A stretch of DNA of 64,000 nt from an uncultured Succiniclasticum sp. (GTDB lineage: Bacteria; Bacillota; Negativicutes; Acidaminococcales; Acidaminococcaceae). A model generated the notes under the pieces. It saw only the letters and a list, made by a program, of their open reading frames with translations. It made no database searches and was not told the origin of the DNA. The position numbers and the translations under genes were made by a program. Of this stretch, positions 1 to 64,000 are shown in pieces. Numbering within the stretch: the first letter of the stretch is position 1; each line of letters starts with the position of its first letter. The stretch is taken from the NCBI GenBank assembly GCA_902801365.1, contig CADCHY010000012.1, positions 1-64,000 of the forward strand. Direction: 5' to 3'.

Positions 1-1
1 T

Positions 2-3000
2 TTGGATGCGCACCGCATACCCTATGTCATAGACGCAATGGAATCCGCCTCCGCCGGGGACGGCGCCGGTGTAGAAAAAACTGTTGCCACACGGCTCAGG
101 GGATACACCTTCTACGGCGGCGCCGAAAACTTTCGGAACTTCTGGCTGTATGCCTCCTCTCTGACCGATTCATCCATTCCCGTTCCGGACGAACCTAAGC
201 CCCAATGCTGGGCCGGCATCTATCATCCTGACATGCCTGAAGGCTACATGACCGACCTGGCTGCATACAAAGAACAATTCTGCAAACCGGACAGACCGGT
301 CATCGGTCTGCTGTTTTACCGTGACGAATGGATCTGGGACGACCTGGCCTACCCTGCCGCTTTTATCCGGGAAGCGGAACGGAAAGGCTGCAACGCCCTG
401 GCTGTGTTCACCAACCAGATGCCTGACGAATCCCTGGGCATGCCCAGCATCCGCAAGGTGTTTGACGATTTCTTCACACTGAACGGTGAAACCGTAATCG
501 ATGTTCTCGTCAGCGCCATGAAATTCTCCCATGTAGGCAACGGCAGCCTGACCACGGACGAACTGGAACAGCTGGGCGTGCCGGTTTTAACAGCCTATAC
601 ACTGCTGACGACGGAAGAAGACTGGCGCAAAAATCCCGAAGGCCTCAATGCGGTAGAAACTTCCATCGCCGTAGCCCTGCCGGAATTTGACGGCGCTATT
701 CACGGGGTTCCCATCGCCGGCCGTAACGTGCTGCCTGACGGCGCCATCGAATACCGGCCCATGCCGGAACGTACCGCCGCCATGGTGGACAAGGCCATCA
801 AATGGGCAAGGCTCCACCGGCTGAAAAACGAAGACAAAAAGGTCGCCCTGATTTTCCATAACTACCCGCCCAAGAATTACAATATCGGCAGCGCCTCCGG
901 CATGGATTCCATGGAAAGCGCAACCCGGCTTCTGGCCCGCATGCAGGCAGATGGTTATAAGGTAGATTTCCTTCCGGAATCGGCGGAAGAGTTTATCCGC
1001 ATCATGACTTCTCACGCCACTAACGATTTAAGCCTGCTGACCGACAAACAGGCCGAAGAATGCCAGAAACTTTCCGCAGAGGAATACGCAGCGTTCTTTG
1101 CCACCCTGCCGGAAGAAGCGCGACAGAAGATGACGGAACAGTGGGGCGAAGCGCCCGGCGATATCATGCTGTCCGATGAAGGCAATATTCTGGTGCCCGG
1201 CACCATGAACGGCAACATTTTTATGACCGTGCAGCCTGCCCGCCAGTATGGCATGGATCCCGCCCGGGCCTATCACGATCCTACCATTGCCCCTACCCAT
1301 CAGTATCTGGCTTTCTATTACTGGCTGCGGGAAGTATTCAAAGCAGACGCGGTGATCCATCTGGGCACCCACGGCAATCTGGAATGGCTGCCGGGTAAGG
1401 CAACCGGACTGGACCGTTCCTGCTACCCCGACATCGGGCTGGGTTCCCTGCCTAACATTTACCCTTACCTGATGACGATTTCCGGCGAAGGCGTCATCGC
1501 CAAACGCCGCAGCAGCGCCTGCCTCATCGGCTACCTGCCCGCTCCCGTGGCGGAAGCCGGTGCTTTCGATGAACTGGCGGAACTGGAAAAAATGGCCGAC
1601 GAATACAGCCATTTCCGGAAACAGGATTCGGAACAGGCTGCCGAACTGGAGAAAAAAATCATTGAACTTGCCCATGAAACAAAGCTTGACGAATCCGTAA
1701 CCTACGACGAAACAAAACCATTCACGGATTATCTGGCAGAACTCCATGAATATATTGAAGAACTGCAGGACAGCGAGATCCACGTAGGCCTGCATGTGCT
1801 GGGCCAGCCGCCTGAAGGCGATATCCTCATCGGCGAGGTCATGCATCTCCTGCGCCTGTCCAACGGACCGGTGCCTTCCTTATATAACGTGTGGGCGGAA
1901 AAATTCAGTCTGAATTTTGAGGAACTGGAAAAGAATCCCTCCGCCATCGTGGAGGTCTTCGACCTGACCGGCGGTGAACTGTTGCGCCGCATCCGCAACG
2001 AAAGCCGCGCTTTCGTAACGGCCATTGCGAAAAACGATTTTACGGAAGCAGCAGTCGATGCGGCCATGCATCTGGCTGAAACAGCAGAAGGGCCGGAAGC
2101 ATGGCGGCAGAAGATCGAGTCCCTGGGCAAATATATCATCGAAGAAATATATCCCCGTCTTGCCAAAACGACGGACGAGATGGAACACGCGCTGGCAGCC
2201 CTCTCCGGCAAATACGTGCCCCCCGGGCCTTCCGGGTCTCCCAGCGCCGGCGGCGTAGACCTGCTGCCTTCCGGCCGTAACTTCTACGGCGTGGATCCCC
2301 GGGCGCTGCCTTCACAGGCAGGCTGGATAGCCGGGAAAAAACTGGGCGACCGCATGATTGAAAAGTACATTACCGACGAAGGAAAGTATCCCGAGAACAT
2401 CGGCATGGTCCTCTGGTCCGGTCCCAACATGCGGAGCAGCGGCCAGGACATCTCCGAGTTCCTGTACCTGCTGGGCATTAAGCCCGTCTGGCAGAAAGGC
2501 AGCCTGCGGGTTACCGACTTGGAAGTGATTCCCCTTGAGGAGCTGAAACGGCCCCGTATCGATGTGACGGCCCGCATCAGCGGCCTGTTCCGGGACACGC
2601 TCCCACATCTGGCCGAACTGATGGACAAAGCCGTGCTGATGGCTGCGAAGCTGGACGAATCCGATGACGATAACTTTGTACGGAAACATATCCGGGAAGA
2701 CAGCGAAGCCTTACAGGCAGACGGTGCTTCCGCAGACGACGCCTGGCGCAACGCGGCTTTCCGGGTCTTCGGCGACGCCCCCGGCACGTATGGTTCCGGT
2801 ATCAACGTAGTGCTGGACGCCAAGAATTGGGAATCGGAAAAAGACCTTGCCGACGTGTATGTACGCTGGGGCGGCCACGTCTTCGGCGGAGGACAGCGGG
2901 GCGTATATCAGCCCGAACTGTTTAAGAAACGTCTGGCGCAAATGGAACTCACCGTGAAAAACGAAGAGAACCATGACATGAACATCCTGAGTTCCGACGA

Positions 3001-3484
3001 CTACAACGGCTTCCACGGCGGCATGATTGCGGCGGTCAAGAGTTTCGGACAGAAGACGCCGGTGTCCTACGTGGGTGACAGCGCCAACCGGGGCGCCCCC
3101 AAGATCCGTACGGTAGCGGAAGAAATGAAACGGGTAGTGCGCACGGAATCCCTGAACCCGAAGTACATCGAAGGCCTGATGCAGCACGGTTACAAAGGCG
3201 CCATGGACATGGCCAACCGGCTGAATATCAGCTTCCAGTGGGACGCCACCAGCAGCGTGATGGAAGACTGGATGTATAACGACTACGCCGAGAAATACGC
3301 CTTTGACCCGAAAGTACAGCAGTGGATGAAGAAAGTGAATCCCTGGGCCCTGCAGAACATCGCGGAAACCCTGCTGGAAGCGGAACAGCGCCAGATGTGG
3401 AACGCGGACGATGAAACGAAAGAAAAACTGCAGGAACTGTACCTTTCCGTGGAAGGCGAGATCGAGGAAGACGACGAAGAGTAA
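2..3484 (+). CDS. cobN: CobN-type cobaltochelatase large subunit (5' partial)
   Basis: This is a large chelatase subunit of the CobN/BchH/ChlH family, which holds the tetrapyrrole while AAA+ partners drive metal insertion. The family-typical HLGTHGNLEWLPGK motif lies near residue 453 of the visible part, and the protein ends in an acidic tail. The frame is open from the first bases, so about the first 100 residues are missing; full CobN is usually about 1,200 to 1,300 residues. ChlI and ChlD genes follow directly and a FecBCD-type importer lies further down, so it probably works in corrinoid or haem metabolism. Because CobN-like proteins such as Bacteroides HmuS are linked to haem use, metal removal rather than cobalt insertion is an alternative. 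Confidence 0.88.
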   Translation: MDAHRIPYVIDAMESASAGDGAGVEKTVATRLRGYTFYGGAENFRNFWLYASSLTDSSIPVPDEPKPQCWAGIYHPDMPEGYMTDLAAYKEQFCKPDRPVIGLLFYRDEWIWDDLAYPAAFIREAERKGCNALAVFTNQMPDESLGMPSIRKVFDDFFTLNGETVIDVLVSAMKFSHVGNGSLTTDELEQLGVPVLTAYTLLTTEEDWRKNPEGLNAVETSIAVALPEFDGAIHGVPIAGRNVLPDGAIEYRPMPERTAAMVDKAIKWARLHRLKNEDKKVALIFHNYPPKNYNIGSASGMDSMESATRLLARMQADGYKVDFLPESAEEFIRIMTSHATNDLSLLTDKQAEECQKLSAEEYAAFFATLPEEARQKMTEQWGEAPGDIMLSDEGNILVPGTMNGNIFMTVQPARQYGMDPARAYHDPTIAPTHQYLAFYYWLREVFKADAVIHLGTHGNLEWLPGKATGLDRSCYPDIGLGSLPNIYPYLMTISGEGVIAKRRSSACLIGYLPAPVAEAGAFDELAELEKMADEYSHFRKQDSEQAAELEKKIIELAHETKLDESVTYDETKPFTDYLAELHEYIEELQDSEIHVGLHVLGQPPEGDILIGEVMHLLRLSNGPVPSLYNVWAEKFSLNFEELEKNPSAIVEVFDLTGGELLRRIRNESRAFVTAIAKNDFTEAAVDAAMHLAETAEGPEAWRQKIESLGKYIIEEIYPRLAKTTDEMEHALAALSGKYVPPGPSGSPSAGGVDLLPSGRNFYGVDPRALPSQAGWIAGKKLGDRMIEKYITDEGKYPENIGMVLWSGPNMRSSGQDISEFLYLLGIKPVWQKGSLRVTDLEVIPLEELKRPRIDVTARISGLFRDTLPHLAELMDKAVLMAAKLDESDDDNFVRKHIREDSEALQADGASADDAWRNAAFRVFGDAPGTYGSGINVVLDAKNWESEKDLADVYVRWGGHVFGGGQRGVYQPELFKKRLAQMELTVKNEENHDMNILSSDDYNGFHGGMIAAVKSFGQKTPVSYVGDSANRGAPKIRTVAEEMKRVVRTESLNPKYIEGLMQHGYKGAMDMANRLNISFQWDATSSVMEDWMYNDYAEKYAFDPKVQQWMKKVNPWALQNIAETLLEAEQRQMWNADDETKEKLQELYLSVEGEIEEDDEE

Positions 3485-3515
3485 GTCTGCTGCCATCGGC
3501 AACTGTTGAAAAAAA

Positions 3516-3546
3516 CCGCAGGTCTGCAGGGAAACCTGCACTGCGG
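3516..3546 (+). other. strong hairpin between cobN and chlI
   Basis: A two-part stem (CCGCAG/CTGCGG outside, TGCAGG/CCTGCA inside, closed by a GAAA loop) sits in the 120-base gap after the cobN stop. There is no run of T after it, so it is more likely an mRNA-stabilising or processing element than an intrinsic terminator. Confidence 0.5.
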
Positions 3547-3604
3547 CTTACACCCTAAGGTATTGATTAACATTATCATATGATTACGGGAGGACGATAC
3601 GATT

Positions 3605-4627
3605 ATGAAACGACTGGGAACATTTCCGTTTACCGCCATTATCGGGCAGGAAGAAATGAAAAAAGCGCTGGTGCTGAACGTAGTGAATCCGCGCCTGGGC
3701 GGCGTACTGATCCAGGGGGAAAAAGGCACCGCCAAGTCCACCGCCGTGCGCGCCCTGGCCGACCTGCTGCCGCCGCGCCTGTGCATCAAAGGCTGCAAGT
3801 TCCACGACGACCCCAACGACAAATCCAACTGGTGCGATGAATGCCACGAAAAATACGACAATGCAGCGCCGGAAACCGAAGAACTTCCCATGAAAGTAGT
3901 GGAACTTCCTGTCAGCGCCACGGAAGACCGTGTCGTGGGAACGCTGGACATCGAAGCCGCTATCAAAGAAGGGAAGCGTTCCTTTGAGACCGGTATTCTG
4001 GCAGACGCCAACCGGAACATTCTGTATGTAGACGAAATCAACCTGCTGGACGATCACGTAGTCGACGTGCTGCTGGACTCCGCCGCCATGGGCATCAACA
4101 CCGTAGAACGGGAAGGCATTTCCTACTCCCATCCCGCCCGCTTCTCCCTGGTTGGCACCATGAACCCGGAAGAAGGCGACATTCGGCCCCAGCTGCTGGA
4201 CCGTTTTGCCCTTTCTGTCTACGTAGCCGGCGAAAAAGACCTGGACAAACGGGCCGAGGTCATCAAACGGCGTCTGGAATACGAAGACGATCCGGAAGAA
4301 TTTATTAAAAAATGGGAAGAAGAACAGCAGAACGAAGTGCATCGCATCCAGCGTGCCATGAAACTGCTGCCTCAGGTAACCACCTCCAATGAGATTCTGC
4401 GCATGGCAGCCCGGATTTCCATTACGCTGGGTGTTGACGGCCACCGGGCCGATATCGTGCTGATCAAAACCGCGGAAACCCTGGCAGCCGTAGCCGGACA
4501 TACCGAAGTTACCAAAGAGGATCTGCGGGAAGCCGCGCATCTGGCGCTGCCCCACCGTATGCGCCGCCGTCCTTTCGAAGAACAGAAGCTGGACTGGGAA
4601 AATGTGGATAAGGTGATTGACGCATGA
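3605..4627 (+). CDS. chlI: Magnesium/cobalt-chelatase ATPase subunit I (ChlI/BchI-like)
   Basis: This AAA+ ATPase powers metal chelation together with the D subunit and the large CobN-like subunit. The Walker A motif GEKGTAKST is near residues 38-46, a Walker B-type segment [10 protein letters not shown] is near residue 140, and the sensor region GTMNPEEG follows. A cysteine-rich insertion (CIKGCKF...CDECHEK) after Walker A is typical of non-photosynthetic ChlI homologues. A GGGAGG ribosome site lies about 12 bases before the ATG. Its stop overlaps the start of chlD by four bases (ATGA), so the two are translationally coupled. At 340 residues it has the usual family length. Confidence 0.92.
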
Positions 4628-6531
4628 AAAGAACAGGATATCCGCTTGCCGCAGTCTGCGGTATGGAAAAGGCAAAGGAAGCCGTAACTCTGGCCCTTGT
4701 CAATCCACATACAGGCGGAGTGCTGGTAAGCGGTGAAAAAGGAACCGGGAAGTCCACCCTGATGCGGGGTGCCCGTGAATTGTATAACGCACCCTGGATC
4801 GAGATTCCCGTAAGTGTTACAGAAGACCGGCTGTTCGGTTCCATTGATGCCGAAGCAGCGGTGAAATACGGCAAACGGCAGCTCCAACCGGGGCTGATCG
4901 ACGAAGCGGACGGAGGCGTCGTCTATCTTGACGATGCCAACCTGCTGCGGGACGATATTTTGTCCGCCGTGCTCCGGGTTGAGGAAACCGGCGGTTACCA
5001 GCTGGAACGGGACGGCCTCTCCGAACACAGGGACACGAAATACACGGTGCTGGCCGTTATGGCCCCGGAAAGCGGCACCCTTTCCTCTGCGGCGCTGGAC
5101 CGTTTCGGGCTGTTCGTTTCGGTAGAAGCGGAAACCGACGAAGAAGCGCGGATGGAAATCGTGCGCCGGGTCACCTCTTTTGAAAAAAACGGGGAAATCT
5201 TCCGGAAAAACTGGGCCGCGGAAACTGAACGATTGGCAGAAAAAATTGCCAAAGCCCGGGCGTTGCTGCCAGAAGTGGAAGTATCCGACGCCATGATCCG
5301 GCTGTCTTCCGTTTATACAATCAAAGCCAACGTAGCCGGGCACCGGGCCGACATTTACCTGATGGAAGCCGCCCGGGCCGAAGCCGCTCTGGCCGGACGC
5401 AAATACGTACTGCCCAGGGATCTGGAAAAGGCCGCGGAATTCGTGCTGCCCCACCGGATGCGGGAGCTGCCGCCGGAGCAACAGCAGGAACCGCAGCAGA
5501 ACGAAACAAAAGAACCGGAAGACGCACAGCAGACTCCGCCGCCGCAACGGGAAGAGCAGGATGAACTGTTCTCCATGCCGGACGCGCCGGAACCGGAAGA
5601 AACCGATACGGAAGCCCACGAAGGCAACCAGGAGGAGCACAAGGAAGACGAAACCATGACCAACCCCAACGCGGGAAGCAACGACCGCGTTGACGCGGCG
5701 GACATGCGGGTAAAACTGCCGCCGGTCTGGGTTGAACCGGTAAAAGGCAAACAGAAACGCAAAGGCAGCGGCAAACGCAGCGCCACCCGTACGGACGAAA
5801 GACAGGGACGTTATGTCCGCGCCGAGATTCCTCATTCCAAGTCTTCCGATATCGCTTTTGACGCTACCCTGCGTGCCGCAGCCCCCTACCAGAAATGGCG
5901 GGAGTCCAACGGCTGCGCCCTGGTCATCAAAGAAGAAGATCTGCGCACCAAAGTCCGCGAGAAACGCACCGGAAATATTTTCCTTTTTGCCGTAGACGCC
6001 AGCGGTTCCATGGGCGCCCGGGAACGGATGAAAACCGTAAAAGGCGTCATCCTGAAGATTTTACTGGAAGCTTATCAGAAACGAGACCGGGTCGGTATGA
6101 TCGCCTTCCGGAAAAATCAGGCGGAAGTGTTGCTGCCGGTCACCAAAAGTGTTGACTTCGCCCAGAAAAAACTGGCCGCCATGCCCACCGGCGGAAAAAC
6201 GCCGCTGGCCAAAGGCCTTTCCAAAGCGGAAGACGTGCTGGACATGCTGTACCGACAGGATCCGCTGCAGGATCCCGTGCTGATCCTGATTACGGACGGC
6301 CACGCCACCCTGCCTCTGGAAAACGGAACCAATGCGGTAGACGATGCCATGACCGAAGCGGAACACCTCGGCAAGCGGAACATCCCCATAGCAGTCATCG
6401 ATACCGAAAACGGGTTCATCAAGCTGGGTCTCGCCAAAAAACTGGCCCGGAAAATGGACGCATCGTATTTTAAAATTGATAAACTTTCGGAAGACAGCCT
6501 GCTTCACATATGGCGAAAAATGAGCGGATAA
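4624..6531 (+). CDS. chlD: Magnesium/cobalt-chelatase subunit D (ChlD/BchD-like, AAA plus VWA)
   Basis: This is the D subunit of an I/D/H-type chelatase. An N-terminal AAA+ module (GEKGTGKST near residue 38; [10 protein letters not shown] as the Walker B region) is followed by a low-complexity acidic, Gln- and Pro-rich linker around residues 280-350. The C-terminal von Willebrand A domain carries the MIDAS motif DASGSMG near residue 460 and the distal ITDGHAT segment. In many D subunits the AAA module is degenerate, but here Walker A is intact. It starts inside the end of chlI and completes the CobN-ChlI-ChlD set, presumably acting in the cytoplasm. Confidence 0.92.
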
Positions 6532-6638
6532 GGTAAAATAATATAACCGGCTGCCGCGCATAACTGAAAAGCCGGAAAACCTACAGCGCCTGACGCCGGT
6601 TCGCAATCACCGGAACAAGGAGCGGAAGGACTTAAAGT

Positions 6639-7511
6639 ATGATTGAAATTAAAAATCTCCGGAAAACCTTTCCCCATAAAAATACCCTTAATAAAAAAGC
6701 CGAAAAGGTAGCTGTAGAAAATTTGTCCCTGACAATTCAAACGGGAGAAATTTTCGGCCTGCTGGGGCCCAACGGCGCAGGCAAGACCACCACGATCCGC
6801 ATGCTGACCATGCTGTCACGTCCCACCAGCGGCGATATTCTGTATGACGGAAAGCATATCGATAACGCAGACGACGCACGGAAGATCAGGCAGATGATTG
6901 GCGTCGTGCCCCAGAACCTGAACTTTGACCAGGACCTGACCGTAGGGGAAAACCTGGAACTGCACGCACGGCTTTACCACATGAACCGTGAAGAACGGGA
7001 AGCCCGTATTGCCGAATTGTTGGAATATGTGGAACTGCAAAACGTGATCAATGACGGCGTGCGGCAGCTTTCCGGCGGCATGAAACGCCGGCTGCTGATC
7101 GCCCGTGCCCTGATCCATAGACCTGAAATCCTGTTTTTGGACGAACCGACAGTTGCCCTGGATCCCCAGGTGCGCTGGCGTATCTGGGAGCTTGTGCGGC
7201 GTCTTGCCAACGACGGTGCGACGGTTCTCATCACCACCCATTATATTGAAGAAGCAGAAGAGCTCTGCGACCGGGTGGCAATCATGAACAAAGGCAAGCT
7301 CATCGACGTGGATACGCCGAAGAATTTCATTTCCCGCTTCGGCCGCTTTGTAGCGGAATGGCGCGACGACGTACACCGGGATTTCCGTTTTTTCAACTCC
7401 CGTGAAGAAGCAAGGCAGTTCATCGGCACCATTGACGCAGCTTCCTCCATCCGCAAGTCAAATCTGGAAGACGTTTTCATTGAACTGACCGGAAGGAAGG
7501 AGGGACTCTGA
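6639..7511 (+). CDS. ABC-2 exporter ATP-binding protein
   Basis: This is an ABC ATPase of the DrrA/NatA/NodI type. It has Walker A GPNGAGKTT near residues 44-52, signature LSGGMKRR, and Walker B ILFLDEPTVALDP, with a C-terminal extension typical of this family. GGAAGGA lies before the ATG. The stop overlaps by one base the start of the damaged permease gene that follows, so the two formed an exporter pair. Its placement between the chelatase genes and an importer suggests the exporter once handled a related substrate or product, but the substrate cannot be read from sequence. With its partner broken, the complex may not function. Confidence 0.88.
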   Translation: MIEIKNLRKTFPHKNTLNKKAEKVAVENLSLTIQTGEIFGLLGPNGAGKTTTIRMLTMLSRPTSGDILYDGKHIDNADDARKIRQMIGVVPQNLNFDQDLTVGENLELHARLYHMNREEREARIAELLEYVELQNVINDGVRQLSGGMKRRLLIARALIHRPEILFLDEPTVALDPQVRWRIWELVRRLANDGATVLITTHYIEEAEELCDRVAIMNKGKLIDVDTPKNFISRFGRFVAEWRDDVHRDFRFFNSREEARQFIGTIDAASSIRKSNLEDVFIELTGRKEGL

Positions 7512-8174
7512 TGCTGACTGACATCTGGACTGTTTTCTGGCGGGACTGGGTCGTACTGAAGCATCGCATGACCGCCTTCATCCGGCGCTTCCTACATTGA
7601 TTTTCTGGTACCGGGCATCCTGGCCCTGAACTCCATGAACATCAGCTTCAACAGCGTAACTCCGGTCCATGCGGAACGGGTGTATCACAAAAGCATCGAA
7701 GAATATATCATCGCACCCATCCGCCCGTATGCTTATGTAATCGGAAAAGTGCTGGCAGCTGTTCTGCGGGGATTGATTTCCTCCGCTATCATTATCGCCC
7801 TTTCCTATGCTTTCGGCGCGCACTTCACCATTACGCCCCTTTTTTTACTGGTACTGATACTGAATTGCGCCATCTTCGCGGAAATCGGTTTCGCCGCAGC
7901 CATGTTCCTCTCGACGTATGAACAGATGGGCCAGGTCAACACCTACATCCTGCTGCCCATGTCCTTTTTATGCGGCACCTTTTTTTCTACAAAAGCATTG
8001 CCCGATGCGCTGCGGATTTTCATCGAATGCCTGCCCCTTACCCACACCAGTTACCTGTTGCGCGGCATTGGCAGCGGGGCGGAGGTATCCCTGTGGTCAG
8101 TGGGAATCCTGCTGATCTATCTGGTCGTTGTCTTTGTCATCGGCGGCCAGGCGTTTATAAAGCTCAGAAATTAA
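7511..8174 (+). pseudogene. ABC-2 transporter permease, broken by an internal deletion
   Basis: The gene starts correctly (MLTDIWTVFWRDW) at the end of the ATPase gene but hits a stop at 7598-7600 after 29 codons. The rest of the permease (GASYIDFLVPGILAL onward, about 197 codons) continues in another frame from about 7584. Compared with the family layout, roughly 25-30 residues between TAFIR and GASYIDF, including the first membrane helix, are missing, and the junction shifts the frame. The remaining part has several hydrophobic helices. An internal ATG at 7635 exists but would give a truncated product. This is a recent loss of function, or a sequence error, because the rest is well preserved. 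Confidence 0.8.
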
Positions 8175-8192
8175 TAAGGAAGTGTACGGATT

Positions 8193-9173
8193 ATGAAAAA
8201 ATTTCTTTTCTTTTCACTGATGGTAAGCCTGCTGGCCTTTGTTTCTTTCGGTTGCAAACCGGACAACGCGGCTACAAATGCAGGCAATAAACCTGCAGCC
8301 CAAAGCTCTCAAAACATTTTCGCGGAGATTATCGATTCCGAAAACCGCAAAGTGGTCCTTGCCAAAAAGCCGGAGCGTGTTGTCGTCATGGTACCGTCTA
8401 TTTTGAATTACGTGGACGCGGTAGGCGGGACCATTATCGGCCGGCCTTCCAGCAGCAAAGCTTCTGTGATCCCCCCTTCCATGGAAAAAGCCGAAGACGT
8501 AGGTCACGTGTTTAACATCAACATGGAAAAAGTGGTGGGTTTAAAGCCGGACCTGGTTTTCATCAACGCTGCACAGCACCAGAAATTCATAAAAATGCTG
8601 GAAACCAACAACATTAACGCCATCACGCTGCAGCCGAAAACCTATAAAGAAACCAAAGAGGCGCTGATTACCACAGGTAAGGTTTACGGTAAAGCTGTCG
8701 AAGCAGAAAAACTGAATAAGGCAATGGATGAAAAAATCGCTGCCACCGTTGCCAAAATGCCGAAGGATCACAAAAAGCGAATCGTCATCCTGCACGCCAC
8801 TCCTTCCACCGTAACCGTGGAACTGGAGAACAGTATTGCCGGTAACACGGCAAAAATGCTGGGCTTTGTCAACATCGCCCAGGGCACCACAGCCATTCAG
8901 GGCAAACCGGAAAAAGCCCCTTACAGCATAGAAGTACTGGTGGAAAAAGATCCTGAGATTATCTTCATCACCTCCATGGGCGCCCAGGATAAGATTGAAA
9001 AACGCCTGAAGGCCGATGTGCAGGGAAATCCCGCCTACAGTGCCTTGACTGCTGTAAAGAACAATAAAGTGTTTATCCTTCCGGAAGAATTATTCCTGAC
9101 CCCCCCGGGCTTACGCTATCCGGACGCTGTGGAACTGATGGCAAAACATGTATTCCCGGAAACATTTAAATAA
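8193..9173 (+). CDS. Periplasmic-binding lipoprotein of a FecB/BtuF/HmuT-type importer
   Basis: This is a substrate-binding protein of the iron-siderophore/haem/cobalamin class (helical backbone, two lobes). It begins with a lipoprotein signal peptide ending LLAFVSFGC, so the mature Cys would be lipid-anchored. The segment KPERVVVMVPS and the later LKPDLVFI and DPEIIFITSMG blocks are characteristic of the family. AAGGAAG precedes the ATG. It is followed by a matching FecCD permease and ATPase, giving a complete importer. The linked chelatase genes favour a corrinoid or haem-like cargo over a siderophore, but this is inferred from context. Confidence 0.88.
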   Translation: MKKFLFFSLMVSLLAFVSFGCKPDNAATNAGNKPAAQSSQNIFAEIIDSENRKVVLAKKPERVVVMVPSILNYVDAVGGTIIGRPSSSKASVIPPSMEKAEDVGHVFNINMEKVVGLKPDLVFINAAQHQKFIKMLETNNINAITLQPKTYKETKEALITTGKVYGKAVEAEKLNKAMDEKIAATVAKMPKDHKKRIVILHATPSTVTVELENSIAGNTAKMLGFVNIAQGTTAIQGKPEKAPYSIEVLVEKDPEIIFITSMGAQDKIEKRLKADVQGNPAYSALTAVKNNKVFILPEELFLTPPGLRYPDAVELMAKHVFPETFK

Positions 9174-9207
9174 CGGAAACACTTAAATAGTATCGGAGGA
9201 AAACAAT

Positions 9208-10236
9208 ATGGCAGATAAATTGCCCGACGCATCCGAACGGGCGGAACGCTACGGTATCGACCGCAGAATCTGGCGTGTCTCCATGCTGATCCTGTTCACT
9301 GTCCTCGCCGTAACCGGGTGTCTTTTGTCCATTGCGCTGGGGGCTGCGGACATTTCTGTTTCCCAGGTTATGGAAATATTACTGCATCCCAAGGCGACGC
9401 CCCAGGATCAGATTATCTGGAACATCCGGCTGCCCCGGACCATCGTCGGTGCCTTGGTAGGTCTGAACCTGTCGCTTTCCGGCGCGATTTTACAGGCTGT
9501 CATGCGTAATCCCCTGGCTGATCCGCATATTATCGGCATTTCTTCCGGCGCGGGTATCGCAGGCATCACCATCATGATCCTGTTCCCGGCATTGGAATAC
9601 CTGATTACGCCGGTTGCTTTTATCGGCGCCATGCTGGCCGCTATCGCCATTTACATTCTGGCCTGGAAAAACGGCATCAAGCCAGTCCGCATCATTCTGG
9701 CGGGCGTAGCCGTGTCCGCCTTTTTAAGCGCCGGCATCTCCGGTCTGCTGGTATTCTACAGCGACCGTGTTAACGGCGCCCTGATGTGGATGGTCGGCGG
9801 CCTGGCTGCCAGAAGCTGGCCCCACGTCTCCATCATCGTACCTTATGCGCTGATCGGACTGATACTGGCCATTGCCAGCGCCCACTATCTGAACATCCTG
9901 CAGTTAGGCGATGAAATGGCCAAAGGCCTTGGCGTAAACGTAGAAGTTACACGTATTGCCCTGACCGCCATCGCAGCACTCCTGGCCGCCAGCGCTGTCA
10001 GCGTGGCCGGTCTGTTAGGATTCGTAGGCCTGGTTATTCCCCATGTGGCCCGCCTGATCCTGGGTTCCGATTATCGCTTCCTTATCCCCGGCGCGGCCCT
10101 GCTGGGCATCGCTATCATAACTTTCAGCGATACATTCGCTCGGGTAGCCTTTGCACCCATCGAGCTGCCGGTAGGCATTATCATGGCCTTCATCGGCGCC
10201 CCATTCTTCCTGTTCCTGTTAAGGAGGGAATTATGA
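9208..10236 (+). CDS. FecCD/BtuC-family importer permease
   Basis: This 342-residue, highly hydrophobic protein matches the BtuC/FecCD/HmuU family, which forms a homodimeric channel with about ten membrane helices per chain. Family segments include IRLPRTIVGALVGLNLSLSG, the NPLADPHIIGISSGAG block near residue 100 and GLLGFVGLVIPHVARL near residue 265, the last being part of the ATPase-coupling region. GGAGG lies before the ATG. Its stop overlaps the start of the ATPase gene (ATGA), so the two are translationally coupled. Confidence 0.92.
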   Translation: MADKLPDASERAERYGIDRRIWRVSMLILFTVLAVTGCLLSIALGAADISVSQVMEILLHPKATPQDQIIWNIRLPRTIVGALVGLNLSLSGAILQAVMRNPLADPHIIGISSGAGIAGITIMILFPALEYLITPVAFIGAMLAAIAIYILAWKNGIKPVRIILAGVAVSAFLSAGISGLLVFYSDRVNGALMWMVGGLAARSWPHVSIIVPYALIGLILAIASAHYLNILQLGDEMAKGLGVNVEVTRIALTAIAALLAASAVSVAGLLGFVGLVIPHVARLILGSDYRFLIPGAALLGIAIITFSDTFARVAFAPIELPVGIIMAFIGAPFFLFLLRREL

Positions 10237-11018
10237 TGGACAATATGATTGAAGTAAGAGACCTGCAGGTCACTCTGTCAGGAAAAACGATTGTACAGCA
10301 CATGGACGCGGATATACCAAAGGGAAAGATTACCGCCATCATCGGGCCCAACGGTTGCGGGAAAAGCACCACGCTTAAAGCCATCTGCCGCATCAATCCC
10401 ATTTCTGCCGGGCAAATTACTCTGATCGGAAAAAATGTCTGGGACTACAGTTATAAGGAATTCGCCCAAAAGCTAGCCATCCTGACCCAGTCCCCCCAGG
10501 CGCCGGCCGACATGACCGTGCGCGACCTGGTTTCCATGGGACGCTTCCCCTACCGCAGCTTTTTCGGAAAAGCCACAAAAGAAGACAAGGAATGCATCGA
10601 GTGGGCGTTGAAAGAAACCAGCCTGGTCCCCTTCCAGCACCGCATCCTGCAGACCCTGTCCGGCGGCGAACGGCAGCGCGCCTGGATCGCCATGGCTCTG
10701 GCCCAGAAGCCCCAGGTACTATTGCTGGATGAACCTACCACTTATCTGGATATCTGCCACCAGCTGGAAGTCATGAAACTGCTGGACAGATTAAACCGCG
10801 AGCTGGGACTCACCGTAGCGCTGGTGCTCCACGACCTGAACCAGGCAGTCCAGTTCGCCCACCATGTGGTGGTCATGAAGAAAGGAACTCTGGTCACAAG
10901 CGGCAATCCTTCCGATGTTATCACTGTAGATTTGTTAAAAGAAGTATTCCATGTCAAAGCGGAAGATGTTTATACTTCGGACGGTGTACGCACGCTGGTA
11001 CCGTTAGATCTGTATTAA
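10233..11018 (+). CDS. FecE/BtuD-family importer ATPase
   Basis: This ABC ATPase energises the preceding permease. It shows Walker A GPNGCGKSTT near residue 36, signature LSGGERQRA, Walker B LLLDEPTTYLD and the switch His in LVLHDLNQA. GGAGGG lies just before two adjacent ATG codons (10233 and 10236); the first overlaps the permease stop and is the usual coupled arrangement. It is the last gene of the forward tetrapyrrole locus and is followed 17 bases later by an intrinsic terminator. Confidence 0.92.
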   Translation: MMDNMIEVRDLQVTLSGKTIVQHMDADIPKGKITAIIGPNGCGKSTTLKAICRINPISAGQITLIGKNVWDYSYKEFAQKLAILTQSPQAPADMTVRDLVSMGRFPYRSFFGKATKEDKECIEWALKETSLVPFQHRILQTLSGGERQRAWIAMALAQKPQVLLLDEPTTYLDICHQLEVMKLLDRLNRELGLTVALVLHDLNQAVQFAHHVVVMKKGTLVTSGNPSDVITVDLLKEVFHVKAEDVYTSDGVRTLVPLDLY

Positions 11019-11034
11019 GCAACTGCAATTAAAT

Positions 11035-11070
11035 AAAAAGATGCCGGTGGACCCTCTCCGGCATCTTTTT
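11035..11070 (+). terminator. intrinsic terminator after the importer operon
   Basis: The stem AAAAGATGCCGG pairs with CCGGCATCTTTT around a ten-base loop and ends in a T run. It closes the forward operon. Confidence 0.88.
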
Positions 11071-11280
11071 ATTTATGAACCTTTATGAAATAATGTTTTC
11101 GCGTATTATTTAACAGCTCTTTGCCTAATAAAAAAGCGACCGGCCACTGCCAGTTGCACAAAAGAAAACACCGGAATCCTTTCATGCGGATTTATACTGC
11201 CAGGCGCAGTACAAATCCGCATGACGCTTTTCAGCCAGACTCCACAAAACAAAAAAATGAAGAGGAATCATCAGAAAAGG

Positions 11281-11296
11281 GTTAGCGCTCGCTAAC
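11281..11296. promoter_or_regulatory. inverted repeat GTTAGC-N4-GCTAAC (possible operator)
   Basis: This is a perfect 6-base-arm inverted repeat in the convergent intergenic region 11019-11400, which holds no gene. It shares its exact core and 4-base spacer with the longer repeat 34 bases downstream (11309-11336). Two same-core sites suggest binding of a dimeric regulator, possibly a metal regulator of the DtxR or Fur type, but no start codon lies close by. Confidence 0.4.
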
Positions 11297-11308
11297 ACAC
11301 TGCGTAAA

Positions 11309-11336
11309 AATTTGGTTAGCCTTTGCTAACCAAATT
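11309..11336 (-). terminator. 12-base-arm hairpin; terminator of the minus-strand small gene or second operator
   Basis: AATTTGGTTAGC pairs perfectly with GCTAACCAAATT around a 4-base loop. Read on the minus strand it is followed by TTTACG and lies 64 bases after the stop of the small membrane protein gene, so it can act as its terminator. The core GTTAGC-N4-GCTAAC is identical to the repeat at 11281, which a terminator alone does not explain. Confidence 0.5.
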
Positions 11337-11400
11337 CATTTTACTGTATTCTGATTCATTTGTCAAGCGTTTTTGAAAAATCCACAATTCAAATAGCCGC

Positions 11401-11610
11401 TTACATAAAGACGCGGGGCGCTCCCGGAGGCAGCAGTCCCAGCAGATCTGCCAGGAAGTAGGCAGATGCGGGAATCAGGATGCCAAACGCCGTGCCCCAG
11501 GCCTTATCCCCCGTCTGGAAATTACGGAAACAGCCACGGATGCTGCAAATCAACACGATACCCCAGATAAAAATAAGGGACGTGGTAGTACTTTCTCCGC
11601 CCGGAAACAT
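11401..11610 (-). CDS. Small two-helix membrane protein, function unknown
   Basis: The 69-residue protein has two hydrophobic stretches (about residues 11-27 and 40-58) separated by a basic, polar loop, and ends with a Pro-Gly-rich tail. I do not recognise a family. The ribosome site AGAAGGTG lies about nine bases before the ATG, which supports a real gene. It stands alone between the importer operon terminator and the tRNA operon. Confidence 0.6.
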   Translation of the reverse strand: MFPGGESTTTSLIFIWGIVLICSIRGCFRNFQTGDKAWGTAFGILIPASAYFLADLLGLLPPGAPRVFM

Positions 11611-11716
11611 AAATCAACACCTTCTTTTCTGAAGATAACATTACAATACTACTAATAATGCTTTTAATAAAATCCATGCATATCTGAAAAGCATTCTACT
11701 GCTTTCGTATACAAAA

Positions 11717-11744
11717 TTACCCACGGTGTGACACCCGTGGGTAA
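11717..11744 (-). terminator. terminator of the tRNA operon
   Basis: TTACCCACGG pairs with CCGTGGGTAA around an 8-base loop. On the minus strand it follows the tRNA-Phe gene by about 14 bases and is followed by a short T-rich tail. Confidence 0.75.
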
Positions 11745-11757
11745 CTGCGTTTCAAAA

Positions 11758-11833
11758 TGGTGCCTCAGCACAGAATCGAACTGTGGACACAGGGATTTTC
11801 AGTCCCTTGCTCTACCAACTGAGCTACCGAGGC
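11758..11833 (-). tRNA. tRNA-Phe (GAA)
   Basis: A 76-base cloverleaf with acceptor GCCTCGG/CTGAGGC, anticodon loop CTGAAAA (anticodon GAA), T-arm with TTCGATT and an encoded CCA end. It is the last gene of the four-tRNA operon. Confidence 0.95.
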
Positions 11834-11837
11834 ATAT

Positions 11838-11914
11838 TGGCGACCCGGACGAGACTCGAACTCGTGACCTCCGCCGTGACAGGGCGGCATTCTAACCAAC
11901 TGAACCACCGGGCC
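11838..11914 (-). tRNA. tRNA-Asp (GTC)
   Basis: A 77-base cloverleaf with anticodon loop CTGTCAC (anticodon GTC), acceptor GGCCCGG/CCGGGTC and an encoded CCA end. Only four bases separate it from tRNA-Phe. Confidence 0.95.
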
Positions 11915-11927
11915 ACACATAAAAAAA

Positions 11928-12003
11928 TGGTGGGCGCTAACGGGATCGAACCGCTGACATTCTGCTTGTAAGGCAGACGCTCTCCCAGCTGAGCTAAGCG
12001 CCC
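11928..12003 (-). tRNA. tRNA-Val (TAC)
   Basis: A 76-base cloverleaf with anticodon loop CTTACAA (anticodon TAC), acceptor GGGCGCT/AGCGCCC and an encoded CCA end. Confidence 0.95.
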
Positions 12004-12006
12004 ACA

Positions 12007-12082
12007 TGGTGATCGACCGGGGGCTCGAACCCCGGACCCACTGATTAAGAGTCAGTTGCTCTGCCAGCTGAGCTAGTCGACC
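12007..12082 (-). tRNA. tRNA-Lys (CTT)
   Basis: A 76-base cloverleaf with anticodon loop CTCTTAA (anticodon CTT), acceptor GGTCGAC/GTCGATC and an encoded CCA end. It is the promoter-proximal member of the operon and lies three bases from tRNA-Val. Confidence 0.95.
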
Positions 12083-12231
12083 ACTTGACGTGTTACTGGA
12101 ATATTATAGAACAACAGGAAAAGATTGTCAAGAAAAAGTTGCTAAAATCATATTAAATCCGCACTGTTCATATCTGCTTTAGAATAGCATTTCCCGGATA
12201 AACGTTTCTGAAATTGCTGTATTAGCCCACG

Positions 12232-12657
12232 TTAATCCGCAATTTCCAGTTTTTCCAGATTCCTGTACATGAAATCAAGGCGGTCAAACCCGAAATTAAG
12301 ATAATGCTGGATGCTGTCCGTAGTCGTATTTTCCGGCCAGAAGATAATGATCAGGTTCTTTCCTTCCACATTATAATTGTAACTGTCCGGCGTATGGCGC
12401 CGGTTCATCAGCCCGTTAAACTGCTGCAGTACCGCCAGGCATTTACGGGGATGGTACTTGCTTAAATCGGCCCCCACGACCTTAACCATCATAAACCGTC
12501 CCGGAGGCACAGCAATAACGCCCATATAATCAATTCCCGCCACCTCGGAATGATGCTTCACAACATACACATCATTGCCTGTTGCGGTATCAACCATCAC
12601 TTCATAGGGAACATTTTTACCATCCAACCACGTCCGAACGTCTTCAATTGTTATCAT
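12232..12657 (-). CDS. Hypothetical cytoplasmic protein, 141 aa
   Basis: I do not recognise the family with confidence. The protein has no signal peptide or membrane helix and alternates short strands and helices (an N-terminal VRTWLDGKNVPYE segment, a VIAVPPGRFMMVKVV strand and a C-terminal FDRLDFMYRNLEKLE helix). This pattern is reminiscent of YbjN or type III secretion chaperone-like folds, but that is only a shape impression. GAGG lies before the ATG. It is monocistronic, between the tRNA operon and the divergent ilvD promoter. Confidence 0.7.
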   Translation of the reverse strand: MITIEDVRTWLDGKNVPYEVMVDTATGNDVYVVKHHSEVAGIDYMGVIAVPPGRFMMVKVVGADLSKYHPRKCLAVLQQFNGLMNRRHTPDSYNYNVEGKNLIIIFWPENTTTDSIQHYLNFGFDRLDFMYRNLEKLEIAD

Positions 12658-12884
12658 CAGCCTTCATCCTCCCGAATTATTGGGGCCGGCGCCCGAAATT
12701 GCCGCGCCGGTTCCGTGTTCTTTCGATCATGACTGTGAGAGTAGTAACGGATTCATACTTCTTCATTATCACGGTTGTATACTCCGTCATTATCACAGAG
12801 TAATACTACGAAAATATTATAATATATTCTCACGCTGCGAACAAGCACCATTCCTTATAATAATGAAGATTTTTATTTTCAACA

Positions 12885-12913
12885 TTGACAAGATTCTTAC
12901 ATCGGCATAAAAT
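12885..12913 (+). promoter_or_regulatory. sigma-70-type promoter of ilvD
   Basis: TTGACA (12885-12890) and TAAAAT (12908-12913) are separated by exactly 17 bases, close to the consensus, and lie about 105 bases before the ilvD start. The rest of the 360-base gap 12658-13017 has no gene; it contains AT-rich sequence with a repeated CATTATCAC. Confidence 0.75.
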
Positions 12914-12951
12914 TATTTTAATACATATGTTTTCATAAGAAGACAAAATTA

Positions 12952-12968
12952 AGGACCAGCTGGTTCCT
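12952..12968. promoter_or_regulatory. near-palindrome in the ilvD leader (possible operator)
   Basis: AGGACCAGCTGGTTCCT is palindromic apart from one extra base. It has no loop, so it suits a DNA-bound repressor better than an RNA hairpin. It lies about 40 bases after the -10 box and 50 bases before the start codon, where a bound protein would block transcription. Confidence 0.35.
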
Positions 12969-13017
12969 GAAGTTTTATTTTTATCATTTTATATTGTAAA
13001 AGAAAAGAGGTTTTGAA

Positions 13018-14694
13018 ATGCGAAGCGATTTAGTTAAAAAGGGTTCCACCCGCGCGGCCCATCGATCCTTATTCTATGCCCTCGGCTTCAGTGATGAAGA
13101 TCTCAAGAAACCGCTGATCGCCGTAGTGAATTCCCAGACAGATATCATTGCGGGCCATGCCCATCTGGATGATCAGGCCAAAATGGTAAAATACGGCATC
13201 CTGGCGGCAGGCGGCGTTCCCATTGAAGTTCCTGCCATCGGCCTTTGCGACGGTATCGCCATGGGCCACGAAGGAATGAAATACCCCCTGGCAAGCCGTG
13301 AACTGATCGCCGACAGCATTGAAGCGCAAATCAACGGCCATGCCTTTGACGGCATGGTGCTGATTCCCAACTGCGATAAAATTGTGCCCGGCATGCTGAT
13401 GGCTGCGTTGCGCCTGAATATCCCTGCGGTATTCTGCAGCGGCGGACCCATGCTCCCCGGACGTTACGAAGGAAAAGACATTTCCATTTCCACCACGTTT
13501 GAAGCGGCCGGCCGTTTTGAAGCCGGCAAGATCGATAAAGCAGAGCTGTCCCGCATCGAGCGCTGCTCCTGCCCCGGCTGTGGCAGCTGCGCCGGCCTGT
13601 TCACCGCCAATACCATGAACTGCCTCACCGAAGTATTAGGCATGGGCCTTCCCGGCAACGGAACCATTCCGGCAGCCTTCCAGGGCGACCGTGCCCGCCT
13701 GGCCAAAAAAGCTGGCGAAACCGTTGTCCGTCTGGTGAAAGAACAGCTCCTGCCACGGGATATCATGACTATGAACGCCTTTAAGAATGCCATCACCGTG
13801 GATATGGCTATCGGCGGCAGTTCCAACACGGCACTGCACTTACCGGCTATCGCCCACGAAGCCGGCCTCAAGCTGCCCTTGTCCCTGTTTGACAAAATTT
13901 CCAAGAAGACTCCTTACCTGACCAAACTGAGCCCCGGCGGTTTCCATCATATGATCGACCTGAACGAAGCCGGCGGCATCTCCGCGGTCATGAACGAACT
14001 GAGCAAACTGGGACTCATCAACAAGAGCTGCAAGACCGTCACCGGCAAGACCATCGGCGCTTTGATCAAAAACGCGGTCATTACACGTCCGGATGTAATC
14101 CGCACTGTAGAAGATCCCTACCGCAAGACCGGCGGCATCGCCGTACTGACCGGCAACATCGCGCCCATGTGCTCTGTTGTAAAAGAGAGCGCCGTAGCGG
14201 AAGAGATGCTGGTGCATTCCGGCCCGGCCCGGGTATTTAACTCGGAAGACGAAGCTATCAAAGCCATCTGCGCCAAAAAAATCAACAAAGGCGATGTGGT
14301 TGTTATCCGTTATGAAGGACCCAAAGGCGGTCCGGGCATGCGGGAAATGCTGAACCCCACCTCCGTGCTGGCCGGCATGGGACTGGACAAAGACGTTGCG
14401 CTCCTCACCGACGGACGTTTCTCCGGTGCGACCCGCGGCGCCTGCATCGGCCACATCTCTCCGGAAGCCCGTGAAGGCGGCAACATTGCATTGATCGAAG
14501 AAGGCGATATCATCGAAATCAATATCCCGAAACGTTCGCTTAACGTTAAGGTTTCAGACAAAGAACTGGAAAAACGCCGGGCTAAATGGAAATGCCCGCC
14601 GCCCAAAGTTAAGAGCGGTTACCTGGCCCGCTATGCAGCGCTGGTATCCTCCGCCGCAGAAGGCGCCATTGTCCGGGTTCCCGGGGAAGAATAA
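13018..14694 (+). CDS. ilvD: Dihydroxy-acid dehydratase
   Basis: This Fe-S enzyme dehydrates 2,3-dihydroxy acids to 2-oxo acids in valine, isoleucine and leucine synthesis. The cluster and active-site motifs are clear: [11 protein letters not shown] near residue 120 and [18 protein letters not shown] near residue 185, with the C-terminal [20 protein letters not shown] block. At 558 residues it has full family length. AGAGG precedes the ATG. It stands alone with its own promoter and a terminator shared with the convergent transporter operon; no other ilv gene is in the window. Confidence 0.97.
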
Positions 14695-14758
14695 TGTGCT
14701 AAGATTCTTTTAAAACACAGGATGATTTTTACTGATATTCCTGCATGAAACACAAAAC

Positions 14759-14806
14759 AAAACTGTACAAGGCAATGGAAATCCCATTTGCTTTGTACAG
14801 TTTTTT
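14759..14806. terminator. bidirectional terminator between ilvD and the Phn-type operon
   Basis: AAAACTGTACAA and the following bases pair with the mirrored arm ending TTTGTACAGTTTT, giving a long stem with one bulge, A-rich on the left and T-rich on the right. It can end transcripts from both sides. Confidence 0.82.
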
Positions 14807-14840
14807 ATTTTGCGTTTTCTATTACATAACACGCAAGACG

Positions 14841-16325
14841 CTACCGGGCTTTTCGCAGCCGGTACGACCTGCGGTATTTTTCCGAAACGGCCCCTGCCGC
14901 CGCTGCCAGCAAAATTATACCCCAAAGCAGCGCGCCGGCCTGCTTCCATTCATAATGATTCATAGCCAGAACCAGGGGTGTTCCGATACCGCCCGCCCCA
15001 ACCAAGCCCAGCACAGCTGCTTCCCGCAAATTAATATCCATGCGGTAGATAACGGCAGACAGGTAATGAGGCAGTAACTGGGGAACCACGGCCCAGCGGA
15101 CAGCCGCCAGAAGATTTACTCCTGAAGCACGCAACGCATAATATGGTTTCAGGTCAATGCTGTCAATGGCAATCAGGAAACGTTTGGCCAGAAGCCCGAT
15201 ACTGCACAGGGCCATGGTCAGCACACCGGCAAACGGACCGGGCCCGGTCACACGAATCCACAGCAATCCGTAAACAAGGACGGGCACCGAACGGAACATC
15301 AACAACAGAAGACGCGTCAGCAGCGCTGCAAAACCAAAAAAGCGGAAGCAGGAAAAAACAGATAAAAGCAGCGCAAATACAGTTCCTCCGAGAGTACCCA
15401 GAAAAGCAATACAAAGCGTTTCAAACAACAAGGACGGAACCGCATCAGTCGCCAGAGAAAGCATCATTGTAATATCCGGAGATACAACACCTTCTGCAAT
15501 AGATGCCAGCGCGGTTTTGTTCACTCCGGACATAGCCGGAAAGCCGGTTAAAAAAGAGAAAAAGATGAAAAAAACGCACAAAACCACAGAGATTTGCCAT
15601 TTTTTGTGTTTCGTTTCCGATTCTACAAGATGAACACGTAAAAATCCGCTTAAACTCTCGGTTGCCAGCACTACCAAATACAACACGCACAGGATCATGC
15701 CCACTTTGGAGTATTCCCGCCAGGCCAGTTTTTCATTCAGCAGAAGACCTATGCCTCCCGCCCCTACAAAACCCAGCACGGCAGCGTTTCGCACATTGGA
15801 TTCCAGCAGATACAGCAGGTTGGCAAGATATTCCAGCACACGGGCCGTATGCAAATCTGCGTTCTCGCTGTCTTCGTATCCCAGCCGGGAAAGCACCGCT
15901 CCTGTCGAAAGGGTAATCGCGATAATGCCGGACCACATACCGAGGCCAAACACAAACGTGCAGAGCAGAGCAAGGATCAGTACGGGAATGCAGCGAAACA
16001 CGTGAACCGCCGCTTTCAGGACAATCCGCGCAGTCTTCCACTGATTTATATACCCGTTACACAGCACTGTCCCCACTGCCCCGATGATTCCGCCTAAAAG
16101 GGTTCCCAGCAGGGAAATATACATCGTGTCCCGCAGCGGGACCAGAATTGCTTTCAGAAAAGATGCTTTCAGAAAAGAAGTATCCGGAGGGAACATCCTG
16201 CCGGCAGTGTCAATAAAGTAGTGACCCCGCTCCCATAACAGGGGCAGGGAAAACTCTGTCTGCCACAAGGAAACCAGCAGACAAAGCACAACTGTTACGC
16301 TGCGGACAAGATATGACCATTTCAT
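14841..16325 (-). CDS. phnE: PhnE-type ABC permease, two domains fused in one chain
   Basis: Two PhnE-like permease domains are joined in one 494-residue membrane protein, each ending with the family block VLGFVGAGGIG or VLGLVGAGGIG (near residues 190 and 445). The second half has the normal coupling loop (ALRASGVNLLAAVRWAVVPQ). In the first half the matching region reads ENADLHTARVLEYLANLLY, so about 20 residues that should form the ATPase-contacting EAA loop are absent in frame. Near the N-terminus SFLKASFLKA reflects a 15-base tandem duplication. AGAGG precedes the ATG. It is the last gene of the phnD-phnC-phnE order. Transport may be impaired. Confidence 0.85.
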   Translation of the reverse strand: MKWSYLVRSVTVVLCLLVSLWQTEFSLPLLWERGHYFIDTAGRMFPPDTSFLKASFLKAILVPLRDTMYISLLGTLLGGIIGAVGTVLCNGYINQWKTARIVLKAAVHVFRCIPVLILALLCTFVFGLGMWSGIIAITLSTGAVLSRLGYEDSENADLHTARVLEYLANLLYLLESNVRNAAVLGFVGAGGIGLLLNEKLAWREYSKVGMILCVLYLVVLATESLSGFLRVHLVESETKHKKWQISVVLCVFFIFFSFLTGFPAMSGVNKTALASIAEGVVSPDITMMLSLATDAVPSLLFETLCIAFLGTLGGTVFALLLSVFSCFRFFGFAALLTRLLLLMFRSVPVLVYGLLWIRVTGPGPFAGVLTMALCSIGLLAKRFLIAIDSIDLKPYYALRASGVNLLAAVRWAVVPQLLPHYLSAVIYRMDINLREAAVLGLVGAGGIGTPLVLAMNHYEWKQAGALLWGIILLAAAAGAVSEKYRRSYRLRKAR

Positions 16326-16438
16326 TTCGTTACCTCTTATACAACAACTGCAATAAAAACCAAACTCTGTTGCTTCATTTCATCTGCCCGAACACAACTG
16401 CAATATAAACTTTCAGATGGCACACGCGCTCCGCCGTT

Positions 16439-17179
16439 TCATTGCGCGCCTCCGTAAACATTTGCAAAAGAAGCTTCATCCCATGCGGAAACAGGGGCGT
16501 CTTTTACCACAACGCCCTGCTTCAGGCCGATGATCCGCTCCGCATACTGCGCAGCCTGCGCCGTATTGTGGCTGTTCATAACTACCGTCAGCATTTTCTC
16601 CTGCTGCAGGGATTTTAGCAATGAAAGGACCTGTTCCGCGGCCACCGGGTCCAGCGAGGCTACCGGTTCGTCAGCCAGTATGATGCGTGCCTGCTGCAGT
16701 AATGCCCGGGCAATAGCCACCCGCTGTTTTTCACCGCCGCTTAAGGTGGAAACCGGGGCGTCCGCTTTCTCACCCAATCCGACTTTGGACAGAGCCGCTT
16801 TCGCATCTTCCCGGTCCTGTTCCGAAAAACAACCCGTCATGACCCGCCAGAACGGATTCCGGCACAGCGCCCCGTGCAACACATTTTCCAGAGCCGTCGA
16901 CTGGGGCACTAGGCAGAAGTCCTGATAGATCACCGCAATCTTCTGCTGTATCTGCCGCAGCTTTTTCCCACTGCAGTTTGACAAGCACTCGCCGTCTACC
17001 CAGACCGTGCCCTGCTGCGGTTTCACCATCCCATTGAACAGCTTCAGCAGGGTCGTCTTTCCTGCCCCGCTGCGCCCGATCACGGCCACAAACTCCCCTT
17101 CGTCAACCTGCAGGGAAACCTGCTGTAATACCGGCTCTTCTTTATGAAATTGATGGGTTACGTTTTTTAACTCCAGCAT
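16439..17179 (-). CDS. phnC: PhnC-type ABC importer ATPase
   Basis: This ABC ATPase shows Walker A GRSGAGKTT near residues 36-44, signature LSGGEKQRVAIARAL and Walker B ILADEPVASLDP. The closest family is PhnC (phosphonate/phosphite importers). AAGGTGG lies before the ATG. It sits between a PhnD-like binding protein and the double PhnE permease, with gaps of 158 and 113 bases, consistent with one operon. The family name does not fix the substrate; the THI-like leader upstream points to a thiamine-related compound. Confidence 0.88.
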   Translation of the reverse strand: MLELKNVTHQFHKEEPVLQQVSLQVDEGEFVAVIGRSGAGKTTLLKLFNGMVKPQQGTVWVDGECLSNCSGKKLRQIQQKIAVIYQDFCLVPQSTALENVLHGALCRNPFWRVMTGCFSEQDREDAKAALSKVGLGEKADAPVSTLSGGEKQRVAIARALLQQARIILADEPVASLDPVAAEQVLSLLKSLQQEKMLTVVMNSHNTAQAAQYAERIIGLKQGVVVKDAPVSAWDEASFANVYGGAQ

Positions 17180-17337
17180 ACCGAACCACCTTAACGTAAT
17201 ATCTCACTTAACGCAAGATCTCAGGTACCAATATACCATTCAACCGCCCGTTCGTTGCCGCTTTTCACGGCAAACATGCAACAGGCCGCCAGCATACCGC
17301 ATGTTACAGCACATCAAAGAGAACGTGCGACACAATC

Positions 17338-18369
17338 TTACTTCCCTTTCAGTTCCTTCTGTACCCGGCGCTCATCGTCATAATTCTTCGCGTCAGCCCA
17401 GTCGTAACCTTTGTGACCCAGAATCTTCAGCGCGTCCAGCCCCTCTTTGGTCTTTCCGATCTCAATCAACGCTTCGCCGAAAGCCTTGCGGAACTTCTGG
17501 TCCTGCATGGTTTTGGACGTTTTGCTCACGCAGACCGTATCGTTATAAATCTTATCCGTCACGCCGATGATTCCCGTCTGTTTCCAGATCGAATCCGTGC
17601 CGCCCAGCTTTTTCTGCCAGTTCTTTTCATTGCGGATCCTAATGTGGGAAAATGCCACCGCAATGTCCGCCTGCCCGGAAGCCAGCCGCGCCATGGATGT
17701 GGTATAAGACTCTGCCTGCACCACATGGGCCAGGTCAGCAATCGTTTTTCCGTATTCCTTTTTCAAAAACAGGGAAGGATACAGGTAACCCGAAGCGGAG
17801 GCCGGGCTCATCACCGTCCAGGTCAGTCCGTTCAGTTCCTCCCAGGAAGGTTTTTCCCCCTTCTTCACCTTTTCCAGCAAGGCTTTCCCTTTAGCGGAAG
17901 GCCCTGTCACCAAAACAGAGCGGTAATGCTGGACAAGGTTGTCATTAAACTTTTCCGGTTCCCCTTCGTTCCAGATCTTTACGTCTGTTGTATCCTTGCT
18001 GATCCCCTGCCGCAACGCCGTGAGCAGTACATCGATTTCCTTGTCAAACAACACATAAGTGGCGCCAGATACGAAACCCGCATCCGCGCTGCCCGCGCTT
18101 AAAGCTTCCCCTACCGCGCTGTAGGATGTGCCCACGCTTACGGACACTTTGCCGACCGCGAAGCCTTTTTCCTTCAGTTTTCCCTGCAACATCGCGCTTA
18201 ACGGGCCCACGGCCGTTTTTACCGTCTCCGCATCCTGATAAGGAGAAACAGCAATCTTCAGTTCTTTAATCTCATTGCCGGCACTTTTTTTCGTTTCACC
18301 GCCGCCGCAGCCTGCCAGCAAACCTGCGCAAAGGCAAAGGAACATGATAAAAGCAACTGTTTTTTTCAT
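17338..18369 (-). CDS. phnD: PhnD-like substrate-binding lipoprotein
   Basis: This 343-residue binding protein belongs to the PhnD family of phosphate/phosphonate-type periplasmic receptors. A lipoprotein signal peptide ends AGLLAGC. Typical blocks are LKIAVSPYQDAETV at the mature N-terminus, a VGTSYSAVGEALSAGSADAGF region and the EKVKKGEKPSWEELNGLTW segment. GGAGG lies seven bases before the ATG. It is the first gene of the operon and is preceded by a roughly 330-base structured leader containing a THI-box-like aptamer half and a terminator hairpin, so its expression probably responds to a thiamine-type metabolite rather than phosphonate. Confidence 0.88.
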   Translation of the reverse strand: MKKTVAFIMFLCLCAGLLAGCGGGETKKSAGNEIKELKIAVSPYQDAETVKTAVGPLSAMLQGKLKEKGFAVGKVSVSVGTSYSAVGEALSAGSADAGFVSGATYVLFDKEIDVLLTALRQGISKDTTDVKIWNEGEPEKFNDNLVQHYRSVLVTGPSAKGKALLEKVKKGEKPSWEELNGLTWTVMSPASASGYLYPSLFLKKEYGKTIADLAHVVQAESYTTSMARLASGQADIAVAFSHIRIRNEKNWQKKLGGTDSIWKQTGIIGVTDKIYNDTVCVSKTSKTMQDQKFRKAFGEALIEIGKTKEGLDALKILGHKGYDWADAKNYDDERRVQKELKGK

Positions 18370-18453
18370 CTTAATCCTCCATTCTTTCGTTATGACATAT
18401 TGAATGCTTCAGCCACGCCCCACAATTCCAAAAAGAAGCTAAAAATAATAAAA

Positions 18454-18472
18454 GCGCGACTGCATATCGCGC
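18454..18472 (-). terminator. leader terminator hairpin ahead of phnD
   Basis: On the minus strand GCGCGA pairs with TCGCGC around a 7-base loop and is followed by TTTTATTATTTTT. It lies 85 bases before the phnD start and after the THI-like element, where a riboswitch-controlled attenuator would be expected. Confidence 0.75.
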
Positions 18473-18544
18473 CTTACATGCCAAAACCAAAATGCGTTTC
18501 AGGAACGATATGCATGAAATGAAACTGCGCGTCAGCGAAACATG

Positions 18545-18593
18545 TTTGCCGCTGTTCCGTGGCCGGTGTTTCCCGGCCAGTGTTCAACGGCAA
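18545..18593 (-). other. strong two-tier hairpin in the phnD leader
   Basis: On the minus strand an outer stem of nine pairs (TTGCCGTTG/CAGCGGCAA, one G-U) and an inner seven-pair stem (TGGCCGG/CCGGCCA) flank a symmetric internal loop. It lies directly after the THI-like element and could be part of its expression platform or a separate RNA structure. Confidence 0.5.
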
Positions 18594-18594
18594 C

Positions 18595-18690
18595 TTTTCC
18601 CTGCATACAACGGTTTTCCTTCATACAAACCGGCGGTCGATGATCTCTGGCATCCTCTCAGCCCGGCACACGGGCTCCCTCGCATTTCGG
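18595..18690 (-). promoter_or_regulatory. THI-box (TPP riboswitch)-like element, divergent 3' half
   Basis: The 5' half matches the TPP aptamer: GGGAGCCC, a short loop, GGGCTGAGA (the conserved T-loop side of P2), a P3 hairpin, then GACC. The 3' end has GCAGGGAA, close to the conserved end of the class. The segment between (the pyrophosphate-sensing P4/P5 arm) does not match: the usual CCTGA and TAAT elements are missing and an alternative CGGTTT/AAACCG stem is present. It precedes a Phn-type importer. It could be a degenerate TPP riboswitch or a variant that senses a related ligand. Confidence 0.5.
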
Positions 18691-18920
18691 CTTCAGAAAA
18701 TATTTTCAAGACACACTGCTGAAATAAATTTGCGCAATGACCGCAGTCAGCGTGCAAACAATTAAGCTGCGTTTCCAGAACTTTCTAACCGGACCAGGGC
18801 GCTCCCCCAAGTCCTTCGCCACAAATAAATTTTATAAAATTATTGAATAAAGTTATTGAATTAAAACGTTTAAAAAGTTAAAAACACACAGAAAAAACTT
18901 CTGCGTGCTTTTAGTATAAT

Positions 18921-18936
18921 GGTTTCACGTGAAACA
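18921..18936. other. parS-like ParB-binding site
   Basis: GGTTTCACGTGAAACA differs by one base from the parS consensus TGTTTCACGTGAAACA and contains a perfect 14-base palindrome. It lies in the gene-free stretch 18370-19077 between the phnD leader and the TRAP receptor terminator. The rest of that stretch, apart from the leader elements, holds AT-rich sequence and no credible gene. Confidence 0.75.
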
Positions 18937-19012
18937 CGCAAGAAAAAACTGTAAAGCTCTTTGTTCGACAGAAAAACAAAACTGTATAGCTTACATTCTT
19001 CAAAAAGAAAAA

Positions 19013-19041
19013 CGTTCAGGCACAATTATTGTACCTGAACG
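19013..19041 (-). terminator. terminator of the symporter-TRAP operon
   Basis: CGTTCAGG and flanking bases pair with CCTGAACG and flanking bases; on the minus strand the stem is followed by TTTTTCTTTTT. It lies 36 bases after the TAXI receptor stop. Confidence 0.88.
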
Positions 19042-19077
19042 CATTCGATTAGGCAAGCTTATTCTCAGCCAACGCTT

Positions 19078-20094
19078 TTATTTCAGCACGCCGATTTCCT
19101 TGTAATATTTTTCAGCGCCGGGATGCAGCGGGATCTTGGCGATATCTTTTACTGCTTCAGCCGGTTTCAGGCCTTTCAGGTTCTTCTGGGACTGACCCAG
19201 TTCGTCGATGTGTTCCCAGAAGGTCTTGGTCAGCTGGTACACGGTATCTTCCTTCAGGTCGTGACGGCAGAACATAACCATCTTAATCGCGGAGGTGTTG
19301 ATGGCTTCTTTCTGGTTCGGATAGGTGCCTGCGGGAATGGTGTATTTCACATACCAGGGATATTTTTCCTGCAGCTTTTTAATAATGTCGTCGCTGATAT
19401 TTACCAGACGGCAGTTGGCGCTCAGAGCCTGGGAAACAGCAGAAGCCGGGGTACCGGACATGATCCAGGCGCCGTCGATGGTGCCGTTCTGCAGCATGTC
19501 AGCCGCGCCGCCGAAGGCGATGTATTCCGCTTTGATCTCTTCCGGGAATTTGATGCCGGCCGCGGTGAAATGGGTCTGGCATTCGTTATAGACGGAAGAA
19601 CCGGCAGAAGCTACCGCAAAATGTTTGCCCTTCACATCTTCCAGTTTCGTGATACCGGATTTATTGGTTACTACCACCTGGTTGGGATTCAGGTACAGGC
19701 CGGCGATAGCTTTCAGGTCTTTGTAGGCATGGCCTTTAAAGCTGTCGGTGCCGTTCATGCACTGGTACGCGTTGCTGCTGATGGCGATGGAAACCTGGGC
19801 TTCCCCGTCGGAAACCATGTTCAGGTTGGCAATGCCGCCGGCAGAAGCCTGGCTCGCCGCGCTGACGGAAGGAACGGTCTTGTTCCAATTATTGGTAATG
19901 GCAGCGCCTACTGCATACAGGGCGCCGGAAGCAGAAGCTGTCGGGAAATTGATCTTAATCTTTTCCGTCGCAGCCGCAGGAGCTTTTTTCGGAGCTTCCG
20001 CCTTTTTCTCTCCGCCGCCGCAGCCTGCCAGCGCGCCAATGATAAACATAGAGGCCAGGGATGCGCTCAATACGCGTTTCAGGGATTTTTTCAT
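19078..20094 (-). CDS. TAXI-family TRAP transporter receptor lipoprotein
   Basis: This is the extracytoplasmic solute receptor of a TAXI-type TRAP transporter, which often carries glutamate or other carboxylates. A lipoprotein signal ends IGALAGC, and an Ala-Pro-Lys linker follows. Family blocks include INFPTASASGALYAVGAAI at the mature start, VSIAISSNAYQC, and the GKHFAVASAGSSVYNE region. AAGGAGG precedes the ATG. The membrane partner is encoded 140 bases upstream. The substrate is not readable, but amino-acid fermenters use such systems for glutamate. Confidence 0.9.
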   Translation of the reverse strand: MKKSLKRVLSASLASMFIIGALAGCGGGEKKAEAPKKAPAAATEKIKINFPTASASGALYAVGAAITNNWNKTVPSVSAASQASAGGIANLNMVSDGEAQVSIAISSNAYQCMNGTDSFKGHAYKDLKAIAGLYLNPNQVVVTNKSGITKLEDVKGKHFAVASAGSSVYNECQTHFTAAGIKFPEEIKAEYIAFGGAADMLQNGTIDGAWIMSGTPASAVSQALSANCRLVNISDDIIKKLQEKYPWYVKYTIPAGTYPNQKEAINTSAIKMVMFCRHDLKEDTVYQLTKTFWEHIDELGQSQKNLKGLKPAEAVKDIAKIPLHPGAEKYYKEIGVLK

Positions 20095-20234
20095 ATTTTT
20101 TTCCTCCTTAAAAAGTTAACAAGTTCAGGTGATGCTGCTTCAACTATTATATCGCTTTTTTCAAAAAAATAACAGTATTTCCTGTTTGCAGTCTGTATAA
20201 AATTTTGCGTCAGAAAAAATTATTCAACTACAAC

Positions 20235-22223
20235 TCAGCTTTTCTTCCTTCTTATGAATTGCAGCGCGCCGATCACCACCAGGCAGATTAAACCCGCAAA
20301 ATCAGTGAACATGCCCGGGTACAGCATCGCCGGCGCCGCGGCCACCAGAATAATCCGTTCCAACACATTGCATTTCTGAACCAGCCAGCCTTCCAGACCG
20401 GCTACCAGGGCGACGGTTCCCACGCAGGCTGTGAATACGGTCCATAAGGTTGTTGCTAATGCCGCGTTAGGATCCACCCCGATCAACAGCACCGGGTTAT
20501 CCAGGAAGAAGAAGGGGATGATAAAACCGATCAGCCCCAACCGCACTGCCCACAGCCCCGTCTTCGTCTGATCGGAACCGGCGATGCCGGAAGCCACATA
20601 GGCGCTCATGGCAACGGGCGGGGTGATATTGGACAGGCAGGCATAGATGAGGCAGAACAGATGGGAGGTCAGGGGCAGCACGCCGGCCTTGATCAGCACC
20701 GGAACCGCCACCGCCTGCACGATAACGTAAGCGGCCACGCCGGGCACGCCCATGCCCAGGATCGTGGACATGATCATGACCAGAAGGCCCGTCACGTAAA
20801 TATTGTCATTGTTAATTACATTCAGGATCAGGTAACCCATGTTCAGACCCATGCTGGTAAGGGTCACCGTGCCGATGATGACGCCGATGATGACGCAGCA
20901 GACGCCAACGGAAATGGCGCCCTTAGCCCCTTCCACCGTGGCCTCGATGATCTTGTTCCAGGTCATGCGGGTCTCTTTCCGGATCCAGCTGGCCCCGATG
21001 GTGGCGAAGATGGCTATGACCGCGGCATACAAGGGCGTGTAGCCCGCAAACATGAGGGCGATCAGCACAACCAGAGGAATCACCAGATGCCCCTGTTCCC
21101 GGATCACTTTCATCGCGTCGGGAATGTTTTCCTTGGACAGACCCGAAAGCCCCAGGCGTTTCGCTTCAAAATGCACGGACATGAGCAGGCCCAGATAATA
21201 CAGGAACGCCGGCACGATCGCTGCCAGCATAACTTTCGTGTAACTCAGATTCAGAAACTCCGCCATAACAAAGCCGACCGCGCCCATGATGGGAGGACAG
21301 AACTGGCCGCCGGTAGAAGCCACCGCTTCCACCGCCCCGGCAAATTCTTTCCGGTACCCGGTCCGTTTCATCAGAGGAATGGTAATGGTACCCGTGGTGG
21401 CCACATTGGCAATGGCGGAACCGTTGATCATACCCATGAGGGCAGAGGCCACTACCGCAACCTTTGCCGGACCGCCGGGGGTCTGACCCACTAATGTGAG
21501 GGAAAAATCGTTGATGAATTTGGAAAAGCCGCTGTGTTTTAAGAACGCGCCGAACACAACAAAGAGGAAAATGTACGTAGCCGATACGCCGATACCGGTG
21601 CCCAGCACACCCTGGGTCCCCCAGAACTGGGTGATCAGCACCCGCTTCAGAGTAAAGCCGTTATGTCCCAGCAGCCCCGGCAGAAACGCGCCGAACCAGT
21701 TGTAACCCAAAAAGATCAGGGCCAGCAGCGCCAGATTGCCGGAAGCGCGCCGGGCCGCTTCAAACACCACCAGCAGCGCCACCGCCGCAATGCCCACCTC
21801 AAAGGAATCCACACGTCCCCCGGTCTCGGCGATGCGGGTAAAATTCGTAATCAGGTAACCGAAAGAACCGGTTCCCAGCAAAATCAGAAGGATATCCCAG
21901 ACAGGCGGCAGCTTCCATACACGCTTCTCTTTTTTGTATGTAGGGAACAGCAAAAACGTAAACAGCAGCAAAAAGATACAGTGGAACGCCCGCAGGTTAA
22001 TGGCGCTGATCGCCCCCAGCGTAGTGAAATACAGCTGGAATACCGTCCAGACGCAGAGCAGAACCACCAATATTTTACTCATGGGACCGATATAGGTCCG
22101 CATGCGGGAGTCCGCTTCCTTTTCTTCCAGCAATTCCTGCGCCTTTTTGTCCAGCTCTTTCTGTAGCTGCGCTTCGTCCTTTACTTTTTCAGGATTTACT
22201 GCCGCTTTTTCTTTCCCCTGCAT
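20235..22223 (-). CDS. TRAP transporter permease, fused small and large subunits (4TM/12TM)
   Basis: The protein fuses the DctQ-type four-helix subunit to the DctM-type twelve-helix subunit, as is normal for TAXI-TRAP systems. Typical segments are the KHSGFSKFINDFSLTLVGQ block, GSAIANVATTGTITIPLMK near residue 275, and GGQFCPPIMGAVGF. A charged N-terminal region of about 45 residues precedes the first helix. I place the start at the ATG at 22223, which has GAGGGG upstream; an in-frame ATG eight codons earlier (22247) lacks one. It shares an operon with the NSS symporter upstream and the receptor downstream. Confidence 0.92.
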   Translation of the reverse strand: MQGKEKAAVNPEKVKDEAQLQKELDKKAQELLEEKEADSRMRTYIGPMSKILVVLLCVWTVFQLYFTTLGAISAINLRAFHCIFLLLFTFLLFPTYKKEKRVWKLPPVWDILLILLGTGSFGYLITNFTRIAETGGRVDSFEVGIAAVALLVVFEAARRASGNLALLALIFLGYNWFGAFLPGLLGHNGFTLKRVLITQFWGTQGVLGTGIGVSATYIFLFVVFGAFLKHSGFSKFINDFSLTLVGQTPGGPAKVAVVASALMGMINGSAIANVATTGTITIPLMKRTGYRKEFAGAVEAVASTGGQFCPPIMGAVGFVMAEFLNLSYTKVMLAAIVPAFLYYLGLLMSVHFEAKRLGLSGLSKENIPDAMKVIREQGHLVIPLVVLIALMFAGYTPLYAAVIAIFATIGASWIRKETRMTWNKIIEATVEGAKGAISVGVCCVIIGVIIGTVTLTSMGLNMGYLILNVINNDNIYVTGLLVMIMSTILGMGVPGVAAYVIVQAVAVPVLIKAGVLPLTSHLFCLIYACLSNITPPVAMSAYVASGIAGSDQTKTGLWAVRLGLIGFIIPFFFLDNPVLLIGVDPNAALATTLWTVFTACVGTVALVAGLEGWLVQKCNVLERIILVAAAPAMLYPGMFTDFAGLICLVVIGALQFIRRKKS

Positions 22224-22301
22224 AAAACACAATCCCCTCTTCAACATACCGGCCGGCTGACGGAATGCCGTTCATCCGGAAACTTCCCGGTTAAACCGGC
22301 G

Positions 22302-23699
22302 TCAGTTAAACACGCCAAAAGCCTGTAAGAATAATATAAACAGCAGTACCGGCGTAACATATTTGACCATAACCCGGTACATGCTTTTACGTCCAAATGT
22401 ATATTTGCCCTGCTCGATTTCTTCAATGATCCAGTCCGCCCCGACGACCCAACCGATCAGCAGGCATTCGCCAATAGCCACCAGCGGCATGAACACGATA
22501 TTACTGATATAATCCATCAGATCCAGGATCTGGGCCACCGCCCCGTTAGGCAGCGGCAGTTCGAAATAGGCCACATTATAACCCAGGCATACAATGATGC
22601 CGCCGATCAGGGCATACAGGCCAATCAGCAGCGTAGCCTTGGAACGTTCCCAGTCGAACCGGTCCATAAAGCTTGCTACGATAGCCTCCTGCACCGACAT
22701 GGCGGAAGTCAGCGCCGCAAAGGTAACCATAACGAAGAAAACAGTTCCCACGACAGCTCCGGCGGAGCCCATGGCTGCAAAAACCTTCGGCAGGGAGATA
22801 AACATCAGCGACGGACCCGCGGACATGCCTTCCTTGCCCATAAAGGTGTAGACCGCCGGAATGATCATGACACCGGCCAGAAACGCCGCCAGGGTATCAA
22901 ACAGTTCAATGTGGTTGATGGACTGGCTCAGGTCCACATCTTTTTTCGCATACGAGCCGTAGGCAACCATGATGCCCATCGCTACCGAAATGGAATAAAA
23001 CAGCTGCCCCATGGCGTCCATCAGTACATTCAGAAATTTGCTGAAGGTAATGCCTTCCAGGTTGGGAACCGTATATACCAGAAACCCTTCCCACCCCGTG
23101 CGGGTGACGCCGGACGCATCGGTATAACTTAACGTGAGGGAGTACAGCGATACCCCGATAATCATAAGGAAAAAGACCGGCATCAATACTTTGGAATACT
23201 GTTCAATCCCCTTTTCCACGCCAAGATAAATAATAAACACAACCGCTGCCATAAAAATCGCAAACCAGAAGATCGGCTCCCAGGTACTGGTGATAAAACC
23301 GGTAAAGTATTTATCCCCTGCTGCTGCCAGACCGGCGCCGCTGACAAACGCCGCCAGATATTTTAACACCCAGCCGCCGATGACACAGTAGTACGGCAAA
23401 ATCAAAACCGGCACGAGGCAGGCCAGCACACCGATTACGTGACCCCGCTTATCCATCTGGGTATACGCCGTTAACGGCCCCTGCCGGGTCTTACGCCCAA
23501 TGGCGATTTCCGAAGACAACAACGTATAACCAAAGGTTGCCACCAGCACAAGATAACAAACCAAAAACAAACCGCCGCCGTCGCGGGCAGCCAGAAACGG
23601 AAACCGCCAGATATTTCCCAGCCCAATGGCGCTGGCTGCCGAAGCCAGAACAAAACCAAGCGTTCCCGTAAAATTATTTCTTTCCTTTTCCTGATCCAA
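22302..23699 (-). CDS. Neurotransmitter:sodium symporter family (NSS/SNF) transporter
   Basis: This is a LeuT-fold sodium-coupled amino-acid symporter. The conserved helix-1 signature SAIGLGNIWRFPFLAARDGGG is near the N-terminus; about eleven to twelve hydrophobic helices follow. No ATG is present near the start. The best-placed start is a TTG (codon for Leu before DQEKERNNF) with GGGGGA seven bases upstream; another TTG lies 15 bases earlier without a ribosome site. It is the first gene of the operon with the TRAP permease and receptor, so two amino-acid importers may be co-expressed. Confidence 0.88.
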   Translation of the reverse strand: MDQEKERNNFTGTLGFVLASAASAIGLGNIWRFPFLAARDGGGLFLVCYLVLVATFGYTLLSSEIAIGRKTRQGPLTAYTQMDKRGHVIGVLACLVPVLILPYYCVIGGWVLKYLAAFVSGAGLAAAGDKYFTGFITSTWEPIFWFAIFMAAVVFIIYLGVEKGIEQYSKVLMPVFFLMIIGVSLYSLTLSYTDASGVTRTGWEGFLVYTVPNLEGITFSKFLNVLMDAMGQLFYSISVAMGIMVAYGSYAKKDVDLSQSINHIELFDTLAAFLAGVMIIPAVYTFMGKEGMSAGPSLMFISLPKVFAAMGSAGAVVGTVFFVMVTFAALTSAMSVQEAIVASFMDRFDWERSKATLLIGLYALIGGIIVCLGYNVAYFELPLPNGAVAQILDLMDYISNIVFMPLVAIGECLLIGWVVGADWIIEEIEQGKYTFGRKSMYRVMVKYVTPVLLFILFLQAFGVFN

Positions 23700-23876
23700 A
23701 CGAATGTCCCCCAAGTCTCTGAAAAAAATTTTGTGCCAGTGTTTTCACATATCTGTCACAATAATAATGTTCATTATAATATGAAAATAACTTTAAAGCA
23801 ACTTATAATTACACAGAAAACATCTTTTCGGCAAGAGGTTGTATTCCGGGCGCTCCCCTGTCAGGCAGACTAAAAA

Positions 23877-23916
23877 ACGCTTTCAGGCGTTACCATAAAC
23901 GCAAGCCTGAAAGCGT
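23877..23916 (-). terminator. terminator after the RsiV-like gene
   Basis: ACGCTTTCAGGC pairs perfectly with GCCTGAAAGCGT; on the minus strand the stem runs into TTTTTTAG. It lies 27 bases after the gene stop. Confidence 0.88.
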
Positions 23917-23942
23917 ATATTACCTAAATGAAAACTGCCGGG

Positions 23943-24722
23943 TTATTTCATATACTTTTTGTTAAACAGCGTCTCATTTCCCTTAAAGGGAATAAAAGCC
24001 TCAACCGGTCCCATCACTGCAGGTCCCAGGGTTTCCGGCGGGAAAATCATGGTGATCCCTTCATAACCCCATGTCCATCTCAGAGGCGGTTCCCCGGCAT
24101 AATCCCTCCGGAACAGGTCGTCCACAACGGTCTTGTAGTTATCGTAATAAAACAGCCCCCGCTCCTTTTTCACCTTTTCCAGGGCCGGCTTCACATACAT
24201 ATCACGGAACTCGGCACGTTTGCCGGGAGCCAGTGCGTCGTCCATCGTTATGAAATTGCCGGTCACCGGATCAAAGTTGTAGGTAACAATATCGATATTC
24301 GGATGGGCCCCGCCCCGGCTCTGATAATACTCTACGTAGAGACTGAGGATGTTCCGGTCCAGATATCTCTGCCAGACCCTCTCTTCCAGCAGATAGTACA
24401 TATAATCTTCCGGGCGGTGCTTTTTCAGTTCCACTGCGTCCTTGTAATCTTCCCGTGCTTCGTCTTCCATGCGGTAATTCCACTCCCGGTTATGCACCTG
24501 CTCCAGCTTTTGCGCCAGGGCCGGGAACGCGTCCGCATTCTCCACGATCAGGCGGGTGTAATCGGTAACGATACAAACCTGACCCTGGGGTGTCCGGTAC
24601 TCCTTCTTCTGCTGCTCCATGCGGATCTCAGGCAGAACATCCGCCGGCGTTTCCGCAAAACAGGGAAGCGCTGCGCATAACATCAACAACGTGGCAACAA
24701 GGCTTACCGCAAACTTTTTCAT
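23943..24722 (-). CDS. Secreted RsiV/DUF3298-like protein
   Basis: A 259-residue exported protein with a Sec signal peptide (cut after ALPCFAE). It carries the DUF4163/DUF3298 pattern: YRLIVEN-type early strands, then SRGGAHPNIDIVTYNFD and TGNFITMDDALAP, and a C-terminal EGITMIFPPETLGP strand. RsiV-type anti-sigma factors and periplasmic proteins share this fold; no anti-sigma N-terminal domain is seen here, so the role is unknown. AAGGAGG precedes the ATG. It is transcribed alone, divergent from the lipoprotein gene at 24972. Confidence 0.78.
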   Translation of the reverse strand: MKKFAVSLVATLLMLCAALPCFAETPADVLPEIRMEQQKKEYRTPQGQVCIVTDYTRLIVENADAFPALAQKLEQVHNREWNYRMEDEAREDYKDAVELKKHRPEDYMYYLLEERVWQRYLDRNILSLYVEYYQSRGGAHPNIDIVTYNFDPVTGNFITMDDALAPGKRAEFRDMYVKPALEKVKKERGLFYYDNYKTVVDDLFRRDYAGEPPLRWTWGYEGITMIFPPETLGPAVMGPVEAFIPFKGNETLFNKKYMK

Positions 24723-24971
24723 TTTATAGTACCTCCTTCAGCCGCCCGGTCACAGAAACCCGTCAGCAATTTTATACAAGACGAAACCGGCAGTCGCCCG
24801 CCCCGAAAAAAGAAAAGCCGTCATAAAACGGTAACGGTTCCCGCATGAACATAAGCAAAAACCGAAACGAAGGCTTACTCTCCTCTACAATTTATTATAG
24901 CTATTTTAACACAGATATTCTATAATATAAATGATGTTATGATGATTTTCTCGAAAGGAGCGGACCATCCT

Positions 24972-26195
24972 ATGAAACGACTGCTGACCTTCTGCCTGGC
25001 AATCCTTTTCTGCCTGTTCTTTTCCGGATGTTATCTGGATGACTTCACTTCCTCCGAACAGAACAAACAGTACGACAGCGCCATAAAAATCTTTAAAGAA
25101 TACCTAGCCAAAACGGATCCCAACGCAAAAATCAAAGAGGTTTCCAGCGAGAAGTATCTGGGCGAGAACCACCAGATGCAACTGACGGAATTTGTAAGCG
25201 GCGAATACCAGTCCGGCAGCAAAAAGCTGAAGTTCGCCGTCAACACAAAAACAGGAGACATCTATACCTCCGAACGGGCTGATTTATACGCGGCAAAAAC
25301 AGCCGCTCTGGTCAACGACATGCTGGGGCTGCAATGGACCGCGGTAAAACCGGTGGTTCACATCTCGTCCCGGGTGGATATGCACGGCAAAAAGCCGCCA
25401 ATCGGGGGCAGCAACGAAGACAGCGAACTCAGTGGCGTGCTTCCCGTTACGATTAAGGACATGGACGCCTTTGCCAAAGACTCTTTTAAAAACAAAAATT
25501 ATTCCGTCTCCCTGCATTTTATCTACACCGGGTCTCCCTTGCGCCGGGCGGTGATGGAGACGGCGGCGGAACAATTCGGCAGCCGCGTACGCCTGGATCT
25601 GCAGCGTTTCCCGGATGAGCTGCAAAAAGACGTGGAAGCGGCCAGCCGCGCTGCCTGGGGCGAGAACCCCCGGTGGCCGATGAACGGGTACGACTCCCTG
25701 GCCGTTGAATCCCTGACAATCCACGGAAGCGACAAACTTGAACACAAACAGTGGCAGGACTACAAAGGCAAAGCGCCCTTTACCATCCATTACCCTGCCC
25801 GCACCCTTGTGCGGGAAAAACAGAAAGACAGCTCCTATAAAGAACAGGAAAGCCGTTTCGACATAACCCGCGACATGCAGATTAAACAAAACGGAAAGTC
25901 GTTTGAATTTGTCACAACCAACAACCGCAAAGTAAAATTCTTTGTCTTTATGGACAGCCTGGCCCCGGCCGATAACGTAACCGCCATCGCAGCACGCAAC
26001 CGTAAATTCCACGACGCCGCCTACAACGAATACGGGTGGCATCCCGTACTGGAGCGCTGGTGCATCGGACAAAAAATACACAAAACAAGCAGCCCCAATC
26101 AGATATACGCCATGGAAGAAAACGACCTGATCATCATCGGCAACGAAGGCTTGAACAAACTGAAGCCCAAACAGAAAGAGGCAGAGAAGAAATAA
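24972..26195 (+). CDS. Large lipoprotein of unknown function
   Basis: I do not recognise the family. The start at 24972 has AAAGGAG upstream and gives a clear lipoprotein signal (LFCLFFSGC); the frame is open 33 bases further upstream but without a ribosome site. The mature protein of about 385 residues is mixed alpha/beta, rich in Lys and Asp, with no membrane helix after the anchor and repeated basic YKEQESRFDITRDM-type strands in the C-terminal third. A TATAAT box at 24921-24926 is a likely -10 element. It is probably a surface or periplasmic protein and is monocistronic. Confidence 0.72.
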   Translation: MKRLLTFCLAILFCLFFSGCYLDDFTSSEQNKQYDSAIKIFKEYLAKTDPNAKIKEVSSEKYLGENHQMQLTEFVSGEYQSGSKKLKFAVNTKTGDIYTSERADLYAAKTAALVNDMLGLQWTAVKPVVHISSRVDMHGKKPPIGGSNEDSELSGVLPVTIKDMDAFAKDSFKNKNYSVSLHFIYTGSPLRRAVMETAAEQFGSRVRLDLQRFPDELQKDVEAASRAAWGENPRWPMNGYDSLAVESLTIHGSDKLEHKQWQDYKGKAPFTIHYPARTLVREKQKDSSYKEQESRFDITRDMQIKQNGKSFEFVTTNNRKVKFFVFMDSLAPADNVTAIAARNRKFHDAAYNEYGWHPVLERWCIGQKIHKTSSPNQIYAMEENDLIIIGNEGLNKLKPKQKEAEKK

Positions 26196-26398
26196 CCGCA
26201 AAAACACAATTTTGACAAATAATTGTCATACAATAGCTACAATCAATAATCGGAAAGCCGGCGCAAGCCGCAAAACGTTACCGAACGCCGCAACGCTTTC
26301 CTTAACGCATCAATGCATACACAAATGCCGGCGCGCTCCGCTTCCGTTTCGTCTTATTTTTCGCAAAACAGTCAATTACTTTACGGGAGGAACTCATC

Positions 26399-27196
26399 AT
26401 GAAAAAAACTGCCATCATCTGCACGGCCCTTCTTGCCTTAGCCTGTTCCGCGACGGCTTTCGCCGCTTCTTCTTCGGAAACGTTAGCGGACAAATTGGGC
26501 ATTCCTACGGGCACCAAAATTTTTGCCACGGAAACCACGGAAAAAGAAAAACCTGCCGAACAGCAGAAAAAAACAGAAAAGGCCACTTCCATGGATCTGG
26601 TGCTGATCCTTGATAAATCCGGCTCCATGTACGGACTGGAAAAAGACACCATCGGCGGCTTCAACTCCATGCTGGACAAACAGCGGCAGAGCGAACTGCC
26701 GGTGAAAGTAACGGCCGTCATGTTCAATAACGCGGTTTCCACCATCTATGAACGCACCGACCTGGATAAAGTGAAAAACATTACCGATAAAGAATACACC
26801 CCCCAGGGCACCACGGCCCTGCTGGACGCCGTCGGCAACACCCTGTCCCAGATGAAAACCCTGCCGGACATCGATGCCAAAGGCAATAAAGTGCTGGTGG
26901 TCATCACCACGGACGGCAAGGAAAACGCTTCCAAAGAGTGGACCTACCCGAAAGTAAAAGCGCTGATCTCCGAACTGCAGGAAAAGAATTTTGAATTTGT
27001 CTTCCTGGGCGCCAACATTGACGCGGCCGCAGCGGCGCAGAACATCGGCATCAAAAAGGAAAATGCCGTGAAATACAGAAACACCCAGTCCGGCGTGAAG
27101 GCCAACTTCCGCGCCGTGAACGCCATGGTAGCCGATTATGCAGCCGGCGAAATGGAATCCGGAAACTGGAAGAAAGAAGTAGAAGAAGACAAATAA
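26399..27196 (+). CDS. Secreted von Willebrand A domain protein
   Basis: A 265-residue exported protein with a Sec signal peptide (cut near ATAFAA) and one VWA domain. The MIDAS metal site is DKSGSM near residue 74, with the distal TTALLD and ITTDGKEN elements. The arrangement (MDLVLILDKSGSM, a GGFNSML helix and FLGANIDAAAAAQNIG) matches bacterial VWA proteins thought to mediate protein contacts. GGGAGG precedes the ATG. It is alone between a lipoprotein gene and a shared terminator. Confidence 0.85.
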   Translation: MKKTAIICTALLALACSATAFAASSSETLADKLGIPTGTKIFATETTEKEKPAEQQKKTEKATSMDLVLILDKSGSMYGLEKDTIGGFNSMLDKQRQSELPVKVTAVMFNNAVSTIYERTDLDKVKNITDKEYTPQGTTALLDAVGNTLSQMKTLPDIDAKGNKVLVVITTDGKENASKEWTYPKVKALISELQEKNFEFVFLGANIDAAAAAQNIGIKKENAVKYRNTQSGVKANFRAVNAMVADYAAGEMESGNWKKEVEEDK

Positions 27197-27307
27197 AAAG
27201 AAAAGCAAAACAAGAAAAACTGTCACACACCGAACGACATATACAAAACATAGCGCATCGAACGTCACATACAAAACGACAAGCATAGAACATCGCATTC
27301 AAACAAA

Positions 27308-27346
27308 AAAACCGCCGGAGCCCGCTAACAGGGTTCCGGCAGTTTT
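27308..27346. terminator. bidirectional terminator
   Basis: A 16-pair stem (AAAACCGCCGGAGCCC against GGGTTCCGGCAGTTTT, with two wobble pairs) separates the convergent VWA and methyltransferase genes. Confidence 0.85.
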
Positions 27347-27350
27347 ATTT

Positions 27351-28466
27351 TTATACGCACAGTTTCTTTATATTCTCAAATTCCCAGTAATACTCAATGT
27401 CCTCCATGGTCCTTATGACAACATCCTGCATAAGCTTGTCGGCCACCGCGAAGAATTCGTATTTGCCGCTGTCCCGCAGCTGTTTCGCGGAGATGGCCAG
27501 CTGCAACCATGCCCTCTCCTGTTCCGCTTCCGCGAATCCTTCCATCAACACCGCTTTCACGCCGGTGGCGACCTGCCCCAGGAAACTGTTCTCCAGCCAG
27601 TAGGCCATCTTCATGCCGCGGTAATTGCTTCCGCACAGGTTCCGCAACGCGTAAAACGGTTTTTCCTCCTGCAGCCCGTTCCAGATATCCGCAAAGCAGA
27701 AATCATATTCCCCGTCTTTAACTGCCGGCATGAACTCGAAGGCATCCGCCTGCACCACACGGATCTTGGTCCCGGCCTCCCCGAACTGCGGCAGAATCTT
27801 CTGTTTGAAGAATTCGATGATGCCTTCATTTTTTTCCACGACGGTTACGCTTTCCACTTCCGGTTTCAGCGCCGCCATATAGGCAAAATAGCCTAAACCC
27901 AGGCCCAGCGTCAGCACCCTGCCCTTCGCTTCGTCAACGGCCGGCTGCATGGTAAAGATTTCATTGAATGTAATGGACATCCATCCGTTTCCCTCTTTGT
28001 CCTGCAAAATATAATAGGGCGCGGGTTCATCTTTCCAGAAACCGATACAGGGAACGAAGGAATCCAGGCCGCCACATTTTTCACAGACGACCTCGTTCCA
28101 TAACACAACTTCAAACTGCCTGTCAATGACAGAAGCAACCCGGAAATCCCCCAGCTCGCAACCTTCCAGCCGTATGTCACGGTAATAGGGATTTTGCAGC
28201 AGGTCTTCACGGGAAAAGGCCCTGCAATGGGCAATCAGGGGATAGAACGGATCCTGCTCCGAAGTAATCTGATGGCCTGCCAGCGCGCTGACCACATTGA
28301 CCGGGGTTATGTCCTCGTCCTTTGCGTTTCCCAGATTCAGGACGCAGTCATACTTGCTGTCGGAAATCATGGAAAGGATCTGACTGAACGCGGACTGGTA
28401 CGAAAAATAATTTTCAATATATCCCGGGAACAGATTCCGGATCCGCCGGCTACTTACAAATTTCAT
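27351..28466 (-). CDS. SAM-dependent methyltransferase-like protein (spermidine synthase fold)
   Basis: The C-terminal half has a Rossmann-type SAM-binding core: VLTLGLGLGYFAYMAA (motif I), VTVVEKNEGIIEFF (acidic end of strand 2) and YDFCFADIWNG (motif IV region). The N-terminal half of about 170 residues contains a CEKCGG pair that may bind zinc. The pattern resembles spermidine-synthase-like methyltransferases of unknown target. I prefer the ATG at 28466, preceded by GGAG; another ATG lies 12 bases upstream. A small gene follows in the upstream direction, 28 bases away. Confidence 0.75.
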   Translation of the reverse strand: MKFVSSRRIRNLFPGYIENYFSYQSAFSQILSMISDSKYDCVLNLGNAKDEDITPVNVVSALAGHQITSEQDPFYPLIAHCRAFSREDLLQNPYYRDIRLEGCELGDFRVASVIDRQFEVVLWNEVVCEKCGGLDSFVPCIGFWKDEPAPYYILQDKEGNGWMSITFNEIFTMQPAVDEAKGRVLTLGLGLGYFAYMAALKPEVESVTVVEKNEGIIEFFKQKILPQFGEAGTKIRVVQADAFEFMPAVKDGEYDFCFADIWNGLQEEKPFYALRNLCGSNYRGMKMAYWLENSFLGQVATGVKAVLMEGFAEAEQERAWLQLAISAKQLRDSGKYEFFAVADKLMQDVVIRTMEDIEYYWEFENIKKLCV

Positions 28467-28493
28467 GTTACTCTCCATTCCGCCGCCGTTGAT

Positions 28494-28727
28494 TTATTTC
28501 AAATCGACAGCCAAAACATCAAATACAATGCTGCCTGCTTCATCCAGAAACGCAGCCATCGCTTCGCCTTCCCGCAAAACGATGAGTTCCCTGCAGCGGG
28601 CAACGGCCTTCGCCCTGTCGGCGTTCAATCCGGCGGCATATGCCTTTGCCTCCGCTTCCTTTTGGAAAGCGCAGTCAATCAACGTCTGTGCAGTGTTAAA
28701 CGTACAGGTGATGATGTAAATTTTCAT
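28494..28727 (-). CDS. Small hypothetical protein, 77 aa
   Basis: A short cytoplasmic protein with an N-terminal strand (MKIYIITCTFN), a long Ala- and Lys-rich helical middle and a final strand (IVFDVLAVDL). The family is not recognised. AGGAGG lies eight bases before the ATG. It is 28 bases upstream of the methyltransferase gene and probably in the same transcript. Confidence 0.65.
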   Translation of the reverse strand: MKIYIITCTFNTAQTLIDCAFQKEAEAKAYAAGLNADRAKAVARCRELIVLREGEAMAAFLDEAGSIVFDVLAVDLK

Positions 28728-28851
28728 AGTGACACTCCTCCTTTTATTTAATACTGCTATAATTTGTTTTCTTCTTATATATGAAACAACATAATTTTAA
28801 GATAAATGTGATTGTAATCTCACGCTTCCTGTTTATGTATGTACTCTCCTG

Positions 28852-29547
28852 TTATCCGTTCCCATTCTCATACGCAATGGGATCAACCAGACCATTCTCC
28901 TGAAAGGCCCGTTTCCGGTCACGGCATGTCCCGCAAATACCGCAGGCTTTCTCATGCCCTTCGTAACAACTCCAGGTCATCGCAAAGGGAACGCCGATTT
29001 CCAATCCCTTGGCCACAACATCCGCTTTTGACTTGCCGATAAACGGCGCGACCACACGCAGCGCCTTCCCACTGCCTAAAAAAATGGCATCGGCTATGGC
29101 CTTATTGAATTCTACACTTGTATCAGGATACGCGCTGCCTGCCGCGTCATCCGCATGGGCTCCGTAATAAATCACTTCGCAGCCGTTTCCTATGGCAACA
29201 GAAGCCGCGGAGGAAAGAAACAACCCATTCCGGAAAGGAACATACGTGCTGACCGGCGCGCCGCTTGTTTTGGCTAGCTGCTCAGAATACTCCTCATGGG
29301 GAATCGCAGCGGTCGATCCTTCCAGCAGGCTGCAGTCAGCGCCTTTGAATATTTCCCCTAAATCAAGCGTAATTCTTTTTACGCCATAGAAGGAAGCAAT
29401 TTTTTCGGAGGCTTCCAGCTCCTTCTTATGTTTCTGCCCATAATAAATGGAAAGGGCCAGTACTTTGTCCGCCCCGTATTTTTTTACGGCGAGCCCCAGA
29501 CAGACGGAGCTGTCAAGACCGCCGCTGAACAATACCAGTGCTTTCAT
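28852..29547 (-). CDS. queC: 7-cyano-7-deazaguanine synthase
   Basis: QueC makes preQ0, the precursor of queuosine, from carboxy-deazaguanine, ammonia and ATP. The ATP-pyrophosphatase loop LFSGGLDSSVCLG is at the N-terminus and the zinc ligands are in CYEGHEKACGICGTC near the C-terminus. I place the start at MKALVL, with GAGGA nine bases upstream; the frame is open five codons further. No other queuosine gene and no preQ1 riboswitch are visible in the leader. The start region lies in a 38-base tandem repeat. Confidence 0.95.
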   Translation of the reverse strand: MKALVLFSGGLDSSVCLGLAVKKYGADKVLALSIYYGQKHKKELEASEKIASFYGVKRITLDLGEIFKGADCSLLEGSTAAIPHEEYSEQLAKTSGAPVSTYVPFRNGLFLSSAASVAIGNGCEVIYYGAHADDAAGSAYPDTSVEFNKAIADAIFLGSGKALRVVAPFIGKSKADVVAKGLEIGVPFAMTWSCYEGHEKACGICGTCRDRKRAFQENGLVDPIAYENGNG

Positions 29548-29550
29548 AAA

Positions 29551-29628
29551 ACGATTCCTCAAAATTAAAACGGTTTTGCAAAATTAAAACGATTCCTCAA
29601 AATTAAAATGGTTTTGCAAAATTAAAAC
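29551..29628. repeat. two tandem copies of a 38-base unit over the queC start region
   Basis: The unit ACGATTCCTCAAAATTAAAA continues to GGTTTTGCAAAATTAAA and is repeated with one or two changes. Each copy carries the ribosome-site sequence GAGGAATCGTTTT on the minus strand, but only the proximal copy is followed by the ATG. Confidence 0.8.
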
Positions 29629-29735
29629 GGATTTCCAAAACCTTCTTTACTTCCTGAAAGCGCATATTCTTATCCAATGCTTTTATACGCATCAACAATT
29701 GAACGCATCAGGACAATCGTTGCAGCGGGATAAAT

Positions 29736-30500
29736 TCACTTCATCAAAATCAACACGGCCAGAATCAGATTGATCACCGCCACCAGAGGACGAAGATAAC
29801 GGTTTACCTTCTGGCGGTCCAGCTTAGACATAAGCCACGGTCCGGCGAAGGCGCCTGCCAGCGTGCCGGAAAGCAGCAGCTTTACCAGACTCCAGTCCAT
29901 GTGTCCCAGCGAAAGATGCATGAAAAAACCGACCAGCGACATGCCAAAAATGACAAAAACCGAAGTTCCCACCGCATGCAGCGGCGTGCAGCCCAGTACA
30001 AACAGGCCGGCTGTAATGGGGCCCCCGCCGGTAACGCCCAACAGCCCTGACATGACGCCGCCCAGCAATCCGTAGGCCATCGCCTTCAGTTTATCCTGCA
30101 TAGTGAGGGAATCCGCGTCTTTAATCTCCCGCTTGGGCGGATAAATGCAGTGCCACGTCATCTGCAACGCAAGGATCAGTAAAATCAACCCGGTCAGCAT
30201 ATTATAAAAACGCAACGGCAGCAGACCGGAGCACAGCGAACCGGCAACGCTCCCCACCGCTGTTCCGACCAATACATATAAGGCAAGACGGATATTCACG
30301 TTACCGGCCCGGTAATGACTGAACGCCCCCATCAGCGTGGTCGGTATCGCTGTCGCCAGGGAAACAGAAGCCGCCACATCCGGCGCAATGCCGCACAAAC
30401 CGGTAAGCACGCCGACATATACGGCGCCGCCTCCGCCGCCTAACGATATTATAAGCATCCCTGCAAAAAAACCTATCAGAGGTAAATATAAAACTGGCAT
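29736..30500 (-). CDS. TauE/SafE-family membrane exporter
   Basis: A 254-residue membrane protein with about seven to eight helices of the TauE/SafE/YfcA family, whose members are suggested to export sulfite, sulfoacetate or related anions. Family markers are the GGGGGAVYVGVL stretch in the first helix pair and GVMSGLLGVTGGGPITAG in the middle, the two internal repeats. GGAAGGG precedes the ATG. It is monocistronic between queC and a hypothetical gene. Confidence 0.88.
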   Translation of the reverse strand: MPVLYLPLIGFFAGMLIISLGGGGGAVYVGVLTGLCGIAPDVAASVSLATAIPTTLMGAFSHYRAGNVNIRLALYVLVGTAVGSVAGSLCSGLLPLRFYNMLTGLILLILALQMTWHCIYPPKREIKDADSLTMQDKLKAMAYGLLGGVMSGLLGVTGGGPITAGLFVLGCTPLHAVGTSVFVIFGMSLVGFFMHLSLGHMDWSLVKLLLSGTLAGAFAGPWLMSKLDRQKVNRYLRPLVAVINLILAVLILMK

Positions 30501-30534
30501 GACACAATCTGCCCTTCCAATTTTGTCATTTTTG

Positions 30535-30888
30535 TCAATTTCCGGTTTTCAGGTTATACTCGACCCATTCCCCGTCTTTCAGCGTTTCGTAAACGCCCCA
30601 CTCCGGTTTCCCGGTATCACGGCCCTTCACCCGCAGGGGTATGAACGCGTCATGCTGGCACCCCGGAAGAGGATCCTCCATTTCGATCCAGCCTTTTTCA
30701 TCAATCAGGCCGTTCCAGTCAGCATACAGGTCTTCCGGCGAATCATACCAGTAGTCCGCCGCGCACAGAACCGCGTCCACACCGGAATACGTAAAGAGAT
30801 AGACGCCTTCCCCGGTTTTATACAGCATGATTTTATAAATATATGTATTATCATCCGATTTTTTGGGCTCTTTGAGCCGGGCGTACAT
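30535..30888 (-). CDS. Hypothetical cytoplasmic protein, about 117 aa
   Basis: The family is not recognised. It is a small soluble protein rich in aromatic residues and Asp (YYWYDSPEDLYADWNG-like centre, then a basic VKGRDTGKPEWG segment). I prefer the ATG at 30888, nine bases after GGGAGGG; an ATG two codons earlier is too close to it. It stands alone. Confidence 0.65.
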   Translation of the reverse strand: MYARLKEPKKSDDNTYIYKIMLYKTGEGVYLFTYSGVDAVLCAADYWYDSPEDLYADWNGLIDEKGWIEMEDPLPGCQHDAFIPLRVKGRDTGKPEWGVYETLKDGEWVEYNLKTGN

Positions 30889-30955
30889 TCTCATATTCCC
30901 TCCCCGTAATTCCGGTTTACCTGCATATCCCGGTTTATATCATAAACAGCAATTT

Positions 30956-31001
30956 AGTCGCTTCTATCATTTATAACAGCAAGTCGCTTCTATCATTCAT
31001 T
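30956..31001. repeat. short tandem repeat
   Basis: AGTCGCTTCTATCATTTATAACAGC is repeated almost exactly (AGTCGCTTCTATCATTCATTATAAC), a 27-base period, just before a terminator. Confidence 0.7.
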
Positions 31002-31007
31002 ATAACA

Positions 31008-31037
31008 AAACAGCCGCAGAAAAATCTACGGCTGTTT
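31008..31037 (-). terminator. terminator after the duplicated-domain exported protein gene
   Basis: AAACAGCCGCAGA pairs with TCTACGGCTGTTT (one mismatch) and on the minus strand is followed by TTGTTAT. A close copy lies at 38016. Confidence 0.65.
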
Positions 31038-31122
31038 AACTTAATATAAATTTGTTTAACCTGACGCCACATTCATCACCAGGTTTACGATGCTCCGTTT
31101 TCTCCGTGCCTTATACCTTCCG

Positions 31123-31581
31123 TTAATGAAGAGCGCCGCATTTTATTTCCGTTACTTTGCCGTATTTAATTTCAATCTTTAACCCGATGCCCTGCAACCC
31201 TTCGGCATAATAAATAAAATCTTCTTCGTGGATAAAATCCGGTTCGCCGTAGGCTTTTTTTACCATATCCATACTGGCGCCCAGACCGATACCGGCCTTT
31301 GTTTTGGCATCGCTGAAATCATCGGCTTTCATTTTGGTTAATTTACCATTTATAAATTCAAAATCCAGGGAGTCGCCGTATTCGTATTCAACTTTTTCCC
31401 CGTAGGATTTCATTTCACGCTCGGACTTTCTGGGAGTTCCATAGGCCTTTTCAACGGCGCTGATAGAAGCTCCATAAGGAATTCCTCCAAGTTCCAGCTG
31501 GTTTGCGGGTACCGTGGCAAAGCAGGTTGAACCTGCGAGGAGTGCAGCGCCTGTAATAGCAGTTATTAACAGTTTTTTCAT
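31123..31581 (-). CDS. Exported protein with an internal duplication
   Basis: A secreted protein of 152 residues with a Sec signal peptide ending STCFA. Two homologous halves follow, each with a G.S...V.KAYG.P helix (ISAVEKAYGTP and MDMVKKAYGEP) and a two-strand tail, as in small SmpA-like or copper-amine-oxidase-like periplasmic domains. The function is unknown. I place the start at 31581, eight bases after AGGAGG; another ATG two codons earlier is too close, and the longer open frame upstream has no ribosome site. Confidence 0.72.
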   Translation of the reverse strand: MKKLLITAITGAALLAGSTCFATVPANQLELGGIPYGASISAVEKAYGTPRKSEREMKSYGEKVEYEYGDSLDFEFINGKLTKMKADDFSDAKTKAGIGLGASMDMVKKAYGEPDFIHEEDFIYYAEGLQGIGLKIEIKYGKVTEIKCGALH

Positions 31582-31704
31582 TTTCATTCTCCTCCTGTAA
31601 ATTTTAATACATACGATAAGTCTGTCACGCTTTATTAGTCCCTGCAAGGACAGGTGTCGACAATTGAAATAACGCCAATTATCTCTTCAAACCTGAATAT
31701 TTCA

Positions 31705-31893
31705 CTAATTGCTCAAAGTCCAGCAACTGGTGCCGTCCAACGTGCAAGTACCACCCGCTATATTTCTCAGCGCTTTTTCGTCCAGTTCAACGTCGGCCAG
31801 TTCCGCAAAATAAGCTTCCGCTTCGTCCTTCGTAATCTCAAACCCTTCTGCTTTGGCCAGCGCCATCAGTTCGTCCGCGGTTTTGCACTGCAT
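31705..31893 (-). CDS. Nif11-type leader peptide, putative RiPP precursor
   Basis: The peptide has the C-terminal half of a Nif11 leader: CKTADELMALAKAEGFEIT, then an acidic AEAYFAEL helix and ALRNIAGG, a double-glycine cleavage site. The predicted core is TCTLDGTSCWTLSN, with two Cys and several Thr/Ser that could be modified. No lanthionine synthetase, cyclodehydratase or radical SAM gene is nearby. There is no ribosome site before the ATG (31893) or the upstream TTG (31902). The frame is open back to the esterase stop and that stretch looks like the rest of a Nif11 N-terminus, so the start may be lost or unusual. Confidence 0.65.
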   Translation of the reverse strand: MQCKTADELMALAKAEGFEITKDEAEAYFAELADVELDEKALRNIAGGTCTLDGTSCWTLSN

Positions 31894-31962
31894 TATGGGC
31901 AATCCGGTTGATTCATGTAGCGACGCTGCCCCGTTGCGGAGAAAATGAATTTGTATGATTTC

Positions 31963-33957
31963 TTAATACTTTCCGATAAATTCCAGCAAACCCCTGATCT
32001 CTGTCAGCTTATCTTCCAACGGCCCGCAGCGCAATCCTTTACCGGATACGAGGAGAGCCTTGGGGAACCGTTCCCACTCAATCGCACTGACTCCCCTGAT
32101 TTCATTATTGTAAAACCGCATTGCGTCCCCGCGCATAAATTTTACTAAAAAACTCCGAAACACCTCGGACAGATCCGCATTCAGTACATTGCCGTACAGC
32201 TGCGCCCCGTCGCTGTTTCCCAGAAACGCCGACGCCACGTCCACCGTACCCGAGCCCAAGTTCTCCAGCAGCGGCTTTACGTTCCAGTACAGCAGATAGA
32301 CCGGATTGCCGCCTTCCGCCAGTTTTCTTGCGCTGAGATACACGCCCAGCGCGCTGCACTGTTCCACCGCTTTCGCTTTTGCTTCCACCTCAGGCACCGT
32401 CGCCGCCTGTTCCCGGACATAGTCTCTTACGGCCTGCGCATCCGCAGGGCTGACTTCGTCAAGGAAGCGCAGAATAACATTCAGTTCGCCGGATATGAAA
32501 TCCTCATAGGTCTGACTGCCGACAAAGGATTTGTAAATCTTTCTTTCATTGCTGGCGACGCCAATCAGGAATTCGACGTGATCCGCAGCTCCGTTCCGGT
32601 AGGCCCCAAACACATCTGCGGGGATCAGTTTTCCGTCCCGGACCGGCCCGGACAGAAACAGACCCATCAGAAGTTTTTGCGACGCTTCCTTCAATTGTTC
32701 CGTGGAAAGCTGCATCAGTTCTTCCATCGTCGCCGTCGAAGTTTCCTGCAACAGTTTCTTCGCCAGGAGTCTCGACATTTCCGGCGAATCGTTCGAAGCC
32801 ATGGGATTGCCGTGGAACACAAAGGCTTTCCGGAACAGGCCCTTCGCCTGTCCGCAGGTCGCCAGCAGGCTGATGGAGGTGGCCCCGGATTCAAAGCCCA
32901 TCACGGTAATCCGGTCCGGGTCGCCGCCGAAAGCCGCTATGTTTTCTTTGATCCATCGCAACGCCGCAATCTGGTCAAGGAGGCCGAGGTTCAAGGCATC
33001 GGGATACGCCTCCCCGCCGGGCACTTCCGAAAAATCAATGAAACCGAAGATACCCAGACGGTAATTGAAGCTGACGCCCACAACGTCCGGGCAGGCGCGG
33101 ATCAGACTGGTGCCGTCCATCAGCGGATCGGCAGACCCGCCGTAGGCAAAATCGCCGTGGTGGAACAGCACGATGACCGGCTTTTTCCGGTCCGTCTTTT
33201 TACTGCCCACACAAATATTCAGCGTCAGGCAGTCCTCGCTTTGCCTGTGATGCTTTAAAATCGAGCCCTCGTGATCCACCTGGATCGCGGACGCGCCAAG
33301 ATGCTGCGCCTCAAATACGTCCGCCGATTCCGGCAGCGGTTCGGGCGCTTTCCACCTGCGTTCCCCCACCGGAGGCTTTGCATAGGGAATTCCCGAATAG
33401 TAAATGATGTTCTTCTCTTTTACACCGACATAGGTCCCGGTTTTTGTCTTTACCGCCAGGCCGGTATCATAGGCGCCGCGGATGGGCCGGTTCTGCCGGT
33501 TCACTTCGTCCAGGTCGACGGTTTTCAGCGCTTCGTCAAACACAAAGCCGTTGCTCCCGTCTCCGTATTGCCTGCGGACTTTCCGTACACGGTACCAGCG
33601 GACAGCCATACTTAACAAAAATCCCAGAACCGGGAAGGCGATGACGCTCCTGTACTGTACCAGCAAATGCCCGAGCATGGAGACTCCCAGCCATGACATG
33701 GCGATATGCTGGACCGCCAGAAAGATGACGATGAACAGGGCAAAGGCCAGGAACCGGTATGCCGGTTTCTTCTGTATGGCCCGGCTGAAAATGATGCTAC
33801 CTACCACGCAGTCCATCGCAAACCCGGCCACAAGGCAGACTGCCAGACACTGCCAGTCCGGCCAGCCCAGTAGCTTCGGGATTTCATAGCCCAGTCCGTA
33901 CCCTAGCGCCGAGACGAAGGCTATCATAAGATCATCAACCGTTAATAATTTTTTCAT
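31963..33957 (-). CDS. Membrane-anchored carboxylesterase (type B)
   Basis: About 140 N-terminal residues form four hydrophobic helices, followed by a basic segment and a full carboxylesterase type B domain from about residue 165 (GIPYAKPPVGERRW, GGDPDRITVMGFESGATS). The nucleophile Ser lies in GFESG instead of the usual GESAG. Other family blocks, such as FNYRLGIFGF, are present. At 664 residues the membrane part is an addition to the normal enzyme. The substrate is unknown. The Nif11-like peptide is encoded 70 bases after the stop on the same strand. The ribosome site is weak. Confidence 0.82.
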   Translation of the reverse strand: MKKLLTVDDLMIAFVSALGYGLGYEIPKLLGWPDWQCLAVCLVAGFAMDCVVGSIIFSRAIQKKPAYRFLAFALFIVIFLAVQHIAMSWLGVSMLGHLLVQYRSVIAFPVLGFLLSMAVRWYRVRKVRRQYGDGSNGFVFDEALKTVDLDEVNRQNRPIRGAYDTGLAVKTKTGTYVGVKEKNIIYYSGIPYAKPPVGERRWKAPEPLPESADVFEAQHLGASAIQVDHEGSILKHHRQSEDCLTLNICVGSKKTDRKKPVIVLFHHGDFAYGGSADPLMDGTSLIRACPDVVGVSFNYRLGIFGFIDFSEVPGGEAYPDALNLGLLDQIAALRWIKENIAAFGGDPDRITVMGFESGATSISLLATCGQAKGLFRKAFVFHGNPMASNDSPEMSRLLAKKLLQETSTATMEELMQLSTEQLKEASQKLLMGLFLSGPVRDGKLIPADVFGAYRNGAADHVEFLIGVASNERKIYKSFVGSQTYEDFISGELNVILRFLDEVSPADAQAVRDYVREQAATVPEVEAKAKAVEQCSALGVYLSARKLAEGGNPVYLLYWNVKPLLENLGSGTVDVASAFLGNSDGAQLYGNVLNADLSEVFRSFLVKFMRGDAMRFYNNEIRGVSAIEWERFPKALLVSGKGLRCGPLEDKLTEIRGLLEFIGKY

Positions 33958-34024
33958 GCTTCACCAGCATTATTGTCTCTGTTAACATACTTGCGTTGTA
34001 AACACTGCGATTGATCCGGCCGTT

Positions 34025-34444
34025 TCAGTTCCACTTCCAGGAATCGCTGTAGCCGATTTGCTTTTGCTTCATATACGGCTTCATCGTTTCCCAGACGGCT
34101 TTCAAAACCGGCCTTTCGTTTTTGGAAGGAGAATACTCCCACTGGTCGGCGGATTTTTCATAAAACGCCCCCACCATGGTATCGTTTTGGGACTCGAAAC
34201 CGTAAACGACAGTCCGTTCCAGGGAACCGTCGCTTTCACGAACCGCCTTTACCAACACCCGGTAGTCCATTCCCGCCGGAAGATTTGCCGCGTTAATGCT
34301 GTCCGAATCCAGATAAAATGACCGGCCGTCATGGGAACAGCACCACACATCCGCAGCCAGAGATACGCCCGGCAGATACAGGGCGCCGGCCGCAAAAACC
34401 GACACCGCCAGGACCAGAACTTTTAAAACTCTTCCTATGTACAT
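34025..34444 (-). CDS. Exported protein of unknown function, 139 aa
   Basis: A Sec signal peptide ends GVSLAA and is followed by DVWCCSHDGRSFYLDSDSI, a start seen in small Negativicutes surface proteins that show a strand-rich fold; I cannot name a family. The start at 34444 has AGGAGG seven bases upstream. It is the last of a set of three small envelope-protein genes (35513, 34875, 34444) on the minus strand. Confidence 0.7.
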   Translation of the reverse strand: MYIGRVLKVLVLAVSVFAAGALYLPGVSLAADVWCCSHDGRSFYLDSDSINAANLPAGMDYRVLVKAVRESDGSLERTVVYGFESQNDTMVGAFYEKSADQWEYSPSKNERPVLKAVWETMKPYMKQKQIGYSDSWKWN

Positions 34445-34527
34445 GAGTTCCTCCTGTTTTTTCCAATGAAAAAACACCACAATCCGATTCGCATCGGGAG
34501 CGGGGAGATTCCCCGTTATTTATATTT

Positions 34528-34875
34528 TTATGCCCCTTGGCCGTCCAGATACGTATTGATGGCATCCTGGGCCAGCACAAGATCCACCAGGCCGAAGCCC
34601 AGAATGTAAACGATCAGATACAGAATGCCCGAATTGCCGCCGGGGTTCCGCTTCAGATTATCCACGTTCTCCCCCAGCCGGTAGGCCCAGATAAAGCCGT
34701 AAAGTCCGCAGGTGATCAATGTTAAAATCAGAACCATCATGCCGCCCATGGCATCCTTCTTATACAACAGGGTGTTCATCTCATTGGTGACTTTGTAGAT
34801 CCAGTACAGTCCGTATAACCCGAAGGTAACGAACGATAAGATCACCGCGAAAACAATACCTCTTTTCTTAACCAT
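34528..34875 (-). CDS. DUF4234-like membrane protein
   Basis: A protein of 115 residues with three to four hydrophobic helices. The pattern FVTFGLYGLYWIYKVTNEMN and LITCGLYGFIWAYRLG is the duplicated helix motif of DUF4234 proteins. I place the start at 34875, with GAGGGGG upstream; the open frame runs 36 bases further and would overlap the preceding gene. No biochemical function is established. Confidence 0.78.
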   Translation of the reverse strand: MVKKRGIVFAVILSFVTFGLYGLYWIYKVTNEMNTLLYKKDAMGGMMVLILTLITCGLYGFIWAYRLGENVDNLKRNPGGNSGILYLIVYILGFGLVDLVLAQDAINTYLDGQGA

Positions 34876-34901
34876 AATAATATCCCCCTCTTTATTTACG
34901 T

Positions 34902-35513
34902 TTACTTCCACTCTTCGTGGCGCTCGCCCTTGCCGTCAAACCAGATATGCTTGTCGCGCCGGCTGTTATCCGGATAAATCCAGAAAATGTTTATATGCCG
35001 CCAGCCTTTCGCATCGTAGGTCGTGACGCTCTCCCGGTAAAGAGTTTGTCCGTTAATGATGACGTACCCGTATTCCTTACCGTACTGTTTCCCGTCCTTA
35101 TCATACCATATATGCTCGACATCTTTATCACCCTTGGCCGTGAAAAATGTATATTCTTTGTGAAAAATACCCTTCTCGTCATACCAATACCGGGTCCGGG
35201 ACTTTGCCGACGTCGCCGCCGTAACCGTATTTTCTCTTGTACCCTCAGGAGACGTGGTTAGTTCATGCCGGTTCCCTTCCCTGTCATACCAGTAATGCAT
35301 CACAACCTCAACCTGTCTGGAGAGCAGTCCTCTCTCGTCCTTGGCATAGACGTAGGAGTCATGCTGCTCGTGGAACAAACCGTCCTTATCATACCAGTTC
35401 TTCGGCGAATCGCCTGCCTCCGCCGCAAATCCCACGCAGAGACAAGCTGCAAAGAATACCGTTGCGACAATAAAACCCGTAACCTTTTTAAGTGAAAATC
35501 TGCCTGCGTTCAT
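34902..35513 (-). CDS. Exported protein with five WYD-type repeats
   Basis: A Sec signal peptide (cut near GFAAEA) is followed by five copies of a repeat of roughly 20-45 residues centred on WYDKDGLFHE: the versions are WYDREGNRHE, WYDEKGIFHK, WYDKDGKQYG and WFDGKGERHE. The repeats resemble MORN or YD-type strands, suggesting an extended beta structure. The function is unknown. GGAGGTG precedes the ATG. It lies 27 bases upstream of the DUF4234-like gene, so they probably share a transcript. Confidence 0.72.
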   Translation of the reverse strand: MNAGRFSLKKVTGFIVATVFFAACLCVGFAAEAGDSPKNWYDKDGLFHEQHDSYVYAKDERGLLSRQVEVVMHYWYDREGNRHELTTSPEGTRENTVTAATSAKSRTRYWYDEKGIFHKEYTFFTAKGDKDVEHIWYDKDGKQYGKEYGYVIINGQTLYRESVTTYDAKGWRHINIFWIYPDNSRRDKHIWFDGKGERHEEWK

Positions 35514-35593
35514 CGTTTGTCACCTCCGCAAAAAAGGGTTCCGTTGCTTTCAATTTGCAAGCAACTGCGCATTTTCTTTTCAAACCGGATCCG

Positions 35594-36166
35594 TCACTGC
35601 TCATCCTGCCGGGCCGGCTTATATATTATTTTGCCTTTCGCCACATAGTTCCGCAGCACCTGCTCGCCCAGCTCCCGCTCAATGTTGCCGTACACAACGA
35701 TGCCCCGTTTCTTAAACTCTTCCACCCATCCGGGTTTATAGCCTTCATCAAACCCCGTGATCTCTTCCACGGATTCGGTAGGCACGCCGTAATACACTTC
35801 CTTTATGCCTGACCACATAATGCCGCCCATGCACATCAGACAAGGCTCAGAGGTTGAATACAATTTCAAATGAAACGGGGAAAGGTCATAGGTGCTCAGC
35901 TTTTCCTCCGCCGCTTTGATCACGTTCATCTCCGCATGATTATGGGAACAATTGTCCAGCGTAACCGTGTTAGGCATTTTTACCACAAGGTTCCCCTCCG
36001 CGTCATAGATTGCCGCGGCAAAGGGGCCGCTGCCCAGCTCCGCCAGCTCCTCCAGTTCATGCTGCAGCGCCGCGATAATGCGGCTTGCTTCCGCAATTTT
36101 ATTTTTGTCAGGCGTTTCGTTGGAAACGATCCCGGAAAATGTTTCACGTGAAATATTGTCAGCCAT
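35594..36166 (-). CDS. Nucleoside/guanine deaminase-like cytidine deaminase family enzyme
   Basis: A zinc-dependent deaminase with the metal site HAEMN near residue 75 and PCLMCM near residue 108. The family includes guanine deaminase and tRNA adenosine deaminase; the length (about 190) and the C-terminal region fit small-molecule nucleobase deaminases best. I choose the ATG at 36166, which overlaps the end of the upstream kinase gene by eight bases; a GTG at 36175 is an alternative. A parS-like site is embedded in codons 4-9 (ISRETF). Confidence 0.82.
   Translation of the reverse strand: MADNISRETFSGIVSNETPDKNKIAEASRIIAALQHELEELAELGSGPFAAAIYDAEGNLVVKMPNTVTLDNCSHNHAEMNVIKAAEEKLSTYDLSPFHLKLYSTSEPCLMCMGGIMWSGIKEVYYGVPTESVEEITGFDEGYKPGWVEEFKKRGIVVYGNIERELGEQVLRNYVAKGKIIYKPARQDEQ
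36140..36155. other. parS-like ParB-binding site inside the deaminase gene
   Basis: TGTTTCACGTGAAATA matches the parS consensus TGTTTCACGTGAAACA in 15 of 16 positions. It is within the first codons of the deaminase gene, as is common for parS sites, which often lie in coding DNA. Confidence 0.75.
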
Positions 36167-37034
36167 TTTTATCACTCACTTTCTTCGCCCATTCCCAGGG
36201 TCCTGCATACTTTACGCTTTCGGTGGCGATTTTTGACGCAAACGTAAGAGCCTCCCTGAAATCAAACTGCTTATGATAATAAGCAAAGCAAAACGCCCCA
36301 TGGAAAATATCCCCGGCCGCCAGACTGTCCACGCAGGTTACGGACGCTACAGGAATCTCACCGTCGGCCAGGCGAATCGGTTTTTCACCTCTTGTCATGG
36401 CCTTTTTTGCATTCCCACACTCTTCGATGGCAAAAATGTCACGGCCCGCAGAATCCCTGAACTCTTCGGAAGAAATTACAACACTTGCTTTTTTAAGAAA
36501 CGCAAGGGTTTCTCCCTTCCAGGAACCCGCATCCACTACAATTTCGCAATTGCAGTTGCGGAGAACCGCTAACGAAAGCTCCTGCTGGTTCAGATCAAAC
36601 AGGCAGAAAGCCAGTTCTTCCAGCGCAGGAACTTTTATTGTTTTATATTGGTTCTGGCCGCTGAAAATCTGCCTGTCGCCGTTCCGGTCCACCGCAATGG
36701 CCGCCACGGCAGGCATGGCATCGTCCTCCGTACAATTGACAACGGTCACGCCAGATTTTTCCAGCGTTTCTTTTATCACGTCCGATTCCGCCGTGTTCCC
36801 GAGGCAGGTGACCAACGTGGCGTTTCCGCCCAGCAACGAGTAAGTGATGGCCGCGTTCGCCGCCGGCCCGCCCACAAGCCTCGTAAAATGATTCGTTTTT
36901 ACTTTGGAATTCTTCCGGGGATGGGAATCGACATAAAACACATAGTCCATCGTCGTCAATCCCACAAAATATCCCCGGGGACTTGTTTGCCGTTTCGGTC
37001 CGTCCATTTTAAATACCTTTAACATTATCCACAA
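36159..37034 (-). CDS. PfkB-family carbohydrate/nucleoside kinase
   Basis: A ribokinase-like kinase with the N-terminal GGPAANAAI substrate-binding signature and the C-terminal DSLAAGDIFHGAF motif containing the catalytic Asp and anion hole. The nearest subgroups are sugar kinases such as sulfofructose kinase. The start is uncertain because several in-frame ATG codons (37034, 37025, 37007) precede the conserved part. It overlaps the deaminase gene by eight bases, so the pair may act on a nucleoside or its sugar; this is an inference from gene order. Confidence 0.85.
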   Translation of the reverse strand: MWIMLKVFKMDGPKRQTSPRGYFVGLTTMDYVFYVDSHPRKNSKVKTNHFTRLVGGPAANAAITYSLLGGNATLVTCLGNTAESDVIKETLEKSGVTVVNCTEDDAMPAVAAIAVDRNGDRQIFSGQNQYKTIKVPALEELAFCLFDLNQQELSLAVLRNCNCEIVVDAGSWKGETLAFLKKASVVISSEEFRDSAGRDIFAIEECGNAKKAMTRGEKPIRLADGEIPVASVTCVDSLAAGDIFHGAFCFAYYHKQFDFREALTFASKIATESVKYAGPWEWAKKVSDKNG

Positions 37035-37102
37035 ACTTTTGTACCGTTCTTAAGCATCTCTTAAACGAACTAATGAAAATGCAAAACGTACCAGAACAAC
37101 TT

Positions 37103-37849
37103 TCAAATCCCGGCTACCGCCTCCGACAGCACCTTCCCGATGGCATCGCGTATGACAAGCTCAGCCCTGGAATCCGCTTTCGTTTCGGTTTTGTTGATCA
37201 GAACGAGATGACGTCCCCGGAAATAATCGATCAGCCCCGCCGCCGGATAGACCACCAGCGACGTGCCGCCGATGATCAGCGTATCCGCTTCCCGGATGGC
37301 GCGGACCGCGTTATGCACCACATCGGAATCCAGGCCTTCCTCATAAAGCACCACGCCCGGCCGGACGATGCCGCCGCAGTCTTCGCAATAGGGAATCGGC
37401 TTGTTCTCTTCCTGCAGCACGTAGTCCACCGGATACACCCTGCCGCACTGCAGGCACGGCCACCGGAGAATGGAACCGTGCAGCTCATACACGGTTTTTG
37501 AACCCGCCAGCTGATGCAGCCCGTCAATATTCTGGGTGACAACGGCCTTCAGAATGCCGCGCCGTTCCAGTTCCGCCAGCGCGATATGCCCCGCATTGGG
37601 CTGAATGTTCCGGAAGATCCGGTGCTCCCTGTAGAACTCGAAGAACGCTTCCGTATGATTCACAAAGAAACTGTGGGAAGCCATTTCCTCCGGACGGAAC
37701 TCCTGGTGGAGCCTCCGGCTGTAGATTCCGTTCGCGCTGCGGAAATCCGGCACCCCGGACTCCGTGGACATCCCGGCGCCGCCGAAGAACACGACATTTT
37801 TACTCTCTCTGAGAATTTGTGTAAGCGTTTCTATATTATTCATCGTCAT
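37103..37849 (-). CDS. cobB: Sir2-family NAD-dependent protein deacetylase
   Basis: A sirtuin of about 249 residues. It has the NAD-binding GGAGMSTESGVPDFRS motif, the TQNIDGLHQ block, the catalytic His in YELHGS and a zinc site CLQC...CEDCGG. It removes acyl groups from lysines, with acetyl-CoA synthetase a typical target. GGAG lies just before the ATG at 37849; GTG at 37852 and ATG at 37843 are possible alternatives. Confidence 0.93.
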   Translation of the reverse strand: MTMNNIETLTQILRESKNVVFFGGAGMSTESGVPDFRSANGIYSRRLHQEFRPEEMASHSFFVNHTEAFFEFYREHRIFRNIQPNAGHIALAELERRGILKAVVTQNIDGLHQLAGSKTVYELHGSILRWPCLQCGRVYPVDYVLQEENKPIPYCEDCGGIVRPGVVLYEEGLDSDVVHNAVRAIREADTLIIGGTSLVVYPAAGLIDYFRGRHLVLINKTETKADSRAELVIRDAIGKVLSEAVAGI

Positions 37850-38015
37850 CACTTCTCCGGATCAAACGTTACATCACTCTTTTTACAAACCGCCCCGTCT
37901 TTTGTTTCTCCGCACCTGTCAAAAACCGCCCCGTATTCTGGTTCTTCGCACCCGTTAAAAAAGGCCACGCACTATTATCTTACGTTCATTATAACAAAAC
38001 AACCGTGGAATAACA

Positions 38016-38044
38016 AAACAGCCGCGGAAAATTCCACGGCTGTT
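38016..38044 (-). terminator. terminator after the P-type ATPase gene
   Basis: AACAGCCGCGGAA pairs with TTCCACGGCTGTT (one mismatch) and on the minus strand is followed by TTGTTATT. It resembles the terminator at 31008. Confidence 0.75.
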
Positions 38045-38067
38045 GCATTATTTACTTGGTCCATCTC

Positions 38068-40698
38068 CTACAGATTTCTTTCCCGCTTAATATCCAGTCT
38101 CTCTTTCGCCAGGGTAATCGCCGCGTTGATCAGGACGCCGGTCACCGCGATGAAGAGGATCAGCGCAATGTCAACCGTTCCCACAGGCGCCAGCTTCAGC
38201 AGGGCGCGCATGGGGGGAACCACCAGGATGCCAATCTGCAGCAGGATGCCCACGAACGTGATGATATTGAGGGCCTTGTTGTTCCAGGATTCTTTCGTGG
38301 CAAAGGCCAGGCTGCCCTTGGTCTTGCAGACGTACGCCATCAGCATCTCGTTGATGGCCAGCGTACTGAAACAATAGGTCCGGCACAGTTTCAGGAGTTC
38401 TTCGTTTCCTTCCAGATTCGCCAGGATGTTGCCCGTTCCGTACTGCATGATTACGGGAAGCAGGAACGCCAGCAACGTCACGCCACCGCTGATCAGGCCC
38501 TGGATCACGATGTTCAGGTAATCGCTCCGGTTCAAAATGCCGGCCTTTACGTCCCTGGGCTTTTCATTCATGACGGCGTCCGAACCCACGTCCATGCCCA
38601 GAGCCAGTGAAGGCGCCGTATCCGTCAGCAGGTTCACCCACAGGATCTGGATGGTGGAAAGGGGCGAAGACAGGCCCGCGAAGATGGCCGACGCCATCAG
38701 CACCACTTCGCCGAAATTGGACCGCAGCAGATACACGACCGATTTCTTAATATTGTTGAACAGGTTGCGGCCTTCCATCACCGCGTTCTTAATGGTGATG
38801 AAATTGTCGTCCACCAGAATCATCTCCGCGGCATCCTTGGCCACTTCCGTGCCGCCGATGCCCATGGCCACGCCGATGTCCGCCGCTTTCAGGGAAGGCG
38901 CGTCATTGACGCCGTCACCTGTCATGGAGCAGATCTTGCCGTGAGACTGGAACGCCTGCACGATCTGCACCTTGTTCTCCGGCGACACCCGCGCGAAGAC
39001 GCGGTAATCCAGCACGTTCTTCTTAAACTCTTCCGGATCCATCTCATCGATCTCCGCGCCGGAAATGCTCTGGGAAATATCCGTGGCGATATCCAGCTCC
39101 TTGGCGATGGCATAGGCCGTAATCTTATGGTCGCCCGTAATCATAGCCACATCGATGCCCGCGTGATGACACTCGTCAACGGTTTCCTTCACGCCTTCCT
39201 TGGGCGGGTCGATCATGGCGCCCAGCCCCACGAAGATCATATCCTTTTCCTGGGGAACGGTATCCCCTTCCCGGTACGCCAGGGCCAGCACCCGGAGCGC
39301 TTCGGAACTCATGATGTCCGCCGCCTGGGTGGCCAGGACCACGTCCTCGTTGGTGATCTCCCGTATGCCGTCCTCATCCAGGATGCGGTCGCAGCGGACG
39401 ATGACGGAATCAATGGCGCCCTTCGTGTAGGAAATATTTTTAATTTCTCCGTCCCGTTCCACCCGGTCCAGGGTGGTCATCATCTTCCGGCCGGAATCAA
39501 AGGGGATCTCATCAAAGCGGGTGATATTACGCATGATATCGTAATAGCCCAGCTTTTTATCTTTCGCGTACTTGATGAACGCGGTTTCCGTAGGATCGCC
39601 GATCTCCTCGCCGGTCTCTTCGGAATACTTCGCGTCGTTGCAGGCCAGGAAGCCCTCCAGCAGCGTGGCAAAAACCTTGCTGTCCGCAGGCAGTTCTTCC
39701 GGTTCCAGCGCCTCGCCGGAAAGATACCACTTCACCACCGTCATCCGGTTCTGGGTCAGGGTGCCCGTCTTATCGGAACAGATGACATTCACCGCGCCCA
39801 GGGTTTCCACCGCATGGATCTGCTTCACGATGGCGTTGCGCTTGCTCATCTCCTGGATGCCGGCTGTAAGCACCAGCGTAACCACAGTAGCCAGCCCTTC
39901 CGGAATGACCGCCACGGCAAAGGCGATGGAGATCATCAGGGTTTCAATGACAGGCGTGCGGTAAATAAAAATCTGGCAGGCGAACATCACGATACACAGG
40001 ACCACGCCCGCAATGCCAAGCACCTTGGAGATGCTGTCCAGATTCTTCTGCAGCGGCGTCTCCTGCTTTTCAATCTGATGCAGCATGCCCGAAATCTTGC
40101 CGATCTCGGTATTGTCGCCGATTTTTTCCACCACGCCCTCGCCGCGGCCGTATTCCACCAGCGTGGACATGAACACCTTGTCCTTGCGGTCGCCGAGGGG
40201 CGTCTTCTCATCGCTTTTTTCGTTGCAGTCCTTCTCCACCGCAACGCTTTCTCCCGTCAGGGCCGATTCATTTATCTTCAGCGAGCTGGTCTGCACCAGC
40301 GCAAGATCCGCAGGCACCACGCGCCCCGCCTCCAGGATCACGTAATCGCCCTCCACCAGATCCGCCGCCGGGATCTCCGTCTCCACGCCGTCCCGGATCA
40401 CCACAGCTGTGGACGCGTTGATCCGCCGCAGGGCCTCGACCGATTTCTCCGCCGAAAGTTCCTGCACGGTGCCGATGATGACATTGGCCAGCACCACCAC
40501 GATGATAATGATGCCGTCCACGATTTCCCCGGTCATGATGGAAATGACCGACGCTGCCACCAGCAGAAGCAGCAGCGGCGACGCAAACTGCTCCGCGATC
40601 ACAGAAAACAGACTCTTCTTCTTTCCCTGGGTGAGAACGTTTTTCCCCTTCTTGCCCCTCTCCAGGGCTTCCGCGGTAGTTAACCCTTTTCTATCCAT
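38068..40698 (-). CDS. Cation P-type ATPase, Ca2+ type (type II)
   Basis: A P-type ATPase of about 876 residues with the expected order of motifs: TGES (actuator), PEGLA in helix 4, the phosphorylated Asp in SDKTGTLTQN, MTGDGVNDAPSLK, and a C-terminal membrane block containing NLLTDTAPSLALGMD. This matches Ca2+/Mn2+-exporting PMR1/SERCA-like enzymes. An in-frame GTG (40710) lies just after a ribosome site, but the ATG at 40698 is better spaced from AGGAG. It is monocistronic. Confidence 0.9.
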   Translation of the reverse strand: MDRKGLTTAEALERGKKGKNVLTQGKKKSLFSVIAEQFASPLLLLLVAASVISIMTGEIVDGIIIIVVVLANVIIGTVQELSAEKSVEALRRINASTAVVIRDGVETEIPAADLVEGDYVILEAGRVVPADLALVQTSSLKINESALTGESVAVEKDCNEKSDEKTPLGDRKDKVFMSTLVEYGRGEGVVEKIGDNTEIGKISGMLHQIEKQETPLQKNLDSISKVLGIAGVVLCIVMFACQIFIYRTPVIETLMISIAFAVAVIPEGLATVVTLVLTAGIQEMSKRNAIVKQIHAVETLGAVNVICSDKTGTLTQNRMTVVKWYLSGEALEPEELPADSKVFATLLEGFLACNDAKYSEETGEEIGDPTETAFIKYAKDKKLGYYDIMRNITRFDEIPFDSGRKMMTTLDRVERDGEIKNISYTKGAIDSVIVRCDRILDEDGIREITNEDVVLATQAADIMSSEALRVLALAYREGDTVPQEKDMIFVGLGAMIDPPKEGVKETVDECHHAGIDVAMITGDHKITAYAIAKELDIATDISQSISGAEIDEMDPEEFKKNVLDYRVFARVSPENKVQIVQAFQSHGKICSMTGDGVNDAPSLKAADIGVAMGIGGTEVAKDAAEMILVDDNFITIKNAVMEGRNLFNNIKKSVVYLLRSNFGEVVLMASAIFAGLSSPLSTIQILWVNLLTDTAPSLALGMDVGSDAVMNEKPRDVKAGILNRSDYLNIVIQGLISGGVTLLAFLLPVIMQYGTGNILANLEGNEELLKLCRTYCFSTLAINEMLMAYVCKTKGSLAFATKESWNNKALNIITFVGILLQIGILVVPPMRALLKLAPVGTVDIALILFIAVTGVLINAAITLAKERLDIKRERNL

Positions 40699-40710
40699 TA
40701 CCTTCGCCAC

Positions 40711-41091
40711 TCCTGTCTTACCAATTAACCCTGCCGGTTATAAAAAGCACATTCTTTCCTTATTATCATGATACTAAATTTTGCTTTGGAGTTCAATATA
40801 TTACATATTAAGTAACGTAATATTTTATCACGCCGCGGGCGGAGGATTTGGCGATGGAAAGTGTACAGAATTACAGGCAGGAAAAAACGGGAATTAAGAA
40901 ATTCCCGGAACGCCCGGAAACGGTTTCACAAAAAGCGCGACAGGCCGGAAATCTGTCCCTGCTTCGCTGTACGATTTCAGAAATTTATGTTACTATAAAA
41001 TGACAGAAAGATAAAATTTCGGTAAGAAAGAGAATTAAAAACCCTGCTGCCGGCTGAACCGGGGCAGGCCTTGTTCCGAAGGAGGAATAAA
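40711..41091. other. divergent intergenic region with no gene
   Basis: The gap between the P-type ATPase and the SH3b lipoprotein gene holds no convincing gene. It contains a TTAC-N7-GTAA inverted repeat (40801-40818) facing the ATPase gene, the hairpin GGGAATTAAGAAATTCCC, and a CCTGC...GCAGG hairpin just before the lipoprotein ribosome site. TATAAA near 40995 is a possible -10 element. Confidence 0.4.
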
Positions 41092-42042
41092 ATGCGTATT
41101 CAAAACTGGAAAAAAGGAACGGCGTCGCTCCTTGCCGCTTCGATCATCCTGTTCGCGCTTTCCGGCTGCGGCGGGAAAAAGACCGCGGAAGCCCCCGCAA
41201 AAACGGGGAATCCGCCGGCGGCCGCGGAACAGACAACCGGAGCCGGAAAAGAAAAAGCCGCAAGCATGGAGCCGGAAGGGAAAACGAAACCCGCCGGCAC
41301 GGCTGCGGCTGCATCGGTTGAGGAGAAGGCCACGAAGGTGCTTGCCGAGGTGCTGAAGGAGAACGGCGCGGACGCGCAGGCCATTGCCGGACGCGTGGCG
41401 GCGACTTCCTACGGGCACAGCGAAAAGGGATTTCTGGCTTACAGCAAAGGCGCCGTCTGGATCGTCGACCTGAAGAACCGGACCTACGGGTGTATCAACT
41501 ATCCCACCTATCTCGGAAAAATCTACCGGAGCCAGGGAAAAAAAGAAGACGGTGTAGCGATCTTCAACATGTCCCATCTGGAAAAGGAGCAGAACAAGGA
41601 CGCGGAGCTTGGGAAATGGGAGCACATCATGCACACGATCCCCTGCTACGTTCTGTATACGTTTGACCAGAAAGGAGAACCCGTCCTGGACGACACGCGG
41701 ATCTTTTCCGCTACGGGTACCCTGACGCCGTCCCATTACCACGCTGAGGTAAAAGAGCCGAAAAACGCGGCCCTGGCCGCGCTGGCGGTAACGGAAGCGG
41801 GGGCGTTCTTAGACCAGGCTGCCAAACACGGCATGAAATTTTTCCTGGACACCAACGTGGGAAAGATCACGGGCACCGAGGTCCGGATGCGGGGCGGCCC
41901 CGGAACCGAATATAAGATCCTGGGCGCTTTCGAAAAGGGAGAGACCGTTGAGATCCTGGAAGACGGGAACGGCTGGTTCAAGGTCAGAAGAAAGAACGGC
42001 GAGACCGGCTGGGTCTCCGCTGATTTCTGTAAGAAAAGCTGA
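41092..42042 (+). CDS. SH3b-domain lipoprotein
   Basis: A lipoprotein of 316 residues (signal ending FALSGC) with an Ala/Pro/Lys-rich linker to about residue 75, a central domain of unknown family, and a C-terminal bacterial SH3 domain (VRMRGGPGTEYKILG...GNGWFKVRRKNGETGWVSADF), which commonly binds peptidoglycan. I place the start at 41092 with GGAGG seven bases upstream. It is probably attached to the outer or inner membrane and contacts the cell wall. It is monocistronic, followed by a terminator. Confidence 0.82.
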   Translation: MRIQNWKKGTASLLAASIILFALSGCGGKKTAEAPAKTGNPPAAAEQTTGAGKEKAASMEPEGKTKPAGTAAAASVEEKATKVLAEVLKENGADAQAIAGRVAATSYGHSEKGFLAYSKGAVWIVDLKNRTYGCINYPTYLGKIYRSQGKKEDGVAIFNMSHLEKEQNKDAELGKWEHIMHTIPCYVLYTFDQKGEPVLDDTRIFSATGTLTPSHYHAEVKEPKNAALAALAVTEAGAFLDQAAKHGMKFFLDTNVGKITGTEVRMRGGPGTEYKILGAFEKGETVEILEDGNGWFKVRRKNGETGWVSADFCKKS

Positions 42043-42070
42043 GCGGAACCGCGGCTGGCTTTGTAAATTA

Positions 42071-42105
42071 AAAATCCTGACGCGTACTTTGCGCGTCAGG
42101 ATTTT
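42071..42105. terminator. bidirectional terminator
   Basis: AAAATCCTGACGCG pairs with CGCGTCAGGATTTT around a 7-base loop, between the convergent lipoprotein and NhaC genes. Confidence 0.9.
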
Positions 42106-42108
42106 ATT

Positions 42109-43524
42109 TTACATTACAAAACCTACAACCGCGTACAGGATCAGGGAAACCAGAGCGAATCCCAGCACATACGGCATCTGGGTTTTGATGTGATCCATGA
42201 TCTCGCAGCCGGTGGTGGCGCAGGACATGATGGTCGTATCGGAAATCGGGGAAGCGTGGTCCCCGAAGATGGAACCGCCGAACATGGCGCCGGCTGTCAG
42301 CGGGATGCTGACGCCCATCTGGATCGCCATGGGCAGGGCGATAACGCCCATGATCGCCATGGTGCCCATGGAGGTGCCGGTGGCAAAGGAAAGCAGGCAG
42401 GCGATGATGAAGGCCAGCATCGGCAGCATGCCGGGACTCAGGAACTGCATGAAGATGGAGCTCAGGTAACGCCCGGTATCCAGCTGCTTCACCAGCGGCC
42501 CCATGGTAAGGGCCAGCGTCAGCACCAGGGCGATGGAAAGCATGGTGCCCATGCCTTTGATGATCTCATTGGTAAGCTGGCTTAACGTAAATACTTTTTC
42601 CGCCAGGCAAAGAACGGAAATGGAAGCCACGGCCATGATGCAGCCCCACAGCAGGGCCTGCATGCCGGCGCCTTTCGTGGGATCGCCCTTGCCGGTCACC
42701 GTCAGCGTGGCCAGGATCACGACGATCATGACCAGGGTGGGCACGATCATGTTCAGCGCCCGGGGTTTGGCGCCGCTGGCTACTTCTTTCACGGTTTCCT
42801 GCTGCGCGTTGACCTTAGAGGCCGGGTCATCCAGCTGGCCGGTAGCCGCTGCCCGCTGCTCCGCTTTTTTCATAGGCCCGAAGTCCACCGGGGCAAAACA
42901 GGAGAGCAGCGCGAAGACTACGGCGATAATGCAGTAGAAATTCAGGGGGATAGACTGGAACAACACGGTGATCGCCTGATCCTTCGGCACGCCGCCGCTG
43001 GTGAGGTACCCGGTCATGGCGCCCAGCCAGCCGCTTAAGGGCAGCAGCACGCACCAGGGGGTGGAGGTGGTATGGACCAGGAAGGCCGCCTTTTCGTGGG
43101 GCACTTTCATGCTGTCGTTCAGGGGACGGGCCACCGACCCTGTTACCATACAGCTCAGGGAACCGGAGGTAAAGATGACGATGCCCAGCAGCCAGGTAAA
43201 GAATTTTGCCGCCCGGGAGGTCCGGATGATGCCCTTCTTCTTTACCATGATATCCACGAAGCCTTCAATGCCGCCGGAGCATTCAATGAGATAGAGCATG
43301 GCGCCAATCAGGAACATGGACATGATGACGATGGTATTGGAATTACCGGCAAAGGTTTTTACAATGCTGTAAAACGCGGCGTTCAGGCCAGCAAAAAATC
43401 CGCCCGTCAGGATGAAGTTGGCCAGAAAGATACCGACCAGCAGGGCCACAAACACGTTTTTGAGTACCAGCGCCAGAATAATAGTAACCAGCGGGGGAAT
43501 GACTGAAAGGAACCCAAATTGCAT
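42109..43524 (-). CDS. nhaC: NhaC-family Na+/H+ antiporter
   Basis: A 471-residue membrane protein with about eleven to twelve helices. The family pattern includes the ECSGGIEGFVDI block, VTGSVARPLNDSMKVPHEKAAF, and FATGTSMGTMAIMG. NhaC-type proteins exchange Na+ for H+, although some members carry organic anions or amino-acid derivatives. The start at 43524 has AAGGTG upstream; the frame is open 51 bases further. It is 17 bases past the end of the amidohydrolase gene, so it may import that enzyme's substrate. Confidence 0.9.
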   Translation of the reverse strand: MQFGFLSVIPPLVTIILALVLKNVFVALLVGIFLANFILTGGFFAGLNAAFYSIVKTFAGNSNTIVIMSMFLIGAMLYLIECSGGIEGFVDIMVKKKGIIRTSRAAKFFTWLLGIVIFTSGSLSCMVTGSVARPLNDSMKVPHEKAAFLVHTTSTPWCVLLPLSGWLGAMTGYLTSGGVPKDQAITVLFQSIPLNFYCIIAVVFALLSCFAPVDFGPMKKAEQRAAATGQLDDPASKVNAQQETVKEVASGAKPRALNMIVPTLVMIVVILATLTVTGKGDPTKGAGMQALLWGCIMAVASISVLCLAEKVFTLSQLTNEIIKGMGTMLSIALVLTLALTMGPLVKQLDTGRYLSSIFMQFLSPGMLPMLAFIIACLLSFATGTSMGTMAIMGVIALPMAIQMGVSIPLTAGAMFGGSIFGDHASPISDTTIMSCATTGCEIMDHIKTQMPYVLGFALVSLILYAVVGFVM

Positions 43525-43540
43525 GATGTATACACCTTCT

Positions 43541-44905
43541 TTATAATTTTCGTACCGCCTTACCCAGGCGGCCATTTATGATCTCGCCTTGCCGCAAGGC
43601 GATTTCACCGTTGATCAGCACACAGGCAATGCCTTCCGGAGGCAGCGTCGGTTCCGCGAAGGTAGCCCTGTCCGTGACAGCAGCAGGGTTGAAGATGACA
43701 ATATCCGCGTCCGCGCCAGCCTGCAGGCTGCCCTTGCGGGGCAGACCCATCCGGTCCGCCGGCATGGCCGTGCACATTTTTACCGCTTCGTACAGGGAAA
43801 GCTTGCCCCGGCGGACGAATTCCGCAAACAGGCGGGGGAAGGAACCGGCCGCCCGGGGATGTCCCTGGCCATTGTTCATGATCCCGTCGCTGCCCAGCAT
43901 CACATTGGGATCCTGCAGGGCGCGGTCCACGTCCGCTTCCTTCATGACGTAGCAAACGGTCAGGTGCTCCGGATGCTCCCGCCGTTCCTCTTCGAAAATT
44001 TCTTTCGTACAGCGCTGCCCCCTGTACTTTCCCTCACAGATTTCAATGACATCGTAGCCGCAGTGATACCGTTCCATCCAGCCTTCGTCATAGGTCGCGG
44101 CGCCGATGGAGGTAGAAAACGCGTAATACGGATAGCAGTCACAGCTGACATCCAGCCCGTTCATGCGGTATTCCGCGATAAAGGCAAGAAACTCTTCCAT
44201 CTGGCCAAAGCCCGCCATGGAACCGATATGGGAAAACTGCGCCGGCAGTCCCAGCTCCCGGGCGGCGTCCAGAAATTCCCGGCCGGCCGAAAAAATAGCG
44301 GCCGCGTCGTCCCGGACGTGGGCCGCGATAAACTTATGACGGGGCACGCAGACCCGGGCTGTCTCCCGCAGCTCCGCCGCATCGATGCCCGGCGTGTAGC
44401 GAAGGCCGTAGGAAACGCCGAAACAGCCCGCGTCCAATTCTTTTTCCAGCATCCTTGCCATGGCGGCCCGTTCTTCCGGGCTGGCCGGCGTATACTTGTC
44501 AGCGTGGCCGCAGGCTTCCCGGATAAACGCGTGTCCGGCCAGCAGCGCCACGTTGACGGCGGCGCCGTCCCTGTCCACGATGTCCAGATACCGGGCCGGG
44601 TCGTACCGGTTGATGCCGCACTCGCCGCCTAACACGGTAGTGACGCCCATGCGCAGCATACATTTGAAAATAGCCTTTTTGTCATCGTCTTCCAGACGGC
44701 CGTCCGCCCCTATGAAATCTTCGTGCATATGGATGTCCAGGAAACCGGGGACAACCACCATACCGGCCGCGTCAATGACGCGGTCCGCAGCCGGTTCGGC
44801 TTTGGTAACGGCTGCCACCCTGCCGCCTTCCAGCAGCAGGTTCAGCCGGGCCTGCACCCGGTTGCGGGGATCTACGAGCAATCCGTTTTTCAGTAACGTT
44901 TTCAT
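43541..44905 (-). CDS. N-acyl-D-amino-acid deacylase-like amidohydrolase
   Basis: A 454-residue amidohydrolase of the D-aminoacylase/dihydroorotase-like group. The metal-binding DIHMHEDF motif is near residue 60, and later blocks include HIGSMAGFGQM and SDGIMNNGQGHPRAAGSFPRL, typical of D-aminoacylases. It probably hydrolyses an N-acyl amino acid or peptide-like substrate in the cytoplasm. The start at 44905 has AAGGAG upstream; the open frame extends 117 bases beyond it. It is operonic with the downstream NhaC antiporter, suggesting coupled uptake and hydrolysis. Confidence 0.88.
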   Translation of the reverse strand: MKTLLKNGLLVDPRNRVQARLNLLLEGGRVAAVTKAEPAADRVIDAAGMVVVPGFLDIHMHEDFIGADGRLEDDDKKAIFKCMLRMGVTTVLGGECGINRYDPARYLDIVDRDGAAVNVALLAGHAFIREACGHADKYTPASPEERAAMARMLEKELDAGCFGVSYGLRYTPGIDAAELRETARVCVPRHKFIAAHVRDDAAAIFSAGREFLDAARELGLPAQFSHIGSMAGFGQMEEFLAFIAEYRMNGLDVSCDCYPYYAFSTSIGAATYDEGWMERYHCGYDVIEICEGKYRGQRCTKEIFEEERREHPEHLTVCYVMKEADVDRALQDPNVMLGSDGIMNNGQGHPRAAGSFPRLFAEFVRRGKLSLYEAVKMCTAMPADRMGLPRKGSLQAGADADIVIFNPAAVTDRATFAEPTLPPEGIACVLINGEIALRQGEIINGRLGKAVRKL

Positions 44906-45102
44906 ACGGTTCTCCTTGTTCCGATGAGAACTGCCGCGTTTTGCCAGCCTGTCGGTTGCTTCCGGTACACGAAAGCGGCAGGCGCAATTGAACGGCATCC
45001 CTCTATAGTATAATAGTAGCACTTACAGAATAAAATGTACATAATTTTTTCGGAAAAATCTGAAGACTTTCCGGATCCTGCCTGTGGTTTCCTCCGGGCT
45101 CT

Positions 45103-45357
45103 TTATTTCCACACATACACTGTGACAAGCGCCTGTACTATTATCATTGCCGGCACTCCGAACCGGAACAACGGCTTCAAGGTTTTGTGACGGAACACAA
45201 GCATGCCAAGATACGCGCCGGCAGAGCCACCTGCCGCAGCCAGACCCAGCAGCACCCACTCCGGGATCCGCCACCAGTGATTGACGGCTTTCAGCTTATC
45301 CAGGCCGTAGACGAAAAAAGTTATGATGTTGATGATGATAAACGCATAGAAAGTCAT
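45103..45357 (-). CDS. DUF1294 membrane protein
   Basis: An 84-residue membrane protein with three hydrophobic helices. The pattern FVYGLDKLKAVNHWWRIPEWVLLGLAAAGGS-like stretch and the FRHKTLKP segment are characteristic of DUF1294. Its function is unestablished. There is no strong ribosome site before the ATG. It is next to the methyltransferase gene on the same strand. Confidence 0.82.
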   Translation of the reverse strand: MTFYAFIIINIITFFVYGLDKLKAVNHWWRIPEWVLLGLAAAGGSAGAYLGMLVFRHKTLKPLFRFGVPAMIIVQALVTVYVWK

Positions 45358-45386
45358 ACTGATTTATAATCCGTTACGTAAGCCTG

Positions 45387-45977
45387 TCATACTTGTCCGA
45401 TTTTCCCCAACACCGCATTTAACCACTTCTGTTCCCTGCCCAAAGGAAGCGCGTCTTCTGCTACCCAGCAATCCAAACAGACGAACAGGCCCACACGCGC
45501 CAAAACACTTTTCAGTTTTTCTTCCGTCATATCGCAGTAAAAGCGTTCGCCATCCTGGCGGTCTGTTTCGCCATATTTCCATGACGCATACAAAACACCG
45601 CCGGCACGTAACGCACGATAAAATTTTGTAAGCACTGATTCCAATTCTTTTTCCGAAACGTGAAGCAAAGACGCACAGGCCCAGATTCCGTCAAACCGGT
45701 TTTCAAAATTAATCTCATCAAAGGCCATATGCAGTGCTTTTTTCCCGGTCAACGCTTCCGCGCACCGGCACATTCCGGCAGAGGCGTCCAGCATGGTCAC
45801 GTCATACCCCTTTTTCATAAAACACAAACTGTCGCGCCCACTGCCGCAGCCCGCATCCAAAATGCCCGCGCCGGCAGGGAGATACGCCAGAAACCGGTCA
45901 TAGGCCGGAGACATATCCGCCTTTACCGTCAGTTCCGCATATTCTTTTGCATGGACATCATAATAACTCTGCTTCAT
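45387..45977 (-). CDS. Class I SAM-dependent methyltransferase
   Basis: A 196-residue Rossmann methyltransferase with motif I ILDAGCGSGRDSLCF near residue 40, an acidic VTMLDASAGM at the end of strand 2 and a FDGIWACASLLHV motif IV. The substrate is unknown; such small enzymes often methylate metabolites such as tellurite, arsenite or small acids. Its start overlaps the stop of the HNH gene by four bases (ATGA), so the two genes are translationally coupled. Confidence 0.85.
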   Translation of the reverse strand: MKQSYYDVHAKEYAELTVKADMSPAYDRFLAYLPAGAGILDAGCGSGRDSLCFMKKGYDVTMLDASAGMCRCAEALTGKKALHMAFDEINFENRFDGIWACASLLHVSEKELESVLTKFYRALRAGGVLYASWKYGETDRQDGERFYCDMTEEKLKSVLARVGLFVCLDCWVAEDALPLGREQKWLNAVLGKIGQV

Positions 45978-46687
45978 TTTCTCTCCGCAACCTTAAACAA
46001 CGTTTCTGCATCCTCCGGAAACGCGCGGCTTTCCACCGGACACTCCCAACTTTTGAACCCGCAGGTCTTTGCCGAAAGGTAAATCGGATAGACAACCTCC
46101 CGCAGCTGTTGCGTAAACTCTTCCGCACCCAGCCCCTCACGATACAGCCGGTGCCCGATCTCCGGATTGTTCAGATGCTCCCTCGCGCACTTTTTGAACT
46201 CGTTCCGCACCGCCTCATACTTCCAGATCATCTGATACGATAAATATTCCAGACCGGCAAAGCGCGGGAAATACAACTCCCACTCCGGCAGATGATTGCT
46301 CTTGCTGCTGTTGATGGCCCGGGTCGTGGGATGCAGATTCCAAAACTCATCATGGGCCACATAAGACCAGGGCACAAAGTGATCGATGGAAATGTTCTCC
46401 GGCGCCAGCCGATTCTCCCCGTAGATTTCATGAATCGGCGCCAGCTCCGAAAGCAGCCTTCTCCAGCTTCCGCTCCCGGGGCCCAGGTTGAGGTGATATT
46501 CCGTCACCATGTACCAGGCGTTGGCGATTATATCGTCGATGAGTTCCTCAAAACTGATCTCCTGCTGCTCCTTGCAGACATGATTCAAAGTCGCCTGAAA
46601 CCAGAACAGCTTGTAGCATTCCGCCTTGTTATCAAAAAGGCGGGATAAGCTTGCAATATTCAGTTGCTCTGATTTTGGAAGTTGCAT
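45974..46687 (-). CDS. HNH endonuclease-like protein
   Basis: A 237-residue protein with an HNH-type core: ISIDHFVPWSYVAHDEFWNL followed by PTTRAINSSKSNHLP, with the expected His, Asn and the conserved NxxKS element. The first 100 residues are helical and of unknown role, and the C-terminal 80 residues are also helical. It resembles HNH nucleases from phage-defence contexts. AAGGAG precedes the ATG. It is the upstream partner of the coupled methyltransferase gene and starts the mosaic right-hand part of the window. Confidence 0.75.
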   Translation of the reverse strand: MQLPKSEQLNIASLSRLFDNKAECYKLFWFQATLNHVCKEQQEISFEELIDDIIANAWYMVTEYHLNLGPGSGSWRRLLSELAPIHEIYGENRLAPENISIDHFVPWSYVAHDEFWNLHPTTRAINSSKSNHLPEWELYFPRFAGLEYLSYQMIWKYEAVRNEFKKCAREHLNNPEIGHRLYREGLGAEEFTQQLREVVYPIYLSAKTCGFKSWECPVESRAFPEDAETLFKVAERK

Positions 46688-46732
46688 GGTGGGAGCTCCT
46701 TACTACGTAGTCTGTCAAGATTTCTTGTGTTT

Positions 46733-47593
46733 TTAACCAAACTCAGGTGCATCTTTACACTTTATCCTTTTAGCTTCGCCAACTGTCACCAATTCTATAA
46801 ATGAAGGACATGAGTTTTGGCAATAAGCTGTACCTGTTCTTTTTCCTTTGTTATGAGGGCATGCCATTATAAACTCTTCACCATGTAACTTCTGCACAGG
46901 TATTCCATTGGCGGGGATACTGTTAATCTTTTTGGGGCTATTCTTCATAAAAGGAAAAACTTCTTGCTTTTCAACAAAATTCTTATAGGTAGTACCCTTA
47001 CTTAAAGGTTGTAAAACTATCTCACCTTGCGAATTATTAATCCACCTTTTTCCAGAAACATTTGAAGATAATTTTTGTCTAATCGCATTCACCGGATCTT
47101 TTATTTCTTCATGATTCAACTGAATTTGTATAGCCGATTGGTTATTATCTTTGTATTTTTCACATTGTGCTTTATCCAGTGCGTGCTGAACATCAACCTC
47201 AATATATAAAACTTTTCCAGAGCTGAATTTTACAACGATACGTGGAATATTATTATTTCTCTCTTCGTCAACTTGGACAATATTGGTTAAAACTGCATCT
47301 TTATAATAAATCTGCTTTCCGTTTATGTTTAATGTTACCGGTGGAAGGTGTATCATTTTTAGTTCATTGAGAAGGTCAATTGTGATTAAGTGTAGTGCTG
47401 CCTTTATTGCCCCTTCGCATTCACTTTTATCATAATGTGCAAAATGGTGTTCTCTTACATCCCCCTGCTTGGCTTCCAGTTTGCAAAAGCAAGCAGGACA
47501 AAAGCAATTACATGCTAAACCATTAGCGACTTCATCAACAGAAACCAAATGCTTTTTTTCATACAGTGCATATTTTAGCTTTACGCCCGACAT
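46733..47593 (-). CDS. CoiA-like zinc-binding protein with possible nuclease domain
   Basis: The N-terminus has CNCFCPACFCKLEAKQGDVREHHFAHY, the zinc-knuckle and HHFAH pattern seen in CoiA-type competence proteins and related nuclease-linked proteins. A middle segment (PRIVVKFSSGKVLYIEVDVQ) could be the strand-rich core of a PD-(D/E)XK-like fold, and a second CxxxC-type cluster (CPHNKGKRTGTAYCQNSC) is near the end. The function is unproven. GGAG precedes the ATG. It lies 61 bases after the ATPase gene, both AT-rich, so they probably form an operon. Confidence 0.65.
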   Translation of the reverse strand: MSGVKLKYALYEKKHLVSVDEVANGLACNCFCPACFCKLEAKQGDVREHHFAHYDKSECEGAIKAALHLITIDLLNELKMIHLPPVTLNINGKQIYYKDAVLTNIVQVDEERNNNIPRIVVKFSSGKVLYIEVDVQHALDKAQCEKYKDNNQSAIQIQLNHEEIKDPVNAIRQKLSSNVSGKRWINNSQGEIVLQPLSKGTTYKNFVEKQEVFPFMKNSPKKINSIPANGIPVQKLHGEEFIMACPHNKGKRTGTAYCQNSCPSFIELVTVGEAKRIKCKDAPEFG

Positions 47594-47654
47594 CTAAATC
47601 TCCAAAACTTGTATAAAATTATAAGCGACCAATCGTCTATTTACGCTTAACTTT

Positions 47655-50300
47655 TCATTTACTACTTGTTCCAACATTTATTGGTCGAAATTTTAGTTCG
47701 TTCACCTCATCAGAAATACGTTCAACCAATTCTAATAGATTTTTTATTTCGCTTTTCGTAAACTCAGGTATTGAATCGTCAAAATGCGTACCTTTATTTA
47801 AAAGTATCCAAGCATAAGAATGTATTAATATATTTAAGTCAGTCTTAATTACATCGGTCTTTTCAAATTTGTTTTTTAGTACTTTTGATAATGCTATTGC
47901 TCTAGAATAAAGATCTGGCGGCGAATTAAGTTTTCGTAAATTTACACTTATTCCATCTTTTGCAAATGGGACTATTTTTTTCCAAAGCTCGCTCGTAATA
48001 CACTCTACTGCCTGCCTACATTTTGCAGCACAATCCTTCAATTCTCCGCTTTCAAAATATCGCCGTGCAACTTTTAACGGAACAGTAGAATCTTCATATT
48101 TAATCGTTATACCACGACTATTTAAGCTATCTGCCGGAAGGAAAAAATACCGATTATACAACTTTTGATTATTTACACGGCTCTCCAAATTGGCTACAAA
48201 CAAATCACCATGACAGGTAATCACCATCTGAATATCTGCGAAATCAGGATGTGACGTCAGCAAATTTGCTATGCCATCTCTATGATCGTCATCAATCGCA
48301 TTAACGACATCATCAAAAATTAAAAATGGAACTTTACTCTTTACTGCTTTAGCTAATAGTATCGACAAGCCAAGAATTCGTACATGGCCTTCACTTAAAA
48401 TCAACATGGCGTCATAAAAATTATCGCCACTCATTTTTACCATAATTCTTTCATTCGATGATGTTGGTAAAACAAGATTTTCTATCATCTCAAACTCTGC
48501 ATCATCTTGGTTAATAAAATTATAATATTCCTGCACTTTAACAGAAAGATCTTTTGCCATTTCTACAGGCAATTTTAAGGCATAGTCTTTAAGAGATTTT
48601 TTTACAAAATAATACGCTTCAGTCATTTTAGAATTAAAATCAATTTCTGATGACTCTTCTTTTACTTTTGAAGCTAATAACTGAAATCCTTTCTCACTTT
48701 CCTCAATCTCTTTTTCCCAGGTTTTTATTCTCTTATTTGCTCCCTCAACATCTCCATATTTCTCCGTAATATCTTTGTAAGTATTTTGCAACGTTTTTAT
48801 TATTTCTCCATACTTCTCATTTTCTTCATTTGCTCGTTTATTATGTTGTTCAATCTTTTTACATAATTCATCATTATCGAATAGAACACTATGAATTTTT
48901 AATACAATCTCTGCACCTTTATTACTCTTTTCAGATAATGTTACAAAACCATCTTTTGAAAAATCCGTATTTATAAAAGTTGATATTTCAATACTTTGAA
49001 AGAGATTTCCAATCTCCGGTTTTTTCAAATATTCTTTAATTATCTGCGAACAAGATACCAAATTACTAGCTTCCGTTTGTATTGTTCTTTTTGCACGATT
49101 AATTTCATCAAGCTTCGTTAATTCTGTGGTCGCATATTCAAAAGGATTAACATCAACCCGTTCTAATGGAGTTTGACATACAGGGCAGCGCAACTCAGTC
49201 CAATTGTCTTTAACTTTAATCAAAGCCTTAAATAATTCATATAAATTTGCATTTGCAACATTGTTAAGTATAAGAGAAGCATTCTTTGAAATTAAACTAT
49301 GGCTTGTCTTAAATTTTTGTATTTCAATAGTTAATTTTTCTATATCATCTTCTTCAATCACTGGTATAGTTTTGCCATTCTTTTCCGCTAAAAGATTTGG
49401 TATTATACCATTATTTGGATCCATCAAATAGAATTTTGCTTTTTCAACATCCGTTACCGTTTCAACATTTAAACCTTTAATGATTGAGTTCACCTCATCA
49501 ATTATCGGTTTAATCCTTTCCTTTTCCTTTTGGATTGTTTTCTTCTTCTCTTTAACGGTTTCGTATTGCTTTTCATATTCTTCTTTTTTAACTGCCTTTA
49601 ATTTAATGTACCGCTCATCAAAATTATCCGTAAACCCCGAAACAAAATTTTGAAATTCAGATAGTCCAAATAATGCAGCTATTCTATCAGTTTGATTTTT
49701 CGCAGTTGTTGCACCTATATGAGAAAACTCATCAATACGATTTTTTTCCAGGAAGGCAAATCTATAGACCGAAAAATTAGGTTCACATTGCTTAATATTA
49801 GAATCATTATATAAGCATTCTAAAACAGGCGTGGTCGCTTTTTTACAACCTGCATGCACAATGTACTTATCAACCGACATGTTCCTAGTTGAGGCTTCTT
49901 CAATAAATCCCAGCAATCTATATTCAAGGGCTTCGCAAAAACTAGTTTTTCCAGATCCATTTGGTCCATGAAAAAATGTAAATCTTTTATCCAAAGGAAA
50001 TTCAACCTCTGTATCAAATCCACGAAACTTTTCAACTTTTAAATTTTTAATTCGTTTAATAGTAACTGGCTGTATTTCATCAACTGAAGTTGCTTGCGAA
50101 CAAGATTGGAACTTCTGATTCAATTCAGAGATATATTGTCCAATCAACTTTGCCCGTTCTCCATTTGCAGTACCAACTCTCGCAATCTCATCAAAATGAT
50201 TTAATAAAATATTAATTATTGTCTGTTGTGGAGGCGTTAATTGTTCAATATTTAATTTTGAAAGCCATTTATTAAATTCATATTTTGCATACTCGTACAT
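47655..50300 (-). CDS. SMC/Rad50-like zinc-hook ATPase
   Basis: An 881-residue AAA/ABC-type ATPase: Walker A GPNGSGKTS near residue 105, a long coiled-coil region with a zinc hook CPVC near residue 370, an LSEGHVRIL signature and Walker B FLIFDDV. About 85 helical residues precede Walker A and about 150 follow the ATPase core, ending with a helical segment containing LLNKGTHF. The layout is that of RecF/RloC-like defence ATPases. I prefer the ATG at 50300 with GGAG six bases upstream. It is paired with the CoiA-like gene. Confidence 0.8.
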   Translation of the reverse strand: MYEYAKYEFNKWLSKLNIEQLTPPQQTIINILLNHFDEIARVGTANGERAKLIGQYISELNQKFQSCSQATSVDEIQPVTIKRIKNLKVEKFRGFDTEVEFPLDKRFTFFHGPNGSGKTSFCEALEYRLLGFIEEASTRNMSVDKYIVHAGCKKATTPVLECLYNDSNIKQCEPNFSVYRFAFLEKNRIDEFSHIGATTAKNQTDRIAALFGLSEFQNFVSGFTDNFDERYIKLKAVKKEEYEKQYETVKEKKKTIQKEKERIKPIIDEVNSIIKGLNVETVTDVEKAKFYLMDPNNGIIPNLLAEKNGKTIPVIEEDDIEKLTIEIQKFKTSHSLISKNASLILNNVANANLYELFKALIKVKDNWTELRCPVCQTPLERVDVNPFEYATTELTKLDEINRAKRTIQTEASNLVSCSQIIKEYLKKPEIGNLFQSIEISTFINTDFSKDGFVTLSEKSNKGAEIVLKIHSVLFDNDELCKKIEQHNKRANEENEKYGEIIKTLQNTYKDITEKYGDVEGANKRIKTWEKEIEESEKGFQLLASKVKEESSEIDFNSKMTEAYYFVKKSLKDYALKLPVEMAKDLSVKVQEYYNFINQDDAEFEMIENLVLPTSSNERIMVKMSGDNFYDAMLILSEGHVRILGLSILLAKAVKSKVPFLIFDDVVNAIDDDHRDGIANLLTSHPDFADIQMVITCHGDLFVANLESRVNNQKLYNRYFFLPADSLNSRGITIKYEDSTVPLKVARRYFESGELKDCAAKCRQAVECITSELWKKIVPFAKDGISVNLRKLNSPPDLYSRAIALSKVLKNKFEKTDVIKTDLNILIHSYAWILLNKGTHFDDSIPEFTKSEIKNLLELVERISDEVNELKFRPINVGTSSK

Positions 50301-50475
50301 ATAACACTCCATATTTTATAACTTTATATTATCAAAATATTGTATGTTCAACTACTACGTGTTTAGGTTTTTTGGGCATTATCGTCCTCAAAATATTAAA
50401 CTTAAATGATCTCACAAAGATCTCTGTAACTGCAAATCTAAAGGGCACGACAAATCAGGTATTTATTAAATCTAT

Positions 50476-50796
50476 TCACAGCCTGTCATACTTGTCTGCT
50501 TTACCCCTGGCCTTCTCTACCGGATACTTGGCCTCGTTCCTACTCATCTTTGCATTGACGATTTCATCTTCATCGAGGCCCAGCTTGTCCAGCATGTTTC
50601 TGCAATACACCAAAACATCCGCCAGCTCCTCTTTTACATGAGCCAAATCGTACTCCGTATCGCTCCACTGGAAACACTCCAGCAGCTCATTGGCCTCAAT
50701 GGAGATGGATTTGGCCAGATTGGCAGGTGTATGGAACTGATCCCAGTCCCGGTCTTCCGTAAATTTCCGGATCCTGTCTATGGTTTCCTGTTTCAT
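50476..50796 (-). CDS. MazG-like nucleotide pyrophosphohydrolase
   Basis: A 106-residue single-domain MazG-type enzyme that hydrolyses non-canonical or excess nucleoside triphosphates. The metal-binding helices show EANELLECFQW and EELADVLVYC, the E-x-x-E and E-x-x-D patterns of this superfamily. It is monocistronic; the next gene upstream on the same strand is the DUF2075 helicase, 164 bases away. It is close in composition to the left part of the window rather than to the AT-rich ATPase gene. Confidence 0.88.
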   Translation of the reverse strand: MKQETIDRIRKFTEDRDWDQFHTPANLAKSISIEANELLECFQWSDTEYDLAHVKEELADVLVYCRNMLDKLGLDEDEIVNAKMSRNEAKYPVEKARGKADKYDRL

Positions 50797-50861
50797 GGTT
50801 TCTACCCCAAAATCCTCACCAGCATATTAATACAGTTTTTATCCCTAACTTAAAATACGTA

Positions 50862-50943
50862 AATCTATCTCCCCTGTTTTTGGGTTTTTAAGGGAGATGT
50901 CTAATCTATCTCCCCTATTTTTGCGTTTTTAGGGGAGATACAT
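50862..50943. repeat. two tandem 41-base hairpin repeats
   Basis: AATCTATCTCCCCT with a T-rich loop and a mirrored AGGGGAGAT arm occurs twice in a row with a 41-base period. Each copy folds as an ATCTCCC/GGGAGAT hairpin. They lie between the MazG-like gene and the DUF2075 helicase stop and could act as doubled terminators. Confidence 0.75.
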
Positions 50944-50959
50944 AATAATCTCATCAGAA

Positions 50960-52879
50960 TCACTGACTCTCCCCGTCACGTTCTGCCACTTTCAACAGCG
51001 GTTCCGTAACATCGTACGATACAAGGAACGAACGGATGTAATCCGCCAGCGCCTTATCCTCGCAATAGATGAAGCAGCCTTTCTGTCCCCGGGTCAGCAG
51101 TGTCTTGTAGGTGTTCCTGATCAGTCTCGCAGCCACATCGTCCTTTGCGGAACGGATGCCGGAAGACTTATCGTCTTTGGAAATCTTTGTCCGGTCGGTG
51201 ATGATCTTTCCGCCGGCTTTGTCAAAGCGCAAATCGTTTCCGATCAGCACACCGATATAATCAAATTCCAACCCCTGAGCCGTGTGGATGCAGCCAACTT
51301 CTTCAAAAGAATCCGGGTTGATGGCCCAGATTTTGTCATGCTCCAGATTCCACTTCGCCTTAAACCCGTTTTCCAGATAAATATCGTAATCGCCCCGGTT
51401 GTGTTTCACATTCCAGTCATAACAGTAACCGGCCACCATCCGGGCCTTATTATTGATTTTGTTTAACTCACGCAACGTATCCCGCAGCGCATTGGGATCA
51501 TCAAACACCCGGATGTCGAAGTTCAGCTCTTTCAAATCGATATCCACCGGTTCCCCGATCTGCAGAATGTTGTTGATGAGCTGGATATACTGATCGCTGC
51601 CGTTGCAACGGAACTGGGACTGCAGGACCGTATCCTCATTCATGATGATTTCGCTGCCCAGTTCCTCCGCCCACTTTTTGATTTCCGCAATGGATCCGAT
51701 ATCCTTTTTGGTAATCTGCTGGTCCTCATCCAGCAAAAATACGGTAAACAGCGAAGCGTTGATGCATTCTTTCACCTGATTTTCCCCATCCCAGTCTCCG
51801 TACATTTTCTTCACGAGACGATGGGTTTCGTCTACAATCAGGCAATCGTAAAAATTCCGAGGTACCTTGCACAAATTAAACGGAGACCGGAACAGCTGCT
51901 TTATGTTCACCTGGGCTTTTAAATCCGATTTGGCCAGCAGCTTCTGATAGGCCTCTCGCGGGGCACTGTTTTTCGTACAATAACTGGCGTTCAGTTCTTT
52001 CGTGATGAAATCTTTCAGCAGGTTGACCGCAAGGACAGATTTTCCCGTTCCGGGCCCGCCCTGAATGATGATGGTTCGCTTCTGCAAATCTTTCAAGCAC
52101 TGGGCCATGTACTTTTTACACAGATCAAAAACCACGGCCTGATCATCCAGCAACATGAATTCCTCGTTGCCCTTCATCAGGGAAACCAGACAATCCTGCA
52201 AGGCTTTGGACGGACGGATCCTGCCGTTATCGATTTTATACAGCAGGTCCCCCGAGGAAGATCTGCTGACGATGAACTTTTTAATGAAACTCCGCAGCTG
52301 CAAGACCTGGCTTTTGTCAAACAGCGGCGCTTCTTCCAGCCAGAGACTGTAAATGTCGTCATCCAGCGGCATCCTTGCTGCCGGACCGCAATTATGCAGG
52401 TACGCGCAGGGCTTTATGCCGATGCGTTCATCCTGCACCTGCTCCGAAGAATTTTTAATAAATGTTGCGTAGGCATAGGCCTGATACGAAGGATGATTCA
52501 CAATGCGGTTCGCGCCGCCGGTAAAGGCCCGGACGCTGTGGCGCATGATATCGTCCACCTTCTCCGCGCTCTCCCATTGCTTCAGTTCCACCACAACCAC
52601 GTTGCTTGTGTGGGAAGCATCCGCCCCCGCGATCATAAAATCCACGCGCTTGGAAGTTCTGGGAATCTGATACTCGATAGCGACTTCCACATCATTGGGG
52701 ATGTCCGGATCATCGATGGCAGAACGCATAAAATGCAGGGAATTCTGCCAGGACCGATACTCTGCATCCTGTCCCCCGGACAAATGCTTCTCCCGAAGCT
52801 TTTCCAGAATTTTATCGGAAATCAGGTTCAGATTTACATCGTTATTAAACTGACTCTTGGTGCCACTGTAGACTATCAT
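50960..52879 (-). CDS. DUF2075 helicase with an N-terminal nuclease-like domain
   Basis: A 639-residue protein. About residues 60-110 look like a PD-(D/E)XK-type core (RVDFMIAG then VVVVELKQW). A superfamily-1-type ATPase follows: Walker A GGPGTGKS near residue 275, DETHRLV and LLDEDQQI as motif II and III regions, and VGCIHTAQGLEFDYIGV as a motif V-like segment near the end. COG3410/DUF2075 proteins of this layout occur in defence contexts. GAGGA lies before the ATG. It is monocistronic between MazG and the orphan GyrA domain. Confidence 0.8.
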   Translation of the reverse strand: MIVYSGTKSQFNNDVNLNLISDKILEKLREKHLSGGQDAEYRSWQNSLHFMRSAIDDPDIPNDVEVAIEYQIPRTSKRVDFMIAGADASHTSNVVVVELKQWESAEKVDDIMRHSVRAFTGGANRIVNHPSYQAYAYATFIKNSSEQVQDERIGIKPCAYLHNCGPAARMPLDDDIYSLWLEEAPLFDKSQVLQLRSFIKKFIVSRSSSGDLLYKIDNGRIRPSKALQDCLVSLMKGNEEFMLLDDQAVVFDLCKKYMAQCLKDLQKRTIIIQGGPGTGKSVLAVNLLKDFITKELNASYCTKNSAPREAYQKLLAKSDLKAQVNIKQLFRSPFNLCKVPRNFYDCLIVDETHRLVKKMYGDWDGENQVKECINASLFTVFLLDEDQQITKKDIGSIAEIKKWAEELGSEIIMNEDTVLQSQFRCNGSDQYIQLINNILQIGEPVDIDLKELNFDIRVFDDPNALRDTLRELNKINNKARMVAGYCYDWNVKHNRGDYDIYLENGFKAKWNLEHDKIWAINPDSFEEVGCIHTAQGLEFDYIGVLIGNDLRFDKAGGKIITDRTKISKDDKSSGIRSAKDDVAARLIRNTYKTLLTRGQKGCFIYCEDKALADYIRSFLVSYDVTEPLLKVAERDGESQ

Positions 52880-52918
52880 AGGATATCCTCACTGGGGTTT
52901 GTTAATCATTACTAATAA

Positions 52919-53827
52919 TTAACGAGTGTTTTTTCCACTGCCTGCCCTGCAAATCGCCGTAACTTTATCGCCATCGTGCAATCTCATCGCAATTACGCCC
53001 CGGGCAAAGCGACCACAATTCTTCAGTTCCTCCGCGTCCACACAGAGAACGTAGCCTTTTGCGGTAAACAGGAACAGCTCATCGTCAGGATTCACAAAGC
53101 ACATGCCCGCAACAGAACCGGTTTTGGGGGACAACCTGTAACTGATCCGTCCCTTTCCGCCCCGGCTTTGCTTTTTGTATTCGGAAATTTTCGTTCGCTT
53201 GCCAATCCCGTTTTCCGTTACCGACAACACATCAAGGGATTCATCGCGAACCACATCCATTGCAACTACATAATCGCGGCTATACAGATTGATGCCTTTC
53301 ACCCCATGGGCGGATCGGATCATGCAGCGCACTTCCTGCTCATCAAAATGAATCGCTATGCCATCGTGTGTAGCCAACAGAATGGAATTGCTTCCGTCCG
53401 TTATTTTTACGCTGATCAGTTCTTCGCCATCATGCAATACGATGGCCTTCAACCCGTTCTTTCTGACAGAAGAAAACTCCGTCAGCTTACAGCGTTTAAC
53501 CGTTCCCTTATTGGTCGCCATAAACAAAAACTTATTATCCTCAAATTCGGGAACACTGAGTACAGCCGTAATCTTTTCGTCCGCACCCAGCGGCAGCAGA
53601 TTAATCACCGCGCTCCCCTTTGCCTTGCGGCCGGCTTCCGGAATCTGATACCCCCGCAGCATATAAGCCTGCCCTTTATTGGTAAAGAACAGGACATAGT
53701 CATGGGTTTTGGCAAGAAACAGATAACGATTAAAGTCACCGCTCTTGTTACTGCTGCCAAGAATTCCAAAGCGACCTCTATGTTGCTTGGGTACATTACC
53801 CGTTGTTTGTTGTTTGCTATCTTCCAT
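52919..53827 (-). CDS. Free-standing DNA gyrase A C-terminal domain (beta-pinwheel)
   Basis: A 302-residue protein equivalent to the C-terminal wrapping domain of GyrA without the cleavage-reunion domain. Repeats such as THDYVLFFTNKGQAYML, FLFMATNKGTVKRCKL and LLATHDGIAIHF follow the six-blade pinwheel pattern, with the matching GKRTKISEYKKQSRGGKG stretch. Full GyrA places this module after the catalytic Tyr domain; here only an about 20-residue N-terminal extension precedes it. The ATG at 53827 is preferred; a TTG seven codons earlier is possible. It may bind and wrap DNA on its own. Confidence 0.85.
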   Translation of the reverse strand: MEDSKQQTTGNVPKQHRGRFGILGSSNKSGDFNRYLFLAKTHDYVLFFTNKGQAYMLRGYQIPEAGRKAKGSAVINLLPLGADEKITAVLSVPEFEDNKFLFMATNKGTVKRCKLTEFSSVRKNGLKAIVLHDGEELISVKITDGSNSILLATHDGIAIHFDEQEVRCMIRSAHGVKGINLYSRDYVVAMDVVRDESLDVLSVTENGIGKRTKISEYKKQSRGGKGRISYRLSPKTGSVAGMCFVNPDDELFLFTAKGYVLCVDAEELKNCGRFARGVIAMRLHDGDKVTAICRAGSGKNTR

Positions 53828-54048
53828 TTTGCAGGTTATTCCTTTCAATCGTTGGCAATACTTGTTTTTTTAATATGTAAACAGTAAATTTGCTATGTCC
53901 CATGTTATTGTACTGTAAAGCATCTTGCTAATAAGTTTTTAATTCAATATAAATTCAGTATATTAGATATTAGATAATCTCGCTTTTCTTAATTATAACA
54001 AAACAACACTTGGAAAACTATGATTATTATTAAATGGTTTATGAATAA

Positions 54049-55110
54049 TTAAGGATTTAAAATCTCAGTATCCTGCATCTCATATTTATCATTGCAAATA
54101 GTAACTCCTGTAAAAGGAATTCCTTTGGTTCTGCAGATATTGATTATCTTATCCTGATCATCTTGATCCATTTTATTCCCCAGAAAGACTTTTGATATTG
54201 GCAAGAATTTACAATTATAATCACCTATATTTGCGTATTTTGAATCATAAGAAATATATCGCCATTCATTTTGATATTTCCAGTCTATACTTTTCATTAG
54301 CAAACCATATTTAAATACTTTCCAAAAAGATTGATCAGTTAGCATTTTTAGCGTATTAAATTCAATGCACTGTTCTAACAAACTAACTCTTTCGTCACTG
54401 TAGATTACAGGAAACAATGTACTAAAGAGAGGACTATCAGGTATAGCTGTTAGATCATATTCTATGCAAAAGCCTTTATGCCCATTAGCATAATGCGACC
54501 ACATCAACATAGAATAGGGATTTGTCGTAAAGCAAGATATTCGAAACTTCTCGCATAAGAATTTCTGTGCGTGATCATAATTTTCAAGTATCATCAAATT
54601 AATAGCTTTTTGAACTTTATCATTTTCATGTTTATATCTTACCACTATGCAACACTCGCAAAGTAAAACTGATGCCAAAATATTGTTGTGAAGCACCTGA
54701 TCTTTAATGTTTTGTAAGTTAAATATATTCTCAATTTTTCTTCCATCTTGTAATTCTTTTGTTATAAAAAAAGAAAATTCGTTTAATTTTTGTTTATAAC
54801 CCACACCGGATGTTAATTGACACCCACATAGTCCTGCGTAAAAATCAATCATGCGAATCATAAACTCACTTTTATCAATTGTAATTAAAGAATCATATGG
54901 ATCATCAAAATATATAGGGCTCTGCAAGTAAACAGTATTGTTTTCTAATGCTTGAACTGAATAATTACAACAATTACTTTCTAAATTCGGAAAATATTTA
55001 TATAATTTTTGCGGAAAATTTTCAGAAATAATTCCTGAGAAATCGTCAGCATTCATATTCATGACAAAAGACTTGGGATATAGTTGATTATTAATAAAAT
55101 AGCTTGACAT
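54049..55110 (-). CDS. DUF2971 protein
   Basis: A 353-residue soluble protein with the DUF2971 pattern: LYKYFPNLES early, then LQSPIYFDDPYD, ISCFTTNPYSMLMWSHYANGHKGFCIEYDL and a QNEWRYI segment in the last third. DUF2971 proteins are common in defence islands and are candidate effectors, but their chemistry is not settled. It is AT-rich and lies 84 bases after the E2-like gene on the same strand, so it may belong to the CBASS transcript. GGAG precedes the ATG at some distance. Confidence 0.75.
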   Translation of the reverse strand: MSSYFINNQLYPKSFVMNMNADDFSGIISENFPQKLYKYFPNLESNCCNYSVQALENNTVYLQSPIYFDDPYDSLITIDKSEFMIRMIDFYAGLCGCQLTSGVGYKQKLNEFSFFITKELQDGRKIENIFNLQNIKDQVLHNNILASVLLCECCIVVRYKHENDKVQKAINLMILENYDHAQKFLCEKFRISCFTTNPYSMLMWSHYANGHKGFCIEYDLTAIPDSPLFSTLFPVIYSDERVSLLEQCIEFNTLKMLTDQSFWKVFKYGLLMKSIDWKYQNEWRYISYDSKYANIGDYNCKFLPISKVFLGNKMDQDDQDKIINICRTKGIPFTGVTICNDKYEMQDTEILNP

Positions 55111-55193
55111 TTTAGCTTTGTCTCCATTGATACCAACACAACCTATACATATTCATTTCTTCGTGGGCCTTCTTGTTCGACTTACGCAGCCCT

Positions 55194-55640
55194 TCACTTA
55201 ACGCCAACATTTCTTAGGCTTATAGCTTCAGGATATACCCACTCTCCAGTGATTTGCCAATATTCATACGAACTCAACCACGTAATAATCCACGGAACAA
55301 AAGTTTTTGAAAGATACATGCTGTCCTGCCACTCATTTCTGTCTGGAAAGAATACGCATAATTGTGCGTGTCCCTTTTTTGTAAAGCCGTAAATATGATG
55401 AGGATTCTTTCCATCTACCTGCGCTAATTCTTTTGGCTCCAATAGCCACACCTTAGGCCAAGCCCCTGTCTTAAACCAAATTTTAACTTTGTAAACTATA
55501 CTTGTTTCATTTGGTTGCAAACGCATTATACAATTTAATTCGTTTCTTTTGACAAAGATGTCATCTATTAACATGGGATACATAATCCTCAACGACATCA
55601 TTTGTTCACCTAACGTTACAGGTTTCATGAGTTGCTTCAT
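55194..55640 (-). CDS. E2-like protein of a type II short CBASS
   Basis: A 148-residue protein of the bacterial E2-conjugase-like family found in short type II CBASS operons, where it attaches to or regulates the CD-NTase without an E1. The conserved C-terminal pattern is present: QLCVFF (candidate catalytic Cys95), RNEWQDSM, FVPWIITWLSSYEYW and TGEWVYPEA. It begins three bases after the CD-NTase stop, which fits translational coupling. The assignment rests on motif and gene order. Confidence 0.75.
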   Translation of the reverse strand: MKQLMKPVTLGEQMMSLRIMYPMLIDDIFVKRNELNCIMRLQPNETSIVYKVKIWFKTGAWPKVWLLEPKELAQVDGKNPHHIYGFTKKGHAQLCVFFPDRNEWQDSMYLSKTFVPWIITWLSSYEYWQITGEWVYPEAISLRNVGVK

Positions 55641-55642
55641 AT

Positions 55643-56803
55643 TTATACCTTACCGAAATGATGAATCGGTGGAACCGCCACCATACCAAACGCTGAAATA
55701 TTGCCGGTTTTGGTATCGACCTTGAGTTCTTTTTTCCTAACTGCCTCTGCCTCCATTAAGCCCATTTGTGTGAATAAAGCATTACCTGTATTAGAGCCGA
55801 ACATTTTCTTAATATGTTTACCCATCATAACACGATCCATCATACTGAGTTTCTCAAAATTAAAATCTTCTTTTAATTGCCTGATCCACACAAAAAATGC
55901 ACGTTGTCTTTCGGGATGTTCACCCCATTTATCAGCAAAATCTTCGCCCGCATAACTTGGATTTGGTATACTGAAATTCCCGTTTTCTTTTTTAGTCGAA
56001 AACAAATATGTTTCCACGTTATTAACAAACCCCAACAATGTTTCAATAATACTGTCTTCTCCATTATAAAGTTGCGCAGCCAACGTTGTCACAATAATTG
56101 AAATCGGTTTGTTATCAGCATCATCCTCAAACATTACATCGCGGTGCCGCTTTAATAACTGAACAGCTTGTTGCAGCTTTGATTTTTGTTTTGTTTGTTT
56201 AATAGGTGCCTGAATTGCCATATCCTGAATTGCCACACGCCTTTGCGTTTTACTACCACTTTTATTGCATTGTTGCAAAAACCATTTTACATACCCTTTA
56301 GGATTACTGCCAATATAACTATATGTATTCTGTTCTTCATCTTTATCAGTAATTTTAATCTGTGTTCCCTCAACAAGATTTTTTGGTACTGCCGGAATTA
56401 CATCCATATGGAAGTTAGGCAACTCTTCGTATTCAACATGCCAGCAACGTCGTTTTTCTTCAATTTCTGTTTTTGTCCGTTTATAACCTTTTAGCCAAGG
56501 TTTAACAACTTTGTTTTTCAATTCCCTTGCGGTAAAATCCGTAGCATCATTTACTTCACAAACCAGATCTAAATCATAATCATCTTCATCACTGATGGGT
56601 TTAATAACCGTTGCCAGTGCAAATGATCCCTGCGGATAAATCTGTACCACACAGCCCGGCATTTCTTCTTCTGTTTTCTTATTAATCCAACTACCAAGCG
56701 CTTTATATTCCTTATCAGCATCATTAAACAGTTTATCGCTGATATTAATCCTTTTTGCAACATCCGCAAAAATTTTTTCTATGGTTTCTTTAGAATACGA
56801 CAT
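55643..56803 (-). CDS. CD-NTase (cGAS/DncV-like cyclic nucleotide synthase) of CBASS
   Basis: A 386-residue nucleotidyltransferase with the CD-NTase core: GS at 59-60 in YPQGSFALAT, the metal-binding DxD (Asp77 and Asp79) in YDLDLVCEV, and a third Asp134 in FHMDVIPA. An OAS1-like helical C-terminal domain follows. On phage infection such enzymes make a cyclic oligonucleotide that activates the effector. It is encoded between the membrane effector gene (16 bases upstream) and the E2-like gene (3 bases downstream). AAGGAG precedes the ATG. The exact product cannot be read from sequence. Confidence 0.88.
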   Translation of the reverse strand: MSYSKETIEKIFADVAKRINISDKLFNDADKEYKALGSWINKKTEEEMPGCVVQIYPQGSFALATVIKPISDEDDYDLDLVCEVNDATDFTARELKNKVVKPWLKGYKRTKTEIEEKRRCWHVEYEELPNFHMDVIPAVPKNLVEGTQIKITDKDEEQNTYSYIGSNPKGYVKWFLQQCNKSGSKTQRRVAIQDMAIQAPIKQTKQKSKLQQAVQLLKRHRDVMFEDDADNKPISIIVTTLAAQLYNGEDSIIETLLGFVNNVETYLFSTKKENGNFSIPNPSYAGEDFADKWGEHPERQRAFFVWIRQLKEDFNFEKLSMMDRVMMGKHIKKMFGSNTGNALFTQMGLMEAEAVRKKELKVDTKTGNISAFGMVAVPPIHHFGKV

Positions 56804-56818
56804 CTATAACACTTCTCC

Positions 56819-57652
56819 TTAAAAAATTTTTATGTATTTGTTTTCAATAAATTTTCGTCCATCATCATTTGACTGTTCATAAACATTTAAACTTTTTATA
56901 CCGTCCCTTCCCCCCGTAGAAAAAACCTCCATTGCAATGTGATAGGAATGCTTTGTGTTAATTGTTGCAAACAGGTTAATCGTATTAACATATTCAGGCA
57001 AACTACGTACTTCTCTGGTAATACGACTAATAAAGTCAGGGCTGTAATACCGACTCCTGTCATCATTTGAACGATCAACTATAATAGTTGTAAAATTAAT
57101 TACCGTTTCCGGTATTTGTTTTCTCCAATTCAATGGATAGGTATCCGCAAGAACCAAATTTACAGTAGGGGTAATCTTTTCGTCATTAAATATTTTAACT
57201 CTCACATTATCAGTTCCCATTTTTTTATCACAGACACCTTCTTCGCATTTAAATTCTTCAAATGCATTATTACAAACAAGTTTAAACTGCATTGGTATCG
57301 GAACTCTTGTCAATGACACTTTCTTATAATTGAGTATACGATTACAAAATAAATAACCATAATATGAATGCCAAACAATTTTATTAGTCAGCGTCTGTTT
57401 TAATACATGTTCCTCATTCCATGAACGAATAATCCATAAAGCCGTCAATATAAACAAAAAACCTAAAATTAACTTTATAATATTGCCATCAATATTTATT
57501 TTTATAGTAAGTCCAATAATAGGTAATGTAAAAACCGGCGTTAAAATTTGAACTATGTCAAAAAAATAATTATAAATACATAAACCCACAATCAAAAACA
57601 AACCACATACCTGTAAAATCGGTCTCGACCAATCTCTAATACGATCAAGCAA
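56819..57652 (-). CDS. Membrane effector of CBASS, possibly TM-SAVED (Cap14-like)
   Basis: A 277-residue protein with three hydrophobic helices in the first 80 residues (about 12-30, 33-50 and 58-77), then a soluble domain. The C-terminal part (NTINLFATINTKHSYHIAMEVF ... SLNVYEQ) has the spacing of a SAVED-type cyclic-oligonucleotide-binding domain, which would make this a membrane-disrupting effector. The match is weak and other two- or three-helix effectors are possible. The start is a TTG with GGAGGTG upstream. It leads the CBASS operon. Confidence 0.6.
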   Translation of the reverse strand: MLDRIRDWSRPILQVCGLFLIVGLCIYNYFFDIVQILTPVFTLPIIGLTIKINIDGNIIKLILGFLFILTALWIIRSWNEEHVLKQTLTNKIVWHSYYGYLFCNRILNYKKVSLTRVPIPMQFKLVCNNAFEEFKCEEGVCDKKMGTDNVRVKIFNDEKITPTVNLVLADTYPLNWRKQIPETVINFTTIIVDRSNDDRSRYYSPDFISRITREVRSLPEYVNTINLFATINTKHSYHIAMEVFSTGGRDGIKSLNVYEQSNDDGRKFIENKYIKIF

Positions 57653-57988
57653 AATAGCTAAACACCTCCATCCAAGCCTTACTCTTATCAGTACCCCGTC
57701 ACATCAAATTAATATCAAAACATTTTTTCGTTTTATCGAATTTTTATCCTGATTATTTTATATTATATATATTTTACAACATTAAATAAATTATACAAAA
57801 CTTTTGTTCTGTTACCATGGTTATATAGAAGATTGGACAAAAAGTCAAACTTTAGAAGATGACAAGTTTTCGGTTTTATAAACTATTCACACAATAAAAA
57901 ACTGATGCGCTATATAATACGCATCAGAGTTGGAAGGCCTATTTCATTATCATTATTTCATCATGACTATCATTAGCTACAATCTAGT
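57653..57988. other. gene-free AT-rich region before the CBASS operon
   Basis: The 336 bases between the CBASS effector and vsr hold no gene. They contain AT-rich promoter-like sequence for the minus-strand CBASS operon and the vsr terminator at 57902-57927. Confidence 0.5.
57902..57927 (-). terminator. terminator of the EcoRII-like R-M-Vsr operon
   Basis: CTGATGCG pairs perfectly with CGCATCAG; on the minus strand the stem is followed by TTTTTTATT. It lies 62 bases after the vsr stop. Confidence 0.85.
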
Positions 57989-58438
57989 CTATATTTCCAA
58001 ATATAATTTTGAAGAGGAAAAAAAGTTAAAAACCTGTAGCAAAATATTATCTGAAATCACCTCAGATTTTCTCATTCTGCGTATTGTGCATTCCCAAACT
58101 ACCAGGCATTTTATATTCTTCTCTGCCAGCTGTTTTAACACTTCTTCATCACGTTTAACATTTTTTTCAAACTTATCATTCCAGAAATCTGTTCTGCTTT
58201 TGGGCATATAAGCATATTTACAGTTTTTGTGCCTGTGCCAGAAACAGCCATGAACAAAAATCGCCGTATGATATTTTGCAAGGTATAAATCCGGATGGCC
58301 AGGAATGTTACTGACATTTTTTCTGTAACGGAATCCCCTTGAAAACAGTAATTTCCTGAAAAAAACTTCTGGTTTTGTATCTTTACTCCGTATAGCAGAC
58401 ATATTCCTGCTTCTGGCTTCTTTCGTCTTAATGTCCAT
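57989..58438 (-). CDS. vsr: Very short patch repair endonuclease
   Basis: A 149-residue Vsr nuclease that nicks at T:G mismatches left by deamination of 5-methylcytosine. The family motifs are visible: RSRNMSAIRSKDTKPE near the start, GHPDLYLAKY and FVHGCFWHRHKNC, and VVWECTIRR near the end. The start overlaps the stop of the restriction gene by one base. Its presence with a 5mC methyltransferase means the host repairs damage caused by that modification. Confidence 0.92.
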   Translation of the reverse strand: MDIKTKEARSRNMSAIRSKDTKPEVFFRKLLFSRGFRYRKNVSNIPGHPDLYLAKYHTAIFVHGCFWHRHKNCKYAYMPKSRTDFWNDKFEKNVKRDEEVLKQLAEKNIKCLVVWECTIRRMRKSEVISDNILLQVFNFFSSSKLYLEI

Positions 58439-59625
58439 TATGCAGTTTCTTTTTCCTTAATGTACTCAATAAATTTTCCAATGCTCCAGATATGATCCTG
58501 CCACTCTGCAGGATATGTTCTGATATATGGTTTCGGTACAACAAGGCAAACTTTTTCAGCAGCCATTTCTTCCATCTGTTTTACAGATATTCCCTGTTGC
58601 AGTGTGCAGAGGAATTTCGTTTCATCCCTTAAACGATCTGCTTCATTAAGAATCTGCCTCCACCTGTCTTTACAGGTAGTTTTGGCAGCAAGTGAAGTCA
58701 ATTTTGACGTTGTAAAAGAGGGATTGTGATAAGCAGCACCTGATGGGAAAATGAAATCCGGTGTTTTGTTTCCTTCTGTAACGACCTGGGATTCAAAGGC
58801 GATTTCATTTCCACTGAAAAGTGCGGCCAGGTGATTTTCCAGACTTTTTCCGGCTCTGCTCTTTCTCCGGTTTATCAATGATTTAGCCAGCTCAATAAAT
58901 TCGTCAATACTATTAAAACCCCGTTCTATAGTTGGCCATTCGAGTGCATGTTCTACTGCTTTAAACACACGGTATTCTTCATTGGTCCAGTCTATAAGTT
59001 TTCTGTCCGGATTGATCCTGATGTAGTCGTCATGATTGTAGATTTCTCCCTGAATCAGTCTTGCAATTTTTGCCATAACTTTTGTCTCAGGGAACTTTGT
59101 GTCAGGCCCGAGACTGTTGATAAATCGATTTATGGCTTCTTCTTCTCTGGTTTCTAACTTCACGGAACCAGTATCAATCAGTGAATTGGTCTGAGTTGGA
59201 CTCATACCAAAAGAATCCAAAAACTGGTCAATCAAGTCTGCATTATCCAGAATAAATGCGCTATATGTTTCTTCCGTATACTTTACAAGTACAAATAGAG
59301 AACCTGTATACTCCGGTCTGAGAAATTCAAAATCCCTGCCAAAATTAGTAATCCGATATTCGTTACGTGTCCCCTGTCCATAATAAATGAAACGTGTTTC
59401 AGTGGTTTTACCATCCTGCCACTCTATATTGACCCACCTGTCATGGTTCTGCCCCTTTTCAAAAAGCTGATCAAAAATAATCGGAACAGCAGGTTTTGCT
59501 ATATAAATACCTGCCTGATGTCCACCGGTTTTACCAGTATCATTGGCAGAAAGGAACTTGCAAAACGACTTCTTTCCACCCATTACGGAAAGGATTGCCT
59601 GTGTTGCCAGATTCTGTGTAACCAT
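58438..59625 (-). CDS. EcoRII-like type II restriction endonuclease
   Basis: A 395-residue protein resembling EcoRII: an N-terminal DNA-binding domain and a C-terminal PD-(D/E)XK nuclease with TPDFIFPSGAAYHNP and SLAAKTTCKDRWRQIL as the catalytic region. EcoRII enzymes recognise CCWGG and need two sites. It lies 14 bases after the methyltransferase stop. GGAG lies just before the ATG. The Dcm-like methyltransferase and Vsr fit a CCWGG-type system, but the recognition site is inferred. Confidence 0.82.
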   Translation of the reverse strand: MVTQNLATQAILSVMGGKKSFCKFLSANDTGKTGGHQAGIYIAKPAVPIIFDQLFEKGQNHDRWVNIEWQDGKTTETRFIYYGQGTRNEYRITNFGRDFEFLRPEYTGSLFVLVKYTEETYSAFILDNADLIDQFLDSFGMSPTQTNSLIDTGSVKLETREEEAINRFINSLGPDTKFPETKVMAKIARLIQGEIYNHDDYIRINPDRKLIDWTNEEYRVFKAVEHALEWPTIERGFNSIDEFIELAKSLINRRKSRAGKSLENHLAALFSGNEIAFESQVVTEGNKTPDFIFPSGAAYHNPSFTTSKLTSLAAKTTCKDRWRQILNEADRLRDETKFLCTLQQGISVKQMEEMAAEKVCLVVPKPYIRTYPAEWQDHIWSIGKFIEYIKEKETA

Positions 59626-59639
59626 AATCTCCGCCTTTC

Positions 59640-60782
59640 TTACAAAGCTATTTTATAATTATCAACGGCCTCAAGTTCATGCAGCTTTTTTACGATTAGC
59701 TGAGCAACATTTGTCATAAGAGGTACCACGACAGAATTACCAAACTGCATATAGGCCTGGGTATCAGAAACAGGTATTTTAAACGTATCAGGGAAGCCTT
59801 GAAGACGCGCACATTCTCTTGGCGTAAGCTTACGCGGATTTTTACCTTCCTGGGCAATCAGTATTTCCGAACCGTCTTTATAATATCTGGCACTCAGTGT
59901 CCTTGCAGCTCCGTCACGCGGGGCAATACCATAACCAAATCCGTTGCCTTTTGCTTTATGCTTTGCAGCATAATCTTGAAGATACTGCCACAACTTGTCT
60001 GACAACGTATATTTGTCAGAAACATAATCCTGAAGAATCCCAGCCATAACCGGTCTGGGATCAGCAGGTGTAATATCAAAACTGAAATCAACATCAGTTC
60101 CAAAACGTTTTCTGTCAAAGCCTACAATAATAATTCTTTCTCTATGCTGCGGTACATAATTCTGCCCGTCAATCACCTGATAAAAAATTTTATAATCAAG
60201 TTCATCCAGCGATTCACAGATCACTTTAAATGTACGACCCTTATCATGGCTGCAGAGATTCTTTACATTCTCCAGCATAAAAGCCTTCGGCCTTTTCGCT
60301 TTTATAATCCGGCAAACATCAAAAAACAGAGTTCCCTGAGTCTTATCCTCAAACCCCGTAGCACGACCCAGGCTGTTTTTCTTGGAAACGCCGGCAATAG
60401 AAAAAGGCTGGCAGGGAAAACCAGCCACCAGAATATCATGATCCGGGATGTTTTCAGCCTCAACTTTTGTTATATCACCATCTGGCACTTCTCCAAAATT
60501 AGAAAAATATGTCCGCTGACAGTATTTATTCCATTCATTGGAATAAACACACTGCCCGCCTGCCGTTTCAAACGCAATGCGCATGCCACCGATACCGGCG
60601 AACAGATCAATAAAAGTAAAATCACCACTTTTCAGACTGCGTTTCTGCTTCTGCTGTTCAAACAGATCCATCAGAGCAAACGAAATACATTCCTGAACTG
60701 TCTGACCGGAATACTTTGCATATTCTGCCAGTTCTTCGTAAACAACATCATCTAAACGTACATGAATTTGTTTATTACCCAT
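59640..60782 (-). CDS. DNA (cytosine-5) methyltransferase with N-terminal RHH-like domain
   Basis: A 380-residue C5-methyltransferase with motif I FAGIGGM at 61-67, the catalytic PCQPFS (Cys124), ENVKNL, and the C-terminal QFGNSVVVP. The first 45 residues ([20 protein letters not shown]...) look like a ribbon-helix-helix DNA-binding module, which could let the enzyme repress its own promoter as several R-M methyltransferases do. GGAGG precedes the ATG. It is the first gene of the M-R-vsr operon. Confidence 0.9.
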
Positions 60783-60890
60783 ATAAACCTCCGGGAATTT
60801 TTTTATACCAGTTTCATCCCTATTTTACCACTTCGGCACAAAAAAAACAATGCGCGGGAAATTAATGGTGTATGTTTTTTCCCAGAGTTT

Positions 60891-62615
60891 TTAATGCTGT
60901 ATATGTTTAAAACCGTTCAGAATCATTTGCTGTCTTTCTGATTCAGTTTTTAAATCATACAGAATATAAAGTTTTGTAATAGCTCTTGAAATGGCTACAT
61001 AATTTAATAGCCTGATATCATCATCAGAAAAGTTATCAACATCGGACAAAATAACTACTTTTGCTTCAAGACCTTTATAAGAAGAAATGGTTGAAAAGCG
61101 TACCTCATTTTTACTGGCTCTCCATAAAGAACCGCTGGTTTTCAATGTACCATTGTCCTTGGAAAGACCATGGGTTAAACAATTTTGACTATTATTAATA
61201 GAATATCGTGATAATATAATAAAATCACTGCCGTTAAGACCACTGTTTCTTATATCACGAATAAGATCATTCAATTTTGCGTTCTCATCGACTTTATCAT
61301 CATAACTAATATATTCAACTTTAGGCCCTACAACTGTAGATTTACCTTGGTCCTGAATATTTGTCGAAAGAATATTTGCATTAACAATTTCTCTGGTATT
61401 GCGGCAATTTATACGCAGCTTCCAAGACATGGCATGTGACTCATTACGCAAAATCTCAAGAACCGAGGACAATAAGTTATCACTATTAAAAATGTTCTGG
61501 TTAGAATCATAGAAAATAGCCCAACACCCATTAATAAGTCCGCCTTTGACGAAACGCTCAATACATTTCATATAATTATTTTTCATTATATCCTGACCTT
61601 CATCTATGACAAGGAAGTCATATGATGGTACAGAACTTAATTGCAAACACTTTGTTGGAAGCTCTGAATTGTAAAAATTGTCCCCGTAATTGTCTGAACC
61701 TTCAATATTACAAAGGTGCATCATAAGTGCATGAAGTGTGACAACATTAATTTTCAGTTGTTCCTTTTGCACGATCGATGCAACATATTGCGCAATATTA
61801 CGATTATAACAAAGATAAAGAACGCTTTTCCCTTCCCAGTATGCACGCCTTGCCTGTTCCATGGCAATCAACGTTTTACCTGTTCCTGCGCCACCTGCGA
61901 CAAGCACTCTGGGATTATCTGCAAAAGATTCCAATAATTCATATTGCTCACCAGTTAATGCGCATAATTCTTTCACAGTACGTTCAACTGATTCCTTTAA
62001 AGACGGGACAAAATGAAAATCGCCTCTCAGGAGGTTCGCCATAGCTTCAACTTCTTCATCCGAAAGACAACCACCCTGAAAACCATGCTTTTCCAAACAA
62101 TTGCGATGCCAGTAGTCAAAAGAACTGGAAATAATTTTATCTAAAGAACAGCCAGTATTTGCATCAAAAAGAATATCAGAAATAATATCAATGCCCTCAA
62201 AACCAAATGAACAATCAGGCATAATAACCGCACAAGCATACTGACATCGAACCAACGGGCTGTATTCACCTAGCCGTTTTATCATGAATTTACGCAGTGA
62301 ATGCATATTACCCTGGACTTGCTGAAAAGGGCCTTCCGTCTTTGATGATTCTTTCCCATATCGATTTGTAAAAGTCCAGATACCGTTATGCCGTGAAACC
62401 CTTCCACCCTTAACCTCAAGACAAAGGACCCCCTCCCGGCAAATGATAACAAAATCAATCTCACCAAAAATCTTGTTACTATGTTCTGACACGCCAAGCG
62501 AATGGAGTACAACACATTTATAATTTGTATGTGCGTTTTTAAAATCATTAAACAGTTTTTTTTCAGCGTCACTTTTTATTTCTGGCGCCAAAATATCCGG
62601 AATCAGCTGTACCAT
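60891..62615 (-). CDS. NERD-domain helicase
   Basis: A 574-residue protein with an N-terminal NERD nuclease-related domain (FGEIDFVIICREG then VLCLEVKGGRVSRH, containing the Asp and ExK pattern) and a UvrD-like helicase domain (Walker A GGAGTGKTLIAM near residue 240, DEGQDIM as motif II). NERD helicases are frequent in defence islands. AGGAG precedes the ATG. It starts two bases after the stop of the DrmB-like gene upstream, so the two are translationally coupled, and lies 108 bases before the methyltransferase gene. Confidence 0.82.
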   Translation of the reverse strand: MVQLIPDILAPEIKSDAEKKLFNDFKNAHTNYKCVVLHSLGVSEHSNKIFGEIDFVIICREGVLCLEVKGGRVSRHNGIWTFTNRYGKESSKTEGPFQQVQGNMHSLRKFMIKRLGEYSPLVRCQYACAVIMPDCSFGFEGIDIISDILFDANTGCSLDKIISSSFDYWHRNCLEKHGFQGGCLSDEEVEAMANLLRGDFHFVPSLKESVERTVKELCALTGEQYELLESFADNPRVLVAGGAGTGKTLIAMEQARRAYWEGKSVLYLCYNRNIAQYVASIVQKEQLKINVVTLHALMMHLCNIEGSDNYGDNFYNSELPTKCLQLSSVPSYDFLVIDEGQDIMKNNYMKCIERFVKGGLINGCWAIFYDSNQNIFNSDNLLSSVLEILRNESHAMSWKLRINCRNTREIVNANILSTNIQDQGKSTVVGPKVEYISYDDKVDENAKLNDLIRDIRNSGLNGSDFIILSRYSINNSQNCLTHGLSKDNGTLKTSGSLWRASKNEVRFSTISSYKGLEAKVVILSDVDNFSDDDIRLLNYVAISRAITKLYILYDLKTESERQQMILNGFKHIQH

Positions 62616-62617
62616 GT

Positions 62618-64000
62618 TTAACTCCTGTCAACTAATAATGGACCAAAGAAGCCCTTATCCCTTTTTTCAATTGTTCCAACAACGGAAGCTCTGTCCAGAA
62701 GACAATTTCTCATTTCACAGCATGTTTCCGGCAACAATGCACAGGCATGACATGCTGCATAATTTAAAGAATCATAACCCTGGGCTTTGGATTCAATGCA
62801 CACAGGATCAGAGGAACACCATGAAGCTTCCTGTAGCATGTTCCTGAAAATCAATTCAAAGGCATCAGTGTGTCCATTCCTGACCAGCCCGCCAAGGCTT
62901 CCATCAGAATCAGAAGAAGAAGTATACAGTAAAATACCTGCCATTCTAACATTTGAACCCGGATATGTACTGTAAATTCTCTCTTTAATAGAGGCACCAG
63001 AATAACCACACTCAAACGTTAACTGACGAATCAGAAGATGGGCCAGTGTGTGCAACAGTACATACCTTGCTGAAAAATTGTCACATCCTACATTACTTGA
63101 TTGCAGCCTTGCTCCCATAGGAACATAATCATCTGCTGTATTAACCTCCCATTTTTTTAGAGCTTCTTCCTTTAATCTGATAAAAATACCTTCTCCCAGT
63201 AAATCTATTGCAGGCAGCCAATTTAGATCTGTGTCACTTAACGGAACACAGTCTTTTGTAAGATGGTAACCTTCAAATCTTTCATCCTGTAAATCTGGCT
63301 GTTCCGGCGATATCCGGCGAAATCCTCTGAGCGCCAGAACTTCTCTTAGCCTTTTGACAAGAATAACATCTTCCAAGTAGTCCTCAAGGAACTGAGGCAC
63401 AACAGTTCGTTCTATACGAAACTGTACATCTTCTGGCCTGTTATAATTACCTGAACAGAAAACTCTGTATTCATCTTCCAGCAGATTCTGTTTTGTATAT
63501 TCGCTCTCATCAAAGCTTCCGTACCGTTTTTTTATTTCTTCTATCAGTTCTTCAAGTGTGCATATGCCTGTGGCCAAAAACGGCTGAAAAACAGCCAAAG
63601 CAACAGCTTTCAATGTTTCTTCAGACGGATTATTGTCCAGTATTGGTTTTATATTTTCCCATTTGTCGTCTATTTCCTGCTGAATTTTAGTGCTCCATGG
63701 AGGGATTGTCAGTGCACTTGCGGTTATTGAAAAGTAAATATTTGAAGCACCGCGTTGCAGGGCACGCACATGCGCAGTACACTTCACCGGATCAGAAAAC
63801 TCTTTTCTTCTTCCCAGCCATGGCCGTCTTCCGTGACACGAATAACCGTTCATGGCATCTTTACTGAAACAACCGGCCATAGAACGAGTTTTCCCACAGG
63901 CAGTACATTTTATGACAATACTGTCAAGTCCGCTGGTTTTATCAGAAAACTCTATACGAAGAATTCCATCCCTTTTTTCTGCAGGACAGTCCGATATATT
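62618..64000 (-). CDS. DrmB-like DUF1998 protein (5' end outside window)
   Basis: The frame continues to the window edge, so the N-terminus is missing. A zinc-type cluster (KCTACGK near 63890) precedes the visible body, and the C-terminal half carries the DUF1998/DrmB pattern: HTLAHLLIRQLTFECGYSGASIKERIYS, ILLYTSSSDSDGSLGGLV and a Cys-rich end (CHACALLPETCCEMRNC). DrmB is the DUF1998 subunit of DISARM, a defence system that uses host methylation. It is coupled to the NERD helicase, followed by a cytosine methyltransferase, matching a DISARM-like theme without proof of the other subunits. Confidence 0.75.
   Translation of the reverse strand, partial: NISDCPAEKRDGILRIEFSDKTSGLDSIVIKCTACGKTRSMAGCFSKDAMNGYSCHGRRPWLGRRKEFSDPVKCTAHVRALQRGASNIYFSITASALTIPPWSTKIQQEIDDKWENIKPILDNNPSEETLKAVALAVFQPFLATGICTLEELIEEIKKRYGSFDESEYTKQNLLEDEYRVFCSGNYNRPEDVQFRIERTVVPQFLEDYLEDVILVKRLREVLALRGFRRISPEQPDLQDERFEGYHLTKDCVPLSDTDLNWLPAIDLLGEGIFIRLKEEALKKWEVNTADDYVPMGARLQSSNVGCDNFSARYVLLHTLAHLLIRQLTFECGYSGASIKERIYSTYPGSNVRMAGILLYTSSSDSDGSLGGLVRNGHTDAFELIFRNMLQEASWCSSDPVCIESKAQGYDSLNYAACHACALLPETCCEMRNCLLDRASVVGTIEKRDKGFFGPLLVDRS

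Follow-up and report, generated by a model that had tools for sequence, protein, structure and literature searches.

A gene in a defence island of an uncultured rumen Succiniclasticum sp. encodes the C-terminal pinwheel of the DNA gyrase subunit GyrA as a protein of its own; the gene originated inside the GyrA of its own genus, is under purifying selection and retains the DNA-contact residues of that domain. We put the chances at about even that the product is a free DNA-binding protein with reduced wrapping, serving as a nucleoid-associated or architectural protein or as a local regulator, where DNA binding, a reduction in wrapping and a role in regulation or architecture are each predictions drawn from sequence.

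A stand-alone gene for the GyrA C-terminal domain

The gene, hereafter the orphan, lies on the minus strand of the window, which is the whole 64,000-nucleotide stretch analysed from this genome (G000, an assembly 93% complete), and forms an intact open reading frame of 302 aa from the ATG at 53827 to the stop at 52919 (Table 1). The free-standing GyrA C-terminal domain reported here by a preliminary description of the DNA was confirmed by Pfam analysis, in which DNA_gyraseA_C (PF03989) was the sole family found (199.6 bits, E 3.7e-60), with five repeats in one stop-free frame, and the breakage-reunion domain PF00521 was absent from the protein. Solved GyrA C-terminal domains matched the orphan with E down to 1.9e-63, and a chance origin of the resemblance is excluded. 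Among the NCBIfam models, two for gyrA gave 302 and 289 bits and parC_Gpos gave 120 bits, the best score (301.9 bits) missing the curated gyrA cut-off of 902. The AlphaFold models of the orphan and of G000's own GyrA tail rest on shallow alignments (mean pLDDT 59 and 53, respectively), and residues 1-93 of the former, including the first blade, fall below pLDDT 50; with this orphan model of mean pLDDT 59, GyrA tails ranked first in Foldseek.

An in-frame TTG at 53848 lies upstream of the ATG and is an unlikely start, since both orthologues share the ATG as their start, with a conserved GAAAGG in front of it. Unlike this motif, the remaining upstream DNA of the three orphans is not conserved in the alignment. 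Promoter-like sites around the gene numbered 13 versus 11.8 +/- 3.3 in shuffled sequences, and terminator-like sites 6 versus 3.8 +/- 2.3, an excess of about one standard deviation at most.

Table 1. Positions of the orphan, its sequence elements and neighbouring genes in the window
Feature	Position	Strand	Remarks
SMC/RecF-like ATPase	47655..50312	-	885 aa; AT-rich (32% GC); resembles LmuB
MazG-like nucleotide pyrophosphohydrolase	50476..50796	-	Beside helicase; neighbourhood varies between relatives
Schlafen group 3 (DUF2075) DNA/RNA helicase	50960..52879	-	39 bp downstream of orphan, same strand
Orphan gene	52919..53827	-	302 aa; five PF03989 blades; net charge +12, pI 9.4
Short C-terminal end (CRAGSGKNTR region)	52922..52948	-	Replaces GyrA acidic tail; alignment
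QSRGGKG repeat	53150..53170	-	Fifth GyrA blade, with R222 (= Salmonella R766); alignment
Degenerate GyrA box QHRGRFG	53765..53785	-	QQRGGIG in G000's GyrA; alignment, consensus from PMC3510516
Ribosome-binding-site-like GAAAGGAA	53839..53846	-	Upstream of ATG; GAAAGG in 3/3 orthologues; three-way alignment of upstream DNA
DUF2971 / PADLOC PDC-S31 gene	54049..55110	-	Upstream of orphan, context only; Pfam/PADLOC
CBASS-type operon	55194..57652	-	E2-like protein, DncV-like cyclase, 2TM effector
Restriction-modification genes	57989..60782	-	EcoRII-like restriction enzyme, C5 cytosine methylase, Vsr-like gene
DrmB-like (DISARM) protein	62618..64000	-	Cut by window edge; no other DISARM part seen

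Origin and distribution of the orphan

One full gyrA is present in G000, encoding 843 aa with six PF03989 repeats on contig C15, which is not the window contig, and PF00521 was found once in the genome, in this gene. Neither parC nor a second PF00521 protein was found in the 93% complete assembly; with its single PF00521 protein, G000 thus has gyrase without the topoisomerase IV subunit ParC at this level of completeness. The orphan is 62.6% identical to G000's GyrA tail, and its identity to the GyrA of congeners is similar (overall range 62-64%).

Two orthologues (81-84% identical) were identified, both intact frames and both of the Acidaminococcaceae lineage. The first, 81% identical, is in Acidaminococcaceae bacterium UBA2453 (G002; 75% complete, no gyrA seen), the sole other carrier within the genus. 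The second (84% identity) was found on a contig of 9.8 kb (L040, JAEEXX010000062.1) in a rumen metagenome-assembled genome labelled Gastranaerophilales. Since L040 shares with genus member G008 an AbiEi gene at 91% identity, and with G002 a 33-residue stretch at 94%, this contig most likely belongs to the Acidaminococcaceae genus and was misbinned. All three orphan sequences come from draft metagenome-assembled genomes.

Phylogenetic analysis grouped the three orphans into one clade (100/100) nested among the GyrA proteins of the genus at 96/99 support; the stem of this clade is long (0.64 changes per site). In the alignment, homology to GyrA starts close to the QTPDN motif, which immediately precedes the GyrA box. 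As the clade is nested within the genus's GyrA and the orphan is similarly identical to its own and its congeners' GyrA, these sequence comparisons identify it as an old duplicate of the 3' part of the genus's gyrA, now an independent accessory gene.

Two other origins were ruled out. A fragment of a broken gyrA, which the preliminary description had named as the finding that would speak against it, is contradicted by the intact gyrA on C15, the single PF00521, the level of identity to GyrA given above (62-64%), the separate clade of three intact frames, and purifying selection. A parC fragment is contradicted by the occurrence of PF00521 only in gyrA, by the higher scores of the gyrA models, and by the position in the tree.

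The orphan is rare, as had been supposed. The GyrA tail of G007 is identical to that of G000 and those of G005 and G012 are nearly so, and despite these near-identical tails the orphan is absent from G005 and G012 (98-99% complete). In a survey of the class, checked via genomes with more than one match, 2 of the 363 genomes with a match (G000 and G002) held a stand-alone copy among the matches listed; the other short frames and double matches examined looked like gyrA genes split by frameshifts, gaps or contig ends. A sample of 149 well-completed genomes of the phylum yielded no stand-alone copy besides that of G000 among the matches listed. A widespread hidden family was therefore rejected, none having been seen in the class or in the 149-genome sample. 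A phage or plasmid gene was rejected as well: all matches in phage and plasmid collections were below 60% identity, the annotated ones being mostly full gyrA or topoisomerase genes. Scanning viral contigs with the orphan alignment found no relative.

Selection on the orphan

The NG86 dN/dS values of the three orphan pairs are 0.24, 0.20 and 0.16, with a significant synonymous excess in every pair (Fisher p 2e-13 to 8e-24), versus 0.03-0.07 for gyrA tails of the genus. In simulations, 8% of neutral frames were still open after 100 substitutions and 3% after 150, per lineage. The low dN/dS among copies, together with the rarity with which neutral frames stay open, indicates that the orphan is a functional gene kept by selection, but less constrained than gyrA.

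We regard it as very improbable that the orphan is instead a non-functional remnant of a duplicated gyrA, decaying but still without an acquired stop codon. Its truncation, its evolution at a faster rate than gyrA and its absence from most relatives would all be expected of such a fragment, and the weaker constraint (0.16-0.24 versus 0.03-0.07) would fit partial decay. However, neither stops nor frameshifts interrupt any of the three separate copies, against the low neutral expectation just given, every pair has a dN much lower than its dS, and the ribosome-binding site is conserved while the other upstream DNA is not.

Features lost, kept and gained relative to GyrA

Alignment with the GyrA tail revealed that the orphan lacks the first hairpin, the GyrA-box consensus and the acidic tail. 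The earlier label of a DNA-wrapping domain is thus apt in that the protein is a GyrA C-terminal pinwheel, but it is not an intact wrapping domain. The box sequences of the three orphans are QHRGRFG, HHRGRFG and HRRGRYG, none of which fits the consensus Q(R/K)RGG(R/K)G (PMC3510516). Without the GyrA box, the C-terminal domain binds DNA with the same affinity but no longer bends it, and in the isolated domain the acidic tail is an obstacle to wrapping (PMC3510516).

Residues implicated in DNA contact are preserved. Six arginines of Salmonella GyrA matter for DNA binding (R612, R667, R712, R716, R766 and R817; PMC7210945), and their equivalents in the orphan (R67, R122, R167, R171, R222 and R273) are arginine in every case, without variation among the three orphans. 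The sampled GyrA proteins have 20 conserved basic positions, of which the orphan keeps 16; the four lost all lie within the first 27 residues, and five basic positions have been gained. The net charge of the orphans is +11 to +14, compared with 0 to +7 for closely related GyrA domains.

Orphan-specific substitutions cluster in the box region and blade 6 and not in blades 2-5 (Fisher p 7e-4), whereas the outgroup control gave p 0.37. Because the GyrA-box loop of blade 1 joins blade 6 and closes the ring (PMC3510516), this pattern looks like an adjustment of the ring-closing interface to loss of the first hairpin.

Surroundings in defence islands

The position beside defence genes, already pointed out in the preliminary description, recurs in all three orphan copies (3/3), with neighbours that differ between copies. 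The island of the window copy comprises a CBASS operon, an EcoRII-type restriction-modification set, a DrmB protein, a PDC-S31 protein and others (Table 1). The L040 copy adjoins AbiE and Hachiman genes, and the G002 copy is near a PDC-S01 ATPase, a Schlafen group 3 helicase and a PDDEXK_2 transposase. Of all these neighbours, the helicase, seen in the window and in G002, comes closest to a constant companion. The GC content of the orphan and the helicase is 48-50% and host-like, and that of most neighbouring defence genes is 30-41%.

Several further observations concern these neighbourhoods. The region flanking mazG in the window (50476-50796; L071, L066, L069) varies by species, with AbiEi in G008 and another helicase in G012, and looks like a defence hotspot of the genus; G002 carries a decayed mazG remnant after its helicase. 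On L040, a 76-aa open reading frame of no known family (2228-2458) starts 3 bp past the orphan stop, as if translationally coupled. SMC proteins can bind a topoisomerase tail, as MukB does with ParC, and for the 885-aa ATPase of the window we offer such an interaction as an idea only.

The one argument for a defence role of the orphan is its location, which would also fit roles other than a DNA-binding architectural or regulatory one. Among these, it is rather unlikely that the orphan supplies DNA binding to the neighbouring Schlafen group 3 (DUF2075) helicase as its partner, forming with it a small, perhaps antiviral, unit beside mazG. In the window the two genes are 39 bp apart on the same strand, and a 92% identical helicase occurs only in the two orphan carriers of the genus, other members having none or a version of about 45% identity. 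Synonymous divergence between G000 and G002 is matched (dS 0.52 for the orphan and 0.55 for the helicase), and both genes share the host-like GC content that sets them apart from most of their neighbours. Nevertheless, the gene order is reversed in G002, with about 1.9 kb and a nuclease-transposase in between, and on L040 the next gene is the 76-aa frame, with no such helicase seen within the 9.8 kb contig, of which 1.3 kb upstream of the orphan is covered. Same-family helicases elsewhere in the genus have no orphan-like upstream gene, and G000 and G002 may share the pair by descent alone. A conserved orphan-helicase operon was ruled out, as the arrangement is not constant across the three carriers. 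A literature search linking DUF2075 to phage and defense found no paper. It is unlikely, too, that the gyrase tail has been domesticated as a defence-island gene proper, either to regulate the island or to supply a new antiviral system built on the Schlafen helicase with a DNA binder that reads sequence or structure.

Quite improbable, in our estimate, is that the orphan is a gyrase decoy or modulator, which would either soak up a toxin or phage factor by its likeness to the GyrA tail or compete with gyrase for DNA. Its strong resemblance to host GyrA (62-64%) and the presence of all three copies among defence genes would suit such a function. Well-studied gyrase poisons such as CcdB, however, act on the catalytic core and not on the C-terminal domain, and no gyrase-directed toxin was seen among the genes examined beside the three copies. 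Moreover, the residues shared with GyrA have drifted (0.64 changes per site on the stem), which does not favour close mimicry. The earlier proposal of a decoy or a modulator of phage or host gyrase thus gained no specific evidence, and the orphan matched no family among the PADLOC models at E up to 0.001.

Proposed function

We favour the reading of the orphan as a free DNA-binding protein. The duplicated 3' part of gyrA has become an independent accessory gene for a five-repeat beta-pinwheel, which cannot join the gyrase reaction because it has no breakage-reunion domain. This pinwheel most likely binds double-stranded DNA round the rim of blades 2-6 via the kept arginines, as suggested by the retained DNA-contact residues and the added positive charge, and the nucleoid-protein reading put forward earlier is consistent with the same features. 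Given the three losses described above (hairpin, box consensus and acidic tail), binding would be accompanied by reduced or altered wrapping. Strong supercoil wrapping is not expected, since published work connects both the first hairpin and the GyrA-box consensus with bending and wrapping (PMC3510516); the missing acidic tail, for its part, is an element that impedes wrapping by the free domain. By analogy, the orphan may act as a small DNA-binding protein like Gac in Borrelia.

The orphan amounts to a natural experiment in which the wrapping domain of gyrase has been freed from gyrase and has lost its GyrA box and acidic tail. It suggests that a gyrase tail was recruited for a new DNA-binding job, and it hints at a possible new part of bacterial defence islands.

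Comparison with known systems

The C-terminal domain of topoisomerase IV ParC is a related pinwheel, which in E. coli has fewer blades than that of GyrA and no GyrA box. In contrast, the orphan falls within the GyrA of its genus by both sequence and tree, and G000 is without a second PF00521 protein. With GyrA C-terminal domains (Salmonella 5ztj, E. coli 1zi0) the orphan shares PF03989 repeats and the six DNA-contact arginines, but it differs from GyrA in having no N-terminal catalytic domain, five repeats rather than six, a degenerate GyrA box and no acidic tail.

The comparison with Borrelia drawn in the preliminary description is apt. Gac of Borrelia burgdorferi binds DNA, represses ospC and is a proposed nucleoid-associated protein (PMC10127594), and, like the orphan, it is a free protein of the GyrA C-terminal pinwheel alone, alongside full-length GyrA. 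An internal promoter and start in gyrA give rise to Gac, whose sequence is thus that of the GyrA tail itself; the orphan, in contrast, is a gene of its own that differs from G000's GyrA tail by 36-38%, lacks the first hairpin and the acidic tail, and occurs solely in defence islands of a single genus. The orphan shows a Gac-like protein encoded, in a lineage unrelated to Borrelia, by a gene of its own, which is under selection and whose derivation from the gyrA of its host is dated.
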